This document shows, piece after piece, positions 1 to 64,000 of a DNA stretch of 64,000 nt. The DNA comes from Rugalucina vietnamica (Eukaryota > Mollusca > Bivalvia > Lucinida > Lucinidae): assembly GCA_964017185.1 (NCBI GenBank), contig OZ024875.1, positions 46,145,986 to 46,209,985 on the forward strand. Direction: 5' to 3'. The translations under genes and the position numbers were made by a program. Under the pieces are notes generated by a model. That model was given only the letters and a program-made list of their open reading frames with translations. It was not told the DNA's origin and ran no database searches. How positions within the stretch are numbered: the first letter of the stretch is position 1; the number at the start of each line of letters is the position of its first letter.

Positions 1-620
1 AAATGATTGCTATGATAACATTTTAATACCCTAAAATAAGATACATATATAAGCAGACTTTTCTGCTATTCGAATATTGATAAAATCTTAAAATATTAGA
101 GAAAAATCACAGTAAATGGAGGGGGTGTACCTATGGATACTTTTATATCTCAGCAACCAAAAGCCATAGAGAGCAGGCATTGGTGTCAAATGATTGCTAT
201 GATAGTATTTTATAACCTTGTAATAAGATTTCCAAACAAACTGACTTTTTGTTGCTCAAATATTTAAGAAACTTAAGATATAAGATAAAAATGACTGGCA
301 AAGGAAGGGGGTATACTAATAAAATTGCTAATATCTCAGTGACCAAAAGCTCTAGAGAGAAGAAATTGGTATCAAATGATTGCTATGACAATATTCTATA
401 CCCAGGTTATAAGATTAATAAACAAGCTGACTTTCTTGTTGCTCAAATAATAGAAAACATAAGATATTGGAGAAAAATCACTGCCAAAGGAAGGAGGTAT
501 ACCAATTAAATTGCCAATATCTCAGTGACCAATAGCTCTAGAGAGCTGAAATTGGTATCAAAAATTGATATGATAATGTTCTATAATCATGCGATAAGAT
601 ATATAAAGGATATTTGCTTT
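1..620 (+). repeat. ~187-bp tandem repeat, open to the left
   Basis: The block AAATGATTGCTATGAT recurs at 1, 188 and 375 and, worn, at about 560. Units share ATTAGAGAAAAATCAC, GGAGGGGGTGTACC and ATATCTCAG..ACCAAAAGC. The array may begin outside the window. Two small frames over it are repeat-derived. Confidence 0.85.
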
Positions 621-664
621 TTTGAGGTGAATACCAAATATATTTCATCGAGTGAGTTGAAAAC

Positions 665-705
665 ATTAGAATTTTCACGAGTGCGCAGCACGAGTGAAAA
701 TGTTT
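665..705. repeat. short hairpin
   Basis: ATTTTCACGAGTG and CACGAGTGAAAATG pair over TTTTCAC/GTGAAAA around a CG-rich loop. The following 710-1130 shows nothing I can assign apart from a GACCGGCG/CCGGCC patch near 800. Confidence 0.6.
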
Positions 706-1129
706 ATTTTTTCAACCCACGAGATGGTTTTCACTGTAATAATAAAAAAAATCTCACTTTCTTGTTGGCACTCAAGCCCCGCTATACCCCTGCTATCCCC
801 GGCCTTAGACGACCGGCGATACAAATGACTGGTGTATAGGATACTAAAAATGGTAATTATTTTCGATGGGACAGATGCTACAAGAAGATGAAAAATCGCC
901 CCATCCCACATTTAGGAAAATCTCCGTTGTCCTCCTTGCTTCGCTACGCTCAGCGATTCAGAAAATAAGGTTTTAGAGCACTTTGGACCTTTTATTTTGC
1001 TTGCAGACATTAAACGTCAAGGTCCTGTGCTGTAACTAATGTTACATCACAACTTGTAGCCTACAGACATACATCTAAGTAAGACATGTCAATAAAAACG
1101 TCGATCAAAATAGGTTATTAATGCGTAAA

Positions 1130-1495
1130 AAAGTACAAGTAGGCAAAGATCAGGAAAAGGCGCAATCAGAAAAAGATTCCCACTCCAAAAACCGAGGTGG
1201 GAAAAAACTAAATTAACAATCAGGTACTTATACCATGAAAACATATTGTAAGCTGAATGGGCAGCTATTTTCCCAATAGGTGGCCACTCAGTTACCTAAA
1301 CTGAACTACTTTAAAAATATGAAAACATACATAAGGCGCCAACAGCACAAAAAAAATTAAACACCAAGGCATAAAACAAAAAGAACCACCACAGAAGTAT
1401 CGCCTTTGAACGATCAGTAACACAAAGTTACTGGCGTGCTTAAACCGGTTTTACATGGTCATAACCTCACCCTCAGCTTCTGCAGTGGTTGATAA
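1130..1495 (+). repeat. dispersed repeat A, full-length-like copy
   Basis: Reads TACAAGTAGGCAAAGATCAG, GGCGCAATCAGAAAAAGATT, CCAAAAACCGAGGTGGGAAA, TTTTCCCAATAGGTGGCCAC, CATAAGGCGCCAACAGCAC, AAAAGAACCACCACAGAAGT and CCTCAGCTTCTGCAGTGG in order. No protein, no tRNA-like boxes and no clear inverted ends seen, so the element class is unknown. At least ten copies in this window. Confidence 0.85.
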
Positions 1496-1559
1496 CATGG
1501 GATGTATCTAGTTGATTATATGCCTGCTGTTAGATATTGGTCTGAAGTGTTACGCTGTG

Positions 1560-1750
1560 CCATCTCGACTCACTTCGGTGACCTTGAGGTCAAGGTCACA
1601 GACTTAGACATTTTATGTTAATATTTTTATCAAAGTTTCTAGAGGTTGGTATCTTTTGAACATGGCTGGATCTATTTGACACTATACCGCTGTTACCCTG
1701 TAACAGACAGACCCCACTCAGTGACCTTGAGATCAAGGTCATGGACTTTG
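1560..1750 (+). repeat. two tandem units with inverted TCAAGGTCA sites
   Basis: TGACCTTGAGGTCAAGGTCA at 1579-1598 and TGACCTTGAGATCAAGGTCA at 1722-1741, 143 bp apart, each an inverted pair of the nine-base element TCAAGGTCA. Flanks also match between units. 1750-2810 beyond it holds an (ATT)n run at 2041-2080 and nothing else recognised. Confidence 0.75.
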
Positions 1751-2044
1751 AAGTTTTACTTTATGATGATATCCTTTCTTTTCTGAAATTAGATTTTAAT
1801 AGTTTTAGAGGCAAAACACAACTCAGGCAAGCTACGCTGTCTTTGGACAGTACATATTGCATATGTTAAAAAAAATTTTTTTTTCATGATGCAGCTCATT
1901 TGGTACTGTGAAATAATCAGATTACATGTACATTTGATTCAGTTGAACAATCATCAGTGCCCATTGAGATGGATGTACTTGGTTATGTTTAATGATTACA
2001 TTTGTTTGATTTTCATTGATTGTACATATTTTTCCATATGTATT

Positions 2045-2075
<31 letters not shown>

Positions 2076-3021
2076 TTATATCCATGCAGTTCATAAACTG
2101 AAGGGAAAATGAAGTTTTCACTATCATATGTACAAATATGTTTACAGTGAATTTTAGAGACTTTTAAACCTTGATTGTATGCTGTTTTAACCCTCAGTAA
2201 AAATTATGTGCTTAAAAAGATCTTAAAGGAATCAACATTTCTACCGGCGTCCCAACCTTGGGAATTACTACTAAGACAAGAAGAAGAGTTCAAGCTATCC
2301 AATAGCACGTACTGAACGGAATAAAAACAGTAGCCAATTTTTAATTTTACAAGACACCCAGTGTGGTATATTTGCATGGTTCTGTCCATTTGAGTCCTAT
2401 TGCCAGAATACCTGCCTTTGATGCTTACAGCAAGGAAAGTACCACTACCTTGGGCTTTAACAGCAGACAAGTTTCTTAGTCTAGCACTGAACCATGAAAC
2501 TCCCTTTGTTTTATCTGATAGGTCCCTTTGACTAAGACAGAAACAAATATACCGATAAAGGCAACACAGTCTCCTTATTATCTCCGCTTAAAAAATGTGG
2601 GGCTATACTGGATTCGCGCTCTGTTATTCCGTTATTCCGTTATTCTGTTATTCCGTCATTCCGTAATTCCATAACCACGAAAAACTTGAGAACCAATTGA
2701 TAGACTTAATTCGAGTTTTGCACATGCATCAATATTGACAATATCTACTTATGTGCCAATGCATGTCATTTTCCCCAAAATTGTAGAAGAGTAATGAGGG
2801 TCAGGATGGGGTATAATGATTAATGAATAATGGCCTGAAATTTTTAATGAGAGTGAATAAAGAGCAAAAAGTTTAAAGATGAGGGAATAATGAGGTCCTA
2901 AAGAATAATGAATAAATGTAAATTTTTAATGAATAGCAGAGTAATATAATGAATAGTGAATAGTAACATTTTAAAGAATAATGAATATATGCTAAAATTT
3001 GGCTATGGAATTGTCTTAGAT

Positions 3022-3731
3022 GGCCTCCCTGACATTCCAGAATTTCTTTTTTTCTGGGGTCTGGACGCCCTAAGACCCGATTTAGTTCAAATGTTGTATT
3101 CATATTTTAGAAATCCTTAAATGTTTGGAAAGACATATGTCTGGAAGCCAAGCATGTAGGGGCTCACCTCATGGACCAATTGAAAAATGAAGGCAGAGAA
3201 AAATAAATCGTTCTGGATGTTTACTGAGCCAGATACTATTTCACTTTTTTGTTTTCTTCTGTATATGTATTTTCGTTCTATTCTTATTACCCCTATTATG
3301 TATGTTCCAATCCTAAAATGATAGTCTTTTCTGGGGGTGGACATCATCTTGCTTTTTTATATGACAGAACATAATATAGCGTCTTTTGCAATCAGAAACA
3401 AGGAAGCACTAAGAACGTTAATGCAAATCTATCTGGCAATTTATATGGCGCTACATATATTTTTCCTCGCTCGCTTCGCTCGCTCGGTATTTAAGACATT
3501 AATAAAAATGTATTGTATAATCAGGCATAAGCACAAATCCATGCATCACATAGTACTCCTATGCTAACTAGTTTACTAAATAAAACAACAGTGTTTTATT
3601 ATAACTTTTACTTCTGAAGTTACATTTTTTCTTAAATAACCTTTGGTATTCATAATTGAATCAGATTCAGGGTAAAAGTTAGATGGCCTCCCTGACACTC
3701 CAGAATTTCATTTTTCTGGGGTCTGGACGCA
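3022..3731. repeat. duplicated ~50-bp block flanking unassigned sequence
   Basis: TTAGATGGCCTCCCTGACAT and TTTTCTGGGGTCTGGACGC occur at 3018-3070 and again at 3679-3731. Between them is AT-rich sequence with a CTCGCTCGCTTCGCTCGCTC patch at 3467-3486. The neighbourhood 2820-2990 and 4030-4120 is rich in TAATGAATAATGAAT words. Confidence 0.5.
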
Positions 3732-4149
3732 AGAAAAATGCTATAATTATGTTCTGTACTCAGTATTTAAGGTGGAGGGTTCATACTTCAACAGATTTAA
3801 AGGGTGATTTGCTGAAAAAAATCGGTATACTATACGAGGCTTTATGGTCTAGCAGAGTATAAAATTATCCTTCTCTCAAGATGTAAATATCAAGGTTGCA
3901 CTCAGCAGTCTACAATTTAATATCATAGAACTAGTTCTTGTGGCAAGAGATAAGGGATGCCGTGGGTGGGAACACCTATTTGCAGCATGCTTATGGATAT
4001 TAGCTGGATGAAGAAGGCGTGACTAGTAATTATCATATTTTAATGAATAATCAAGCTAATTTTAATGAATACGCCAAAATTTTAATGACAGTGAATAAAT
4101 GGCTAAATTTTTAGTGATTAGTGAATACCAGGACCCCCCATCCAGACCC

Positions 4150-4915
4150 TCAGTAATTGCCCTTGGATGGCCCTTCATTTAAGCCAGAAATTCGTTTCCG
4201 CACAATATCTTGGGAATGAATAGAAAGAATTTGTCAAAGTTTTATATGCACATTAACATTGACAAGATCCAGCTTGGGATTGTTACACGTCATTTGTTTG
4301 CAAATATGTAACGAAGTTATGGCCCTTGGTGCGTGTCCGAATTTCGTTTCCGCTCAATATCTTGGGAATGAATTGATGGAATTTGACCAAATTCTGTATG
4401 CACATTAACATTGACAAGACCTAGGCATTGTTACACATCTTTTTTCGCAAATTTGTAACAGAGTTATGGCCCTTGATGCGAGTCAGAATTTCGTTTCCGC
4501 TCAATATCTTGAGAATGAATAGACAGAATTTGACCAAATTTTGTTTGCACATTAACATTGACACGATTTAGCTTAAACTTGTCAAACATCATTTTCAAGC
4601 AAATTGGTAACAGAGTTATGGACCTTGATGCGCGTCAGAATTTTGTTTCCGCTCAATATCTTCAGAATGAATTGACTGAATTTAACAAAAAATTTTGAAC
4701 ATGTATGGGCATTAACATTGACAAGATTTAGCTTGGGATTGTTAGACGTCTTTTTTTCGCGAAACTGTAACGAAGTTATGGCCCTTGATGCGCATCAGAA
4801 TTTCGTTTCCACTCAGTATGTTGACAATGAGTTGACCTCAACATCAACATTGACAAGATCTAGCTTGAGATTGTTACCAGTTTTTGCAAATTTGTGATGG
4901 AGTTATAACCTTTTG
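4150..4915 (+). repeat. ~150-bp tandem array
   Basis: About five units with TTTCGTTTCCGCTCAATATC, TTGGGAATGAAT, CACATTAACATTGACAAGAT and GAGTTATGGCCCTTGATGCG, anchors near 4191, 4347, 4490, 4646 and 4800. Period and style fit the cores of bivalve pearl-like elements. No ends recognised here. Confidence 0.85.
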
Positions 4916-4979
4916 ACTGATCTTCTTATTGTACATCTTTCAAAAATTGTTTCTGCATTTGGGCTTTCGCATGACATGA

Positions 4980-5290
4980 AAAGCGCTGAAGTGGAGCTAT
5001 AGTCAGATTCTCTGACAATTCTAGTTTTCACTAGATGAGAAGCAACAACAGAAAGCCTAGGAATAGACACATCACAAACCAGACACCATGTGGGAAAGAA
5101 TGGACAAAACAAGACAGATACAAGATTGAATATGATAATACATATGAAGAGCGTATGACTAGCTCTTTCCCGAAGAGCGTATGACAAGCTCTTTGCCAGG
5201 AAGGAAGCCACCCGGCTAGCCTCAACTGAAATTAAAATGACCATATATAACAGACGTAGGGTGAGTTAACAGGCGACTTTTAAAAATAAC
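4980..5290 (-). repeat. dispersed repeat B copy
   Basis: Plus strand has GAGCGTATGACTAGCTCTTT duplicated within 50 bp, then GCCAGGAAGGAAGCCACCCG and GCTAGCCTCAACTG, the inverse of the repeat-B core. The 113-codon minus frame across it is a by-product. Confidence 0.65.
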
Positions 5291-5396
5291 ACAACAGAAC
5301 TGCCTTTGAATGGACAGTGATTAACCTAAGGGCTGAAATCTATTTTACAGGACCCAAAACTCGCTCTTTGTCTACTGTGATTCAATAACAAGAATT

Positions 5397-5810
5397 CGGA
5401 ATTAGACCGAACCCATTATTGTTTCCGCGTCTTCATCCACAAGTCCACAGATGGCGAATAATGAGTGGGGAACCAAATCAGCTGTTCCAAGAATTGAACA
5501 TAATACGGGCGTTCACGTACGCCCGCATATATATACGTTGATGCAAACACACATCAATCCGGAAATGACGGCAATTAGACCGATCCCACTGTTGCTCCCG
5601 CATCATCATAAGTCAGTACCTGGCGAAAAACGAGTAGGGAACCAACCATAATGATACATGCTAAGAAAGAAAAAAAATAAGATCGTGAACGAATTATTTC
5701 GGAATTAGACCGAACCCATCATTGTTTCCGCGTCTTCATCCACAAGTCCACAGATGGCGAATAATGAGTGGGGAACCAAATCAGCTGTTCCAAGAATTGA
5801 ACATAATGGC
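5397..5810 (+). repeat. three-unit tandem repeat
   Basis: GGAATTAGACCGAACCCAT to AACATAAT (about 110 bp) occurs at 5397 and again, nearly identical, at 5699. A diverged third unit (AATTAGACCGATCCCACTG) lies between them near 5574. The small frame across it is repeat-derived. Confidence 0.8.
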
Positions 5811-6449
5811 AATTGATTCCATGTGTTAACATTATTATTATTGTGAAAGATGATAAAAAAAAACAATCCAAAATTACTGTTTTGATTTAAAAAAGGCCAT
5901 TTAAAAGTTTTATTTTGAATGGTCAGAAAACCATTGCTATCTTGAAGCCCAATATATTTTGATAAAATGATACTTATTTATTTGGAGTTTTTCTGATGAT
6001 ATTAAAAGCGAAGCATAGTAAGGTCTATCTATGCTGCGAAGATGAAGTTAGCGGAAGCGGGTCAACTCGGCCTGATACCAACTCGGCTCCTGGGTCAACT
6101 TGGTCCTGTGTCTACTTGGCCGGGTCAACTCGGTCTGGTATTGTTTAAGGTAATATGACGTTGTGCGTGTTTTTGGCATGCCATAATTTGTCACAATTGT
6201 AAGAAACCTATAAAATGTTAAAACCCAGCAATTCATTTTCTAAGTGCGGGAATTTGGGCCAAATGCCTATGTGTATAATAATTTTTGATATACCAGTGAG
6301 TAAATTATGCTACAATTCTGAGAATTTACTGGGCAGCTGTGCTGTGAGTTGATCAATGAAACATGAAAAAGTGTCACAACCCTCAACATTTTGGATAGTG
6401 GAATTTGGAATTCAGAGTTTCCGTTCTTACTTTGTTGTATGTGGCTACT

Positions 6450-7025
6450 AATTTATTTGGTGTGGCCTAAGACAACTGAAGAACGAGACTATTCCATACA
6501 AGAATGATCCTAAGGGCATTATATAGGCCAAGTACCTGGTATATTGTGAATCATGTATTTGTGATGCCCGAGTTCTTCATAAGGGGTTAGCAGGGGTCAA
6601 ATACTTGTCTTTGTCAGGAGACACTATACCCGTCGAGTGAATCTTGTAAAAGAAGGTTAAGGAGGACTGCTCCCTGCAGGCCTCCACGGTTGGCCAATCA
6701 AGCTTGTCAAGCATGTCATCAACGCTGCTTCTGTTCCTCCACCGCCTGCAGGTCCACCTGGCAGCTGTCCTCTGCACCTTCTCTACCTGGTCAATATCAG
6801 TATCATTATAGGAATGCCAAATAGGAGCCGCATACTCAAGCTGGGGCCTTACCAATGATTTGTATGCAACTTCTTTAGTATGACGAGGTGCCAAGACCAA
6901 ACTGCGTCGAAGAAAGCCCAATGTCTTAGTTGCTTTACATGAAATTTCAGAAACATGTTGACCCCATTCAAGATTATCTGCAATTGTTAAACCAAGGTAT
7001 TTGGCAGACTGAACTGTGATTCTTT
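6450..7025 (-). pseudogene. non-LTR retrotransposon fragment, reverse-transcriptase C-terminal region
   Basis: Minus frame reads SAKYLGLTIADNLEWGQHV, GFLRRSLVLAPRHTKEVAYK, LVRPQLEYAAPIW and VEKVQRTAARW, the standard block C-terminal to the catalytic domain in Jockey/CR1/L2-like LINEs. A TGA follows PANPL near 6577, but the frame continues with RTRASQIHDSQYTRY. The RT catalytic box and endonuclease are missing, so the copy is truncated at its 5' end, abutting a repeat-B copy at about 7020. Not functional. Confidence 0.75.
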
Positions 7026-7400
7026 ATGTTGTTGTGCAGTATGTTTGATATGTCGACTTTTGTTGTATACGCTTAATTTGTTTTTAGTTGAAACAAGCCG
7101 GATGGCTACCTTCCTGGGAAAGAGCTAGTCATCTTGCCCTTCGTGTGTGTTGTCACATTTTCATGTTCAGGCATCCTGAACCTTCTTTTGAACTATTATG
7201 TTTGCCCTTGTTAAGTCTACATCTTTCCCGCTTGGTGTCTGGGTTGGGATTTTAAATTTAATTGCGTCCATTCCTGTGCTCTCTTTTTTACTTGTTCTAA
7301 TATTTGACTATCCATTTTTTTCTGCACACCAGGAACCACGAATTAAAGCACATATGTTGAATAGGGTAAGCTTTCATCCTATAACTAGGGCTAAACGCCC
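7017..7400 (+). repeat. dispersed repeat B copy
   Basis: GTTGTATACGCTTAATTTG, GTTGAAACAAGCCGGATGGC, TACCTTCCTGGGAAAGAGCT and TCGTGTGTGTTGTCACATTT define the family. Other copies: 4980-5290 (minus), 26230-26460 and 51060-51380. Repeats A and B share an opening (GCCCTCCAGT..ACTGATCGTTCCAAGGCG). The 71-codon frame here is not considered a gene. Confidence 0.75.
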
Positions 7401-8590
7401 GCAAGCTTTTTGAAAAAGCTAATACTTGTAAGAAAATTATATGGTTTTAAACATTTTGGTGGGTTGAGTCCAAAACGAGGCTGTGAGGGTATGACACCAC
7501 ACCCTCACAATCATAAAATTAAATATATCACATTTTCATGCAAATAGAACTGAATAAATTAGCAAAAGACTTTCCTCTCATTCATTGAAACAATCTTGTT
7601 CATTTTTAGTTTATAAAGCGAGTCAAGTGCTTTAAATACATGTACATATTTTTCAACTTTAGTCACGTGATTTCCTTAACAAAATGGCGACCGCCTTAGA
7701 CGTCATTGTCAAATTTTAGAATGGCCAAAACTACAAAACCGTGAAAGGTCAATGTTTTTACCAGAGAATAAGTACTTTCTGGTTTACAGACAAAAATTAT
7801 CTCTAAAAACTGAGAAACAGGTGCACTAAATCTTTTGACAGCCATGTTTAAACAGGAAACAATCCAAAGACTGTAGGTAACAAAACTTTTAATGCAGCAC
7901 ACTGTTCGAATTCTTAATGGCTGTATCACTAAGTACATCAGTCTTACCCTGTCCACAAAGTGGTTTGCACCATCCCTATTAGGTATCCTTAAATAATGTA
8001 CAAAATAATTTGAGCTAAGATCTTTGAACCACAGAAACACAACCATAAACACACTGATGTTGGTTGCGTTCTCATCATTTTTATTTAATTTGTCACATTT
8101 TATTTGCTTCTCAAAATGAATTGTTAACTGGTTCAAAATTCTGCCGAGGTGCTTCTCTGTCAAACTCACCCATGTACCTTTAAATGCACAGTAGCAAACA
8201 TTAAAGCAGAGTTAGCATCTCATTCTGGAGATAATGATACAGCTGTAAAGCTTCTGAAAAGTTTTTTGGTGGATCCATATTATCTCTACCCATTATGCTT
8301 ACACACACCCCATAAACATCCTCACCACAGTGAATTACAGAACGAAACAGTGCTCCTTGAGAACACGAATCAATATCTGAATCTTGAACAGAATGTAACT
8401 GAGTTGTTGTAGTGTTTGCCACAGCTCTGGTGCATAAAAGATAACATCTGGACGACCGAACGGCACACTGTTATTCTCGGATGGTCTAATGTCATGCCTG
8501 TTCCAGGTCTCTGAAGTTTCGTCTAGCTCGAACTGAAAACAAGAACCAAAATTAGATATATGCAACATGTAATTATGCAAGATCAAATGC

Positions 8591-10241
8591 AACAAGAGGA
8601 TCAATGGTCCTATAAACGCTCACCTGATATAAGGTCCTGATACAATTTGACCAATTTACATTGCATTAAAGACCCAGGACGTGGGGGGGGGGACAAACCC
8701 GAGGGCCAAACAGTTTTCGTAAACAAATTATCTTCGTAAACAAATTATCTGTCCATTTGCCCATTTCTAGCAAGTTCTGTCATTAAATGACATTTTCCCA
8801 CTTTTCCCCATTCAAATGCATAGGCGACCTTGTTGTAAAATAGGTAAAACAGTATGGTATATAAAAGGCAAGAAATTGGACAAAATTTGTTCAGCCAGCT
8901 TCATAGGTTATCTTGGTTCTTAATCTCTATCAAAACATATCTCTGCAGCATTGCAGGGTCATGTTTATATGTTCTCTGGACAGTTCCAAATTAACATAAG
9001 CATAGTATATACTAGAAGCTAAGTGTCTCTATGTTGAAGTTACAACTTGCTTTCAAAGTGTATGTGCGACTACTTTTAATATTTAAAACTTGCACATTTC
9101 ACTTTTTGTATACATTTGTTGTAACAAATAAAAAGGACTAAGCGTTACTGAAACAAAAATGCTTCAATTTGTTGAATTTGATGGGTATACGCTATAACAC
9201 ATGAAGATAGCATTATGCTAGCTTTAACTTTTTATCAGTTTTGTCCAATTTTGTGAGTTAGTATAAATGATCTTTCACTTGAAATGCTTTCATAAACATT
9301 TAACCAGCCTTGTCAGAAAAATGCTTGGCAATACAGACACAGTTAGAAAAATAATCACATTAAGTGGTTGTTTTTGAGCAAATTTTCTGAAATCGGACTT
9401 ATATTCCTCACTGAAAAGTGATTTATGTATTTTTATAGAGCTCCATGCCCTGATGTTTCATGCCAAGCTTCAAAATCACAGGCCTTCTGGTTCTGGAGAA
9501 GAAGATCTTTAAAAGATTTCTGTTATTTATAGCCATGGTGGCTATCTTGGCCATGTGACCTGAATCATTTATATAAACTTTCATCCCCTCTTCATACATG
9601 TATGGATGTTCCATGTGAAGTTTGGCTTTGATTGGCCAAGCGGTTTCAGAGAATAAGAATTTTGAATATCATGGTCATTTAATTGTATATAGCCCCAGAG
9701 CAGGGGCAGACAACCCACTGTGGCAAAATTGTTTTTCAAACTCATAGGCGACCTAAGTTGACCTTTCCATTAAATAGGTCAAGGTCATCCCAGCGTCATG
9801 ATTTATATCAATTTTGTAGAGCTCCATGCCCTGGTACTTCATGTCAAGTTTCAAAATCATAAGCCTTCAGGTTCTTGAGAAGAAGATTTTTTAAAGGTTT
9901 TTGCTATTAATAGCCATGGCTATCAAGTCTTGGTCTTGTGACCTGGATCATTTATATAAACTTTGTCCTCCCTTCCTAAGGATGATCCATATGAAGTTTG
10001 GCTTTGATTGTCCAAGCGGTTTCTGAGGAGAAGATGTTTTAATACTATGGTCATTATGTATATGCCCATTCCCACTGAAGCTGCATTTGAGGTTTGGCTT
10101 CAATATGTCAAGTGGTTTCAGAGAAGAAGATCTATGAAAATGGTGGACGGACGGACGCCGGACGGACGCCGGACGAACGCCGGACGGACGCCGAACCATT
10201 GTTATACTATAAGTTAGGAGCCCTTTGCTCAGGTGAGCTAA
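8591..10241 (+). mobile_element. Helitron-like non-autonomous element, copy 1
   Basis: Begins AACAAGAGGATCAATGGTCC and ends GAGCCCTTTGCTCAGGTGAG then CTAA followed by T, with a short hairpin (GAGC..GCTC at 10218-10230) upstream of CTAA. Internal segments repeat twice with wording such as TTCATGCCAAGCTTCAAAAT and GCTATCTTGGCCATGTGACC, and a short GGACGGACGCC tandem sits near 10143-10195. Both ends match the elements at about 29.4-30.6 and 57.95-58.90 kb in the opposite orientation. It sits in the intron of the decayed integrase-core gene. No coding capacity. Confidence 0.75.
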
Positions 10242-10721
10242 TAAAACCTTGAGAATGAGCAGAGCAGAACAGATAATTTATTACACTCAGATCAAAAAAT
10301 GGCATATGCGGGTTTGAAAACTTTGTACAGTGAAAATAATTTATGGTGTACCAGAAGTCTAAAAGATGTTTTTCAGGTATTGACAAACGACTGCCATTTT
10401 TATCGTCATAAAGTAACTTATCCAACATGAGTTTGTTTATATTTGTAGGTAATTGTTCAAATTAAAGTTAATATACTAGTGTCATTTATGATGTCAGAAG
10501 CATTATTACCAAGCTAACAGGAAACCAATTTAAGTATGAAACGAATTTTTTTAATACCCTTTAGATATCAGAAAGAAAAGTTAAGGAAAGCAATGATCAG
10601 GAATTGGTGCAATCAAAACCAATGTCCCGCCCTTCAACACAGGTGGGTACCAACCGAAATTACACTAATACAAAAAAGAAGAACATACATCAACAGATAG
10701 ACGACATGTAAACATTGTGGA

Positions 10722-11126
10722 TTTAAGCCCAGGGGGGGGGGGGGAGGGGTACTCGGAAATTTTCCCTGTACATAGGCTGGGGGTATTTTTGGGGTCAAAG
10801 ATTCGAATGCCGGTATTTTTGGGGGGTTTACAGAAAAAAAATGAATATTTTTGGGTAGGCAATTTTTGTGGATATTTTTGGGGGGTCCAATAAAAATTGA
10901 ATATTTTTTGGTGTTTAATGTCGGAAAAAGGGTTATATCAAGTGTTTTTCAGCAATTGCAGATTTTTTTTTTTTTTTTTTTTTTTTTTGGGGGGGGGGGG
11001 TATGCTAAAAATTCCTGATATTTTTGGGGGGTATTTTTTTTTTGGGGGGGGAGTACAGAGTAGATGCTTGGGCCCAGCCTATGCCGGTATAGGAAAAATC
11101 TCAGAGTTCCCCCACCCCCTGGGGAT
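10722..11126. mobile_element. G-rich foldback element
   Basis: Left end CCCAGGGGGGGGGGG then ACTCGGAAATTTTCCCTGTA and CATAGGCTGGG; right end is the inverse: CCCAGCCTATGCCGG, AGGAAAAATCTCAGAGTTCC and CCCACCCCCTGGGG. The interior repeats TATTTTTGGGGG several times and has a long T run joined to a G run (about 10966-11000). It splits a diverged repeat-A copy (10575-10690 and 11127-11310). G runs could form quadruplexes. Confidence 0.7.
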
Positions 11127-12267
11127 ATAAGACGCATATATAAACTGCGAGCAACACAAAATAGACACTTAAACATAAAACAAAGAGAACCACAACAGAA
11201 GTACAGCATCAGAACGGTCATTAATATGAATTAATATGAAATTACTTGGAGTGGGGCTTAAACATGTTTTTTGGGCGCCAAACCTTGCCGTCAGCTTCTG
11301 TAGCAGAGACTTTTTAATTTATAGTTATCTTAAATATTTGCTAAAACATAGTAATTACGCAAAAACGAGAACTATGGTCATGCAACTGTTTGAAAACAGC
11401 CTTACCTGTATTAAAGCTGTAAAACAGAACAAAACAAGGTTTTGTCAAGGAAACTCCCGCGGAAATGACCCTCTTCTTCCAGACTCTTAAATAATCTTAT
11501 CCAAGAATGAAGGCACTGTCGGCGGAGAGTGCCCCACCACCCTTCAATACGTTGGTTTCAAGTGCTGCTTCCGTCTATATAAGATGGTAATGAAGAATTT
11601 GGAGCTGTATTGTTCCAAAACAAATTCTGAAAGTCACGTACAAGTCCATTTTCTGTACCATAATCCCCTCGTTCAACACAAGGACACAAATTCTTTTACA
11701 GACTCTAGAAAATAACCTCCTATAATTATGGGATTATTGTTCGTGTTGTACACATTCAGCCAAATGATTTTTCTGGAAAATCCGTCTATGCAGCCACTTA
11801 TGCAAAGTCCAAAAGGCTTCAGTTTATCATAGCCGTCTATGTGCCAAATGAAATTTGGTCCAGGAACAGTGTAAGTACGTCTTTCAAGGCGCCTTGAAAG
11901 TCTGGCAGCCACCCCGTTTGGATCAAGCTCTCTCAAGATGAGTCTGTGACCGCTAAACAGTGGCCTACACATTTTGAATACATCAAAGTCGACCTGACCC
12001 TTGCAGTTCGGTTTGTATAAACGCGATGACCCTGTCAATATTACTGTATCGCCTTCATACGAGGTTTAACCATTTTAATATTCGCTTCAAGTGTCTTTCA
12101 CTTATTTGAACATCGTGCTTTAACGCTAACAAAGATACGATCGCCCTATACTACAGTCCTATGAGAAAATACAGCTCCGCCAAACACTCTGTGAAGCAAG
12201 TGTAGCCATGTTTTGGGGCGAATATCCAGCCAATCAGAGTCCAGGATTATGTCGTTTAGACGACATA

Positions 12268-12398
12268 TTATCTTGTTATAACAAGATAATTATCTTGTTA
12301 TAACAAGATAATTATCTTGGTATAACAAGATAATTATCTTGATATAACAAGATAAATAAGTTGTTTAAACAAGATAATAAGTTGTTTAAACAAGATAA
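12268..12398. repeat. tandem array of six 22-bp palindromes
   Basis: Units TTATCTTGTTATAACAAGAT+AA start at 12268, 12290, 12312 and 12334, each a near-perfect palindrome; two variants with GTTTAAAC at the centre follow at 12356 and 12378. A further small palindrome GTCGTTTAGACGAC lies at 12251-12264. The whole tract can fold or extrude. Confidence 0.9.
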
Positions 12399-12948
12399 AA
12401 AAGAGAAAAAAATGTCCCTTCCCGGGTTCCGTAGGAATCATACACATCGTGATATATTGCAAAGGGTGACTTTATAGCAAGTGGTAACATACCTGTAAGT
12501 AAGTATCAATCGATTTTGACATCAGACGCGTCAAAAAATCGACGAGTCCATAAAGTAGCATGTGCAAGATAAATCAGTACGAAATGCCTCCAGTTTTTGT
12601 TTTTTCGGTTGCAAGCACAGTAAGTGTTTATACAGGTACACTCTGAATATCAGTTCACGTGGTACGAAGTGAAGTCGTCGATCTTTTGACGCGTCTGTGG
12701 TCAAAATCGAGCTATACACTATATATTGTATAGTTACAAAGGCGTGAAATCGCTTTGGGCAACTTTAAAACATTAAACACTATTTTGATATAAAAAAAAA
12801 TCTGGGTTGGTAAAGCTAATAAAACTAATTGGAAACTTTTAATTATTTCCATTGCTAATAACGAAAAACTTCAGAATATTCATAAACATAAATGAGCCGC
12901 CTCAAGAGAAAACCAACAGTCTGCATATACAAAAACAAAGACGTAGAT

Positions 12949-12979
12949 CAGCTTCGCAGTGACTGCGAAGCTGATCAGC
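12949..12979. repeat. short perfect hairpin
   Basis: GATCAGCTTCGCAG and CTGCGAAGCTGATC are exact complements around a three-base TGA loop. Confidence 0.8.
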
Positions 12980-13057
12980 ATCTTTGTTTTCGCTGCACGG
13001 ATAGTGCTATCCCTCTTCTTCTTAAAGTCAAAAACTCAAGCTTCTAGCCTTCATCTG

Positions 13058-13234
13058 TGACTGTACAGGCTGATTTGTGTAGCACCTGGTCGGAAACCTC
13101 CAAGACCGGTTTTCTCGAGTAGCGGCTCAAATATAATGCCGTTATGTGGTTCTTATCTTTTTGTTTTATGCCTTGGTGTTTAAATTTTTTGTGCTGTTGG
13201 CGCCTTATATATGTTTTCATATTTTTAGTTAAGT
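13058..13234 (-). repeat. repeat A, left half (split by the LINE)
   Basis: Plus strand reads TTTTTGTTTTATGCCTTGGT, GTGCTGTTGGCGCCTTATAT and TTTTAGTTAAGTTAAG, stopping where the LINE tail begins. Its continuation resumes at about 14421 with GGTAACGGAGTGGCCACC and runs to about 14590. Confidence 0.8.
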
Positions 13235-14420
13235 TAAGTAAGTAATTACTTTATTTACCGAGGGTAACTCGGTTGGCTATGCCAAACTTCCCCGAGGCCC
13301 TCAAAGCATATATACAACACATTTTAGTCAAGACAATAAAACAATATCAGATTTACAAAATTAAATAAGTCACGTCATGAAAAGAAATCTGCTAAATGAA
13401 AATGAGATATTATGCTAGAAAGTCATTGAAGCAATGATAATAATGACACAGTCAGTGGCTTGCTTTTCATGTTAGCGAAACAGGTAATCTCATGTCGTGG
13501 CTCAATCATGTTATATTAGAAAATTACTAGATGAGCTAGTATGAAATTTACAAAGTGTGTGCAAAATATTGTAATGGCGATGGAGGTTGATATTTCAAGA
13601 CATACTGCCAGATTTCATCCATTGTAAGCAATTTTTAGAAAATGATTGAATGGTATCAGAATTCTTTATCCACAAGGGAATACTATTCCAAACCAGCGCA
13701 CCAGAATAAGACAGACTGTTTTTAAATAAATTAATTTTAGGTTAAGGTATGAGAAAATTTCTGTTAGAGGTTAATCTCAAATTTAACTGTGAGGAATTCA
13801 AATTCTGCATATCACCTCTCATCTGAAACAAATCTGTTAAGTAAATAGGGGCAGCATTCGTAGCTATTTTAAACATAACTTTTGCTTTGTTAAAAAATAT
13901 GCTTTCTTCAAAAGATAAGATATCCAACTGATTTCGTGCATCGACTAAAGTGGTGTAATCCTTCCCTAAAATAAGCTTGCAAGCCCTTCTTTGCATTTTT
14001 TCAATTTTATATGCATTTAAATTGCTAGAATTTCCCCATACTACACAACAATATTCAATATGAGGTTTTATAAATGCATTATAGTATAAACGTCTATGTT
14101 GTTCGTTGAGATATATTCGGATTTGTGATAGTAACCAAAGTTTCGACGCTATCTTTTTACATACATACTGAAAATGACTGTTCCAAACTAAATTCTGATC
14201 AACGTGAACTCCTAAGATTTTCTCGTTATTTGAATTTTTTAGCTCCCGATCGTTAAATGTGATGTTTATGTCACTTTCAATTAAGGAATTTCTCTTCTGT
14301 CTACTAGCAATCAACATTAATTTAGTTTTGTCAGTATTGATAGTCATACCATTCTCTAAGCACCAAATGTGGACGGAATTCAAAGCATTTTGGAGATTAG
14401 TTTCCAAGGAACACTAATAA
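13235..14420 (-). pseudogene. 5'-truncated CR1/Jockey-like LINE, nested in repeat A
   Basis: An open frame of 221 codons (13742-14407) reads WCLENGMTINTDKTKLMLIA, KILGVHVDQNLVW, LRRLYYNAFIKPHIEYCCVVW (split by few changes) and IEKMQRRACKLILG, the region just after the RT catalytic box. It starts immediately downstream of where that box should be. After an in-frame TAA it continues KINLFKNSLSYSGALVWNS to about 13600. A 3' UTR follows, ending in (AAGT)-type tail sequence at 13235-13245 (seen on the plus strand). Both flanks belong to one repeat-A copy. Dead on arrival by 5' truncation; the body is only lightly decayed, suggesting a fairly young insertion. Confidence 0.8.
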
Positions 14421-14590
14421 GGTAACGGAGTGGCCACCTATTGGGAAAATAGCTGCTCATTCGGCTTGCGATATGTTTTATGGTATAAGTACATGATTGT
14501 TAATTTGGTTTTTTCCCACCTCGGTTTTTGGAGTGGGAATCTTTTTCTGATTGCGCCTTTTCCTGATCTTTGCCTACTTGTACCTTCTTA
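14421..14590 (-). repeat. repeat A, right half (split by the LINE)
   Basis: GGTAACGGAGTGGCCACCTA, CGGCTTGCGATATGTTTTAT, TTCCCACCTCGGTTTTTGGA and CTGATTGCGCCTTTTCCTGA continue the copy interrupted at 13235. Confidence 0.8.
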
Positions 14591-15168
14591 TCATTGCCAC
14601 AGAGTATATTATTGCTATCATCTGATATACTTGACACACACGCCATTAAAATTTAATTAATTTTATGTATTGTATTATGTATTGCATCATCACGAAATTG
14701 AATTATGTAGTCAAACATACGTTGTGTTTTATCGCCATAAGATGGCTTTCTCTGCTTTTTGACGTTTTTTCCACATTTGATTTGGATACACCACTTCATC
14801 ACGATAGTTAAATTACAAGGTAAAACGCTCTACAAAATGATTAACGGGTCAGAACGTCATTGACTGCAAACGTAGTCAAACCACCCTAAAGATTAATGTT
14901 CGTATTACTTTTATATGCATATACTAGGTACCTATGTATGTACAAAACAGTGCAAAGAAATTGAGCATCTATCCGATGATTTTTAATGCACAGAATTTAA
15001 ACCGATCAATCTAATGCATCGCAAGCCTGAAAATAACGTTTTAATTGAACACCTTCGACTGAAACCAATGTCAAACGAGTTAAATAAAAAAGTTTTCCAG
15101 TATTTGTTTTCGCGACTTCGATCGAGGTACATGTATATCTAGTTTATAACAGGTATCTAAACAGGCCC
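14591..15168. other. no assignable feature
   Basis: AT-rich sequence between the LINE-split repeat A and repeat C; no open frame, repeat or motif that I recognise. Confidence 0.4.
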
Positions 15169-15610
15169 ATACTATATCCCTTTGAACGTTTTCACTGCTT
15201 CCAAAGGATCAAACTTTTATATTTTATTTGCGGCTGCGGCCGGCGTTGTGCCGTGTGGCGGTCCTAAAAAGTCTCCCCGTACACCATCCATAGTACAGAT
15301 TATATTATTTCTTTCGGTCCTTTGAGACAAGTAAGAATATTCAGATTATTAAAATTGTATGTTTAGAGCCATCTTCTAAACAATTGTAAATTTTATGATC
15401 CCGTTTAGGCATGTGTCTTTAGTTTAGATATCCCTTGATTAATGTTTTGAAATTGCAGTATATTTACATGTTTCTGGCTGTCGTCGCCGGTTTTATAAAG
15501 GTCACTGATGAGAGATCAGTACCAGAAATTGTGCAATATGGCCCATACAATATCCATTTGAACGTTTTCACTGCTTCCAAAGGATCAAACATTTATATTC
15601 TTATTATAAG
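15169..15610 (+). repeat. dispersed repeat C, two partial copies
   Basis: CCATACTATATCCCTTTGAA, CGTTTTCACTGCTTCCAAAG and GTGTGGCGGTCCTAAAAAGT at 15169-15345, and the first block again at about 15540. Further copies in minus orientation: 39395-39465, 43738-44210 and 44220-44430. Class unknown. Confidence 0.7.
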
Positions 15611-15950
15611 CTATTTATTTCCGCACCCAAAACATATAGTTTTTTATATTCTGTGTACATGAATATTATTTACAGCTTAATAATAACATTAGTAAATAAT
15701 TCGTAAAAGTTTAACGTCATTATACATAATGTCATCGGTTAACATGTCGTGGCAAAGGCTATTTTGGTTCGTGTTCCGTTTACTTAACAGTTAAAACAGG
15801 ACACAGTTGGTCACGGGGAGGTGACAATAAACAATGCCGCCACTGTGACAGTAAAGTAATTTGTTTGACTTGTCTATTTGCTAAGCCTTCCAGTATTTCC
15901 AACTTATATCTTATGGATAAATGTATGTTGTGCAAGTCACCTTATAGGTT

Positions 15951-16489
15951 CTACAAAATTTTGCAAGGCTTTGATTTCCCATGTGATTGTGGAGGTCGTC
16001 TTCCAGGTGGGTAATCAACAAAGTCATAGTAGGTCGGGTCATCTTGCCAATTTTGGAACGTATCTTTAGGCTCTCTTCGTAATTGTGAGAAGTCGGGTGC
16101 ACGGGTTGCTGCTTCACGTGCCATCTCTGTGTGAGACGTCCAGGGAGGGTCATAAACTGGCTGCTTTCCTTCGTCATTTGTGGTACCTGTGGCAGTATCA
16201 GGCTCAGATTCTTCAGTCGTGAGAAATATGTCAACGAATCGTTTATTTTCTTGTTCGGTGACGGGTGCGTTTTCAAAGCCCTCTTTTACTTGCCTCTCAT
16301 ATTCCTTGTTTTTCTCATTTCCAATATTTTTCAAGTTTTCATTTAGAGCGTTCCTCTGTTTTGACAGGTCTTCTTTAATAGCATTCTTGAATGACGATGA
16401 ACTTTCTATATCGACCTCCTTTGATAATTGTCGAAGAAACGATTTGCCAATCACGTCACCGGAAGGTTTTGCTTGTTGCATTGTCGTAT
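15951..16489 (-). CDS. GBP-like exon 8: C-terminal helix, acidic tail and CaaX box
   Basis: Acceptor TCTTATTTTAG|AT restores phase 1 from exon 7. About 179 residues. The first half is charged and helix-prone (SFKNAIKEDLSKQRNALNEN and KNKEYERQVKEGFENAP), like the GBP C-terminal helices. The second half is acidic and proline-rich, likely disordered, longer than in vertebrate GBPs. It ends PPGRRPPQSHGKSKPCKIL and TAG: a CaaX box whose terminal leucine favours geranylgeranylation, behind scattered basic residues. This arrangement resembles prenylated vertebrate GBPs. Confidence 0.8.
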
Positions 16490-19400
16490 CTAAAATAAGA
16501 AGTCGTTACCTCAAATAATTAAAGAACTCCAATGGCCAAAATCGGTATCACAGTGCCTGTCTTACTGCGTAAAAGATTCCTTGACAGCAAATGGCATACA
16601 ATAGACAAAATGGCAATGTCATAATGATGCGATAATTAGTTTTGTTCTCACCGAAACCTATTTACTAGTGATATACGGTGGGCAATTTTATCAACATCAT
16701 TCATAACTTCAGATTTTAGAATCCATGATAAGATTAAAGCGGAACATGTTTAAATTGAAGATCATTAGACATCTTTGAAGTTTGTTTTTGATTGATTTTG
16801 TCAACTGCAAATGTGGCATATATCAATTTCCCTTTTTTTTGTTGACTACGAACAAAATGATACCTTTCTGTGCCTCTTGGACCATGAGAAATACATTATG
16901 TTCTTCCTCTTCTTTTCCATCCAGGTACGACTGCAAAACTTGGCGTTTCTTAAAGAAGAAAACGAACTTTTAAGGGTTAAAATAATTTAAAATAGCCTCG
17001 TTGTTGAATTAAAACAGCGTACGCTTCAGCGCCACTTGTTTACCAGGCGCTATGAACACTCACTAGATCTACTCTCAAACGTTGCAAAATCAACACATTT
17101 TATGATTAGCCAAAACGAGTGTGAAATCACCGTTCGGAACAACGGAAAAAAGAAGTCCCTTGTTGACCCAATTCATCTTTTGTACCTAGATGAACAAAAC
17201 AATATGGCCATATTGTTTGTTTGTTTGATTGAAATGGTCTTCTCCAGTAATTTTATATGACTGATCGTTCCAAGGCGATACTTCGGTATCGTAAACTGCG
17301 AAAGACATTGTCTAAATTTTTGATTAATCATGGAATTTATCATGATTTATTTGTTTGTCCATGATGATTCATTGACAAGTTAGAGATTCAACATGAGGAC
17401 TAAACAACTAACTAAATGTTGTGAACCACTGCAGTAGCTGAGTGTGAGGTAAGGTACATTGTACCCGATCGTTTTAAGCCCGCCAGTGATTTTATATTAC
17501 TGATCGTTCGAAGGCGATACTTCTGTGGTGGTTCTTATTAGCTCGACTGCACGAAGTGCATAGAGCTATTGGAGTCACCCCGGTCGTCCACGTTCCCGTT
17601 CCCGTTCCCGTGCGCGTCACACTTGCGTTAAAGTTTTCTAGAAGTCCATATCTTGACAACCACTCATCAGAAAGCATTCATACTTGGACCATAGATACCC
17701 TGTAGGGTTAGCTTTCATTCCATGGCATCAGGCCCCTGGGTCCAGGCCAGGGGGTGGGGCTAGAGGTTAAAATCTAGAACACCTTCAAAAATGGCAATTC
17801 TTATGTTAAAGTTTTCTAGAAGTCCATATCTTGACAACCACTCATCAGAAAGCATTGATACTTAGGCCATTGACACCCTGTAGGGTCGGCTTTCATTCCA
17901 TGGCATCTGATCACTGGGTCCATGCTAGGGGGTGGGGCTAGAGGTTAAAATCTAGAACCCCATTAATAATAATGGCTTTTCTGTGATATAGTATTCTAGA
18001 AGTCTATATCTTGAAAACTTTTTATCAGAGAGCTTTCATACTCGGACCATAGGTACCCTGTAGGGTTGAGTTTCATTCCATGGCGCATCGGGCCCCTGGG
18101 TCCATGCCTGTGGGGTGGGGCTGGAGGTTAAAAACTAGAACACTAAAAATAGATGTACTGTTGTGTAACTTTTACAAGGAGGCATATCTTGACAACTTAT
18201 CATAAAGCATTCATACTTCATACACTTTAGGTTCCATGACATCGGACCTCTGGGTCGGAGTCAGAGGGGCGGGGCTAGAGGTCAAAATCTAGAACTCCCC
18301 GTTTTGTTTTTTTTTCTTTTTATTTCTTAATAGAAACAAGTTAGGAGGATGGTTGGTCATTCATCTTTTGACTTTGTGACACTAACTTGTGTGTCATGAC
18401 GGTAAGGGTCGGTTGACCTACTTTCCATGGTTCAGTGATTTTGCCTTATATCTTGACACTCAATCAGTATATTTTCTTACTTCTTTCAGATTATGAGTTA
18501 GTACGACCAGGCCTTTGACCCCAATATACTTATAGGTCACTGTGACCTAATTTCACGGTTCAGTGATTTTGCCTTATATCTTGACACTCAATTAGTATAT
18601 TTTCATATTTTTTTCAGATTATGAGTGAGTATGACCAGACCTTTGACCCCAATATACTTATAGGTCACTGTGACCTAATTTCACGGTTCAGTGATTTTGC
18701 CTTATATCTCGGTACTCAAATGGTTTATGAACAAACTTCTTTCAAAGTATGTTTGCGTATGACAAGACCTTTGACCCTGAAGTAGTCCTAGGTCACTGTG
18801 ACCTAATTTCACGGTTCAGTGATTTTGCCTTATATCTTGACACTTGATTAGTATATTTTCATACTTTTTTCAGATTATGAGTGAGTATGACCAGACCTTT
18901 GACCCCAATATACTTACAGGTCACTGTGACCTAATTTCACGGTTCAGTGATTTTTGCCTTATATCTCGGTACTCAAATGGTTTATAAACAAACTTCTTTC
19001 AAAGTATGTTTGCGTATGACAAGACCTTTGACCCTGAAGTAGTCCTAGGTCACTGTGACCTAATTTCACGGTTCAGTGATTTTGCCTTATATCTTGACAC
19101 TCAATTAGTATATTTTCATACTTTTTTCAGATTATGAGTGAGTATGACCAGACCTTTGACCCTAATATACTTATAGGTCACTGTGACCTTATTTCACGGT
19201 TCAGTGACTCTGCCTTATATCTCGGCACTCAAGTGGTTTATGTTTATGATCAAACTTCTTTCACACTATGTTTGTGTATGACAAGACCTTTGACCCTAAA
19301 GTAGTCCTAGGTCAATATGACCTAATTTCACGGTTCAGTGATTTTCCTTTATATCTCGGCACTCAATTGGTATATGAACATACTTCTTTCACGATATGTA

Positions 19401-22400
19401 TGAGTATGACAAGACCTTTGACCGTAAAGTATTCCTGGGTCACTGTGACCTAATTTCATGGTTCAGTGATTTTGCCTTATATCTCGATACTCAGTTGGTA
19501 TTTTTTCATACTTCTTTCTGATTATGAATGAGTATGACCGCACCTTTAACCCAAACATACTTATAGGTCACTATGACCTAATTTCATGGTTCAGTGATTT
19601 TGCTTTATATCTAAACACTGAATGGGTATATGATCATTTTTCTTTCACATTATGAGTAAGTATCACAAGACCTTTGACCCTGCAATACTTATAGGTCAGT
19701 GTGACCTTTATTCACGGGTCAGTGATTTTGTGTCTTGGCACTCAGTTGGTATATGAACACACTTCTTTCACAATATGAGTGAGACCTTTAAATCTTAGGT
19801 AGTTATAGTTAACTTTCATGGTTCAGTGATTTTGCCTTATTGCATCAAGGCAAAAAGATGTATGAGCATAATGCTTTGGGTTACTGGTCGGGTTTGGCCT
19901 TATGTTTGACAAAGGTCAGAAGGTCAGAAGCAGTCGAGCACGCTGTCCTGCGACAGCTCTTATTTTTTATATATTGGTGCTTGAATTTTTGTGCTGTTGT
20001 TATCATATTTTAGTTAAGTTTGAGTAACTGGGTGGCCGCCTATTGTGAAAATAGCTGCTCATTCGGCACACGATATGTCTTCATGGTATAAGTGGTTCTA
20101 TTTGTTTCATGTTTTGGAGTGGAAATGTTTGTGCTGTTGGAATCTTATGTACGTTTTCATAGTTTTAGCTAAGTTCGGGTAACTGAGTGACAGCCTATTG
20201 GGGAATAGCTGTTCACTCGGCTTACGCTATGTTTTCTAAGTAATTTTACTTCCTATAGGCGGTTTGCCTTTATTTCGTCAGGGTGAATATTTGTCACCAA
20301 CATGACAGGCATATGTACCAGCCGGGTTTCGAACCCGCAACTTCTTGATTGCTAAGCAAATACGCTGTCCATTACACCACCGCGGCTGTATAAGTACTCA
20401 TTGTCAATAGAATTTTTCCCACCTCTGTTTGGGAGCAGAAATTTTTTTCTGATTGTTCGTTTTCCTGATCAGTGCCTACTTGTACCTTTTAATGAAGTAC
20501 AAAACGTTAGCGTAATCTCTTTTAGAATTTTATAGTTCGATCTATTGATACCTTCATCACTGCAAGTCATTTATAAAAAGTTTTCTGATTTATAAGACTT
20601 AGTATACTGCTGTTCTCACTGCTTTAGTTATTATTACCTTTGGGCCTAATCCCACTGTTTTCTTGTACTGTTTTATGATCCACTCAATATCTCTGATATA
20701 TTCATCATATCCAGAAACATGTTGGTAGGCTTTGTTGTCGATCTTAGTTTTGATTCGTCGTTCGTCTAAATAGCGCACCCTACCCCAACACATTCTCTCG
20801 GAATCTTTCGTGATTGACTTCAATAGTCTGTCCAAAACTTGTTCAAATGCTTCCTGTGAGTAAAAAGGACACGCTTGACTGAACGTCAAAACATTGTAGC
20901 AAGATATCTCGGATCCAAAATAACCAACATGTTTGTTGGATCCGAGGAGAGCATAAGGCACATGAATTGATACAATTTAAATCAATATACAAACTCATAC
21001 ATCAGGCGGGAAAGAAAGAAAGTACTAAACACAACACTACAAAACGTTGCACAGGAAAAGCAAAGCTCTTTCACAATAATGTACAAGTAGGCAACGATCA
21101 GGAAAAAGGCGCAATCAGAAAGAAATTCTCACTTCGAAAACCGAGGTGGGAAAAACAAATTGACGATTAGGTTCTTATACTTATAGAATATATCGTAAGC
21201 CGAGTGAGCAACTATTTCCCAATAGGCGGTCACTCAGTTACCCGAACTTAAATAAAACTATGAAAACGCACATAAGGTTTAAACAACACAAAAATTCGAC
21301 TCCAAAACATAAAACAAATAGAACCACAACGGAAGTACTACCTTGGAATGATCAGTAATATAAAACTACTAGGGGCTTAAACCAGTTTTACAGGGCCCTA
21401 ACCTCGCCCTCAACTTCTGCAATGGTTCAGTTATACACAAATATAAACAAGAAATAAGATAAATCGTGTTAAGAAAACATATCACATAAGTATCCACATG
21501 TAACATGCATAACGGAAAGCAGGGTGAGCAGCTGTTGAAGTGAGGTGGTCACCGTTATCTGGCTAGCATCAACCAAATACAAAGGTGGCCAGTATAACAG
21601 AGAGACATACGGGATAAACATGATTGAATAATAGCTTTAGAAACACATGTTCATCCCCATTTAGTATATGTACAGTATATATTGTGTAATTTTGTATTTT
21701 TAACCTTATGATAATTTGACAAACAGTATCAATGGTTGAATCTTCTCCTGGATTCGTGATTTATTCAATAGCATGGCACAAATTATGATTGGTTCCCATA
21801 ATGTCTTCGCTATCATTGGATTTAATAAAATAAAGCAAGCAGTATACTGTAGCTTGACCTACAAGTATTACACGACCTTCGACGGTTCCTGGGTAAAAAA
21901 GCACCAAAATACCATAATAGCATCCAGAAACACTCATCAAATTACAGCGTCCCTGATTTTGGTCATGATTTAGTGGTGGTTACACACGTAATTGATTTTG
22001 GGTCACTTTTTGGAGGACTCCTGTAAAGTTTAGACGTACATTTATTCCTATCAGGTATTAATTACAGAAACCAGTGATGTTGTTTTTTGTGTTTGAATGC
22101 TAAATAGCTTATTGGACTTTGAAAAACAGTTGGTGGTCCAAAATATTTTTGGTCGAGTTTGGAGTTTGTCTTTTTAATAGCGTTATGTTATGATACACTG
22201 TATAGTGTCCAGTGTTCACACAGCATAAAATAACTAACACATACCATAGCAGACCCAGTAAAAAGCTCAACATCGTCATAAATGATGACTTTTCTCAGAT
22301 ATTCTATAGCTTTATCCGTACTCTGTACATGGAACTGAGCTATCGTCTCTGTGTCTGGCAGAACGTCACCCATGAGGCGTTGCATTTCTGCTTTATATAC

Positions 22401-24486
22401 GTTTTGAGCTGCCAGAACCAAATTTTGATTTTCATAGTCTATCATTTCTTTTACCGCCGTGTGCATGCAAGGTGGTTTTCTGTCTTGTATAAACCTGACG
22501 TAGCTTCTCACTAGACTACCAAACACTGCAATAAAGAACCATTTTTATTTAAAAACGTTAAGATATAAGGTCAAATACAAAATTCAAAGGTGAGACAATT
22601 ACAATGTGATCCCCATTGACCACTCTACCCACATTTATATCAGCATTGTAAAAATGTTTTGATTTTTCTAAGAAACATCGTTAGGAAACGCAAACTAAGC
22701 ATAAAGAAATATACTTAGCTCAGCTGAACCGAAGGTTTACAGATGAGCTTATAGTATACCCCATGCTCCAAGAGATAGATTGGCACGATATCCAGTGGGC
22801 ACATGGCGTCAGAATGACGTCGTCGCATCGACGTCGATCTGACGTCATTCTAATGTCATGTTCCTGCTGGGTAGTATTTGCACTTACTTCTGCCATTTAG
22901 CGTCTTTCCAGAAGTCATCCGTTTTGGCTTACATTTGTAGATATGTTCTGTGAAAGCTTTTACGTCATTTTCAAACTCCATATTCTTCGCCAATATTCCT
23001 TTGTCTAACTCGTTCGGAGATCGTGGAGGAGCAAACTTGAAGCATTTTCTGTTTTTGAAATACCTCCGAACGAGCTGTCTTGGCAGGTTGTATTCTCGAA
23101 TGGAATCGGAACTTCCACGCTTGAGAACCAATGCAGTTTCAAGATATTGATCTGGGGAAATTGGTTTGTTGGTGTCATCTACAAGCTTAACATTGATGTC
23201 TCGAATCACCATTATGAAGGACGGAAAAAACACATCGAAGTAAGAATCGTCTTCTGCGTCAGATTCCAATATGCTAAGTGAGGATTTTATTTCTTTCAGA
23301 AACGTTTGATCGTTAAGGAATATAGTCAATGAAACGATGCTTATCTTGTGTTGTAAAGCTTTCAACGTTCTTGTTTCGTATGATAATAAACTGTAAAAGT
23401 TTAGAAGATGTGGGTTGCAACAGGGGCGGAAAGGGGCGAAAAAAACTGCAAGATAAATATAGTTATGGATAAAATGTAAGCCTGGTCGTCGTTCGTGTTT
23501 CGCCAATGAGAAAGGCCATCTATATTTCTTGATTATTGGATTGTTTATTTGTGTCGTTGCGTTGTTTAATGGTAACATGCTTATGCATACTACAGGAATT
23601 CCTTTCATAAAATCACGAGAATTGTAATCACCTTTTTTATCAATTATAATCAATTATTATAATCACATTTAATAAATTGCAATAAATAAACACATGTAAG
23701 GATTTGAACGGTACTAAATGTCTGAAAAGGATATGTAAGCTTTTGGATTGCATCGGCGTCCAGAACAGCTTTGTGATTGTAAACCAGAGTACTTGCTAGG
23801 AGTGAAGCCAACAGAAAGTGCCAGCGATCCCTGAAGTATTAGATACGTAAATGTATTTAGAACAGCCAAATTTAAGAGCCTGGTGCACCTTTTGTATTAT
23901 TACAAGGAAACACATAACTATAGATTTAACGCTCAGTGCTTGAATGGGTTATATACATTCCAAGGGACAAAATGAAGAGTGCATAGATACTAGTAGCTCT
24001 CTAATGTCTGTACATATGCTGAAAGTGTGTTTTGTTATTGTTATTATTATTATTATTATTTTTATTATTATTAGTGATGTTCGGTGAACGCGAATCTAAA
24101 AAATCCAATCCAATCCAAACTAATCCATCCAATCCAATGTCAGATCTACGATTTTAGCCAAAAAGTATATTATTTTTGGTTAAATTGTGGCTTTCTAGGA
24201 ACGGTTTTCTAGATCCGCCGGCTTAGTATCTATTTATGAAAAAGGCAAAATCACATTGACACTATATATTCTCACTGACGACGTGTGCATTCATAAATCT
24301 CTGTAGTCTGTTGGGTATCGCGTTGAACTTCTGTACAAGCGACCCGAGTTCGAATCCCGCCAGTATATTTTTTCTTTATTGCCTTAGTTTCTTTTTTATG
24401 TCTTTTTTTTTAATATTTACTTATGCCTATATTGTTTATAGAGTTTGAACCCCATCCGCATATTCTGTGATGTACTTTTAATTCAT

Positions 24487-24517
<31 letters not shown>

Positions 24518-24598
24518 TTTGTTTATTTATTTATTTATTTAGCTAGCTAGCTGGCTGGCTAGCTATTTATTTATTTATTCATTTATTTATTTATTTGT

Positions 24599-24637
<39 letters not shown>

Positions 24638-27600
24638 TTCCATTTACCATGGCGGAAAACTGTTTATCTCTGTATTTAGTGCTAATATCTACTGTCACAT
24701 CATATCAGCGTATGAAACAAAACGAATGCTAGTCTAACATATGGTCCTCAATTTTCAAAGATTGACATGATATTTTAGAATCTTTTGGACCAATCGGCAA
24801 AATTCAGTTTTCAGTGACAAGGAATTTTCCGTGTTGGGAAAATGTAAGTTCCAAAAGATTTCAGAAAAACTGAATCAGTAAATAATTTCAGAAACTTGTG
24901 CAGAAATTAGAAGAACTTTTTCTCCATACCTAACACAAATATGAATGCAATAGCATGTAGATAAGACAGGAAAAAGCTGAATTTTCGTTGGCGTTATTAA
25001 TCCGTTTGGAGTATAGCAAATGTATAAGTCTTCAAAGAAGATCAATTGGATTTTGCACGCAGTTGTGCTGCAGCTTGACATCAGGAACAATGGCTTGAGG
25101 AGAAGACTGGCCTTAAGGATTAGGGTGCGTCCGTGATTGTCGAAAGATCTTAGATTTCAGTCTGTTGACAACAGGCAAACAATGAGGAAACGTATACCCC
25201 ATTCCACATGGCGATACCATTGCGATTCCAAATTTTTGCATAACACGCCCCTTTTTATAGCGACGTTTTTACTGTGATGTTGCTACGCTTTCTCTGCGTT
25301 ACACACGCTGCGGCTAAGATACCGCTACGTTCACGGAAACCTTACTGCTCTTTTAATATGCTTCCACTATGCTTCGAATCAACAGCGTTCTCTCTATGTA
25401 AATCCGGAGCTGGGTCAAAACTTTAGAATTGGGATGTCCTTCATGGCGCTTCCAATACGGTTCTACTACGCTGTTACTACATTCAAAGCGATTCGACTAC
25501 GCCGCAGACACTCTCTCTACGTTACACTACATTTTATGCGCATATTTGGAAGCGTAGTGGAAACGGCGTCCAGTGGAATTGGGATATTAGCTGCTAAATC
25601 TACTGTCACACATTTCCTGATTATCGCAGTACTAAACAAAAAGTATTTACGTAGTTAAAACGCCAAGACCTGTGGTATATTATATTATCGTCGATGATGT
25701 AAGTAGTTCAATTATATACCCACAAAAATACTGCTGGATACTACCCGCCCGTTTCCGACACAAACATACAGAATTCCGTATCACGCTACTGGCGTTTTCT
25801 GATTCCGTATCACCAGCCCAGCACAGGAAGTCGGAATCTAGATTTATATAAGAAACTCCGAAATATTATGTTTTGCAGTACAACACTTAACACTTTCGAA
25901 CTTGAACGAGTTGCGCTTGCATCAATTAAATACGGTATGCAAGCAAACGCCATTTTCTCTCGTGACGTAGCTGTTAACACTATGTTACGTCATCATAATT
26001 TTGGCGAGACTGTATTTGCTGAAACGTCGTAACGTCGCAAATCTACCTTTTTTATGACAACTGTATTTATTTTTTCTAGGTATATAATAAAAACATAATA
26101 ATTTGGTACCTTGATCTGATTTGATCGGATCAAGTCTTATGGCTGCGCCAGGAACTATCGGACCACACTCGACTTCAAAATGTAACAACAAAATTTATGA
26201 CAAAGTGGGTCTAGTGTCTACCAGTAAAAAACTTTAAGCCCTCCAGTATATACTTTACTGACCGTTCCAAGGCGGTTCTGCTGTGATTTTTTTACGTTTA
26301 ATGTTTGGTCTATCAGCTTCTTTTGTATACGCTTATTCTTGTTTTGGTTGAAGCAGGCCAGATGGCTACCTTCATGGGAAAGAGCTAGTCATCTTGCTCT
26401 TCATGTGCATTGTCACATTTAGGGCTTTGAATCAAACCTGTGTGATATTTTGTTGTCTTTATTGAATCAATACAGAGTAAGGTCGAGGTTCTTGACCTTT
26501 TAAATCGGTTTAAGACCTGAATATTTTTCTGATAATTCAAAGGCTTTTCTGCTGTGATTCTTTACGTTGAATGTTTGGTTTAGTTTTGGCTTTTCTGCTG
26601 TGCATATACGCCATTTTAATTGTCATTTCATGCTTGGTTTGCTTGTTTCGTTAATTTAATTGCCTTTCTTTCCGTACTTTGTTTTTTGTTTCAGTGTTAC
26701 ATTTTAAGTAAAGTGGCTATTCCCACGCTATTACAGTCCCCGTTTGGGTTCAAATGACAGGTGCCCAAGTTGCATCACTGGACGGCTTCTTTCACCCAAC
26801 TAAAGTGGTACCTTCTGTACCAATTATTACAGAAACATGAGTAACTGGTTCCATTTAAATCTAAAATCCATGCCCGTATGAACAGAATCAATTCGAATAT
26901 GAACGCTACACAGGGTAAGCAAATTTGTACCCAGGTCCAGATTTGCTTCTTAGAAGCATTTGCTTCTTAGAAGCCTCCGTGGCCTAGTGGTTAAGCTACT
27001 GGCCTTGTAAACCAGGGGTCGTGAGTTCGATCCCGGGCTTCTCCAGTCTTTCGGATGAGACTATAAACCGAGGTCCTGTCTCCATATGACCTTAGCTGTT
27101 CGAAACCCCAAATCAACCAACAGATTTGCTTCTGGGGTGCGCATTTCAACCTCTGTGCAATTTGTGGATGATAACATAGCTTTTTATTATAAACTAAGTC
27201 ATAAAATAGAGAGAATCATTTATCCAAATTATATATTTGAAAAAAGTTATATTTTCACGATTGAAAAATAGAAAGAAGTTATATTTTTCAATATTGAAAA
27301 TAAAACTTTTTACATTACCTCGGCATTTTCCATTTACCTACTACTCATCACTTCAGAATGTCAAGCGCCAATAATTTTCTTATTTGCGGACGAAAACATA
27401 AAATGTGGGTATTCATTTTCTTTTATCGATTCATTTCATAAAAAAGGCGGGCGGGTCTTGAACTAGAATCGCTTGCACAGAAGCAATAGGCTAGGGAAAC
27501 CTCTAATTCTGCCGGTATATGAAAATGATACTTAAATAAAACTTAAAGAAATTGATGTTTTGGGCTTTTCTTTAAATAATGGAGGATCCCTAGTATCAAT

Positions 27601-30600
27601 TTTACTGGTTGTCAGCACAACACACTCAAATTTAACAAATACGGGCCCAAATCGTATCGGATTGGATTGGATTTTTTAGATTCGCGTTCACCGAACATCA
27701 CTTTTAAGTAACAGAACGTAATGATTTTGATTTTGTCACATAATTATATTGCACCAACAATTGAATGAGTGAATGGCATTGAACTAAATTTGATAAATTT
27801 AAACTTCACATTTAAACGATGAGGTCTTATTCGGCAAATAGGTTACTGTATGGGCGGCACCTAATGAAAAGCTACAAGTAGGCAAAGATCAGGAAAAGGC
27901 GCAATCAGAAAGAGATTCCCACTCCAAAAACCGAGGTGGGAAAAAAAACAAACTAACAATCAGGCACTTATACCATGAAACATATCATAAGCCGAATGAG
28001 CAGCTATTTTCCCAATAGGTGGCCACTCAGTTACCTTAACTTAATAAAAAAAAATATGAAAACATACATAAGGCGCCAACAGCACAAACATTTTTTTTTT
28101 AAACACCAAGACATAAAACAAAAAAAGAACCACCACAGAATACTTCATTAGACCTGTATTACTTTTGACGTAGGTAAAAGCTAAATGTAAAACGTTAAAG
28201 ATTCAACTCACACGTTTTCCATTAGAAAATAAGTATGAAATAAGAACTTGCCTAATTCACTGGATTGGACAGCATACATGTAGCTGATTTCTAACTGACT
28301 GAGCTCGCATTCTCTATAATCTCCCCACTTGAACAGATGGATTAGCCGACCACGCCCAGATATGAATATTAAAGTTGCCGACTATACAGTAAAGTATTTG
28401 CCAAATAATACGTCGAAATCGGCTCCAAATAACAACAAAGGAAGGCACAATAGAAATATTCTTCCAAATGAGTCGGTTGTGATAAAATAAAACTACCTCT
28501 TGTACGGCACCAAGTCCCTCCGTATCTAGCAAAACGAGAACCTGGGACTCCTGGGTTGGATGTTGCAAACACATTATCCATACACCCATTGTCTTCGCAT
28601 TTGATGTATGACCAATGCCAAACGCTGCAAAATAATTGACAAACTGATACAATTTACATGCAACACAATTATTTGTCGTAAACCGATCATCATCTGCCGT
28701 TAAAGATTATTATATATGAAAATATAAACATTTATTCTTTTTCGCTGTCATAACATTATGAAGATAATCTGCGATAATCAGTTGTAAGAGGATACCACAG
28801 ATATGATGGTAAGGATTTAAGGTAAGACATGTAGCTTGTAGGATGGTCATGCACCGGCGTCCGTCCGTCGTCCGTCAACAATTTCAAGAAACCGCTTGGC
28901 CAATCAAAGCCAAACTTCATTTGGAGCATCCTTAGGAAGGTGGAACGAAAGTTTGTATAAAAGGTTCAGATCACATGACCAAGATGGCCGCCATGGCTAT
29001 AAATAGCAAAAAAAAAACCTCTGCGTCGTCAAATTTTGATTGTCTATGTCCCATAAAAAGGACATCGGACTTATACGAGTTAAAGTGTAGCAATTACTGT
29101 TTGGTCATTCCCCTCCTTGTTTCTCTATAAGGCGTAAAATAAAAATAATCTTGTTTCCACTAACATGCCGAAGACGGGGAAGAGTCGGTAGATCGGGAAA
29201 TCTTTTTATTTTCGTGTATTTTTTTCTTTCTTGAAAATGGGTAAAAAAGGTAGAAACGCGCTAAAACTAATCATAAGTACTCGAAACAAACATGCGATGC
29301 AGTTTAAAACCAATAGGGAGCTTAAGAAAGTGAGTTGAACTAATATTGTTGAAATTATAGCAGTTTAGCTCACCTGAGCCGAAGGCTCACAAGGTGGGCT
29401 TATAGGATGGTCATGCTCCGGCGTCCGGCGTCTTCCGTCCACAATTTCAAAGATCTCTAAAACCGAGCGGCCACTCAAAGCCAATTTTATATGAAGCTAC
29501 TATAGGATGGGGGAAACAATGTGTATAAAAATAATCCAGGTCACATGACCAAGATGGCCGCCATGCCCATATATGGTAAAAAACCTTCAAAAATCTTCTT
29601 TTCCGGAACTGGTTGGCCGATTTCAACGAAACTTGGCATGACGCATGATTCTGAAAAAAGGTCCCCAGGAGCTAATAGCCCCCACCCCGGGGCAGTATAT
29701 ATTGTTGCAATTATAGCAGTTAAGCTCACCTGAGCCGAAGGCTCACAAGGTGGGCTTATAGGATCGTCATGCTCCGGCGTCCGGCGTCTTCCGTCTACAA
29801 TTTCAAAGATCTCTAAAACCGCTCGTTCCACTCAAAGCCAATTTTTATATTAAGCTACTATAGGATGGGGGAACCAATGTGTATGAAAAATAATCCAGGT
29901 CACATGACCAAGATGGCCGCCATGCCCATATATGGTAAAAACCCTTCAAAAATCTTCTTTTCCGGAACTGGTTGGCCGATTTCAACGAAACTTGGCATGA
30001 CGCATGATTCTGAAAAAAGGTCCCCAGGAGCGCATATGCCCCCACCCAGGGGCAGTATACATGTAAAACCACCTGGCCAATCAAAGCCAAATTTTATGTG
30101 AAGCATCTATAGGATAGTGTTACTAATGTGTATATAAATAATCCAGGTCACGTGACCAAGATGGCCGCCATGCCCAAATATGGTAAAAACCCTTCAAATA
30201 TCTTCTCCGGAAACGGTGGACCGATTTCAAAGAAACTTGGCATGAGGCATCAATGGCTAAAGTACTACAATGTATATATAAATCATGAACCTGTGGTGAC
30301 CTTGACCTATTTTACGACAATGTCAACATAGGTCGCCTATGCCTTTGAACGGATAAAACTGTTAAAATGTCATTTGAAGGGAAAGACTTGCAGGAAATTG
30401 GCAAATGTACAGGATATTGTTTATTATGAAGAAAAAATGGCCCCAGGGCTTCATCTGTCCGTTTACTGGGGCTATTTTCCATAATATTCAAACATGTTTA
30501 TTGGTATATACAACATATCTCAGGTGAGCGTTTACAGGACCATTGGTCCTCTGGTTAATCATTGTCTGCTTACCACTTAAAATGTTGTGGGTCGTCGGCA

Positions 30601-31152
30601 TGAAAATATTTTTATCTTATTTTTAATTTTGGCAATAAAAACTGCAGGGTCGGCGCAAAATCTCAGAGTCGGTCGGGCCAGTGGAAACACAGCTCTTATA
30701 CTTTTTCTATGCTGTACTCTACGGTAAACACGTGATGTTGAGGAGGAACTGCCAGCTATCACATCAACTTATTTTTGGACAGAGCGAGCTTACCAGTAGT
30801 TACAACACAATTTCTGTTGCCATAAACTGTCGACTTCCCATCTTAGAATAACAAATAAACGTTCATAGTAACAAATCGTCAAGAACGAAATATGATTGAT
30901 TGCTCCGAATAAAAAAATGTTAAGGAACGTAACAGTCACAAATCATTACCGTCGTTTACTCCAGCAAGTCTGTTGAGTAGAAGCGACTTTCCCGTTCTAT
31001 AGAGGCCAACCACAGCAACAACATTAACGTCATGGTCCACTTTCTGAAGTTCTGCTATCACTTCATCATTGAAACGTATGGACTTTGTTTCGTCCGCAAA
31101 GATGAGTTGCATAGGTTCTTTAAAAATGTTCAAGTCCTCGTACTTTTTAAAC
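15951..31152 (-). CDS. guanylate-binding protein (GBP)-like large GTPase, multi-exon gene
   Basis: Spliced model from exon 1 (30950-31152) through 28497-28624, about 23737-23829, 22888-23344, 22245-22525, 20638-20853 and 16864-16948 to 15951-16489, roughly 670 residues; vertebrate GBPs are about 590. Seen: P-loop GLYRTGKS, switch-I-like GHTSNAKT, G3 motif LLDTEGL, G4-like VIRD (the family has T-L/V-R-D), then helical-domain segments that align block by block with vertebrate GBPs, and a C-terminal CaaX box CKIL. Family knowledge: GBPs are dynamin-superfamily GTPases that hydrolyse GTP, oligomerise, bind membranes through a prenyl anchor and act in cell-autonomous immunity; the mollusc role is inferred. 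The P-loop exon may not hold the start: an in-frame stop sits just upstream of its acceptor, so a further 5' exon is likely, or translation begins at the internal ATG at 31112. Junctions around segment 3 do not fit. The first AATAAA I see downstream of the stop is at 15614-15619 (minus). Assignment is firm; intactness is open. Confidence 0.82.
16864..16948 (-). CDS. GBP-like exon 7: short helical exon
   Basis: 85 bp, 28 codons plus one base. Acceptor CGTTTTCTTCTTTAAG|AAA, phase 0, donor AAAG|GTATCA, phase 1. Encodes KRQVLQSYLDGKEEEEHN and ends VQEAQK, aligning with the vertebrate A-E-E-I-L-Q-T-Y-L-K-S-K-E block. It is too short to stand out as an ORF; I found it because the phases of exons 6 and 8 required a 0-to-1 exon here. 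Separated from exon 6 by the intron carrying the 2.4-kb ERE-rich element. Confidence 0.7.
17560..18300 (+). repeat. tandem array of ~180-bp units
   Basis: Four diverging units, each with AAAGTTTTCTAGAAGTCCAT, CATACTTGGACCATAG, ACCCTGTAGGGTTAGC, TTTCATTCCATGGCATC, CCCCTGGGTCC and GGGGTGGGGCTAGAGGT. Unit anchors fall at about 17629, 17808, 17988 and 18160. It forms the first core of the Helitron-like element around it. No open frame persists. Confidence 0.85.
18340..19850 (+). repeat. tandem array of ~128-bp units carrying palindromic AGGTCAnnnTGACCT
   Basis: About eleven units share a core reading TTCACGGTTCAGTGATTTTG, then GACCTTTGACCC, then the palindrome. Perfect AGGTCAnnnTGACCT occurs at 18534, 18662, 18790, 18918, 19047, 19175, 19309, 19565 and 19693 (starts), with one outer mismatch at 19437. 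Spacing is 128-129 bp except near 19309. Each unit also has GGGTCAAAGGTCT on the minus strand, a DR1-like arrangement. Two unit subtypes alternate. Lies in the last intron between exons 6 and 7 of the GBP-like gene. Confidence 0.9.
19968..20500 (-). repeat. repeat A, right part (split by the Helitron-like element and a SINE)
   Basis: TTGGTGCTTGAATTTTTGTG continues the wording that stops at 17536. A partial duplication of the TTAGTTAAG..GTAACTGGGTGGCC block occurs (20003 and 20160), then the SINE, then CCCACCTCTGTTTGGGAGC and TTTTCCTGATCAGTGCC. Confidence 0.7.
20238..20387 (-). mobile_element. tRNA-derived SINE, nested in repeat A
   Basis: Minus strand reads GCCGCGGTGGTGTAATGGAC (A-box-like), AGCGTATTTGCTTAGCAA and GCGGGTTCGAAACCCGG (B-box-like), then a ~75-bp body ending near AGTAATTACTTA-type sequence. 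The acceptor stem does not pair, so it is not a functional tRNA. It interrupts the repeat-A wording between TATGTTTT and TATAAGTAC. Confidence 0.75.
20638..20853 (-). CDS. GBP-like exon 6: helical domain, middle
   Basis: 216 bp, exactly 72 codons. Acceptor CTTTTTACTCACAG|GAA has a clear pyrimidine tract. Encodes EAFEQVLDRLLKSITKDSER, then a segment ending with HVSGYDEYIRDIEWIIKQY, which aligns with the GBP stretch around G-G-Y and the following helix. Donor AAG|GTAATA leaves phase 0. The open frame runs on past the donor to a TAA, but the next exon fits the donor. Confidence 0.8.
21080..21430 (+). repeat. dispersed repeat A copy
   Basis: Same word order as the copy at 1130, with substitutions (GGCAACGATCAGGAAAAAGG, CCGAGGTGGGAAAAACAAAT, CCCTCAACTTCTGCAATGG). 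Lies in the intron between exons 5 and 6 of the GBP-like gene. Confidence 0.85.
22245..22525 (-). CDS. GBP-like exon 5: start of helical domain
   Basis: 281 bp. Acceptor TTATTGCAG|TG joins exon 4 in phase 1, giving a methionine codon across the junction. Encodes SLVRSYVRFIQDRKPPCMH and NVYKAEMQRLMGDVLPDTET, matching the GBP helical-domain opening with its conserved P-C-M-E/H. Donor ATG|GTATGT leaves phase 0. Codon phases and alignment agree at both ends, so this exon looks intact. Confidence 0.85.
22712..22800 (-). mobile_element. Helitron-like end fragment
   Basis: Reads TTAGCTCAGCTGAACCGAAG and then TTATAGTATACCCCATGCTC, a diverged copy of the left end seen at 57954. The rest of the element is missing. 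It lies in the intron between exons 4 and 5 of the GBP-like gene. Confidence 0.55.
22888..23344 (-). CDS. GBP-like exon 4: G4 region to end of GTPase domain
   Basis: About 152 codons. Contains SYFDVFFPSFIMVIRDINVK, the GBP FPDFVWTLRDF block in which R and D read the guanine, then PISPDQYLETALVLKRG, NLPRQLVRRYFKNRKCFKF and a C-terminal KPKRMTSGKTLNGR, each matching the vertebrate order. Donor A|GTAAGT at 22882-22887 is consensus and leaves phase 1. The 5' limit is less certain: acceptor ACACAAG at 23345-23347 fits the alignment in phase 0, while CTTTTACAG at 23391-23393 is a stronger splice signal that would add about 15 residues in phase 2. Confidence 0.85.
23737..23829 (-). CDS. GBP-like segment 3: middle of G domain (boundaries unresolved)
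   Basis: On the minus strand one frame reads DRWHFLLASLLASTLVYN and goes on to ADAIQKL, aligning with the GBP block containing W-I-F-A-L and S-S-T-F-V-Y-N. The expected preceding G-D-N residues are absent. The only acceptor (TACTTCAG|G) would put the segment in phase 2, whereas exon 2 ends in phase 0. After KL the sequence is ACATAT, with no GT donor where the alignment wants one. So this is either a diverged exon next to an unseen micro-exon, or a damaged one. Confidence 0.55.
24480..24642 (+). repeat. (TTTA)n microsatellite
   Basis: About 160 bp of TTTATTTA with a short CTAGCTAGCTGGCTGGCTAG interruption near 24541-24562. Other simple repeats: (ATT)n at 2041-2080 and 24036-24073, (ATA)n at 50885-50932, an A run at 63384-63410. 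Confidence 0.95.
25197..25586. mobile_element. CG-word foldback element 1
   Basis: Bounded by CCCATTCCACATGGCGATAC and GGCGTCCAGTGGAATTGGGA, imperfect inverted ends. The interior repeats short degenerate words (CTACGCT, CTGCGTTACAC, GCTTCCA) with no fixed period. No open frame or family recognised. Lies within the 24073-27702 element. Confidence 0.5.
26230..26460 (+). repeat. dispersed repeat B copy
   Basis: TAAGCCCTCCAGTATATACT, GACCGTTCCAAGGCGGTTCT, TTTGTATACGCTTATTCTTG and CCAGATGGCTACCTTCATGG. Lies inside the 24073-27702 element. Confidence 0.75.
26972..27105 (+). mobile_element. tRNA-Thr(UGU)-derived SINE
   Basis: GCCTCCGTGGCCTAGTGGTT (A box), CTGGCCTTGTAAACCAG with anticodon loop CTTGTAA, and GTGAGTTCGATCCCGGGC (B box) resemble a threonine tRNA. 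The body CTTTCGGATGAGACTATAAA and CCGAGGTCCTGTCTC is a SINE core module seen in many invertebrates. Acceptor pairing is lost, so a SINE rather than a gene. Confidence 0.8.
27866..28142 (+). repeat. dispersed repeat A copy (3' part missing)
   Basis: Runs from TACAAGTAGGCAAAGATCAG to AGAACCACCACAGAATACTT, then stops; the terminal ~80 bp of the family are absent. In intron 2 of the GBP-like gene. Confidence 0.85.
28497..28624 (-). CDS. GBP-like exon 2: switch I and DTEGL
   Basis: 128 bp. Acceptor TTTTGCAG|CG joins phase 1 with exon 1. It encodes FGIGHTSNAKTMGVW, matching the GBP switch-I block with its threonine, and VLVLLDTEGLGAVQE, the G3 motif. Donor GAG|GTAGTT leaves phase 0. Length and boundaries resemble the corresponding vertebrate GBP exon. 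An intron of about 2.3 kb containing a Helitron-like element separates it from exon 1. Confidence 0.85.
29365..30556 (-). mobile_element. Helitron-like non-autonomous element, copy 2 (duplicated end)
   Basis: Left end TTAGCTCACCTGAGCCGAAGGC contains hairpin GAGCC-GAA-GGCTC; right end reads GGACCATTGGTCCTCTGGTT. The left-end module occurs twice (29365 and about 29720), and the internal module with CATGACCAAGATGGCCGCCA recurs at about 29540, 29900 and 30140. A related truncated module lies at 28835-29015. Located in intron 1 of the GBP-like gene. Confidence 0.75.
30950..31152 (-). CDS. GBP-like exon 1: P-loop
   Basis: Encodes about 67 residues with FKEPMQLIFADE near the start and VVAVVGLYRTGKS followed by LLLNRLAG, the GBP G1 region (GxxxxGKS). 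Acceptor TGACGCAG lies behind a pyrimidine-rich stretch; the reading frame meets TGA just before it, which fixes the exon's 5' limit. Donor GACG|GTAATG leaves phase 1. The ATG at 31110-31112 aligns close to the start of vertebrate GBPs and is a possible translation start if no upstream coding exon exists. Confidence 0.82.
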
Positions 31153-32871
31153 CTGCGTCAAAAGTAATAATTGTTGAATCTCCTGGAGTTGCGCAACACA
31201 TGGACTTGCGCATGTCATAATTTCGTGTCTCAGAACTAATACGTGAAAGTTTACAATCGTTTGTTAGTAACATTTTATCAATAAAATTCATCATATAAAC
31301 TAAAGATGTAAAATATCATTGATTGAACATCTATGAACAGAACAGACTTTGAAACTTTAAGTACATGTAAAACTTAAATAAAACATACATGTCAGCCATT
31401 TCGTTTACCTAGTGCATTGCATTGTCCTAATTATTTATTCATGGGACTGCTGTTATCCATACTTTTCTGGTCAATCAGTTAGATAACCAATTATCTGTTG
31501 AAACAATATTTCTTGAGGAAAGCCCTCTGCTGATGTCAAATGAATCAAGTGCGCAACTCCATGTGACCTTTGAAATCGGGGATAAACATGGGAGTATCTT
31601 TACTTATGTTGAAATTCAAAGAAATCGTTTCAATATTTTCATAATTTCTTTTGGTAATTTATGCATTAGACGGTCATGCAAAAAGAGGGTTGTTTATTTT
31701 CATTCAGACTGAGCTTCTGTTATCTAAGCGGTCAAACAATGCTTAGGTGCACAACTCCAGGGGACAGCATCGTATATAAACGCACATTGTTTAACCTTAT
31801 GTGTATTTTTATCAGTTGTACTGGAGCACCAAATCACGTATTCGTTTCATTTATCCCGAAATCCAATGACTGCATAAAACATGTAAAATGCAAAACAAGA
31901 GGTCCTTCTTTGTGCCGACGATTGTATTAATAAAATCATCCACGTCAGTACGAAACGAGATTTGTTTCTGCTCTAAAAACTGAAATTTTTTTTTTTTTTT
32001 TTTTTAAATCTATTTAATATGTTTGCTCAAAACAATAATTGTGTGTACAAGACAGAACCGCCCAATTTTACTATATATTGGGTTTAAGGGGTATTGTACC
32101 TTCGTGAAATGAAAATCAAGTCAGGTGAGACCCACGCCATAGATTTGCCATTCTAAATGTAAATGAATGTATTGGAACAGACCTTTTATTCGATTTTATC
32201 AGGATTAAACTGTGGCGTATGTCTATGCTGAAAAAGTTATAAGTTACACTGCCTACTTACTCCTTTTTCTTCGGTGATACTGGCGATCTGAAATATGAAA
32301 AAATTGATCATGACACTTTGTAGAGAGTGTGACCTATTTTGTCGTGATGCTGGAATACAGAGACTATGTTACATAGAAGCATTTATTCTATATGTATCAC
32401 GTGGGAGAAAAATATTAAAAAGAAAAAGGTTAACCCATGTATACCCCATTTTACTATCTAAAAGTGGGTTATAATCACGGCCATCAATCCAGTTCTTTCA
32501 TAGCAAAATGCAATGATGATAAGTTCATTTGCGGTACTTCCCACTATGCAGCTGCGGGGTTCGAAACGTGTAGGTGACTTCGTCTTCTCGTTTTATTACC
32601 AATTACAAAAATCGGAGAATGACATGATGTGGGTAATTTATTTAGCTTCTTTCATCTCCAGCAGATCTGCTAAAAACACAGCACGTGGTTTGGAATCACT
32701 TTTGAGGTGAGTGCAACACATGCGTTTTTAGGTTGTGTGCTAGATTTTCAACACAAACACAGCGAATAACTTCGTTTTCCAACTTATGCATTGCATCCGT
32801 TTTCTCCCGAAGATTTTGTTATAACTGAAGATATAGGTTTGTAATAATAAACTTTATTAATACATCTGCAG
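31153..32871. other. no assignable feature
   Basis: Region 5' of the GBP-like P-loop exon. It should contain the promoter or a further 5' exon, but I see no ORF with family similarity and cannot place either. A T run lies at 31989-32005. Confidence 0.4.
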
Positions 32872-33723
32872 TTGGAAAATAATCGATATGCTATGAAGTG
32901 CCGTGATAAGCGATGCAGAAAGGAGTCTAGCTATGAAGAAAACTTGTTATGCTTTGAGCTGTTGAGGAAGAGCAGTCCAGTTGATTTTACTATAACGAAA
33001 TACGCTGATCAGCACTGTATCGTCAAATGGCGAATTTAATAGCTGCCTCAGCTTCGACAGCAATTAAGCAAATCTGGTAAATGTCTTTCTTATTTTGAAA
33101 AAAAAAACATGATTCTTACTTTACAAGAACATATTTTGTCTTACAGTATGTATTCATGTATTACAGATATTTTTTTCTATATGTATGCTTACTTATATGT
33201 ATGCACTGTATATATGTACTTCGCTTCTTATTACTAGAGGAAGAAAAAAGAGCTATATGTATTATTACAGAAAATTATCAGTTTACTTCTTCTTGTACAC
33301 TAAACTATCAGGGTTCATACAGTAACCAGCATTGCTACATTATAAAAATAGTTAAAAAATAAAAGTGCGACGATGTCAGATTTAAAATCAAACAACTGAT
33401 AATTGCATCCGATGTAAGCGCAAGAGTGATTGATAATGAGCTAGAGAAATTGCAGCGGTCTAATTAAGTGCAGTGAATACTTACTATTTCTATATTTTTT
33501 TTTCAAAATAAGAAAGACATTTACCAGCTTGGCTAAGTTGCCGAATAAGCTGAGGAGGCTATTAAATACGCCTCTTGACAATACAAGGCTGATCAGTGCA
33601 TTTCATTATAGTACAATTAACTGGACTGCCCTTGCTCATAGTATATAACAAGTTTTCTTCATAGCTAGTGTCCTTTCTTCATCGCTTATCACACCACTTC
33701 ATAGCATATCGATTGTTTTCCAA
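32872..33723. mobile_element. ~850-bp foldback element with ~240-bp arms
   Basis: Left arm starts TTGGAAAATAATCGATATGC; right arm ends GCATATCGATTGTTTTCCAA. Shared inverted landmarks: CTATGAAG, TAAGCGATG.AGAAAGGA, AAGAAAACTTGTTAT, AGCAGTCCAGTT, GCTGATCAG, GGTAAATGTCTTTCTTATTT. The ~360-bp centre has no recognisable content. No transposase. Confidence 0.85.
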
Positions 33724-34530
33724 TCACATGTTTCCTTGATGTGAAATATTTTGCACAGTAATAAAAACATAGTAGCATGCATATTTATAGTGCCCCGACA
33801 TTGTATGTCAGGAATAGCTGGGGAAAGTAAAGACGTATTTAGCAACTGCCAATGACATGTTGTCATTTGTTGTACTGACCGTATAACCCTCCATGGATTC
33901 AAAACACAAGTTTAAACAGAATGAAGTAGACAAACCATTCGACTTGTACCATTCATGACATTTGATAAATCAATGATATTTGACAACACATCTTGATACA
34001 CCTTAAGGTAATTTGACTATGTAAACATACCCTGAAATATCCCAGAAATTTAAAATGTTCAATTCGACAAAAAAATGTGTAAAATGTAAATGTCATTTTG
34101 TTACAATATTAAATCCACCCTAACCACCATTAAAAAGCGAACTGATATCTGTGGTATCAAAAGTTAAAAAAAAAAGGTACAGGAATGGCATGTTACAAAG
34201 TGAAAACTTAATGCTTACACAACAAGCGAATAAGTTTGGATGGCTATTCCTGTAACTTCCATAAAACATTGAGTATGACAAAATGAATGTTAGATCTTGT
34301 CTATTTTTAACCTTTGTTTATTTTCGAGCTTATACAAATTCAAATCGAATTGTTACTGATGAATTATATAATTACTAAGGACATAACCCCACAATAGGGG
34401 TAAGTGTATTAATGGCCCCATAGAATCTAAGTGATTGGGGCAAACGTCATCATGAAAACATGTCCGTGAAATGTATACCCCCTTGATACCCACTTTTATA
34501 TAGAGAAACTGGGGTATGCAGGGGTATGCA

Positions 34531-34646
34531 TATTTTTCTTATTTTTGCTCCAAAACATAGATTGTGGGTACTCGTTAGAACCGCCTCGGCGAGGCGGTTC
34601 TAACGTGTATCCACAATCTATGTTTTGAGCAAAAATAAGAAAAATA
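34531..34646. repeat. ~116-bp snap-back palindrome
   Basis: Left arm TATTTTTCTTATTTTTGCTC, then CAAAACATAGATTGTGG and CGTTAGAACCGCCTCG, pairs with its inverse on the right with only a few differences. Related single-arm sequence occurs at 39055-39110 and 40510-40600 (CAATCTATGTTTTGGGGCAA), so it belongs to a small family. Confidence 0.85.
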
Positions 34647-35062
34647 TCAATTTTTTTCAGCTGAAAATTTTCAATTTTTAAATCTCAAAAAATCTTTGTG
34701 TAGCATGGGCAAGTTTTCGTAATGGTGATTCTGACAGTTCTAATGCTGGCATCATACCTAGCTGATTTTGACACACGATGGCCACACGAACTTGAAATTT
34801 TAAAATTCGCGCGACTTTCGTCACGAATTTGGTAAAATGTCAATATTGAGCCGACGCATACACGAAGCCTACCGATGGTCACACGATGGACATACGAATA
34901 GCTCACGAATATACCCGAAGCACTCACGAAGAATATAGGAAACAGCATCCGATTTCAATTGAGGTTTACCAGTTCCTCAATTTCAAGCGGGCTAAGGATA
35001 AGCACCCTTATCAAACTACTTTTGTTATGTACCACCAGTTTGCTGTTTTGAAGCTGGAAGCC

Positions 35063-35236
35063 CTTATCATAATTTCGATAGCACGTTTTGTAACGAGTCA
35101 AGCTTCGCCTTATCAAAATTCTGATAACATGATTTCTTGAGACTTGGGAGTTATCATAATTTTGATAAGTGTTTAATAAAATAATTATTTCAAGGAACGT
35201 TTGAATCGTGAATAGAAATTATCAGAATTTTGATAA
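35063..35236. repeat. cluster of TTATCA..TGATAA palindromes
   Basis: CTTATCATAATTTCGATA (35063), CTTATCAAAATTCTGATAA (35109), TTATCATAATTTTGATAA (35151) and TTATCAGAATTTTGATAA (35219): four near-identical palindromes at 40-70 bp spacing, each an inverted pair of GATA words. Confidence 0.8.
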
Positions 35237-35427
35237 GCCTTGAGAATCAATGAAATACATTTGTGGAATTGAAACATGTCAGTAGGTAATTTTTAGGTTA
35301 GCTGTAAAATCGAATTGTTCGTTTATTACGTAGGACACGAATGGTAGACTCAGCCAGCATAATTGCAGAAATATGGCGTCTGTAATTCCAAGATCGAGTT
35401 GTGGTCCTTAGACTTTATATGGAAAGG

Positions 35428-35712
35428 TACATGTAGGCAAAGATCAGGAAAAGGCGCAATCAGAAAAAGATTCCCACTCCAAAAACCGAGGTGGGAAAAA
35501 ACCAAACTAACAATCAGGTACTTATACCATGAAAACATTTCGTAAGCCGAATGATCAGTTATTTTCCCAATAGGTGGCCACTCAGTTACCTTAACTTAAC
35601 TAAACATATGAAAACATACATAAGGCGCCAACAGCACAAAATATTTTAAACACCAAGACATAAAACAAAAAGAACCACCACAGAAGTATCGACTTGGATT
35701 GATCAATTGTAT
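35428..35712 (+). repeat. dispersed repeat A copy
   Basis: GTAGGCAAAGATCAGGAAAA through AACCACCACAGAAGTATCG, close to the copy at 1130 and among the least diverged in the window. Confidence 0.85.
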
Positions 35713-35790
35713 CATGACATTTTGTGATGTTGAGAACCATTACGACAAAAGAAGCAAACTTTCATAGCCCCCCCCCCCCCCACACACACA

Positions 35791-35990
35791 CCTTTACCTC
35801 TTGGCCGAGTGGTTAAGAGCACTGATTTCATTAACGCGCATACTCATTCGATCAGCACATCGCTGTGTCTGTTGTGCGTTCGAGCCCCACGCGGTGCAAT
35901 TGTGAAACAAACCAAGTTCTGCTTGAGGGCGTGACATGTGGTTTCTCCCGTTTTCGTCCTACCTACTGATGACCTCAAACAATTTTGAAA
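35791..35990 (+). mobile_element. tRNA-derived SINE (Leu/Ser-like head)
   Basis: CTCTTGGCCGAGTGGTTAAG is a strong A box of the type II tRNA kind; after a long variable part GTGCGTTCGAGCCCCACG gives the B box. The body GAGGGCGTGACATGTGGTTT and CTCCCGTTTTCGTCCTACCT follows. A C run and CA run (35768-35790) precede it. Confidence 0.7.
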
Positions 35991-35999
35991 AGGGCGTGA

Positions 36000-37655
36000 A
36001 AATGAATAACAAATTTCACTTTTTAAAATTATTTTTCAATGTTTTCGGTGTCTTCAGCGGTCTTGATCGCTTTGAGTCAGGTACAAAGTCTGAAAAAGAT
36101 ATACAAATTATGATGTCGCTTCACATTATTATGTGATACAAAAAGAAGTGCTTGTGTGCATATAAAATCACAACTTACAATTAAGAAGTCCAAACATTGA
36201 TATGTGTGTTTGTGCATGGGGGGTGTAAAGATGTTTCGAGTCTGCGTGTTTATTCAGCGGTGATAAGATCCTGTGCTTTCTAAGTAATGCAATGCATACA
36301 ATAGGGTGGTCACGTTCATTCCCTACTCCAATACAATCAACCAATCGCTCCCAAAGAACACAACGTTTGTAAATTATGCACATACTGATGATCAGACTTA
36401 AATGGACAGAGTTGGATGATATCTAGCGCTTTTGTGCTTTACAGTACAACCAAGAAAACAGAGCGATCCTAACTTGAACAGGCTGCACTATGAAATTAGA
36501 TAGATTTAGGGTCAGAAGTTTCCCCAACACCTCTAACATATAATGATCAAAAGCATTGTATGAAAATCACTTTCACAACGTGACGATGAACTAAGAAACT
36601 AAATGAAGCATATAAATACTCCTACCTTCAACGCGCCGTTCCAATGATTTTATGGCTCGATAAAATTGAAACCCGCGCTAACGCAAGCCAACGCCCAGAA
36701 AAACACATCAAATTGAATTATAAGGAACATCGCAAACATTCTGCCATTTCATGTGGACTATTCAATATTGATAGAAAACAAATCTCGCACTTAAATGCAA
36801 TAAGTTCTAAGAGGTCGCATGATTATGCAGGTTAATATGTCAAGATGCCAGCGTACAAGCAGATTTTTCCGTGGACTAGCCGATTCACGCTGTGGAGTAA
36901 TGCAATACAAAAAGTCCGAGCGCTTTGTGTGTACGTATTAAAACAAATAATAATAATAATTACATGTATATATTAATTCCTTAATATTGGTAACACAAAA
37001 CATACTCATATACTTACAATTTGGACGCCGTTTTCGAATGTTTTAGAAATGTAAGGATGTAATTATTCATGTGAAAGAAAATGTACGCGTGTATATGAAA
37101 TTTGGCAGACATCAGTCGAATCATTAGCCTTGTCCAATCCGGGGTTACAACCATCTGCTTGTCATAATACATCAATTCTCAAGAGCAACGTTTCAGATCG
37201 CGGATCAGTTTCCCGCATTAATTGTTTGTCTCAGATGGACCCGGACGATGCACATGGCGAAATCTGCAATGTGCCAAGTTCGTTTTTTGTCATTTTATTT
37301 CATTTGGTTATGAATTGTCGCTACAGTGATCTAAAGAAAGCGTTGCATAATTTATGCTGTTTACAACTAAAAAATTGCGGAACTGCTTACAAAGATATTT
37401 TACCCTGAAAATCTTATTTAACAGCTAAACAGATACTCATGCAGTGACTCTTTCTCGATCTAAAAAGTTGAAAAAACATTCAAAATGCCACTCTCTTTGC
37501 ATGATTGATAGTTCCAGCATGTTGAAAAACTACCTAGTACATATATCAAGCTAATGCCATCAGAAATCATGCTCCTGACATTTGTTTTTCAAAATGTAGT
37601 TTCAATTTAGTTTGCATTGCCTAAATACATGTACCATACGTCGTATGTAATAAAG
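36000..37655. other. no assignable feature
   Basis: AT-rich, many stops on both strands. Small frames (up to 92 codons at 37130-37408) show no recognisable domain and no splice context I trust. Confidence 0.4.
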
Positions 37656-37659
37656 TGTT

Positions 37660-38420
37660 TGCGCGCAAACGCCAGTGAAACAATATAATGTTTAATAATG
37701 TCTAGGTCACATTTGGCATAGTTTCAGTTTAGTCAGCCTACGTCGTCTGTCAGCCTAAGTTTAGGCACAAACGCCAGTGTAAAAAGTATATGGCTATTAA
37801 TGCCTAGGTTACATTCGGCATATGATTGCACTACGATGACCGTGCGATGCCAATGTTTTGCATTTTTTGCGGTCTCCGCAGGGCGACCCTACGATGTCCA
37901 GGCTACGATTCTACGGCTTCCTTCGATAGCTGTAGCCTCTACGATTTTGTAATAGTAAAAAAATCGTAAGACCGTAGGCCGTAGACATGTCATAGTTGCA
38001 TCGTATGGGCGCTCTACGGAGACCCTGCGGTCATCGCACGATTTTCATGATAATTTTGGGACAAAAATCGTAAGGTACATGTAATCTTTTAAGGTGATCG
38101 TACGGCCTCCGTACGGCTATTGCACGACTGTCGCAAGATGTTCGTACGATACCATTAAAATCATGCGGTCGTAGGAACATCACATGGGCTCTGTAAGATT
38201 TTAAATACTGCGGAGACCCTACGATTTCCTTACGATCTCCGTATGTTTTTGTCTCAGAATGTCGACTAAAGCCAGAACAAGAAATCGGACGTATGAATTG
38301 TAAACACATACATGTACATCGTAGTCCATGGTCATCTGCGATGTCCAAAAAATCGTAGGGAAATTTGCTGGCAAAAGAATCGTACGGCGATCGGGGCAAA
38401 TTCCTATAATATAAGGTTAT
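37660..38420. repeat. CG-word repeat region 2 (CTACGAT / ATCGTA)
   Basis: Two direct 54-bp modules (CAAACGCCAGTG..., 37668 and 37770) are followed by about 570 bp of words such as CTACGAT, ATCGTACGG, GGTCTCCGCAG and CGGAGACC. Words in the first half tend to be complements of words in the second, as in a foldback. The 159-codon minus frame here is a by-product of the word use. Confidence 0.6.
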
Positions 38421-38734
38421 AGGATGGAACTCGAGCCGTTGCCCGTGTGTTCCTCCGTTTGTGTGTCCGTTCTGACTTTCAAAAATGTAGTACGTATATC
38501 TCGTAGACAAACAGGCCGATCACAGTCACACTTCAATAAAGCAATCAATCAGAAGCATCGATTCCAATTCGTCAGAGCATGGTAATTATTTGATAATTCA
38601 GAACCAATTTCACATCGTTGAAAAAGCCATCCCCGTTCTTCAAGGGTGGGATGGATACGTACCAATTATTCACACGTCAAAATACCAAATATTCGCATAT
38701 GTGAATATTTAGTATCAAAGATAGGATAAATTCC

Positions 38735-39000
38735 TCAGTACTTTAGATTATTGATCGTTCCAATGTGATGCTTCTGTTGTGGTTCTAGTTAGTTTGTGTT
38801 TTGGTAGTGATTTTTTGTGCTGTATGTAATTTGTTTCGTTTTCACAAGTTTAGTAACGATCGTGTAAGTGAGTGGCCACCTCTTTGGAAATACCCGCTCA
38901 CTCAGCTAACGACATGTTCTCTTTGCATTAGTACCTAATTTTCTGTTTGTTTTTCCCACCTTGGATTTTGGGGTGGGGATTGCGCTATTTCCTGATCATC
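38735..39000 (-). repeat. dispersed repeat A copy
   Basis: Minus orientation; plus strand reads GATCGTTCCAATGTGATGCT, GAGTGGCCACCTCTTTGGAA, CCCACCTTGGATTTTGGGGT and GCGCTATTTCCTGATC. More diverged than the other copies. Confidence 0.75.
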
Positions 39001-41329
39001 ATCAGGAAAACATGTCGATGAAAACTATACCCACTTAAACCTTAAACCCCACTTTTTATTGGAAACATGTAGATTATGTGTTTCATCGCGGTTCTTACGT
39101 GTACCCTCGGGCAAAATTTCTTTATTAAAATATCGATTATTTTTTTCAAAGAAAGTTTCAGTTTTTCTGCTGATTTTTTTCTGTATTTTGCATGGGCAAG
39201 TTTTCGTGATAATTGCTTACTTTTACCTTTTCAGACACCAAGCCAAAAATTGTTTGATTATTGAGTTTAAAGTTCATCCAAAAACATCATATCAAAATTA
39301 AACATACGCAAATATCACAATTCTACATGCAAATGTAATATATTGGTACGAATTATGCACACAGCGGATGTGAAATTTTGCAAAATGCGAAAACCATGGT
39401 TGTACGGGGAGACTTTTTACGGCCACCACACGGCACATCACCAGCTGCAGTAATAGAAAATAAAATGAACTTGAGCCCATCATAATAATTTTTCTGAATT
39501 CCCCTTCGTTTATCTGAGATACGAGTATAAACACGTACGGACGGAGGGACAATTGCTGATTGTAGTCCAGGGGAACTGAAAATGACTGACAGAATCCATG
39601 ATGTTAATCAAGGTTAATGGCATTTGCTCACAGTATGATTTCGTAATGGTTTCAGCATAGTTGGTCATCAGGTCAAATCTAATTGCTTCAAGATCAGTCT
39701 TGTAGAACAGAAGAATTAGAGTTATCCAAAACATGTCAGGTTATGCTTTTGGAAACATCAGTTTACAATTACATATAGGGGCACAAGTGTGTGTGTGTGT
39801 GGGGGGTGCGGGGGGGGGTATTTGATTATAATCTGTTGTAACGAACAGCCGAGCCAAGCCACAGCAAACCCCGTCGGTGGAAAAGCATGCTCATCCACCA
39901 AGGGTGGTTTACTGCGCTATATTCTCAATACTTACTCGATTCACAAAGTTTCGCGTTTGAAATTTGCATATTACAAGCACTCAATATGCCGCTCATACGT
40001 TGCACCAACGTATTTTTCAAAGGGAGGCTATCCCGTCACATTTTCTCTTTGGCTGTTCAAAGAAGAACATTTGTCAGACAGTGGTGAAAGAAATATGTAC
40101 ATTCAGTACTGGTAATCTGCAACTTCTGAATTTGTCCAGTAATAGTGTGGCAAGGATACCTGACCGTCCCTTTAGCCTTAGTACAGTAGTAGTTTTCTGT
40201 GAGCGTAAACGAGTAATTAAAATAATTAAATAGCCTTTGAACCATTTTCAAAGTGAGTCATTCTACACAAATAGACTGCTTTCAAGCACTGCTTAAAGTA
40301 GAAAGTATAGGAGACCATAATTTGTTACTACATTCTCATGATCCAACAAAGGGATTTCATTCATCACTAAATGGACACATTTGGCAATACAGAATGGTAC
40401 AAACCATTTGAGGTTTGAGAAAATGAAAGAATGCAGGTCTTGGCCAGTGAACCTATTGTCACTGCATAGATTCCATTACGAAAACACGCTAGTTCAGCTG
40501 TAAAAATTGAAACTTTTCATTTGTTTTTATATTTTTGCTGTAAACAGATTGTGGCTACACATTATTCGCAATCTATGTTTTGGGGCAAACACAATAAAAG
40601 TATCTCCAAAATCATGCATAAAATTTGTATGTCAGTTGGCTCAAGCAACTTCTAAATTGGACTGATGAGCATGTAACTGCAGATGTTATCAGTAATTGAC
40701 TGTGTCCTGAGGCCAATAAAATTCAATCAATGTCAGGTTTATAGCTAGTTTCTTCAGGTATCTTTTAGAGGAAGAAAATGGTATCAAACCCGCCCTTTAA
40801 CGCAAACAAATTATGTTTTAAATGTTGTCTAGTTTCTCGCGAACTAGAGTTTTCGTGAAAAACGCAGATTCACATTATTGCATTCAGACTTGTTTACAAT
40901 ATGCATGTATGACTGACATCCATCCAATTAAACCAGTTGTTCTAGATGCCAAAATGTGTTTGGCAGATTATTAACGGACAATTTAATGCAATAAATTGAC
41001 CGCTGCCATACGATAAAGCGACTGCAAATAGAGGTTACGGAGTAAAGTTTCATTGATACAGGCAAAGAGACAGACATGCTTACAGTTTTAACACAATGTT
41101 TTTGTACAAACAACATGCGCATTTTAAAAGAATCGCGCAAATAAGAATATGAGCGAGGTCTATTGTTGGCATTTAGATTAAACTTTTAATACGTACATAC
41201 GGTTGACTATGAGTACATAATTGTTAGACATGCATATTAGAATAGGCTCGGTCAGACGAATAAAGTACAAACATCAACCCAATTTTACCGAAATCTACGA
41301 TGCATTAAACGGAAGCATTTAGCAGATCA
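39000..41329. other. mostly unassigned sequence
   Basis: Holds worn arms of the 34.5-kb snap-back family (39055-39110, 40510-40600), a repeat C fragment (39395-39465) and a GT/G run at 39788-39820. Short frames of up to 108 codons show no domain. Confidence 0.4.
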
Positions 41330-42270
41330 TTGTACGATACACTGTACATGCAGAGGTGCTACGTTTTTATATGCGCACTTAAAAATTCGTAGCACGTACG
41401 TGGCATGTCCGATACGCCGTACATACGTCACACATATGTCAGACATACGAAAGTAACGTGGCAGGAACGCCGATAAATACGTAGCTCATACTCCTGGTAC
41501 GCCACACGTACGTCGTACGTGACGGTTAACATGCCACGTAACCGTGACGTACGTACAGCGTATCTTTTGTATCTGCTACATACGTATGTGCGGTGTATGT
41601 GTGGCTTACCCTCGACTCTCTTTTCGTATCTACGGCGTATCAGCGACGTACGTGTGACGTATCTCGCGTGTCAATGGCGTATGCGTTGCGTATGTGCCAC
41701 GTACGTTTCGCTGCTGTGGAGTATGAGTGACGTATTAGGAATATTTTGTGGCGTTCCAAGAAAATCTTAATGCTTCTATATTTATGTTTTCGTTTTCCGA
41801 TGTTTCTCACGGTTCTGGGTGTCATGCAGGGTTCATTCAGGACTACGCTTGGTGTAGCCTTAGTCTTTGTTCATGTCGTCTTACGACTAGGATGGGGAGC
41901 TTGGAGATGTTTCTACCCCCACCACCACCTCGGTTTTTTTCTTAGGTGTTAATCTAGATTACTAGTATCTAAATTTCTAGTGTAATGTGCGAATTGCATG
42001 ATCAAAGGGAACACAACCGTTTGTTTTGATAGGTATTAAAAAGCAATTGGTACAGGTCAGATATGCAGCAGATAATTCTGGAACGTAGTACATACGCCGT
42101 AGATACGTCACGCATACATTTCATACGCGGGAACGTAACAGGAACCTCACGCGTACGTGGTACATACGTCGCTCGAACGAAATACGGCTCAGACCTTGGC
42201 GTATCAAAACTCTCATAGATACGCGAGCGATACGCCGCTGATACGTGAATATGTGACAGAGCTATTACAT
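41330..42270. repeat. CG-word repeat region 3 (ACGTA-rich)
   Basis: 41330-41750 and 42060-42260 are saturated with TACGTACG, ACGCCGTA, GACGTACGT and close variants; the intervening ~300 bp lacks them. The right block reads as the inverse of the left in several places (CATACGCCGTAGATACGTCAC versus the plus-strand words). Palindromic words make local hairpins likely. Confidence 0.6.
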
Positions 42271-42697
42271 CTCGATGCATGCCATGGATGATCCTGTACA
42301 TGTTTCTCCGTAATCAAAGTAATAATAGACATTTACGCATTAAGACGGTGACGGATACGGACATTGAACTTCAGTTGAAATCAAGCTAAAAATCAGGATC
42401 GTCTCAAAACCAAACTAAGTAAATAGAGAAATGACATTTTATGTGTACACGACATTGTAAAACAAATCAAATAAATCTGTTTCTTCCTGCACACAAGATT
42501 GTCAAAAGGCAGGGCAATGCCCTTGACGGTGTCACCATACCGTCCAAATAAGGAAAAACGGTTCTGTTAGCAGCAATTACTCTGTTGCCAAAACGGTCAA
42601 GTTACCTGCAATTTTGTAGCAGCAATTTTGCCAGTAAGCAGCAATTTTGCAAGTAAATAAAAATGAAAACTGAGAGCCTTTAAGAGCAGGGAACGTA

Positions 42698-43628
42698 TAC
42701 TACTCAAAGTTTGATAAACATCAAAATTTTTATTTTTGTTCACAGAACAAACTTGTAATCTAACACCCGAAATTTTGCTATAGATATGATGCAATACCAA
42801 CACTTTGCAAACATTCCATCTTTTTTCGCGTTGCCTGCCAGCGCTTTTCGCAGACTTGCAGAAACGATGGAAACTCCCTGAAACTGAAGTTGCCACTGTT
42901 GCGTACCCTAGCCAATTCTGTCATTCATCTCCTCTTACTGGTTCAATCAACTGCAAAACTGTTTTTTATATCGAAATGTCGATAGTCTTGTGTCTAAAAT
43001 GCACTTTTGGAAAATTTCAAAAATCTGTGATTTTTGGTTAATCACGATTTTTTACCAAAAGATTTATTTTCGCTCAAAACGTTGCCCTTTGGGCTTCGAG
43101 TATGGAACAGAAAACCGATTTGAGCTACGGGCATTGGTTTCGATTTTACAGCGATTTAAAACATTTGTCATTTGACTGAACGTAATTTGTATTATGTGAT
43201 TAAACATCTGACAACACATTTTAAAAACGCTAGTTTGAGCTAACCAAAGTGCGTATTCAAAAACGGTTTTCAAGGACAACATTTTTAAGCGAAAAAAGGT
43301 TTTGGTAAAAATCGTGTTTTTAACCAAAAATCACAGATTTCTGTAAAAAATTTCAAACGTGCATTTTAGACACAAAAGTATCGACTTTCGATTATCAAAA
43401 CAGTTTTACAGTTGAATGAACCAGCAAGAGAGGATGAATGACAGAATTGGATAAATTCAAGGGGTTTCCTTCGTTTCTGCAAGTCTGTGAGAAGGGCTCG
43501 CAGGCAACGCGAAAAAAAAGCACGATGATGGTGCTGCTATATATCTATAGCAAAATTTCGGGTGTTAGATTACCAATATGTCCTGTAATCAAAATAAAGT
43601 TTTGATGCTTATCAAAGTTTGAGTAGTA
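42698..43628. mobile_element. ~930-bp foldback element, copy 1
   Basis: Starts TACTACTCAAAGTTTGATAA and ends with the inverse TTATCAAAGTTTGAGTAGTA. Each half carries the same landmarks inverted: AATCTAACACCCGAAATTTT, CGCGTTGCCTG, TTGCAGAAACGATGGA, CCTCTTACTGGTTCA, AAATCTGTGATTTTTGGTTA, and AAAACCGATTTGAGC near the centre. Arms are therefore about 400 bp or more. A related sequence at 44431-44470 gives a probable empty site. No coding capacity. Confidence 0.85.
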
Positions 43629-44559
43629 TATTGATGAGAATGGGGATGGGCCATACCATGGTTTCGGCTACCAAAGCCTCTTCAGCGACCCTTTAGATAT
43701 GGCAACATGGAGCCAAAGTGAATTACTGTAATTTTGCAACTTTCAACAGTTAAAATATAAAGGTTTGATTCTTTGGAAGCAGCAAAAACATTCAAAGGGA
43801 GTTAGTATGGACTATATTGCACAATTTCGGGTAATGGACCCTCATCAGTAACCTTTTATAAACCGGCAACGAAAGCCAGGCTATTGTACTGCAATTTGGA
43901 ATTTGGAAAATTTACATGAGAAGTCTAAATCCTAAACGATATTCCTAAACGGGGTCAAATAATTCAAACATTGCTTACAAGTATATTTCTCAAAGGGAGT
44001 GTTTTGAACATTCTGAATATCTTTAATGATCTCAAAGAACCTAAATAAAAATATAATCTGCACTATGGATGATGTACGGGGTGACTTTTTAGGGCCGCCA
44101 CACGACACAACACCAGGTGCAGTAATAGCAAATAAAATATAAAGGTTTGATCCTTTTGAAGCAGCAAAAACATTCAAAGGGAGATAGTATGGACTATATT
44201 GAGTATTCAATACAAAGACTAATACTCTCCAAATTGGACCAAAAATTTTAAATATTGGTTAGAAAATGTATCTAAACCGATAACAATTTTCTGATTTCTC
44301 AGAATATCCTCGCTGATCTCAAAGGACCGAACAGAAAATATAATCTGCACTACGGATGATGTACGGGGAGACTTTTTAGGGCCCGCCGCCACACGGCACA
44401 ACACCAGCAGCAGTAATAGCAAATAAAATGAAACTGAGATCCTTTAAGAGCAGTGAACATATTAATGAGAATGGGACTGGGCCATATCATGGTTTCGGCT
44501 ACTTAAGCCTCTTCAGTGACCCTTTAGATATGGCAACATGGAGCCAAAGTGAATTACTG

Positions 44560-47500
44560 AATTACTCTTAGCAGCAATTTCTCCTCAGTGAAAAACGGTC
44601 AACGTAGTAGCAAATTTGCTGCAGCGATAAACGGTCCAAGATAGCAGCAATTTTGCTGCAGCGAAAAAACGGTGAAGCTAGCAGTAAATTTTCTGCAGCG
44701 AAAAACGGTCAAGTTTGCAGCAATTTTGCTGCAGCAAAAACGGTCATGGTAGCAGCAAACGTGCATGTTAACAACAAGTCTGCTACAACAGGCAAGTTAG
44801 CGGTAAATTTGCTGCAGCGAAAAACGGTCGTTAGCAGCATTTTCTGCTGCAGCTATAAACGGTCTAGCTAGCAGCAATTTTGCTGCAGCGAAAAACGGTC
44901 AAGTTATGCACAAGTCACTTGGGGCCGGGGAATATCTTTAGTTTTAAAGCCCCGCTAAAAGCCCGGCATTGCGGGGTCAGATTTGTGGCACAATCCCTGC
45001 TAAAAGCTGCGGCTCTCCGGAGGCTGACAATAATATGGAACAACAGCTGGTTTTGTTCTAATAAAACATAAATGTACATGAGAAACAGGCTTGAATTTCT
45101 ACATGTAAATGTACAGGTACATTTGCAAATTAAATAAGGACCAAAAATGTTTAAAATAAAACGTTAGAAAATACAACTAGCATCTAATTTGAATTAATGT
45201 GATCTTATAATACACATGTATATGGAAATTAAAACCTCGGCACATCCCCAGCAATGCCGGGACTCAAAGGTTAAACCCCGGTACATTAGCCCCGCTGCCT
45301 TCCCACTATCCCCCGCCCTAAAGAAGCCGTGGATACAAATGAGTGGTGCATTAGCAGCAAAGTCGCAGCAGTGAAAAGCGGTCAGGTTGGCAGAAAATTT
45401 CGCTGCAGCGAAAAAACGGTCAAGCAACAGTTTTGTAGCAGCAATTTTGTAGCATCAATTTTGCAAGTTGGCAGCAATTTTGCTGCAGCGACAAACGGTC
45501 AAGTAAGCAGCAAATTTACTGCAGCGAAAAACGTTAAATTACATGTAGCAGCAAGTTGCGGCAGCGAAAATTTTTGTCGAAGATTTTGTTTCGTTTTAGC
45601 CTGGCTGTAAGCGCCATAGAAAACGATGATGAATGCCGCAAGCAGAATTTTGCTATCCAACCCAGGGCCCAACGTCAACTTATTGTTCGTTCGCAGTTTG
45701 ATCTGGCTGTAAGCCCTATATAAACGATGATGAATGTTGTAAACATAATTTTAACCTGTGAGCCGAGTTATGGACCGAAGTTCCTTGCCAGCATTAAGAG
45801 TGAAAATAAAACTGACGACATTTTGTTTACGTTTTATTCTGGCTGTGTGCGTTATAGAAATCAATTATGAATGCCGCCAACATTACTTTTCGATCCTATG
45901 GCCCTAGTTATTGACAAACATTTTCTGCCGGTAGTAAGAGTGAAATTTTTGTTTTCGTTTTAATCTGACTGTGAGCGCTAGAAAAAACGTTGATGAATGC
46001 CGCAAACATTTTTTTTTTCTAATGTGCTCACAGCTGCAGCAAACTTGCTGCTAACTTGACCGTTTTTCTTCGATGCAGCAAAATTACTGCTAACATAGCA
46101 GTTTTTCGCAGCACCAAAATCGCTGTTCACAGCCTGACTTAAACGAAAACAACCGGAGACAAATTCGCTGCGGCAAAATTGATACTGACTTTACCGCTTT
46201 TCCCTGGAGCAGGTTTGCTGCTTAATTAACCCTTTTTCGATGCATCAAAATTTAGCCACACTAAAACAAGACCGCTTTTCACTGCAGCAAAATTGCTGCT
46301 AACATGACACTTTTTCGCTGCGGCAAAATTACTGCTAACATGACCGCTTTTCGCTGCAGCAAAATTGCTGTTCACATTCAGAGTGAAATGAAAACAATCG
46401 GAAACAAATATTTGCTGGGGCAACATCGCTGCTTACTCGACAGTTTTTCGCTGCAGCAGATTTGCAGCTAACTTGGCCATTTTTGCTGCATTAATTTGTT
46501 TGCTAACATGACCGTGTTTCGCTTCAGCAAAATTACTGCTAACATGACCGCTTTTCATCGCAGCAAAATTGTTGTTCACAGCCAGACTGAAACGAAAACA
46601 ATCGGAGACAAAAAATGCTGAGGCAACATTGCAGCTGGCATGACCATTTTTTCGCTGCAGCAGGTTTGCTGCTAATTTTTTGACCGTTTTTGCTGCATCA
46701 AAATTGCTGCTAACATATAAATGACCATTTTTGCCATCAAACCTGCAGCTTACATGACCGGTTTCCGCTGCTGGAAAATTGCTGTTACATGTAACACGGA
46801 AGTTTTTCGTTCCATCAGAAAACATTGTTTGAGGCGTTCGTCAATGATTTCTATAGCCACACTCACAGCCACACTATAACTAAACAATTTGTCGACAAAA
46901 TCTTTTAGTACTTTTCACTTTTACTGCTGGTTTGGGAACTTTGGTCTATTACTTGGGTCATAGGCGGGATGAAAAGTTCTGTTTGCAACATACATCATCA
47001 TTTTCTATAGCGCTCACAGCCAGACAGAAACAAAAATAACCGTAAACAAAATTTTCTTCAGCAAAACTGCTGCTACATGTTAAAGTACCATTTTTCGCTG
47101 AGGCAAAATTGCTGCTAACTTGATCATGTATCGCTGCAGTAAAATTTCTGCTAACATGACCGCTTTTCACTGCATCAAAATTGCTATGCACAGCTGTACT
47201 GAAACGAAAACAATCAAAAAAAATATGCCGAGGCAACATTGCAGCTGCTAACTTGACCTTTTTCGCTGCAGCAGGTTTGCTTCTAACATGACTATGTTTG
47301 CTGCATCAAAACTGCTGCTTACATGATCGTTTTTCGCTGCAGCAAAATTGCTGCTAACCTAACATTTTTGGCTGCATCAAAATTGCAGCTAGCATGACTG
47401 TTTTTCGCTGCAGCAAAATTGCTGCCACCTTGACCGTTTACCGCTGAAGCAAATTTACTGCTAACATGACTTTTTTCACTTTTACTACTAGCAGGGCATT

Positions 47501-47710
47501 TAGTCCATAACTCGTGTCATAGGTTTGATAGAAACGTTTTGTTTGCAACATTCATAATCGTTTTCTATAGTGCTCACAGCCAGGCCAAAACGAAAAAAAC
47601 TCATCGACAAAAAGTGTTGGTACATGAAATTGCTGATAATTTGATATTTTTCACTGCAGCAAATTTGTTGCTAACTTGACCATTTGTTTCGCTGCAGCAA
47701 TTACTTAAGG
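44560..47710. repeat. giant inverted array of ~36-bp units
   Basis: From 44571 to about 45560 the plus strand repeats AGCAGCAATTTTGCTGCAGC and GAAAAACGGTCAAGTT, roughly every 36 bp. From about 46030 to 47700 the same unit runs in the opposite direction (GACCGTTTTTCGCTGCAGCA). A second unit of about 125 bp (CTGGCTGTGAGCGC, GATGAATGCCGC) occurs in plus orientation at 45590-46015 and in minus at 46830-47040 and 47460-47630. A short start of the 36-bp type also lies at 42540-42660. Peptides read from it are repeats of the NFAAAK kind, not genes. Confidence 0.85.
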
Positions 47711-47862
47711 ATTGGAATTCAGATTTTAGCTTTCACTGGATGATGAACAATATTAGGCTACTTTGATGTCTGTGAAGCCCGAAGGGCTTCTCGGAGACAT
47801 TAAAACAGCTAATGTTTTTCATCATCCAGTGAAAGCTAAAATCTGAATTTCAATACTTATAT
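47707..47862. repeat. ~155-bp snap-back palindrome
   Basis: AATTCAGATTTTAGCTTTCA plus CTGGATGATGAA pairs with its inverse at 47819-47851; pairing continues imperfectly to a centre GAAGCCCGAAGGGCTTC. It adjoins the end of the giant inverted array. Confidence 0.85.
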
Positions 47863-49990
47863 TTACATTTTATATTATCAATCATGTATCAGATTTTCAG
47901 TTGCACATATCATCGCTCATTTTCATGTTATTTGACATTAAATCCGACTTAACGTAATTTTGGAACAGCCAAAACGTCAAATTTTCGCACTTAACGTCAT
48001 GGCGGTACGCGACCGACGTCACACCAACAAGAGTAAACAAACAACGTCACTGGTTGGTTTTTGACGTCGCCCCGCCAATAGTCGTGGCCTCTAGATCACG
48101 TGACTTAATGTTTTGTATTGGGAAATGAAGAACATCAAGAAAGATACTTTCATTTAGGGCGATTGCAATAAAAATATAAATATTAGTCTATAAACGATTG
48201 AAAAAACCAACATGGACGAAAATAAGGGGTTGCGGAGTAAGATTAAAGGTTAGGAGGTTTGGAAACAAACATCCGGATGGTTCGAACCTTCGGATCATAT
48301 GAGCCGTGACGCGAGAAAAATCGGTCTTCGGGGGTTCCGACCCGGTTCAACACAAACCAGTCTGTACAGTCACAGAATAAAGCTAGAATCTTGAACGTTT
48401 GGTTATAAGACATTTATGTAAATCCAGTGTTCCTACGATGAGCATTCATAAGCAAGAGTTGCTGAACTTAGCTTGTGTTGCCGTTGATGTGACGCAGAAA
48501 AAAAACGTCATATAACATCATACTTAAAGTTGAAAATAGCAATACACATATGTTAAAAATTAAAAACATATTTCATTGTTAAAAGTGTCACTTTTACAGC
48601 CACCGGAAGCAAGCCACATTTACTGACTGTGACGCATATGTCATATATTTACTCCTTTCTACATCTCAGTTAATTTGCAAAATTATGCCGTCATCAAAAC
48701 ATTCCTGAACATTTACTCAAGTTCCCATTTTGTCAATCTTTCAGCGAACATTTAAGTAGACACTTCATAGATAATCATAATTATTAATAGAATTCTATTT
48801 CTTTCCTGCATGTATACACACACCAGCTTAAGAATTCGCTTATTAAAGATCTGTCAGGCAAAGACCTTGATATGTTATCATAACGTATTATATATTGGAC
48901 ACTTTGATTTTTAGCGAACCTTCGATGTGATTGGATCCGAACTTCGGAACAAGATCCGAAGTCCGAACGTTCGGACTCCGGTTGACATCGCTATATTTTA
49001 CCCGATGTCCGGGCTCTCTTAATTCGAAAATCTCTACTAGGCTGCCCCCGTGACCGTTAACAAGCGGTTCTGGAAAGAATTTTGAAAACGGTGGACAGCA
49101 ACGGACGACGGACGGGTACCGATGAAAGCCGATACTAGTAAAAGCTTTCCGTGAGCCTAACGGCTCAGCCTTTTTAAGATATAACATCGCCCTCTTCTTC
49201 ACCCGAGACGTCAAACTTTCATTTCCAAATTGAACACTTTTAACTTCGAGTTGCAAAAGATGCTTCTCGTCGTCTTTATTTAAGAAATAAATTCCATTCC
49301 CTGATGTTCATGGAGCTATGAACCACAGTGGGTCGACTGTAAAGTAACTGAACGCCGAAGGGGCTCGTGTACGATTTGCAAGCGACCCACTGTGGTTCAT
49401 AGTTCATAGCTATTTACGCTTCAAAACAAAATTCATTGCTTATATTAACATTCATTTCTCTCTATTGCGTATTGAAAAAATATCAAATTGATCACATTAA
49501 CAAGCAAACAGAGAAATCATGCACGTTGTGTGTTCAAACAGCGGAACGACATCGATGACGTCATAACGTTTACAACGTCCAGTTACACCGGGAAGAGCCA
49601 TGGGTTTGATGACGTCCACTTTGGATCATGTCTTGTCGCCTGACACACTGTTGTTGTTCATGGAACTACATTGTATGAACCGCATTTCAATTCTAAAGAT
49701 TCATTAAGACTGCATCAAAAATGTAAATATACATAAATATAACGAAGAAACTTCTGGTGTCAAACTTTTGCTTTTGAAAAAGAAGATTATGTTTGTTAAC
49801 TCAAAGTCATCTCAACTTTAAGATCAACATACATGTACGACCAACTTAAGTATTTCTTAAACCGTGCTCATATGCAGTATATGCACCACGATGCAAAAAT
49901 ACACCCGTCAGAGTAAATGAAACATATTACAAATTAGATAAAATAGAAGTAAAATTATTAAAAACATAAACTGGAGTGTAATGTATATAA
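47863..49990. other. mostly unassigned sequence
   Basis: Contains the 49315 palindrome and several TGACGTCA-like and GACGTC words at 48010-48070. A 122-codon minus frame (48888-49256) has no family resemblance I can name; its middle overlaps CGGACGACGGACGGGTACC and CGTGAGCCTAACGGCTCAG, which look like a worn Helitron-like end. Confidence 0.4.
49315..49404. repeat. ~90-bp palindrome
   Basis: CTATGAACCACAGTGGGTCG (49316-49335) pairs exactly with CGACCCACTGTGGTTCATAG (49383-49402). The loop region contains GAACGCCGAAGGGGCTCG. Confidence 0.85.
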
Positions 49991-50029
49991 TAGAAACAAA
50001 TTAAATAATGGTAAAGGAGTATAATGTTC

Positions 50030-50345
50030 GACACTTGCATCAACATGGCTTCCCGATGCACTACGGACCGCCTCCAAGTTTCGCTACGTACTGTAACATG
50101 TACGTTCTGTCACGGTGTGTTACGTTCAGTCCGTTTTATCACGGCCCATTACGTTTCTCGTTTCCGCCGTGACTGCCGTGGCAGATTTTTAAACTGTCAA
50201 AACATTTGCCACGGTGTCCATGGTTATCACGGCCTGCTACTTTTGGCTATCCCGTTCACCTGTGTTGCCTCACGTTTATCCCGTTTTGATCACGGTTGTC
50301 TGAAACGTGGCCGCCGTAACCGCCGAGAACATAGTGTAAACGCAA
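50030..50345. repeat. CG-word repeat region 4 (CACGG-rich)
   Basis: Dense in CACGG, CCGTG, TACGTT and CCGTTTTATCACGG within an otherwise AT-rich neighbourhood. The 114-codon frame across it has no recognisable domain and appears to be carried by the words. Confidence 0.5.
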
Positions 50346-50881
50346 CTATAAAAATAAGTTTTAAATGAAAATTTTACTTCTGAAATACCGCGTTTAAACC
50401 GCTCAACTGGCTACAGTGTCATATTGCCTGATGCTATGCGTTGACTAAACTTATCCCATCCGTCTGACTGAGAGTAGCCCCCATGTGCCTTGGTTGCTTG
50501 GTATCTTTAAAACATATTAGTCGGATTGGGCGTGTTGTGACGTGGGTGAAAGAAGGCCGTAGTGGAGTCAGTTTTCTTGACATTTCTATCCCGATATGCA
50601 CCAGACTTTTAGTCTCGTTGATTTGTAAATCTGATTTTCATCGGTTCGACTTTAGGACAAAGCGTCTTGAATCCGTGATTTATCATGACTTTGCGCTTGA
50701 AATTTAGACGCGCTTTGCATGTCTGTGTGGTTTTGCGTTGGTCAAAATGTTACTTATGACGTCAAGAATGCATATTTTACGTTTTCGAAGCCAATGATAC
50801 ACGTGTTAGCCAGCTGAGCACATTGTGTATTTTTATTAAAATCCGTTTTTAGTAAATCATGTATACAATTTCGCTGTCCAT

Positions 50882-50927
<46 letters not shown>

Positions 50928-51059
50928 TAGTAATAACCTCTATGATTCTGGTGTCGTAGGTTGGGATTTAAACTTAATTGCACCAAAAGCTTTTGGTCGG
51001 TTTAGCATATGCCACTCAGTTGAACACAATGCGTGTTATATTAAATTACTTTCTTTATA

Positions 51060-51380
51060 ATCCATAATGACACGAGTCACAAAAGGTAATTGGCGTCCCG
51101 GTAAAAATGATGAATCTTTATTCTGTCTGCCTCTCTGTTGTGCTCGTTGCCTTTGGTTTTGGTTGAGACTAGCCGGATGGCTACCTTGTTGGGAAATTGC
51201 TAGTCACACAGCTCTTCGAGTGTGTTGTCGGAAAAAATTGTTATACATTATCGTTCCCACTTGTTGTCTATGGCGGGACTTTGAATTTAATTCCATCGAT
51301 TCCTGCACCAGGTCCCACTATTCTTACTTTTCTGAATTCTAAAGTTCCCTTGATCATGTGTCATGTAGGCGCAGTTTAAA
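51060..51380 (+). repeat. dispersed repeat B copy
   Basis: GGTTGAGACTAGCCGGATGG, CTACCTTGTTGGGAAATTGC and CGAGTGTGTTGTCGGAAAAA; diverged from the copy at 7017. Confidence 0.7.
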
Positions 51381-51764
51381 GTGTAACTGAAATTTTTTGC
51401 ACGTCTTGCACATCGAATTCTGGTTTTGCGAGCTTTTTGACAGTTAACGTGTAAGCTGCCTTCGGCTCACGGCATTACTTATCAGAAAACATACCTTGTC
51501 ATAATTTTAACAAGTTCACAATACTGAAATAAAACATAACGAAACAGAAATATTTAGCCAAAACAAAATATTGAACTTTTTATAATTGCTGCGTTTTCAT
51601 TGGACAGTACTATACATGTAGCAATTCTTGCATCTTGCACGTTTCTCAATTATTTAAATTCATAATCGGTTAATATGTAAATTGTTAGTACTTCTCTCAG
51701 TGTTAGCGACAAAATTGCGACGTTTATGCTGTACATCTGTGACGTTGACGAAAATTAAAGGTGC

Positions 51765-51905
51765 AGTGGACGGGTGGGTGTCGTGGCACTCATAAGGCTA
51801 ATCAGTCAATGTCCAGTCTATGGGATATCTTATTCGATGTGCAACCAAGCCAGATTGTGAGTTCGATCCTCCGACCGGTATATGAGTGGCATGTGAATGC
51901 CGAGC
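51765..51905 (+). mobile_element. possible degenerate tRNA-derived SINE
   Basis: GTGAGTTCGATCCTCCGACC is B-box-like and GTCGTGGCACTCATAAGGC could be a worn A box about 75 bp upstream. No body module recognised. Weak. Confidence 0.3.
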
Positions 51906-52544
51906 GTTCCAAGGCAAATCTCCCATTTTTAATTAAAATATAACTTTTTTGATACTATGAAATAAAAGATAAGCGCACAATTTACTCGTAGTGTAAGCAA
52001 ATAACTTTTGTTTGGATGATACAGCAAACAGCTTTTAAAATGCTACAAAAGGCTCGGCTAGCATAATGTATAACGGACAAGAAGGGTCAGATAGGTTAGG
52101 GTTAGGGTTAGGTTTCCGACCTACACTAATTGGTTATTCAGTAAGCCGTAGTACTTCTTACAATGAAGCGACTTTAGAAAAGTAGGGCCGTTTCGGGTGC
52201 AAACAGACTCGGTCCCAGTAATATGGCATTCATTTACATGGTTTACTAGGTGTGAATGCTGTTGGTGAAAATGACGCCACTTTGATCAGAGTGCGGAGAA
52301 TGGTCTATACCCGACCTGTGCTTAAAGCAAGATGTTGATTGGCTAGATTTCATTTACCCAATCACTGCCAACCTTTTAAAGATCAAATGTCTACGTCTTA
52401 CCGGATTAGTAGGAATCAGAAACCAGCCATTTTGTCATGTGGACTGTTCGGGCTTTTTCATAGGTTCCAAGCGAAAACCCTATCGCATATAGGGCTCGCA
52501 AACCAAGCCGCAGAAACGTTTGTTTGAATGACATTTAAACAAAT

Positions 52545-52640
52545 GTGAAAGTAGGCAACGATCAGGAAATGGCGCAATCAGAAAGAAAACCAAGGTGGAA
52601 AAAACTAAATTGACAATTAGGTACATGTACTTACGCTCGT
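52545..52640 (+). repeat. repeat A fragment
   Basis: GTAGGCAACGATCAGGAAAT, GGCGCAATCAGAAAG, then CCAAGGTGGAAAAAACTAAA; about the first 95 bp of the family only. Confidence 0.75.
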
Positions 52641-52875
52641 ACATGTAAAGGCACAAAACTTATTTATATTTTATAGTCTTTTCTAGTCATTGCAATTCTG
52701 AATCGATAAACAATTGCAACTACGCTTTCAACGAAACGTTAATCATAGAAATTCAACAAATATAAGCTTTTACAAAAAGCTTGGTCTACGCTTCGCATAT
52801 ATAAACTTGAATGTCAAAGAATCTGACCGTACTCCCATTTCATCGTGGTTCATGTGAATGAACAGAAATAAAACG

Positions 52876-53068
52876 CTGCGGGGTCAAAGCATTCATACCT
52901 GACAATCGACCGTCACAGTACTGTCGGTTCATTTCATTCCGTTGTGGCTTGGATAGAATGTAATTGGTTACACGGCAGGTGGGGTGCGGTCAAAGCTTTC
53001 AGGCCTGACCATATAGCGTCACAATACCGTCGGTTCATTTCATTCCGTTGTTGCTTAGATAGAATGCA
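52876..53068 (+). repeat. two-unit tandem repeat, ~107 bp
   Basis: GTCAAAGCATTCATACCTGA..GTCGGTTCATTTCATTCCGT..TAGAATG at 52883-52962 repeats at 52990-53067 with about a dozen changes. Confidence 0.75.
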
Positions 53069-53935
53069 GTCATGCACCAGTTCCACGAATTTAACAATTT
53101 GCCCCATTTTTGATACCTACTGCACCATTGGTACAAATGTTACCAACCAAAGGGAGGTTTGCCTGGGTGTTTTGGGTGTTTACACGGTCCTTGGCGAAAC
53201 GACCCGGAATCCTACTGACACGATGGTCAAGCCACTAGACTCAAATGTGCAGTTGCAGTTGTAGAGAGGTGTACGAGTTGTCTTGTAATTTAATAAAAAG
53301 TAGGTCAATCTCAAACTTTAGAGTAGTCTACGCGCTGGCGCGTAGACAATGATGTTTCATGCTGAACGTGTTTTACATGTATGAGAGTTTGAAGTTCCTG
53401 AATGGCCGTTATTGTCAGCGCTACACATTAGATAGAATCGCATTGAATCTCACATTGCTAATCAAAAAGACTGGGTATTCTTGAAACATTCTTGTATGAG
53501 TCCTTCTAACATCGAATACAGATTATTTTATGCCTACCAACTCAGCTCTAGAGGGCTCAGCAACACGCTTATCAGCATTGTTCAAGTTACTTCCAGGTTA
53601 GATTACGTTTTCATCTGTCTGGCATGCTGGATAAATTTTACCAAATGCTACCTCCATAAGCCTGACTACAATCTATGAAAGTTTGTCCACTCAGACATTA
53701 TTTCTTCTTGAGTAAAACATGGTACATTGTAATTATCATATGTGCTGAAAAAAAAAAAACCGCCTAATAGGCCCGTCAATCGCGCTTTATGTCCTTATGC
53801 TAGGGATACGTACAACCGTATCTTACACTTTATCTGAGACAGGGAGATATTGACTGCGCAAAAGTACCATTACGCTTTAGAAATTATGAATGGCAAAAAT
53901 CGTGACCCGACCTCACTTGGCGGCAGGAAAAGCTG

Positions 53936-54165
53936 ACTTAAGTCCAATTCGCATGCGCCATAAATACACGCGAGTAAATATACTCCGGTGTGCAAATTTT
54001 ACTCGGGGTAAGCAAATTGCGCATGCGAACGCGGCATGTTCTAATTTCTAGCCTGGCCTGCCTGGTCTGGGCTGGTCCGATTATGCAACATGATGTAACA
54101 ACTAAATTGATGACATAACACTTGAGGCCAAGACAGACCAGACCAAACTTAAACTTGAAGTTCTA
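53936..54165 (-). repeat. dispersed repeat D copy
   Basis: CTTAAGTCCAATTCGCATGC, AAATATACTCCGGTGTGCAA, TTCTAGCCTGGCCTGCCTGG and CATGATGTAACAACTAAAT. The same blocks occur inverted at 61335-61510, and the end block again at 62040-62104, so these are parts of one family with inverted ends. Confidence 0.75.
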
Positions 54166-54408
54166 ATCTATGGCATATGCCACTCACTGCTAATTGGTAC
54201 TCTCAAGAGGATTCTGCACACATTAAAATTTCTTAGTGAAGTAAACCACACTATATTAAGCCACACCATGAGAAAATAGAAGGACAGCACTCCGTAATTC
54301 TTAATGGAAACCTAATGGCAGAAAAGATGTGACTTTTTGAAGAAAATAATTGTTTTTGTTCTTAAAATAGTGCACATGGTCTTTTCATAGTGTGCAATAT
54401 ACAATTGT

Positions 54409-54690
54409 ACAAGTAGACAACGATCAGGAAATGGCGCAATCAAAAAGAGATTACCACTCCAAAAACTGAGGTGGGAAAAACTAAATTAACAATCAGGTAC
54501 TTATACCTTGAAAACATATCGTAAGCCAAATGAGCAGCTATTTTCCCAACAGGTGGCCACCCAGTTACCTAAACTTAACAAAAATATGAACACATAAGGT
54601 GCAACCAGCACAAAAATTTAAACACTAAGACATACTGTAAAACAATAAGAACCACCACAGAAGTATCGCCTTGGAACGGTCAGTGACATA
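54409..54690 (+). repeat. dispersed repeat A copy
   Basis: ACAAGTAGACAACGATCAGG, TTACCACTCCAAAAACTGAG and TTTTCCCAACAGGTGGCCAC in family order, ending in the GAAGTATCGCCTTGGAACGG block. A 22-bp stretch (AATAGTGCACATGGTCTTTT) occurs on both sides, at about 54366 and 54691. Confidence 0.8.
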
Positions 54691-54770
54691 AAATAGTGCA
54701 CATGGTCTTTTGATAGTGTGCAATATACAGTGTATTTTGTCTTTGACTTTTCTGTTAGAATATTAAAACG

Positions 54771-55110
54771 CCTGTCACACTGTTCACACGGCGCTGTTCT
54801 GGCGTTTAAGTAAAATGCAGAACGCCGAGGTGAGCGCCGTACGAATGCCAGCCTATGCCTTAGCAACACAAAGGCATGTCCAACAGACGCCATGCGAGCG
54901 CCAAGAACGCAGAAGGCTGGCGTTCATTTTGAACATGCTCAAAATAAACACAAAGCAATAAGGTCTCCATCTTACGAAACAAGAGCTCCACGGGCGAACA
55001 GTCAGATGGTAGTGCAAACACCGTGGCAGCCTGAGGCGTTTGCACAGCGATGGTAAGGTGTCCATCGCAATCTCACTTGTACGTGCTGGATTTGAAGTAC
55101 ATGTAGCACT
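54771..55110. repeat. CG-word repeat region 5 (ACGCC / GGCGTT)
   Basis: Starts CGCCTGTCACACTGTTCACA and continues with GGCGCTGTTCTGGCGTT, AACGCCGAGGTGAGCGCC, CATGCGAGCGCCAAGAACGC. Its opening resembles that of region 6 at 63487 (CCCCTGTCATACCAGGGTG, AACGCCGAGATAAGAGCGG), so the two belong to one family. Confidence 0.55.
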
Positions 55111-55687
55111 TTGATGTCTTATAGTGACCTGGCTGGTTATATTCATTTTAGCCACCACATCATAAAACAAGCAACTTGCATATTCGTAAACAAAGGCGCA
55201 GATAAGCTTTGCAGTAAATGCACAACTTATCATCTCCATTGTTTTCGCTACATGGATAACTCAATCCCTCTTTTTCTTAAATCCGAAATTTAAAGCTACT
55301 AATAGAGAGAGCTTCATTTTTGGGGGTATAACTCATTCTTGGCCAATATTTTCTAGGCAGACTAGCACATTTATTACATAACTAGAGCCATTGAACTACT
55401 GCCCTCTAACTAGGGTGGCAGTTAAGGTCATCTTATATAATATTTCCATGGGCTTTGACCTTGCATATGGAAGTCTGATAGTAAATAATTCATATGAACC
55501 ACAAATAAAAATAAAACTGAGGTCCTTTAAGAGCAGTGACTCATATTAAGCCTGCTTGACCCTGCAATATATATAATTCTTCTTCACACAAAAAATCTGC
55601 TCTTTCACTGACCTTCTAGTTTAGATACTTTACATGTTTCTTTGCCATAAAAATTGGTAAAGATGTAGATAGATGAAGGTTGTTTGT

Positions 55688-56635
55688 TACTACTCAAAGT
55701 TTGATAAGCATCAAAACTTTATTTTTGTTCACAGGACATACTTGTAATCTAACACCTGAAATTTTGCTATAGCTATGAAGCAGAACCATCACTGTGCAAA
55801 CATTCCATCTTTTTTTCGCGTTGCCTGTGAGCGCTTTTCGCAGACTTGCAGAAACGATGGAAACCCCCTGAAATTAAAGTTGCAATTGTTCATTGATTGT
55901 TGACTACCCTATCCAATTCTGTCATTTACCCCCTCTTACTGGTTCATTCAACTGCAAAACTGTTTTCATAATCGAAATGTCGATACTTATGGGTCTAAAA
56001 CGCACATTTGGAAAATTTCAAAAATCTGTGATTTTTGGTTAAAAACACGATTTTTTACCCATTTTTTTTTTCGCTTAAAACGTTGCCCTTTAGGCTGCGA
56101 GTATGGAACAGAAAACCGATTTGAGCTACGGGCATTGGTTTAGATTTTAAAAACATTTGTCATTGGACTGAACGTTTTCTTAATGGAAATTTGCATTATG
56201 TGATTAAAACATCTGACAACAAATTTTAAAAACGCTGGTTTGAGCAAACCAGAGTGCGTATTCAAAAACGGTTTTCAGTTTCATGATCACCATGCAAAGG
56301 ACAACATTTTGAGCGAAAAAAATTTTTTTGGTAAAAAATCGTATTTTTAACCAAAAATCACAGATTTCTGAAATTTTCCAAAAGTTCATTTTAGACACAA
56401 AAGTATCGACATTTCGATTATCAAAACAGTTTTGCAGTTGAATGAACCAGTAAGAGGGGATGAATGACGGAATTGGATAGGGTAGGAAACAGTGACAACT
56501 TCAATTTCAGGGGGTTTCCATTGTTCCTGCAAGTCTGCGAAAAGGGCTCGCAGGCAATGCGACAAAAAGATGGAATGTTTGCACGGTGATGGTGCTGCTA
56601 TATATCTTTTGATGCTTATCAAAGTTTGAGTAGTA
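55688..56635. mobile_element. ~950-bp foldback element, copy 2
   Basis: Same ends and internal landmarks as 42698-43628, including AATCTAACACCTGAAATTTT and AAATCTGTGATTTTTGGTTA in both orientations. The two copies differ by scattered substitutions and small indels, implying independent insertion of one family. Confidence 0.85.
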
Positions 56636-57720
56636 TATTTCGAATTATATGAATAACAAAGTCGCTGATAGGCCATGCTGTTATGTAGAATAATCAGCAC
56701 TTATATACTGACTCCTTTGTTTCGAGCAGGTCTCTAACAAACATATACACCTACTCAACAAAGGAAGTTTTGGCGGTAGGTGTATAAGTTTCCCGCCGTT
56801 TATTATACACCGGTGTATAATATTCGGCGGGAAACTTATACACCGGTGTCAAATATCAGGCGGGAAACTTATCAGTCCTCCTGTAGATATACGTTGTTAT
56901 TTTTATATTAGACTCAATAAAAGGTAAGTACATTATGTAATGGGTCAGATGCACCGCAAAAATAATGTTTTCGCCGTGTTCAAAGACATTAAATATTTCC
57001 AGGGCTGATTGGAAGCTTTTTTAGCAAATCGTGGTTAAGAATCTTTCTATCGTTAAATGCATTTTCTTCCTACAGAGTATTTAAAATCCTTTGCTGTGAA
57101 AGAAAAGAAATTTCCGGTTTTATTTATTTACAATTCCCCCAAAAACTATATTAAACGAATCGTTGCATACATTTGTGTGAAAATAGCTCTTGCTCCCTGG
57201 TTCCATTGTTAGTAGAAGGTTAGGGTTAGTGTGAGTTGAATGAGAAACCTGGCAGTAGGAACGAACTTCACACAGTTATTTTTGACCAGCTGTTTTCCCC
57301 CAAAACAGCCGGGCATCAAATGGTCCTCTGTCTTTCAAGCAAGGAGATTAGCCCTTGACAGATCCATATACACTAGCTCATCAATTTAATCACATTATGT
57401 AGTTATGTAAAATCATACTTAGATGGTATTGAATTATTTGCGTTTATCATAGAAGCAATACGTTTAACGACGTTTAAAAGGGAAATTACTGTGAAGGTTC
57501 TATTTGTTCATGATTGCACGAGGAAATGCAAATATCGTGCACAGTTAGTTACCTCGTTAAGTCCGTGGGATAGATTGGCTAATATGCCATGTCGCGAGAA
57601 AAGAAAGTTAAGCGCAATATAATTGGTCTAAATATGCTGCGCAAGGTTTGGCCAACAGGCTTGCAGTCTTAAGATTAATAGCAGTTGTTATAACGAAACA
57701 AAGCAGCCAGTATATAAGTC

Positions 57721-57866
57721 AGTTAGAGTATGTCGGAATCGGTCAATACGAAAATTATAGACCCGGCACGTGAACTTAAAGCCTCCCTCGCTGCGCTCGG
57801 TCGGCTTTAAGTTCACGTGCCGGGTCTATAATTTTCGTATTGACCTCTCCTCCATACTCTAACTAT
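57721..57866. repeat. near-perfect 146-bp palindrome
   Basis: Arms 57742-57783 and 57803-57844 are exact complements over 42 bp (GTCAATACGAAAATTATAGA ... ending GCC). Outer blocks AGTTAGAGTATG and CATACTCTAACT pair again after a short mismatch. The 19-nt loop reads TCCCTCGCTGCGCTCGGTC. No gene nearby. Confidence 0.9.
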
Positions 57867-57953
57867 TACCTATTTATTCTTCACCCACTTCCATGGATAC
57901 ATGTACACTGTACATTTGTAACTCGAAATTAGAAATTACCGATTTAGATTTTA

Positions 57954-58895
57954 TTAGCTCACCTGAGCCGAAGGCTCACAGGTGTACTTATAGTATACCC
58001 ATACCCCCCTTGGGAAGGGGGAAAGAAAGTTTATATAAATGGTCAATGTCACATGACCAAGATCGCCGCCATGGCTATAAATGGAAAAAAAAAACTTTAA
58101 AAATCTTCTTCTTCAGAACCAGAAGGCCAATGATTTTGAAACTTGGTGTGAAGCATCAGTGGCTGGAGCTCTACAAAGTTTATATAAATCGTGACCCTGA
58201 CCTATTTTACGGCAAGGTCAACATAGGTTGCTCATGCATTTGAATGGGGAAAAGTGTTAAAATGTCATTTGTAGGGAAAAACTTGCAGGAAATGGGCAAA
58301 TGGACTTCAGATTGATGATTCTGAAAAAATTGGACCCCAGGGATATGTGAGCCCCCACCCCGGGGCAATATACATGTATATTACAGTGATATTCAAAGAT
58401 CTTCTTCTCTGAAACTGCTTGGCCAATCAAAGCCAAACTTTATGAGGAGCATTGTTAGGAAGTGGGAATGAAAGTGTATATAAATGGTCATGGTCACATG
58501 ACCAAGATGGCTGTCATGGCTATAAATAGCAAAAACCTTTAAAGAACCAGAAGGCCTATGATTTTGAAACTTGGCATGAAGCATCAGGCAATGGAGCTCT
58601 ACAAAGTTTATATAAATCGTGACCCTTTGATGACCTTGACCTATTTTACGGCAGGGTCGCCCATGCATTTGAATGGGGAAAATTGTTAAAATGTCATTTG
58701 AAGGGCAAAACTTGCAGTAAATTGGCAAATGGACTGCAGTTTTATGTTTTCAAAAAGAAATTGACTCCAGGGGTTGCTCTGACCAAGCCCTGGGGTTATA
58801 TACATGGATATTACCATTCTAGTCAAACAAGTTTATTAGTATATATCTCAGGTTTCATGTGAGCGTTTCAGTTCAGGACCATTGGTCCTCTGGTT
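57954..58895 (-). mobile_element. Helitron-like non-autonomous element, copy 3
   Basis: Left end TTAGCTCACCTGAGCCGAAG with hairpin GAGCC-GAA-GGCTC; read on the minus strand this is hairpin, then CTAA, then T. Right end GGACCATTGGTCCTCTGGTT. Two internal modules with CACATGACCAAGAT and GAAGCATCAGTGGCTGGAG. About 940 bp, the shortest of the three near-complete copies. Confidence 0.78.
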
Positions 58896-61334
58896 ATTTT
58901 CTCCTTTATCAATGTTTCCTGTCAACCATCTAAAACATGATGGATGAGGTCATTGTTTGAGATCAGGCTTATAACCTGACATAACCCTGATTCTGTTCAA
59001 GTCCAAGGTCAAAATTGACTGGCCCACTCCTCTGGATAAAGATTTATTGAAAGAGATTGACTGCAAAAAAACTGGTGCTCCAGGAGGTTGCACAAAAAAC
59101 TGTGTTGGCTTTCAATTTGACATATCAAAATTTCATAGTTGTTGAGAGAAGCAACTGTTCAAATTCTTTCTGCTGAGGTAACATAATTATTTAGAAAAAG
59201 CCTGGGAACTGTTTTTATTAGACTGGCTCCCGTGGTCAAACTTAAGTTTTTATCAGAAAAACATACAACATCTTCTGATGGCTGAGTTTGACTATATTCT
59301 GAGCCAAAGAAGAGGGGTAACTCATACAAGAAAATATTTATGGAGGTTATAGAACATGGTATGATAGGATGATAGTGAACATAGGATGGGGGCCAGTCTA
59401 TGTTTATATGTATATGTATATATATGAAATCCACAACCCTAGACACAGAGACAAATCTTAATGAATAAATGCAGAAAACTCTTAAGTACTGCACGTAAAT
59501 TGGAAAATTTTCACGTGATTTTATTTCACAAATTTTCTATTTCCGAATTATTCTTAAGTTCTTGAATTTGTGAGAATGTCCTTATTCAGTCTATAAAGCT
59601 TTTAGTAAATCTCTATTAGCGATATCTTTAAATTCACGAGGAAACTTTGCGAATATTTGCGAAAATTAAGTTCTCTTTAATATTTTCGAACTTAAAAGAA
59701 TCTAAAGTATACTGGAGTCCAGATTAAAACAAATTTCACCCTATTACGCATCGATTGGCTTATGAATGGCGTTTCAAGACACCTCGTACACTGAGGAGCA
59801 CATATGTTATGCCTTGTACACACACCACCCATGTACCTGGCAGACGAAAGCAACATAGCAAGTACAGTGGCCGCACTGTTTATAGTCGCCTCCCCGTGAC
59901 CAGCACTGTGTTGAGTTAACGGATCACGAAACCAAAATGACCTTTGCCATTTCATGTTTACAAAATGGCATTATAACCTGTAGGAATCTAGCTTGTATGT
60001 CTGATACACTAGGCGTATGTTGCAATTAACATGCTATAAGCATGCCTTACAGCATGTGTAAGGCGTACCTTCCTATTTGTGGCATATCTGTGGTGTATGA
60101 CTTAAAAAGATGTTACCGGTAACCTCAGCCATATTTTCATATCTACCAAGCATCTGCTCCTTACTTATGGCCTACCTCGCGTATCAACGGTGTAAGTGCT
60201 ACAGACACTGATGGTCAGTGGAGATGATTTGATAGGAGCAACCATGACTCGGATATTATGTTGGAAAACATGTTTTCGTGCATGAAGACGTTTTAAAAGT
60301 TACTTTTTTTATCAGGGCAACATGTTATGTGTTTCGTTTATCTATGTAATACCGAGCGAACAATAGATTTTGCACAGTCCTCGATGTTCTTGTTTTTGAA
60401 AAATCTTCTTGTCTAATTATTGTCCACTAAAATCAAGGTTGGTATTGGTTGCATCCAACAGTAAACAGCAAAAATTCAACACCACCAACATATTGAAACC
60501 TCTTCATTATAGGGACTTTTTATGTCAGCACTGTTTGAGCAGACATAAATTTTCAAGTACATGCTCAGCGCTTTCATACGTTTCAATTGTTTTTCATCAG
60601 TGCATATTGCAATCTGTCTGCAAACCATTAGGCTTTTATTTGTGAGTATATGGTAATTGGCATGGCTATAAATTCCACCCCACTGATATATGGTCTTCAT
60701 TCTCCAATCAGAAGGGTAACATGGCAGATGAAAATGGGAGAAACATTATGACAGGACACTATTGGCACTATTGATGAACCCATTATATGCTACATGGGGC
60801 ACGGAATAATGAGCCTTTGCATGAGAAAATCAACAGTCTGGGTTTCAGACCAGACCTGACAGAAACCGACCTGTACAGTTACAATAGAAAGCTAGAAGCT
60901 TGAAACTTTGGATATTAACAGGAATTGTACTGTGTAGTGAAAACAAAGGCAATATTCAGCTGTACAGTTAGGGCACAGCTGATATGCCCCTTTGTTTTCA
61001 TATATGCACATTCTTGGTTCCCTTATGTGGTAGCTTGTGATATTCCTGACAGACTGACTTTGTCATGAGAAAATGCATTTCACACAATGCCCAAGCTGAG
61101 ACGCAGATCAGACATACTATCAAGCAAGTGGTACTAACTCAGTTTACATTGATGGCACTGCATTAAAACCAATTTTGTTGTGATAGGAACATTTTACTTT
61201 TATGCAACTGCTACAGATATGTTTTAGGTTTATTCATCATCTCATTTGCCCACAAGGGGTTAAACTTTCATAGCTGTCTTGAACCTGCCTGTTATCACCT
61301 CTGTTATTTTTGTTGATAAGTTTCATGAGATCAC
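58896..61334. other. mostly unassigned sequence
   Basis: A 57-codon plus frame at about 58980-59152 contains KVKIDWPTPLDKDLLKEIDC and GAPGGCTKNCVGFQ, which looks more protein-like than its surroundings, but I cannot name a family. 60000-60210 has degenerate GGCGTATG/AAGGCGTACC words like the CG-word regions. The rest shows nothing. Confidence 0.35.
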
Positions 61335-62104
61335 TACAGTTATATGGCCTGGGCTGGCCTGGTCCCAAGTGTTATGTCACCAGTTTAGTTGTTACATCAT
61401 GTTACATAATTGGACCAGCCCAGACCAGGCAGGCCAGGCTAGAAATTAGAACATGCCTGCGAACGCAAATACACACCGGAGTATATTTACATATGGGTAA
61501 ATTTACTCCTGCGTCTGACCAGATGCAAATTTTATCTTAACAAATACACACTATTTTGTCCCATGTGAACGCAAAGTAAAAATTACCCATGAGTATTTTT
61601 ATTTCAAGTCAATATTCTGCTTTTAGATAACAAATTTTCACATTTTTTTGTTCATAACTGATTATAATGACACTTGCTGAAACTGTGGACATTGTTGCTA
61701 AATAACATTTTATTGCCATTCATCATATTTTATATCATGTGGAGTGCAAACAGCCACACTATTTCTTTATCATTCTTGGTGAGATTCTTGGGGCATTTTA
61801 ACAGTAATTCCTTGTGAAAGGATGATAAAAGGGAACTGTATAACTGCTAAGGTTATACCTGGCCATTACATGATTCTCCTCTGCTGCCAAAGTTTACTAG
61901 AACACCTTGAAGCAGCCTCTTCTTGTTTTGCAAATACAGAAAACTTAAATGAACATGTTTTAATCCAGAAATGATAAATTTACATACAAAATACTCCTGG
62001 TGATAAAACCCATGCGAACGCAATTTGAATTTACTCACAGGTTGATTTGCACACCGGAGTATATTTACACGCGTGTATTTTTGCGCATGCGAATTGGACT
62101 TAAT
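61335..62104 (+). repeat. dispersed repeat D copy, with end block
   Basis: GGCCTGGGCTGGCCTGGTCC, TTAGTTGTTACATCATG, GACCAGGCAGGCCAGGCTAG and CACACCGGAGTATATTTAC, then ~480 bp of unassigned sequence, then TGCACACCGGAGTATATTTA and GCGCATGCGAATTGGACTTA. Inverse of 53936-54165. Confidence 0.65.
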
Positions 62105-63486
62105 ACTGTATTACATTATATATTACATTCTAAAATCAAGTAGTGTGTTAGTCAAATCAGGGAACTGGTCAACAGTTCCGTGGTCAAATATACGAGTATA
62201 TGTGCGCTTTTTTAAGACCCGAACAACGGGATTTTTGTGTGTGTGTGGGGGGGGGGTTATTGTCCAAGGAGCACCCGAAGGCTCAACAGGGAGGTTGATT
62301 TTTGTTGTTGCTTTTGGAGAAGCCTGCGCTTAACTTTTGTTACATTATATGAATGATTTATTTCTGAGGTCTGAGATCTCGTGTTTGCATGGTGTGTTTA
62401 ATCGTTTTATCAGGGAATTTGGTCATTAATTACACGTGTCAAAGGATGTTGATACCATAAAATCAGCTGTACAGGGCAATCATCGATAAATCAAAGCGGC
62501 CGCTCCCAAATAAAATCTAGAGGCTGGCGAATATTACGTGTTTCTAAAACATCGATGATTTCGTCATGCTTCAAGTTACAATTACATTTATTGTTATATC
62601 CATTTGTTCAGGAACTGCATTCGGAGCTTAATGGATTTGCAAACTATATCAGTTAAGTACTGTTGGGGTGTTTCAATTTTGCAATGCCTTGGCTTTGGTC
62701 CGAATATTAATGCCATTTGTTTGATTCTAACATGGAGTAAGTAACACGGTATATTTTTGTTCTTACATGTAGTGGTTGTATTTTACGGACGAACTGATAT
62801 GAAACGTATTCGTATTAACTGTATGTATATTTCATGTATCAAAACTTTAATTACTATTCAGATGTGTACTGTTTCCAGGTCCGCATTTCTGCATGATACG
62901 GTTGCTCGGGGGGAATTTAAAAAAAACAACAACAACATTTGTCTGGCTATTTTCCCGTACAACTTTCTAATCTGTTGCTTAGGTATTATTTCATTGTGCA
63001 TTCATTATTTGATTTTTCGTTACATGTTCTATATTATGCCTTTTTGCTTTCATAATAAATTCTAAATGGTCTCTATGCTGTGTTTTACATGTGTTACTAG
63101 AATAATCGTTTTATTATTTTGCTTATTTCCAGACTAACCAGAACCCACCAGGAAACAGGATACTTAAGATCGTTGTTTATTTTGAAGGGTTGGAAGGGTG
63201 CTCAATTATTAATGTCTGCCTATCAAAACGGTATTGTCTTCGTAAATGCAAAACATGCAAGAACACGAACAATATGTATCATATCGGGATATCATGTCTG
63301 GTGCCGACTTTGTTACAAATGCGATTTTAATATTTCGCATCGCATATTCTACAGTCATGTTCTATGAAATTGTCAATTCGGTATAAAAAAAAAAAAAAAA
63401 AAAAAAAAAATGGTGGTATGGTGGTTCCAATGTCATTCATCATAAATTTATTTTTAAACAAAGCATGTTTCTGATTTTATTACTTA
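62105..63486. other. no assignable feature
   Basis: AT-rich; frames of 102 and 82 codons (62757-63065, 63119-63367) have no recognisable domain. An A run of ~27 at 63384-63410 follows, without an AATAAA close upstream, so a retroposed transcript is not supported. Confidence 0.35.
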
Positions 63487-64000
63487 AACCCCTGTCATAC
63501 CAGGGTGTTTTTCTCATGGCGCTCTAAAAAATGTAGAACGCCGAGATAAGAGCGGTACAAACGCCACCAACGACATTACAACGCATTTGCATCGCCAGCG
63601 AACGTCGTGGAAACTCCTAGAACGCACAGGGTCGGTGTTTCTTTTGGACATGCTAAAAACAAACGCCGTCGTTCTGCGTTCTACTTAGATAGCAATGTGG
63701 ACGTCGTGCTGACATCGTGGCAACGTAGTGAGAGCTTCATCAACGCCCCTGGAGCTCCGCTGGTGCGCGGTGAAATCGTTGTGCAAACGCCGTGGTAGGC
63801 AATGGCGTTTGCACGACGATGGTATGGCGTCCATCGCGATCTCACTGCGTTTTCACCGCGCTCATAGGACGCGTCTATGGCGCTTTTACGGCGTGTCATT
63901 AATCTTACCACGCCTCTGTGGCAGCTGTAAGGCCCTGTCACGGCGTTTGTTGCGTTCACATGAAGCTTTTACCGCGATTCCGTGGCGTTTGTAAGGCGTT
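63487..64000. repeat. CG-word repeat region 6 (GGCGTTT), runs off the window
   Basis: Opening CCCCTGTCATACCAGGGTG, then words GGCGTTTGCACGACGATGG, GGCGCTTTTACGGCG, CACGGCGTTTGTTGCGTT with no constant period. Overlapping frames on both strands (about 90 codons each) are by-products of the CG-rich words. The right end lies beyond the window. Confidence 0.55.

Follow-up and report, generated by a model that had tools for sequence, protein, structure and literature searches.

How did ten palindromes that match the consensus estrogen response element come to lie in a row in a bivalve genome, and are they receptor sites? The window analyzed here, 64,000 nucleotides of contig OZ024875.1 from Rugalucina vietnamica, was reported in a preliminary description to contain nine perfect AGGTCAnnnTGACCT sites, at 18534, 18662, 18790, 18918, 19047, 19175, 19309, 19565, and 19693, and a near-perfect one at 19437. 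A search allowing up to 2 mismatches recovered all nine, and the site at 19437 proved to have 1 mismatch. The spacers were also as described: CTG in 7/10 sites (19437 included), with ATA, CTA, and GTG in the others. The same search returned a 2-mismatch match at 30294, unrelated to the array. None of 100 shuffles of the whole window reached 11 AGGTCAnnnTGACCT matches (shuffle mean, 1.71).

The identification of the motif as the core of the consensus estrogen response element, an inverted repeat with 3-nt spacing (IR3), was correct, as both half-sites and spacing are identical to the consensus. We take GGTCACTGTGACC to be the reverse complement of the vitellogenin A2-type estrogen response element core. 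Judged by titles and the opening of abstracts, 13 of the 14 papers found to contain this string concern estrogen or estrogen-related receptors. The further claim that a mollusc estrogen receptor (ER) binds the motif agrees with a gel shift, described in the part of the source available, in which one mollusc ER DNA-binding domain bound GGTCAnnnTGACC (PMC3778743). The motif studied here, a candidate site, differs from the consensus element in its setting, a tandem repeat of a transposon. Literature searches that combined the estrogen response element with transposable elements and molluscs, or Helitrons with nuclear-receptor binding sites and bivalves, found nothing; two papers combined satellite DNA and tandem repeats with the estrogen response element, but their titles point to other subjects.

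The array is not free-standing. It is the second of two central arrays in an element of ~2.4 kb with HINE-like anatomy, whose parts are as follows.

17536..19968, + strand: HINE-like non-autonomous Helentron of approximate extent; its outer ends were estimated from the subTIRs, the 3' hairpin, and the T-rich edges
17540..17550, + strand: 5' subTIR AGCTCGACTGC, with 10/11 bases the reverse complement of 19930-19939
17558..17567, + strand: internal inverted repeat GCATAGAGCT, which in part complements the 5' subTIR
17592..17609, + strand: left-module microsatellite (GTTCCC)3
17627..18143, + strand: first central tandem array, 2.9 copies of a 178-bp unit (TRF)
18406..19783, + strand: second central tandem array of 128-bp units, each with one palindrome; TRF counts 10.7 copies, starting at 18414
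18511..19679, - strand: DR1-like motif, [AG]CCTTTGACC as read on the + strand, in 9/11 units
18534..19707, + strand: the ten AGGTCAnnnTGACCT sites, nine perfect plus 19437 (motif search, up to 2 mismatches)
19913..19926, + strand: direct repeat AGGTCA-GA-AGGTCA (DR2), immediately 5' of the 3' subTIR
19930..19939, + strand: 3' subTIR GCAGTCGAGC, from its match to the 5' subTIR
19942..19957, + strand: 3' palindrome GCTGTC-CTGC-GACAGC (GCTGTCCTGCGACAGC), then T-rich sequence

The order of parts is thus 5' subTIR, inverted repeat, microsatellite, 178-bp array, 128-bp array, 3' subTIR, and 3' hairpin. AGCTCGACTGC and GCAGTCGAGC match perfectly over 10 bp and differ at the eleventh base, which makes the pair slightly short against a norm of ~11 to 15 bp and places it inside the one-mismatch range of the Cg_HINE account (PMC7492417, as far as available). 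An inverted repeat and a left microsatellite lie beside the 5' subTIR, a palindrome soon follows the 3' subTIR, the center holds satDNA-like tandem arrays (178-bp and 128-bp), and the edges are T-rich. Folding of 17536-17580 gave -7.8 kcal/mol (z, -2.99). By eye, an additional diverged copy extends the 178-bp array to about 18299. Two observations count against HINE identity: the window holds no second copy of the element at E 0.01, and the fold energy of 19926-19970, which spans the 3' hairpin, is unremarkable against shuffles (z, -0.78).

Known elements share this plan. In Cg_HINE of Crassostrea gigas (Vojvoda Zeljko et al. 2020), the 5' subTIR is usually 11 to 12 bp, often with one mismatch; the element shares with ours a 5' subTIR with a nearby complementary inverted repeat, a left microsatellite, a 3' subTIR, and a 3' palindrome, and its satDNA-like arrays are likewise central and in some elements number two, as here (PMC7492417). 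Cg_HINE was the nearest counterpart among the literature matches listed (20 of 396), and the comparison with it concerned structural plan. Each 128-bp unit here contains an IR3 dyad, whereas the portion of the Cg_HINE account at hand mentions no receptor site (PMC7492417). DINE-1/HINE Helentrons (Thomas et al. 2014), as partly available, likewise have subTIRs, a 3' stem-loop, and central repeats, and their preference for T-rich insertion sites (PMC4067079) would fit the T-rich edges here. The preliminary description recognized neither that the array forms the central repeat of a HINE-like transposon nor that amplification of one unit produced its sites.

The history of the units bears directly on how the ten sites should be counted. 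Because the AGGTCAnnnTGACCT sites occur one per unit of the ~128-bp tandem array, they are not ten independent events; the units share ancestry, and five arose by recent dimer amplification. TRF places the array at 18414-19783, and an eleventh unit at its left edge, u0 (18406-18533), has a broken left half-site. Units u1 to u5 alternate A-B-A-B-A, forming a 256-bp dimer: u1, u3, and u5 are 97 to 98% identical, u2 and u4 98%, and A versus B 78 to 82%. Five of the ten palindrome units of the array are products of this recent amplification. Between u1 and u2, 0/48 sites differ in the first block and 25/80 in the remainder (Fisher P = 1.6e-6), a mosaic of the pattern expected from exchange or conversion. 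The 48-bp block is conserved in its entirety, palindrome included, and so are the 33 columns 3' of the palindrome, with 0.055 mismatches per cell in u1 to u10. The edge unit u10, only 60 to 64% identical to u1 to u9, still has a perfect palindrome. All sites derive from one palindrome. The chance level of the palindrome must accordingly be judged on a single ancestral unit: the exact IR3 occurred in 1 of 100,000 simulated units, and some perfect 6-3-6 inverted repeat in 4,414 of 100,000.

A single origin leaves the question of whether the half-sites were subsequently kept. If the palindromes were functional sites for an ER-type receptor or another AGGTCA binder, selected on the element or its host, the HINE would be a portable receptor-responsive array, and the half-sites should outlast their surroundings. 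With u0 excluded, parsimony counts 1 change across their 12 columns, against 0.72 per column elsewhere (random-column P = 0.0038; 2/128 circular shifts equally good). Units u6 to u10 alone gave P = 0.0083, with 4/128 shifts equally good, and the comparison with all columns ranged from P = 0.002 to 0.011 depending on the units kept. In u6 to u10, the spacer departs from CTG in 4/15 cells and the half-sites changed in 1/60 (Fisher P = 0.005); such spacer drift beside steady half-sites is what a receptor site under constraint would be expected to show. Set against the 48-bp block, however, the half-sites stand out weakly: P was 0.041 for all units, 0.058 once u0 was dropped, and 0.20 once u0 and u10 were both dropped. 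With one unit per clade and u0 and u10 left out, 5/128 windows were equally good; the excess vanished with u0 as placed by MAFFT (19/128), and units u0 and u6 to u10 in MAFFT placement gave 32/128. In addition, u0 lacks the left half-site, and the motif was picked out because it is perfect. Thus, the preliminary claim that units decayed while the palindrome stayed perfect stands insofar as half-sites changed less, but five of the ten units are recent and the whole 48-bp block is conserved. These figures come from the alignment that it proposed, run within the array. The constraint signal is there but weak, and it hinges on the alignment of the edge unit and the choice of control columns.

Other receptor-like motifs and a precedent in worms also speak for receptor function. 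The DR1-like motif and the DR2 lie in the same element. The 11-bp core of the former has 0.045 mismatches per cell (u1 to u10), but DR1 shows no excess conservation: it had 7 to 8 parsimony changes in 12 half-site columns, with 58 to 92 of 128 shifts equally good depending on the units kept, and we rejected it as a second constrained site. IR3 and DR1 combined gave 4 to 14 of 128, by units kept, a result driven by IR3. None of 12 papers containing a DR1 string dealt with such repeats, by title. AGGTCA was also rejected as an over-represented 6-mer of the whole window: it ranked 8/2080 when a dinucleotide model was used but 753 with an order-4 model. Masking the element changed these ranks to 57 (42 seen, 23.5 expected) and 1142, respectively. 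In Caenorhabditis, eight copies of one Helitron type contain more than 100 heat-shock elements (Garrigues et al. 2019, PMC6927752, available in part). Those Helitrons resemble our element in being rolling-circle transposons with many copies of a transcription factor site; there, HSF-1 binding was established by ChIP-seq (PMC6927752), whereas here the evidence is the DNA sequence and the candidate factor is a nuclear receptor. The main text of a follow-up on other factors at C. elegans transposable elements, as available, contains neither "NHR" nor "nuclear hormone receptor" (PMC8896005). Overall, we consider it unlikely that the palindromes are selected receptor sites, and the sponge or enhancer role raised in the preliminary description drew no support from these analyses.

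The dyad could instead have been kept as a DNA structure, a small hairpin that would promote recombination or replication slippage and hence array growth. Folding of the 15-mer gives a stem of 6 bp (-3.9 kcal/mol; z, -2.29), with 7-bp arms where the spacer is CTG, and a published discussion, seen in part, holds that direct, inverted, or palindromic motifs can aid tandemization (PMC11136912). Yet the seventh pair is lost in 3/3 changed spacers (ATA, CTA, and GTG), and the minimum-energy fold of the 128-nt unit lacks the hairpin (z, -1.51), a weak test in that the folded stretch started two bases inside the palindrome. This role seems very improbable.

Similar dyads occur elsewhere in the window. 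Further HINE-like 5' ends, which favor the HINE reading, lie at 29368, 29724, 57957, and 10227 (- strand), the last adjoining a CGGACGGACGC microsatellite. One of two 143-bp units at 1548-1763 contains TGACCTTGAGGTCAAGGTCA, and the other has it with one change. A family at 9600-10250 (- strand), 29355-30400, and 57945-58750 contains TGACCTTGACCT or TGACCCTGACCT; at 2/3 loci an opposite half-site lies nearby. AGGTCA dyads thus occur in three HINE or HINE-like families of the window, the IR3 of the 128-bp array included. We nonetheless doubt that HINEs in this lineage carry nuclear-receptor sites as a recurrent feature. Patterns of palindrome plus flank had 0 matches in viral_contigs and 0 in genome_contigs. 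A 3'-end pattern matched 7 viral contigs, which we take as chance because none (0/7) had the HINE hairpin or IR3.

The preliminary description placed the array in an intron of a defense-type gene. Outside the element, we identified one putative exon of the neighboring gene.

20638..20853, - strand: putative coding exon, acceptor CTCACAG, donor GTAATA (by eye)

The ORF holding it had no Pfam match and, in PDB, only alpha-crystallin at E values of at least 0.18; the ORF at 15951-16505 (- strand), the candidate next exon, matched nothing in Pfam or PDB. An intron location is plausible yet unproven, because the acceptor-like site of the latter ORF, read by eye, is out of phase with the donor at 20637. 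The element lies near, and perhaps within an intron of, a guanylate-binding-protein-like (GBP-like) gene.

We favor, with a probability of about 0.75, the reading that the array belongs to a HINE as its satellite-like central repeat, that the palindromes are copies of one ancestral unit, and that the element is passive near the GBP-like gene. One ancestral 128-bp unit may by chance have held a perfect IR3 palindrome along with a DR1-like motif; copies of it would then have arisen through unequal exchange or by rolling-circle amplification, most recently as the 256-bp dimer. The palindromes would be alike largely because of shared ancestry and homogenization of the 48-bp block, and the HINE-like element would sit passively near the gene. 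The element anatomy and unit history on which this reading builds are observed; how the units were amplified, the ability of naked sites to bind an ER-type receptor, and the inertness of the sites in the cell are inferences. Half-site conservation without u0, spacer drift in u6 to u10, and the perfect palindrome of the diverged u10 count against it.

These results turn a puzzling array into a recognizable kind of transposon. If its sites are bound, they would give rolling-circle transposons a concrete means of dispersing receptor-responsive DNA, and in a mollusc host, dispersed HINE arrays would be obvious places to search. If HINEs recurrently carry receptor sites, they could seed receptor-responsive enhancers or sinks genome-wide, comparable to the heat-shock elements of worm Helitrons.

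A pattern search of the window recovered all nine perfect copies of AGGTCAnnnTGACCT that had been reported in the preliminary description, each at its reported start, as well as one with a single mismatch at 19437. Eleven matches with two or fewer mismatches were present; among 100 dinucleotide-shuffled versions of the window, 0 had that many. A tandem array with a period of 128 bp carries one palindrome (IR3, two 6-bp half-sites separated by a 3-nt spacer) in each unit; eight of the ten steps from unit to unit measure 128 bp, and the remaining two 129 and 134 bp. The palindromes are descendants of a single ancestral site by copying. Among 100000 simulated units of like composition, the exact IR3 was present in 1 and any perfect 6-3-6 inverted repeat in 4414; chance origin of the exact word is unlikely, and a dyad of some sort is not very rare.

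The array belongs to a set of features spanning about 17536-19968.

Features of the element
17540: 5' subTIR, AGCTCGACTGC
17558: IR partly complementary to the 5' subTIR, GCATAGAGCT
17592: microsatellite (GTTCCC)3
17627-18143: second array, upstream of the 128-bp array, period 178 bp
18414-19783: 128-bp tandem array, 10.7 copies (TRF)
19930: 3' subTIR, GCAGTCGAGC
19942-19957: 3' palindrome GCTGTC-CTGC-GACAGC, then T-rich sequence

According to the available text of two papers (PMC7492417; PMC4067079), HINEs consist of a 5' subTIR, a complementary IR, a microsatellite, tandem repeats, a 3' subTIR, and a palindrome, and some have two tandem arrays. The order of parts here is identical to that of these published HINEs, and the region therefore looks like one non-autonomous Helentron (HINE), with inferred outer limits. 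Its 5' and 3' subTIRs share a 10-bp match. The left end has a fold z of -2.99; the right hairpin forms with unremarkable energy (z -0.78). A similarity search found no further copy of the element within the window. The left flank (17244-17540) repeats a stretch slightly further left, with CCAGT[AG]ATTTTATAT at both 17244 and 17483; another repeat may thus have been the insertion target of the HINE.

The preliminary description placed the array in an intron.

Candidate gene features, all on the minus strand
20638-20853: putative exon, acceptor and GTAATA donor (by eye), donor facing the element
22856-23653: guanylate-binding protein (GBP) N-terminal domain piece, Pfam PF02263, E 8.1e-16
28314-28706: GBP N-terminal domain piece, Pfam PF02263, E 4.8e-8

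The ORF containing the putative exon had no Pfam match; no next exon was found, and an intronic position is therefore only plausible. Elsewhere in the window, an integrase core domain piece (Pfam PF24764; 11673-12065, minus strand) is probably a transposon remnant, and clusters of ~36-bp repeats on GCAGCAATTTTGCTGC-type palindromes form more than one array at 44568-47477. The minus-strand ORFs 6577-7023 and 13742-14413 had no Pfam match; by eye, we take them to resemble retrotransposon reverse-transcriptase tails.

We aligned eleven units of the 128-bp array (u0 to u10, with u0 and u10 at the edges). Identity was 97-98% among u1, u3, and u5 and 98% between u2 and u4, versus 78-82% between these two types, which suggests that the latest growth was by a 256-bp dimer. 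Differences between types largely spared the first, 48-bp block of the unit, which includes the palindrome: u1 and u2 differed at 0 of 48 sites there and 25 of 80 in the remainder (Fisher p 1.6e-6), u3 and u4 at 1 of 49 and 27 of 80, and u5 and u4 at 1 of 49 and 23 of 80. Exchange or conversion would be expected to leave a mosaic of this kind. Because the palindrome lies inside the homogenized block, its identity across u1-u5 says little about selection.

A possible signal of constraint on the half-sites, an explanation that the preliminary description had weighed against a young array, appeared as an excess of conservation over all columns but was weak relative to the 48-bp block. In u1-u10, departures from consensus occurred in 1 of 120 half-site cells and 154 of 1160 others, and 1 of 128 windows was as good. 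By parsimony with u0 left out, the 12 half-site columns together needed 1 change, against 0.72 per column in the rest of the unit; 2 of 128 circular shifts did equally well, and comparison with random columns gave p 0.0038. The corresponding values were 4 of 128 and p 0.0083 for u6-u10 only, and 5 of 128 and p 0.011 without u0 and u10. Within u6-u10, the spacer was unlike CTG in 4 of 15 cells, versus 1 of 60 changed half-site cells (Fisher p 0.005). When columns of the 48-bp block served as the control, p was 0.041 for all units (u0 re-registered by hand, its missing base not scored as a change), 0.058 when u0 was left out, and 0.20 when u10 was dropped as well. With u0 in its MAFFT placement, one base off at the palindrome, 8 of 132 half-site cells differed, and equally good values were seen in 19 of 128 windows; its left half-site is damaged under either alignment. 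A DR1-like motif in 9 of 11 units showed no excess conservation by parsimony across the array units. The half-site signal, for a motif picked on account of its perfection, is suggestive and confounded.

HINE-like 5' ends with GCTCACCTGAGC were found at 29368, 29724, and 57957, and at 10227 on the minus strand.

Second HINE-like family, with GCTCACCTGAGC 5' ends
9600-10250, minus strand
29355-30400
57945-58750

The bodies of these three loci are about 72-79% similar to one another over stretches of at least 250 bp and contain 15 RGGTCA half-sites within 2503 bp, including pairs of the TGACC[CT]TGACCT type. The 10.2-kb copy diverges beyond the 12 bases of GCTCACCTGAGC, a CGGACGGACGC microsatellite lies in the 10.1-kb copy, and the 29-kb copy has a tandem repeat of its first ~350 bp (95% identity). 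Region 1400-2000 contains two 143-bp units (1548 onward). A TGACCTTGAGGTCAAGGTCA dyad lies at 1579, and a copy of it with one change lies at 1722. The hairpin GCTGTC...GACAG that follows at 1836-1850 resembles the 3' end of the element; 1548-1850 is possibly a third HINE remnant. Of 104 RGGTCA half-sites in the window, 33 are in the element and 20 in the four other regions (the three loci and 1400-2000), but since region 1400-2000 was chosen for its half-sites and copies inside one family are not independent, the occurrence of receptor-type half-sites across several HINE-like families is a lead rather than a test.

The preliminary description's statement that a mollusc ER binds such a site agrees with the available text of PMC3778743, in which the DNA-binding domain bound GGTCAnnnTGACC in EMSA in the absence of ligand; mollusc ERR apparently did not bind, in data not shown by that paper. 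By analogy, the naked palindromes could therefore be bound by an ER-type receptor. Passive carriage of the palindromes is the default reading, with occupancy, enhancer activity, and titration as hypothetical alternatives. Among the literature matches listed, we found no report of receptor-like sites in HINEs. In Caenorhabditis, heat-shock elements carried by Helitrons are bound by HSF-1, according to the available text of PMC6927752, which shows that such dispersal can matter. The element looks like a HINE with an unusual content of putative receptor-like sites.
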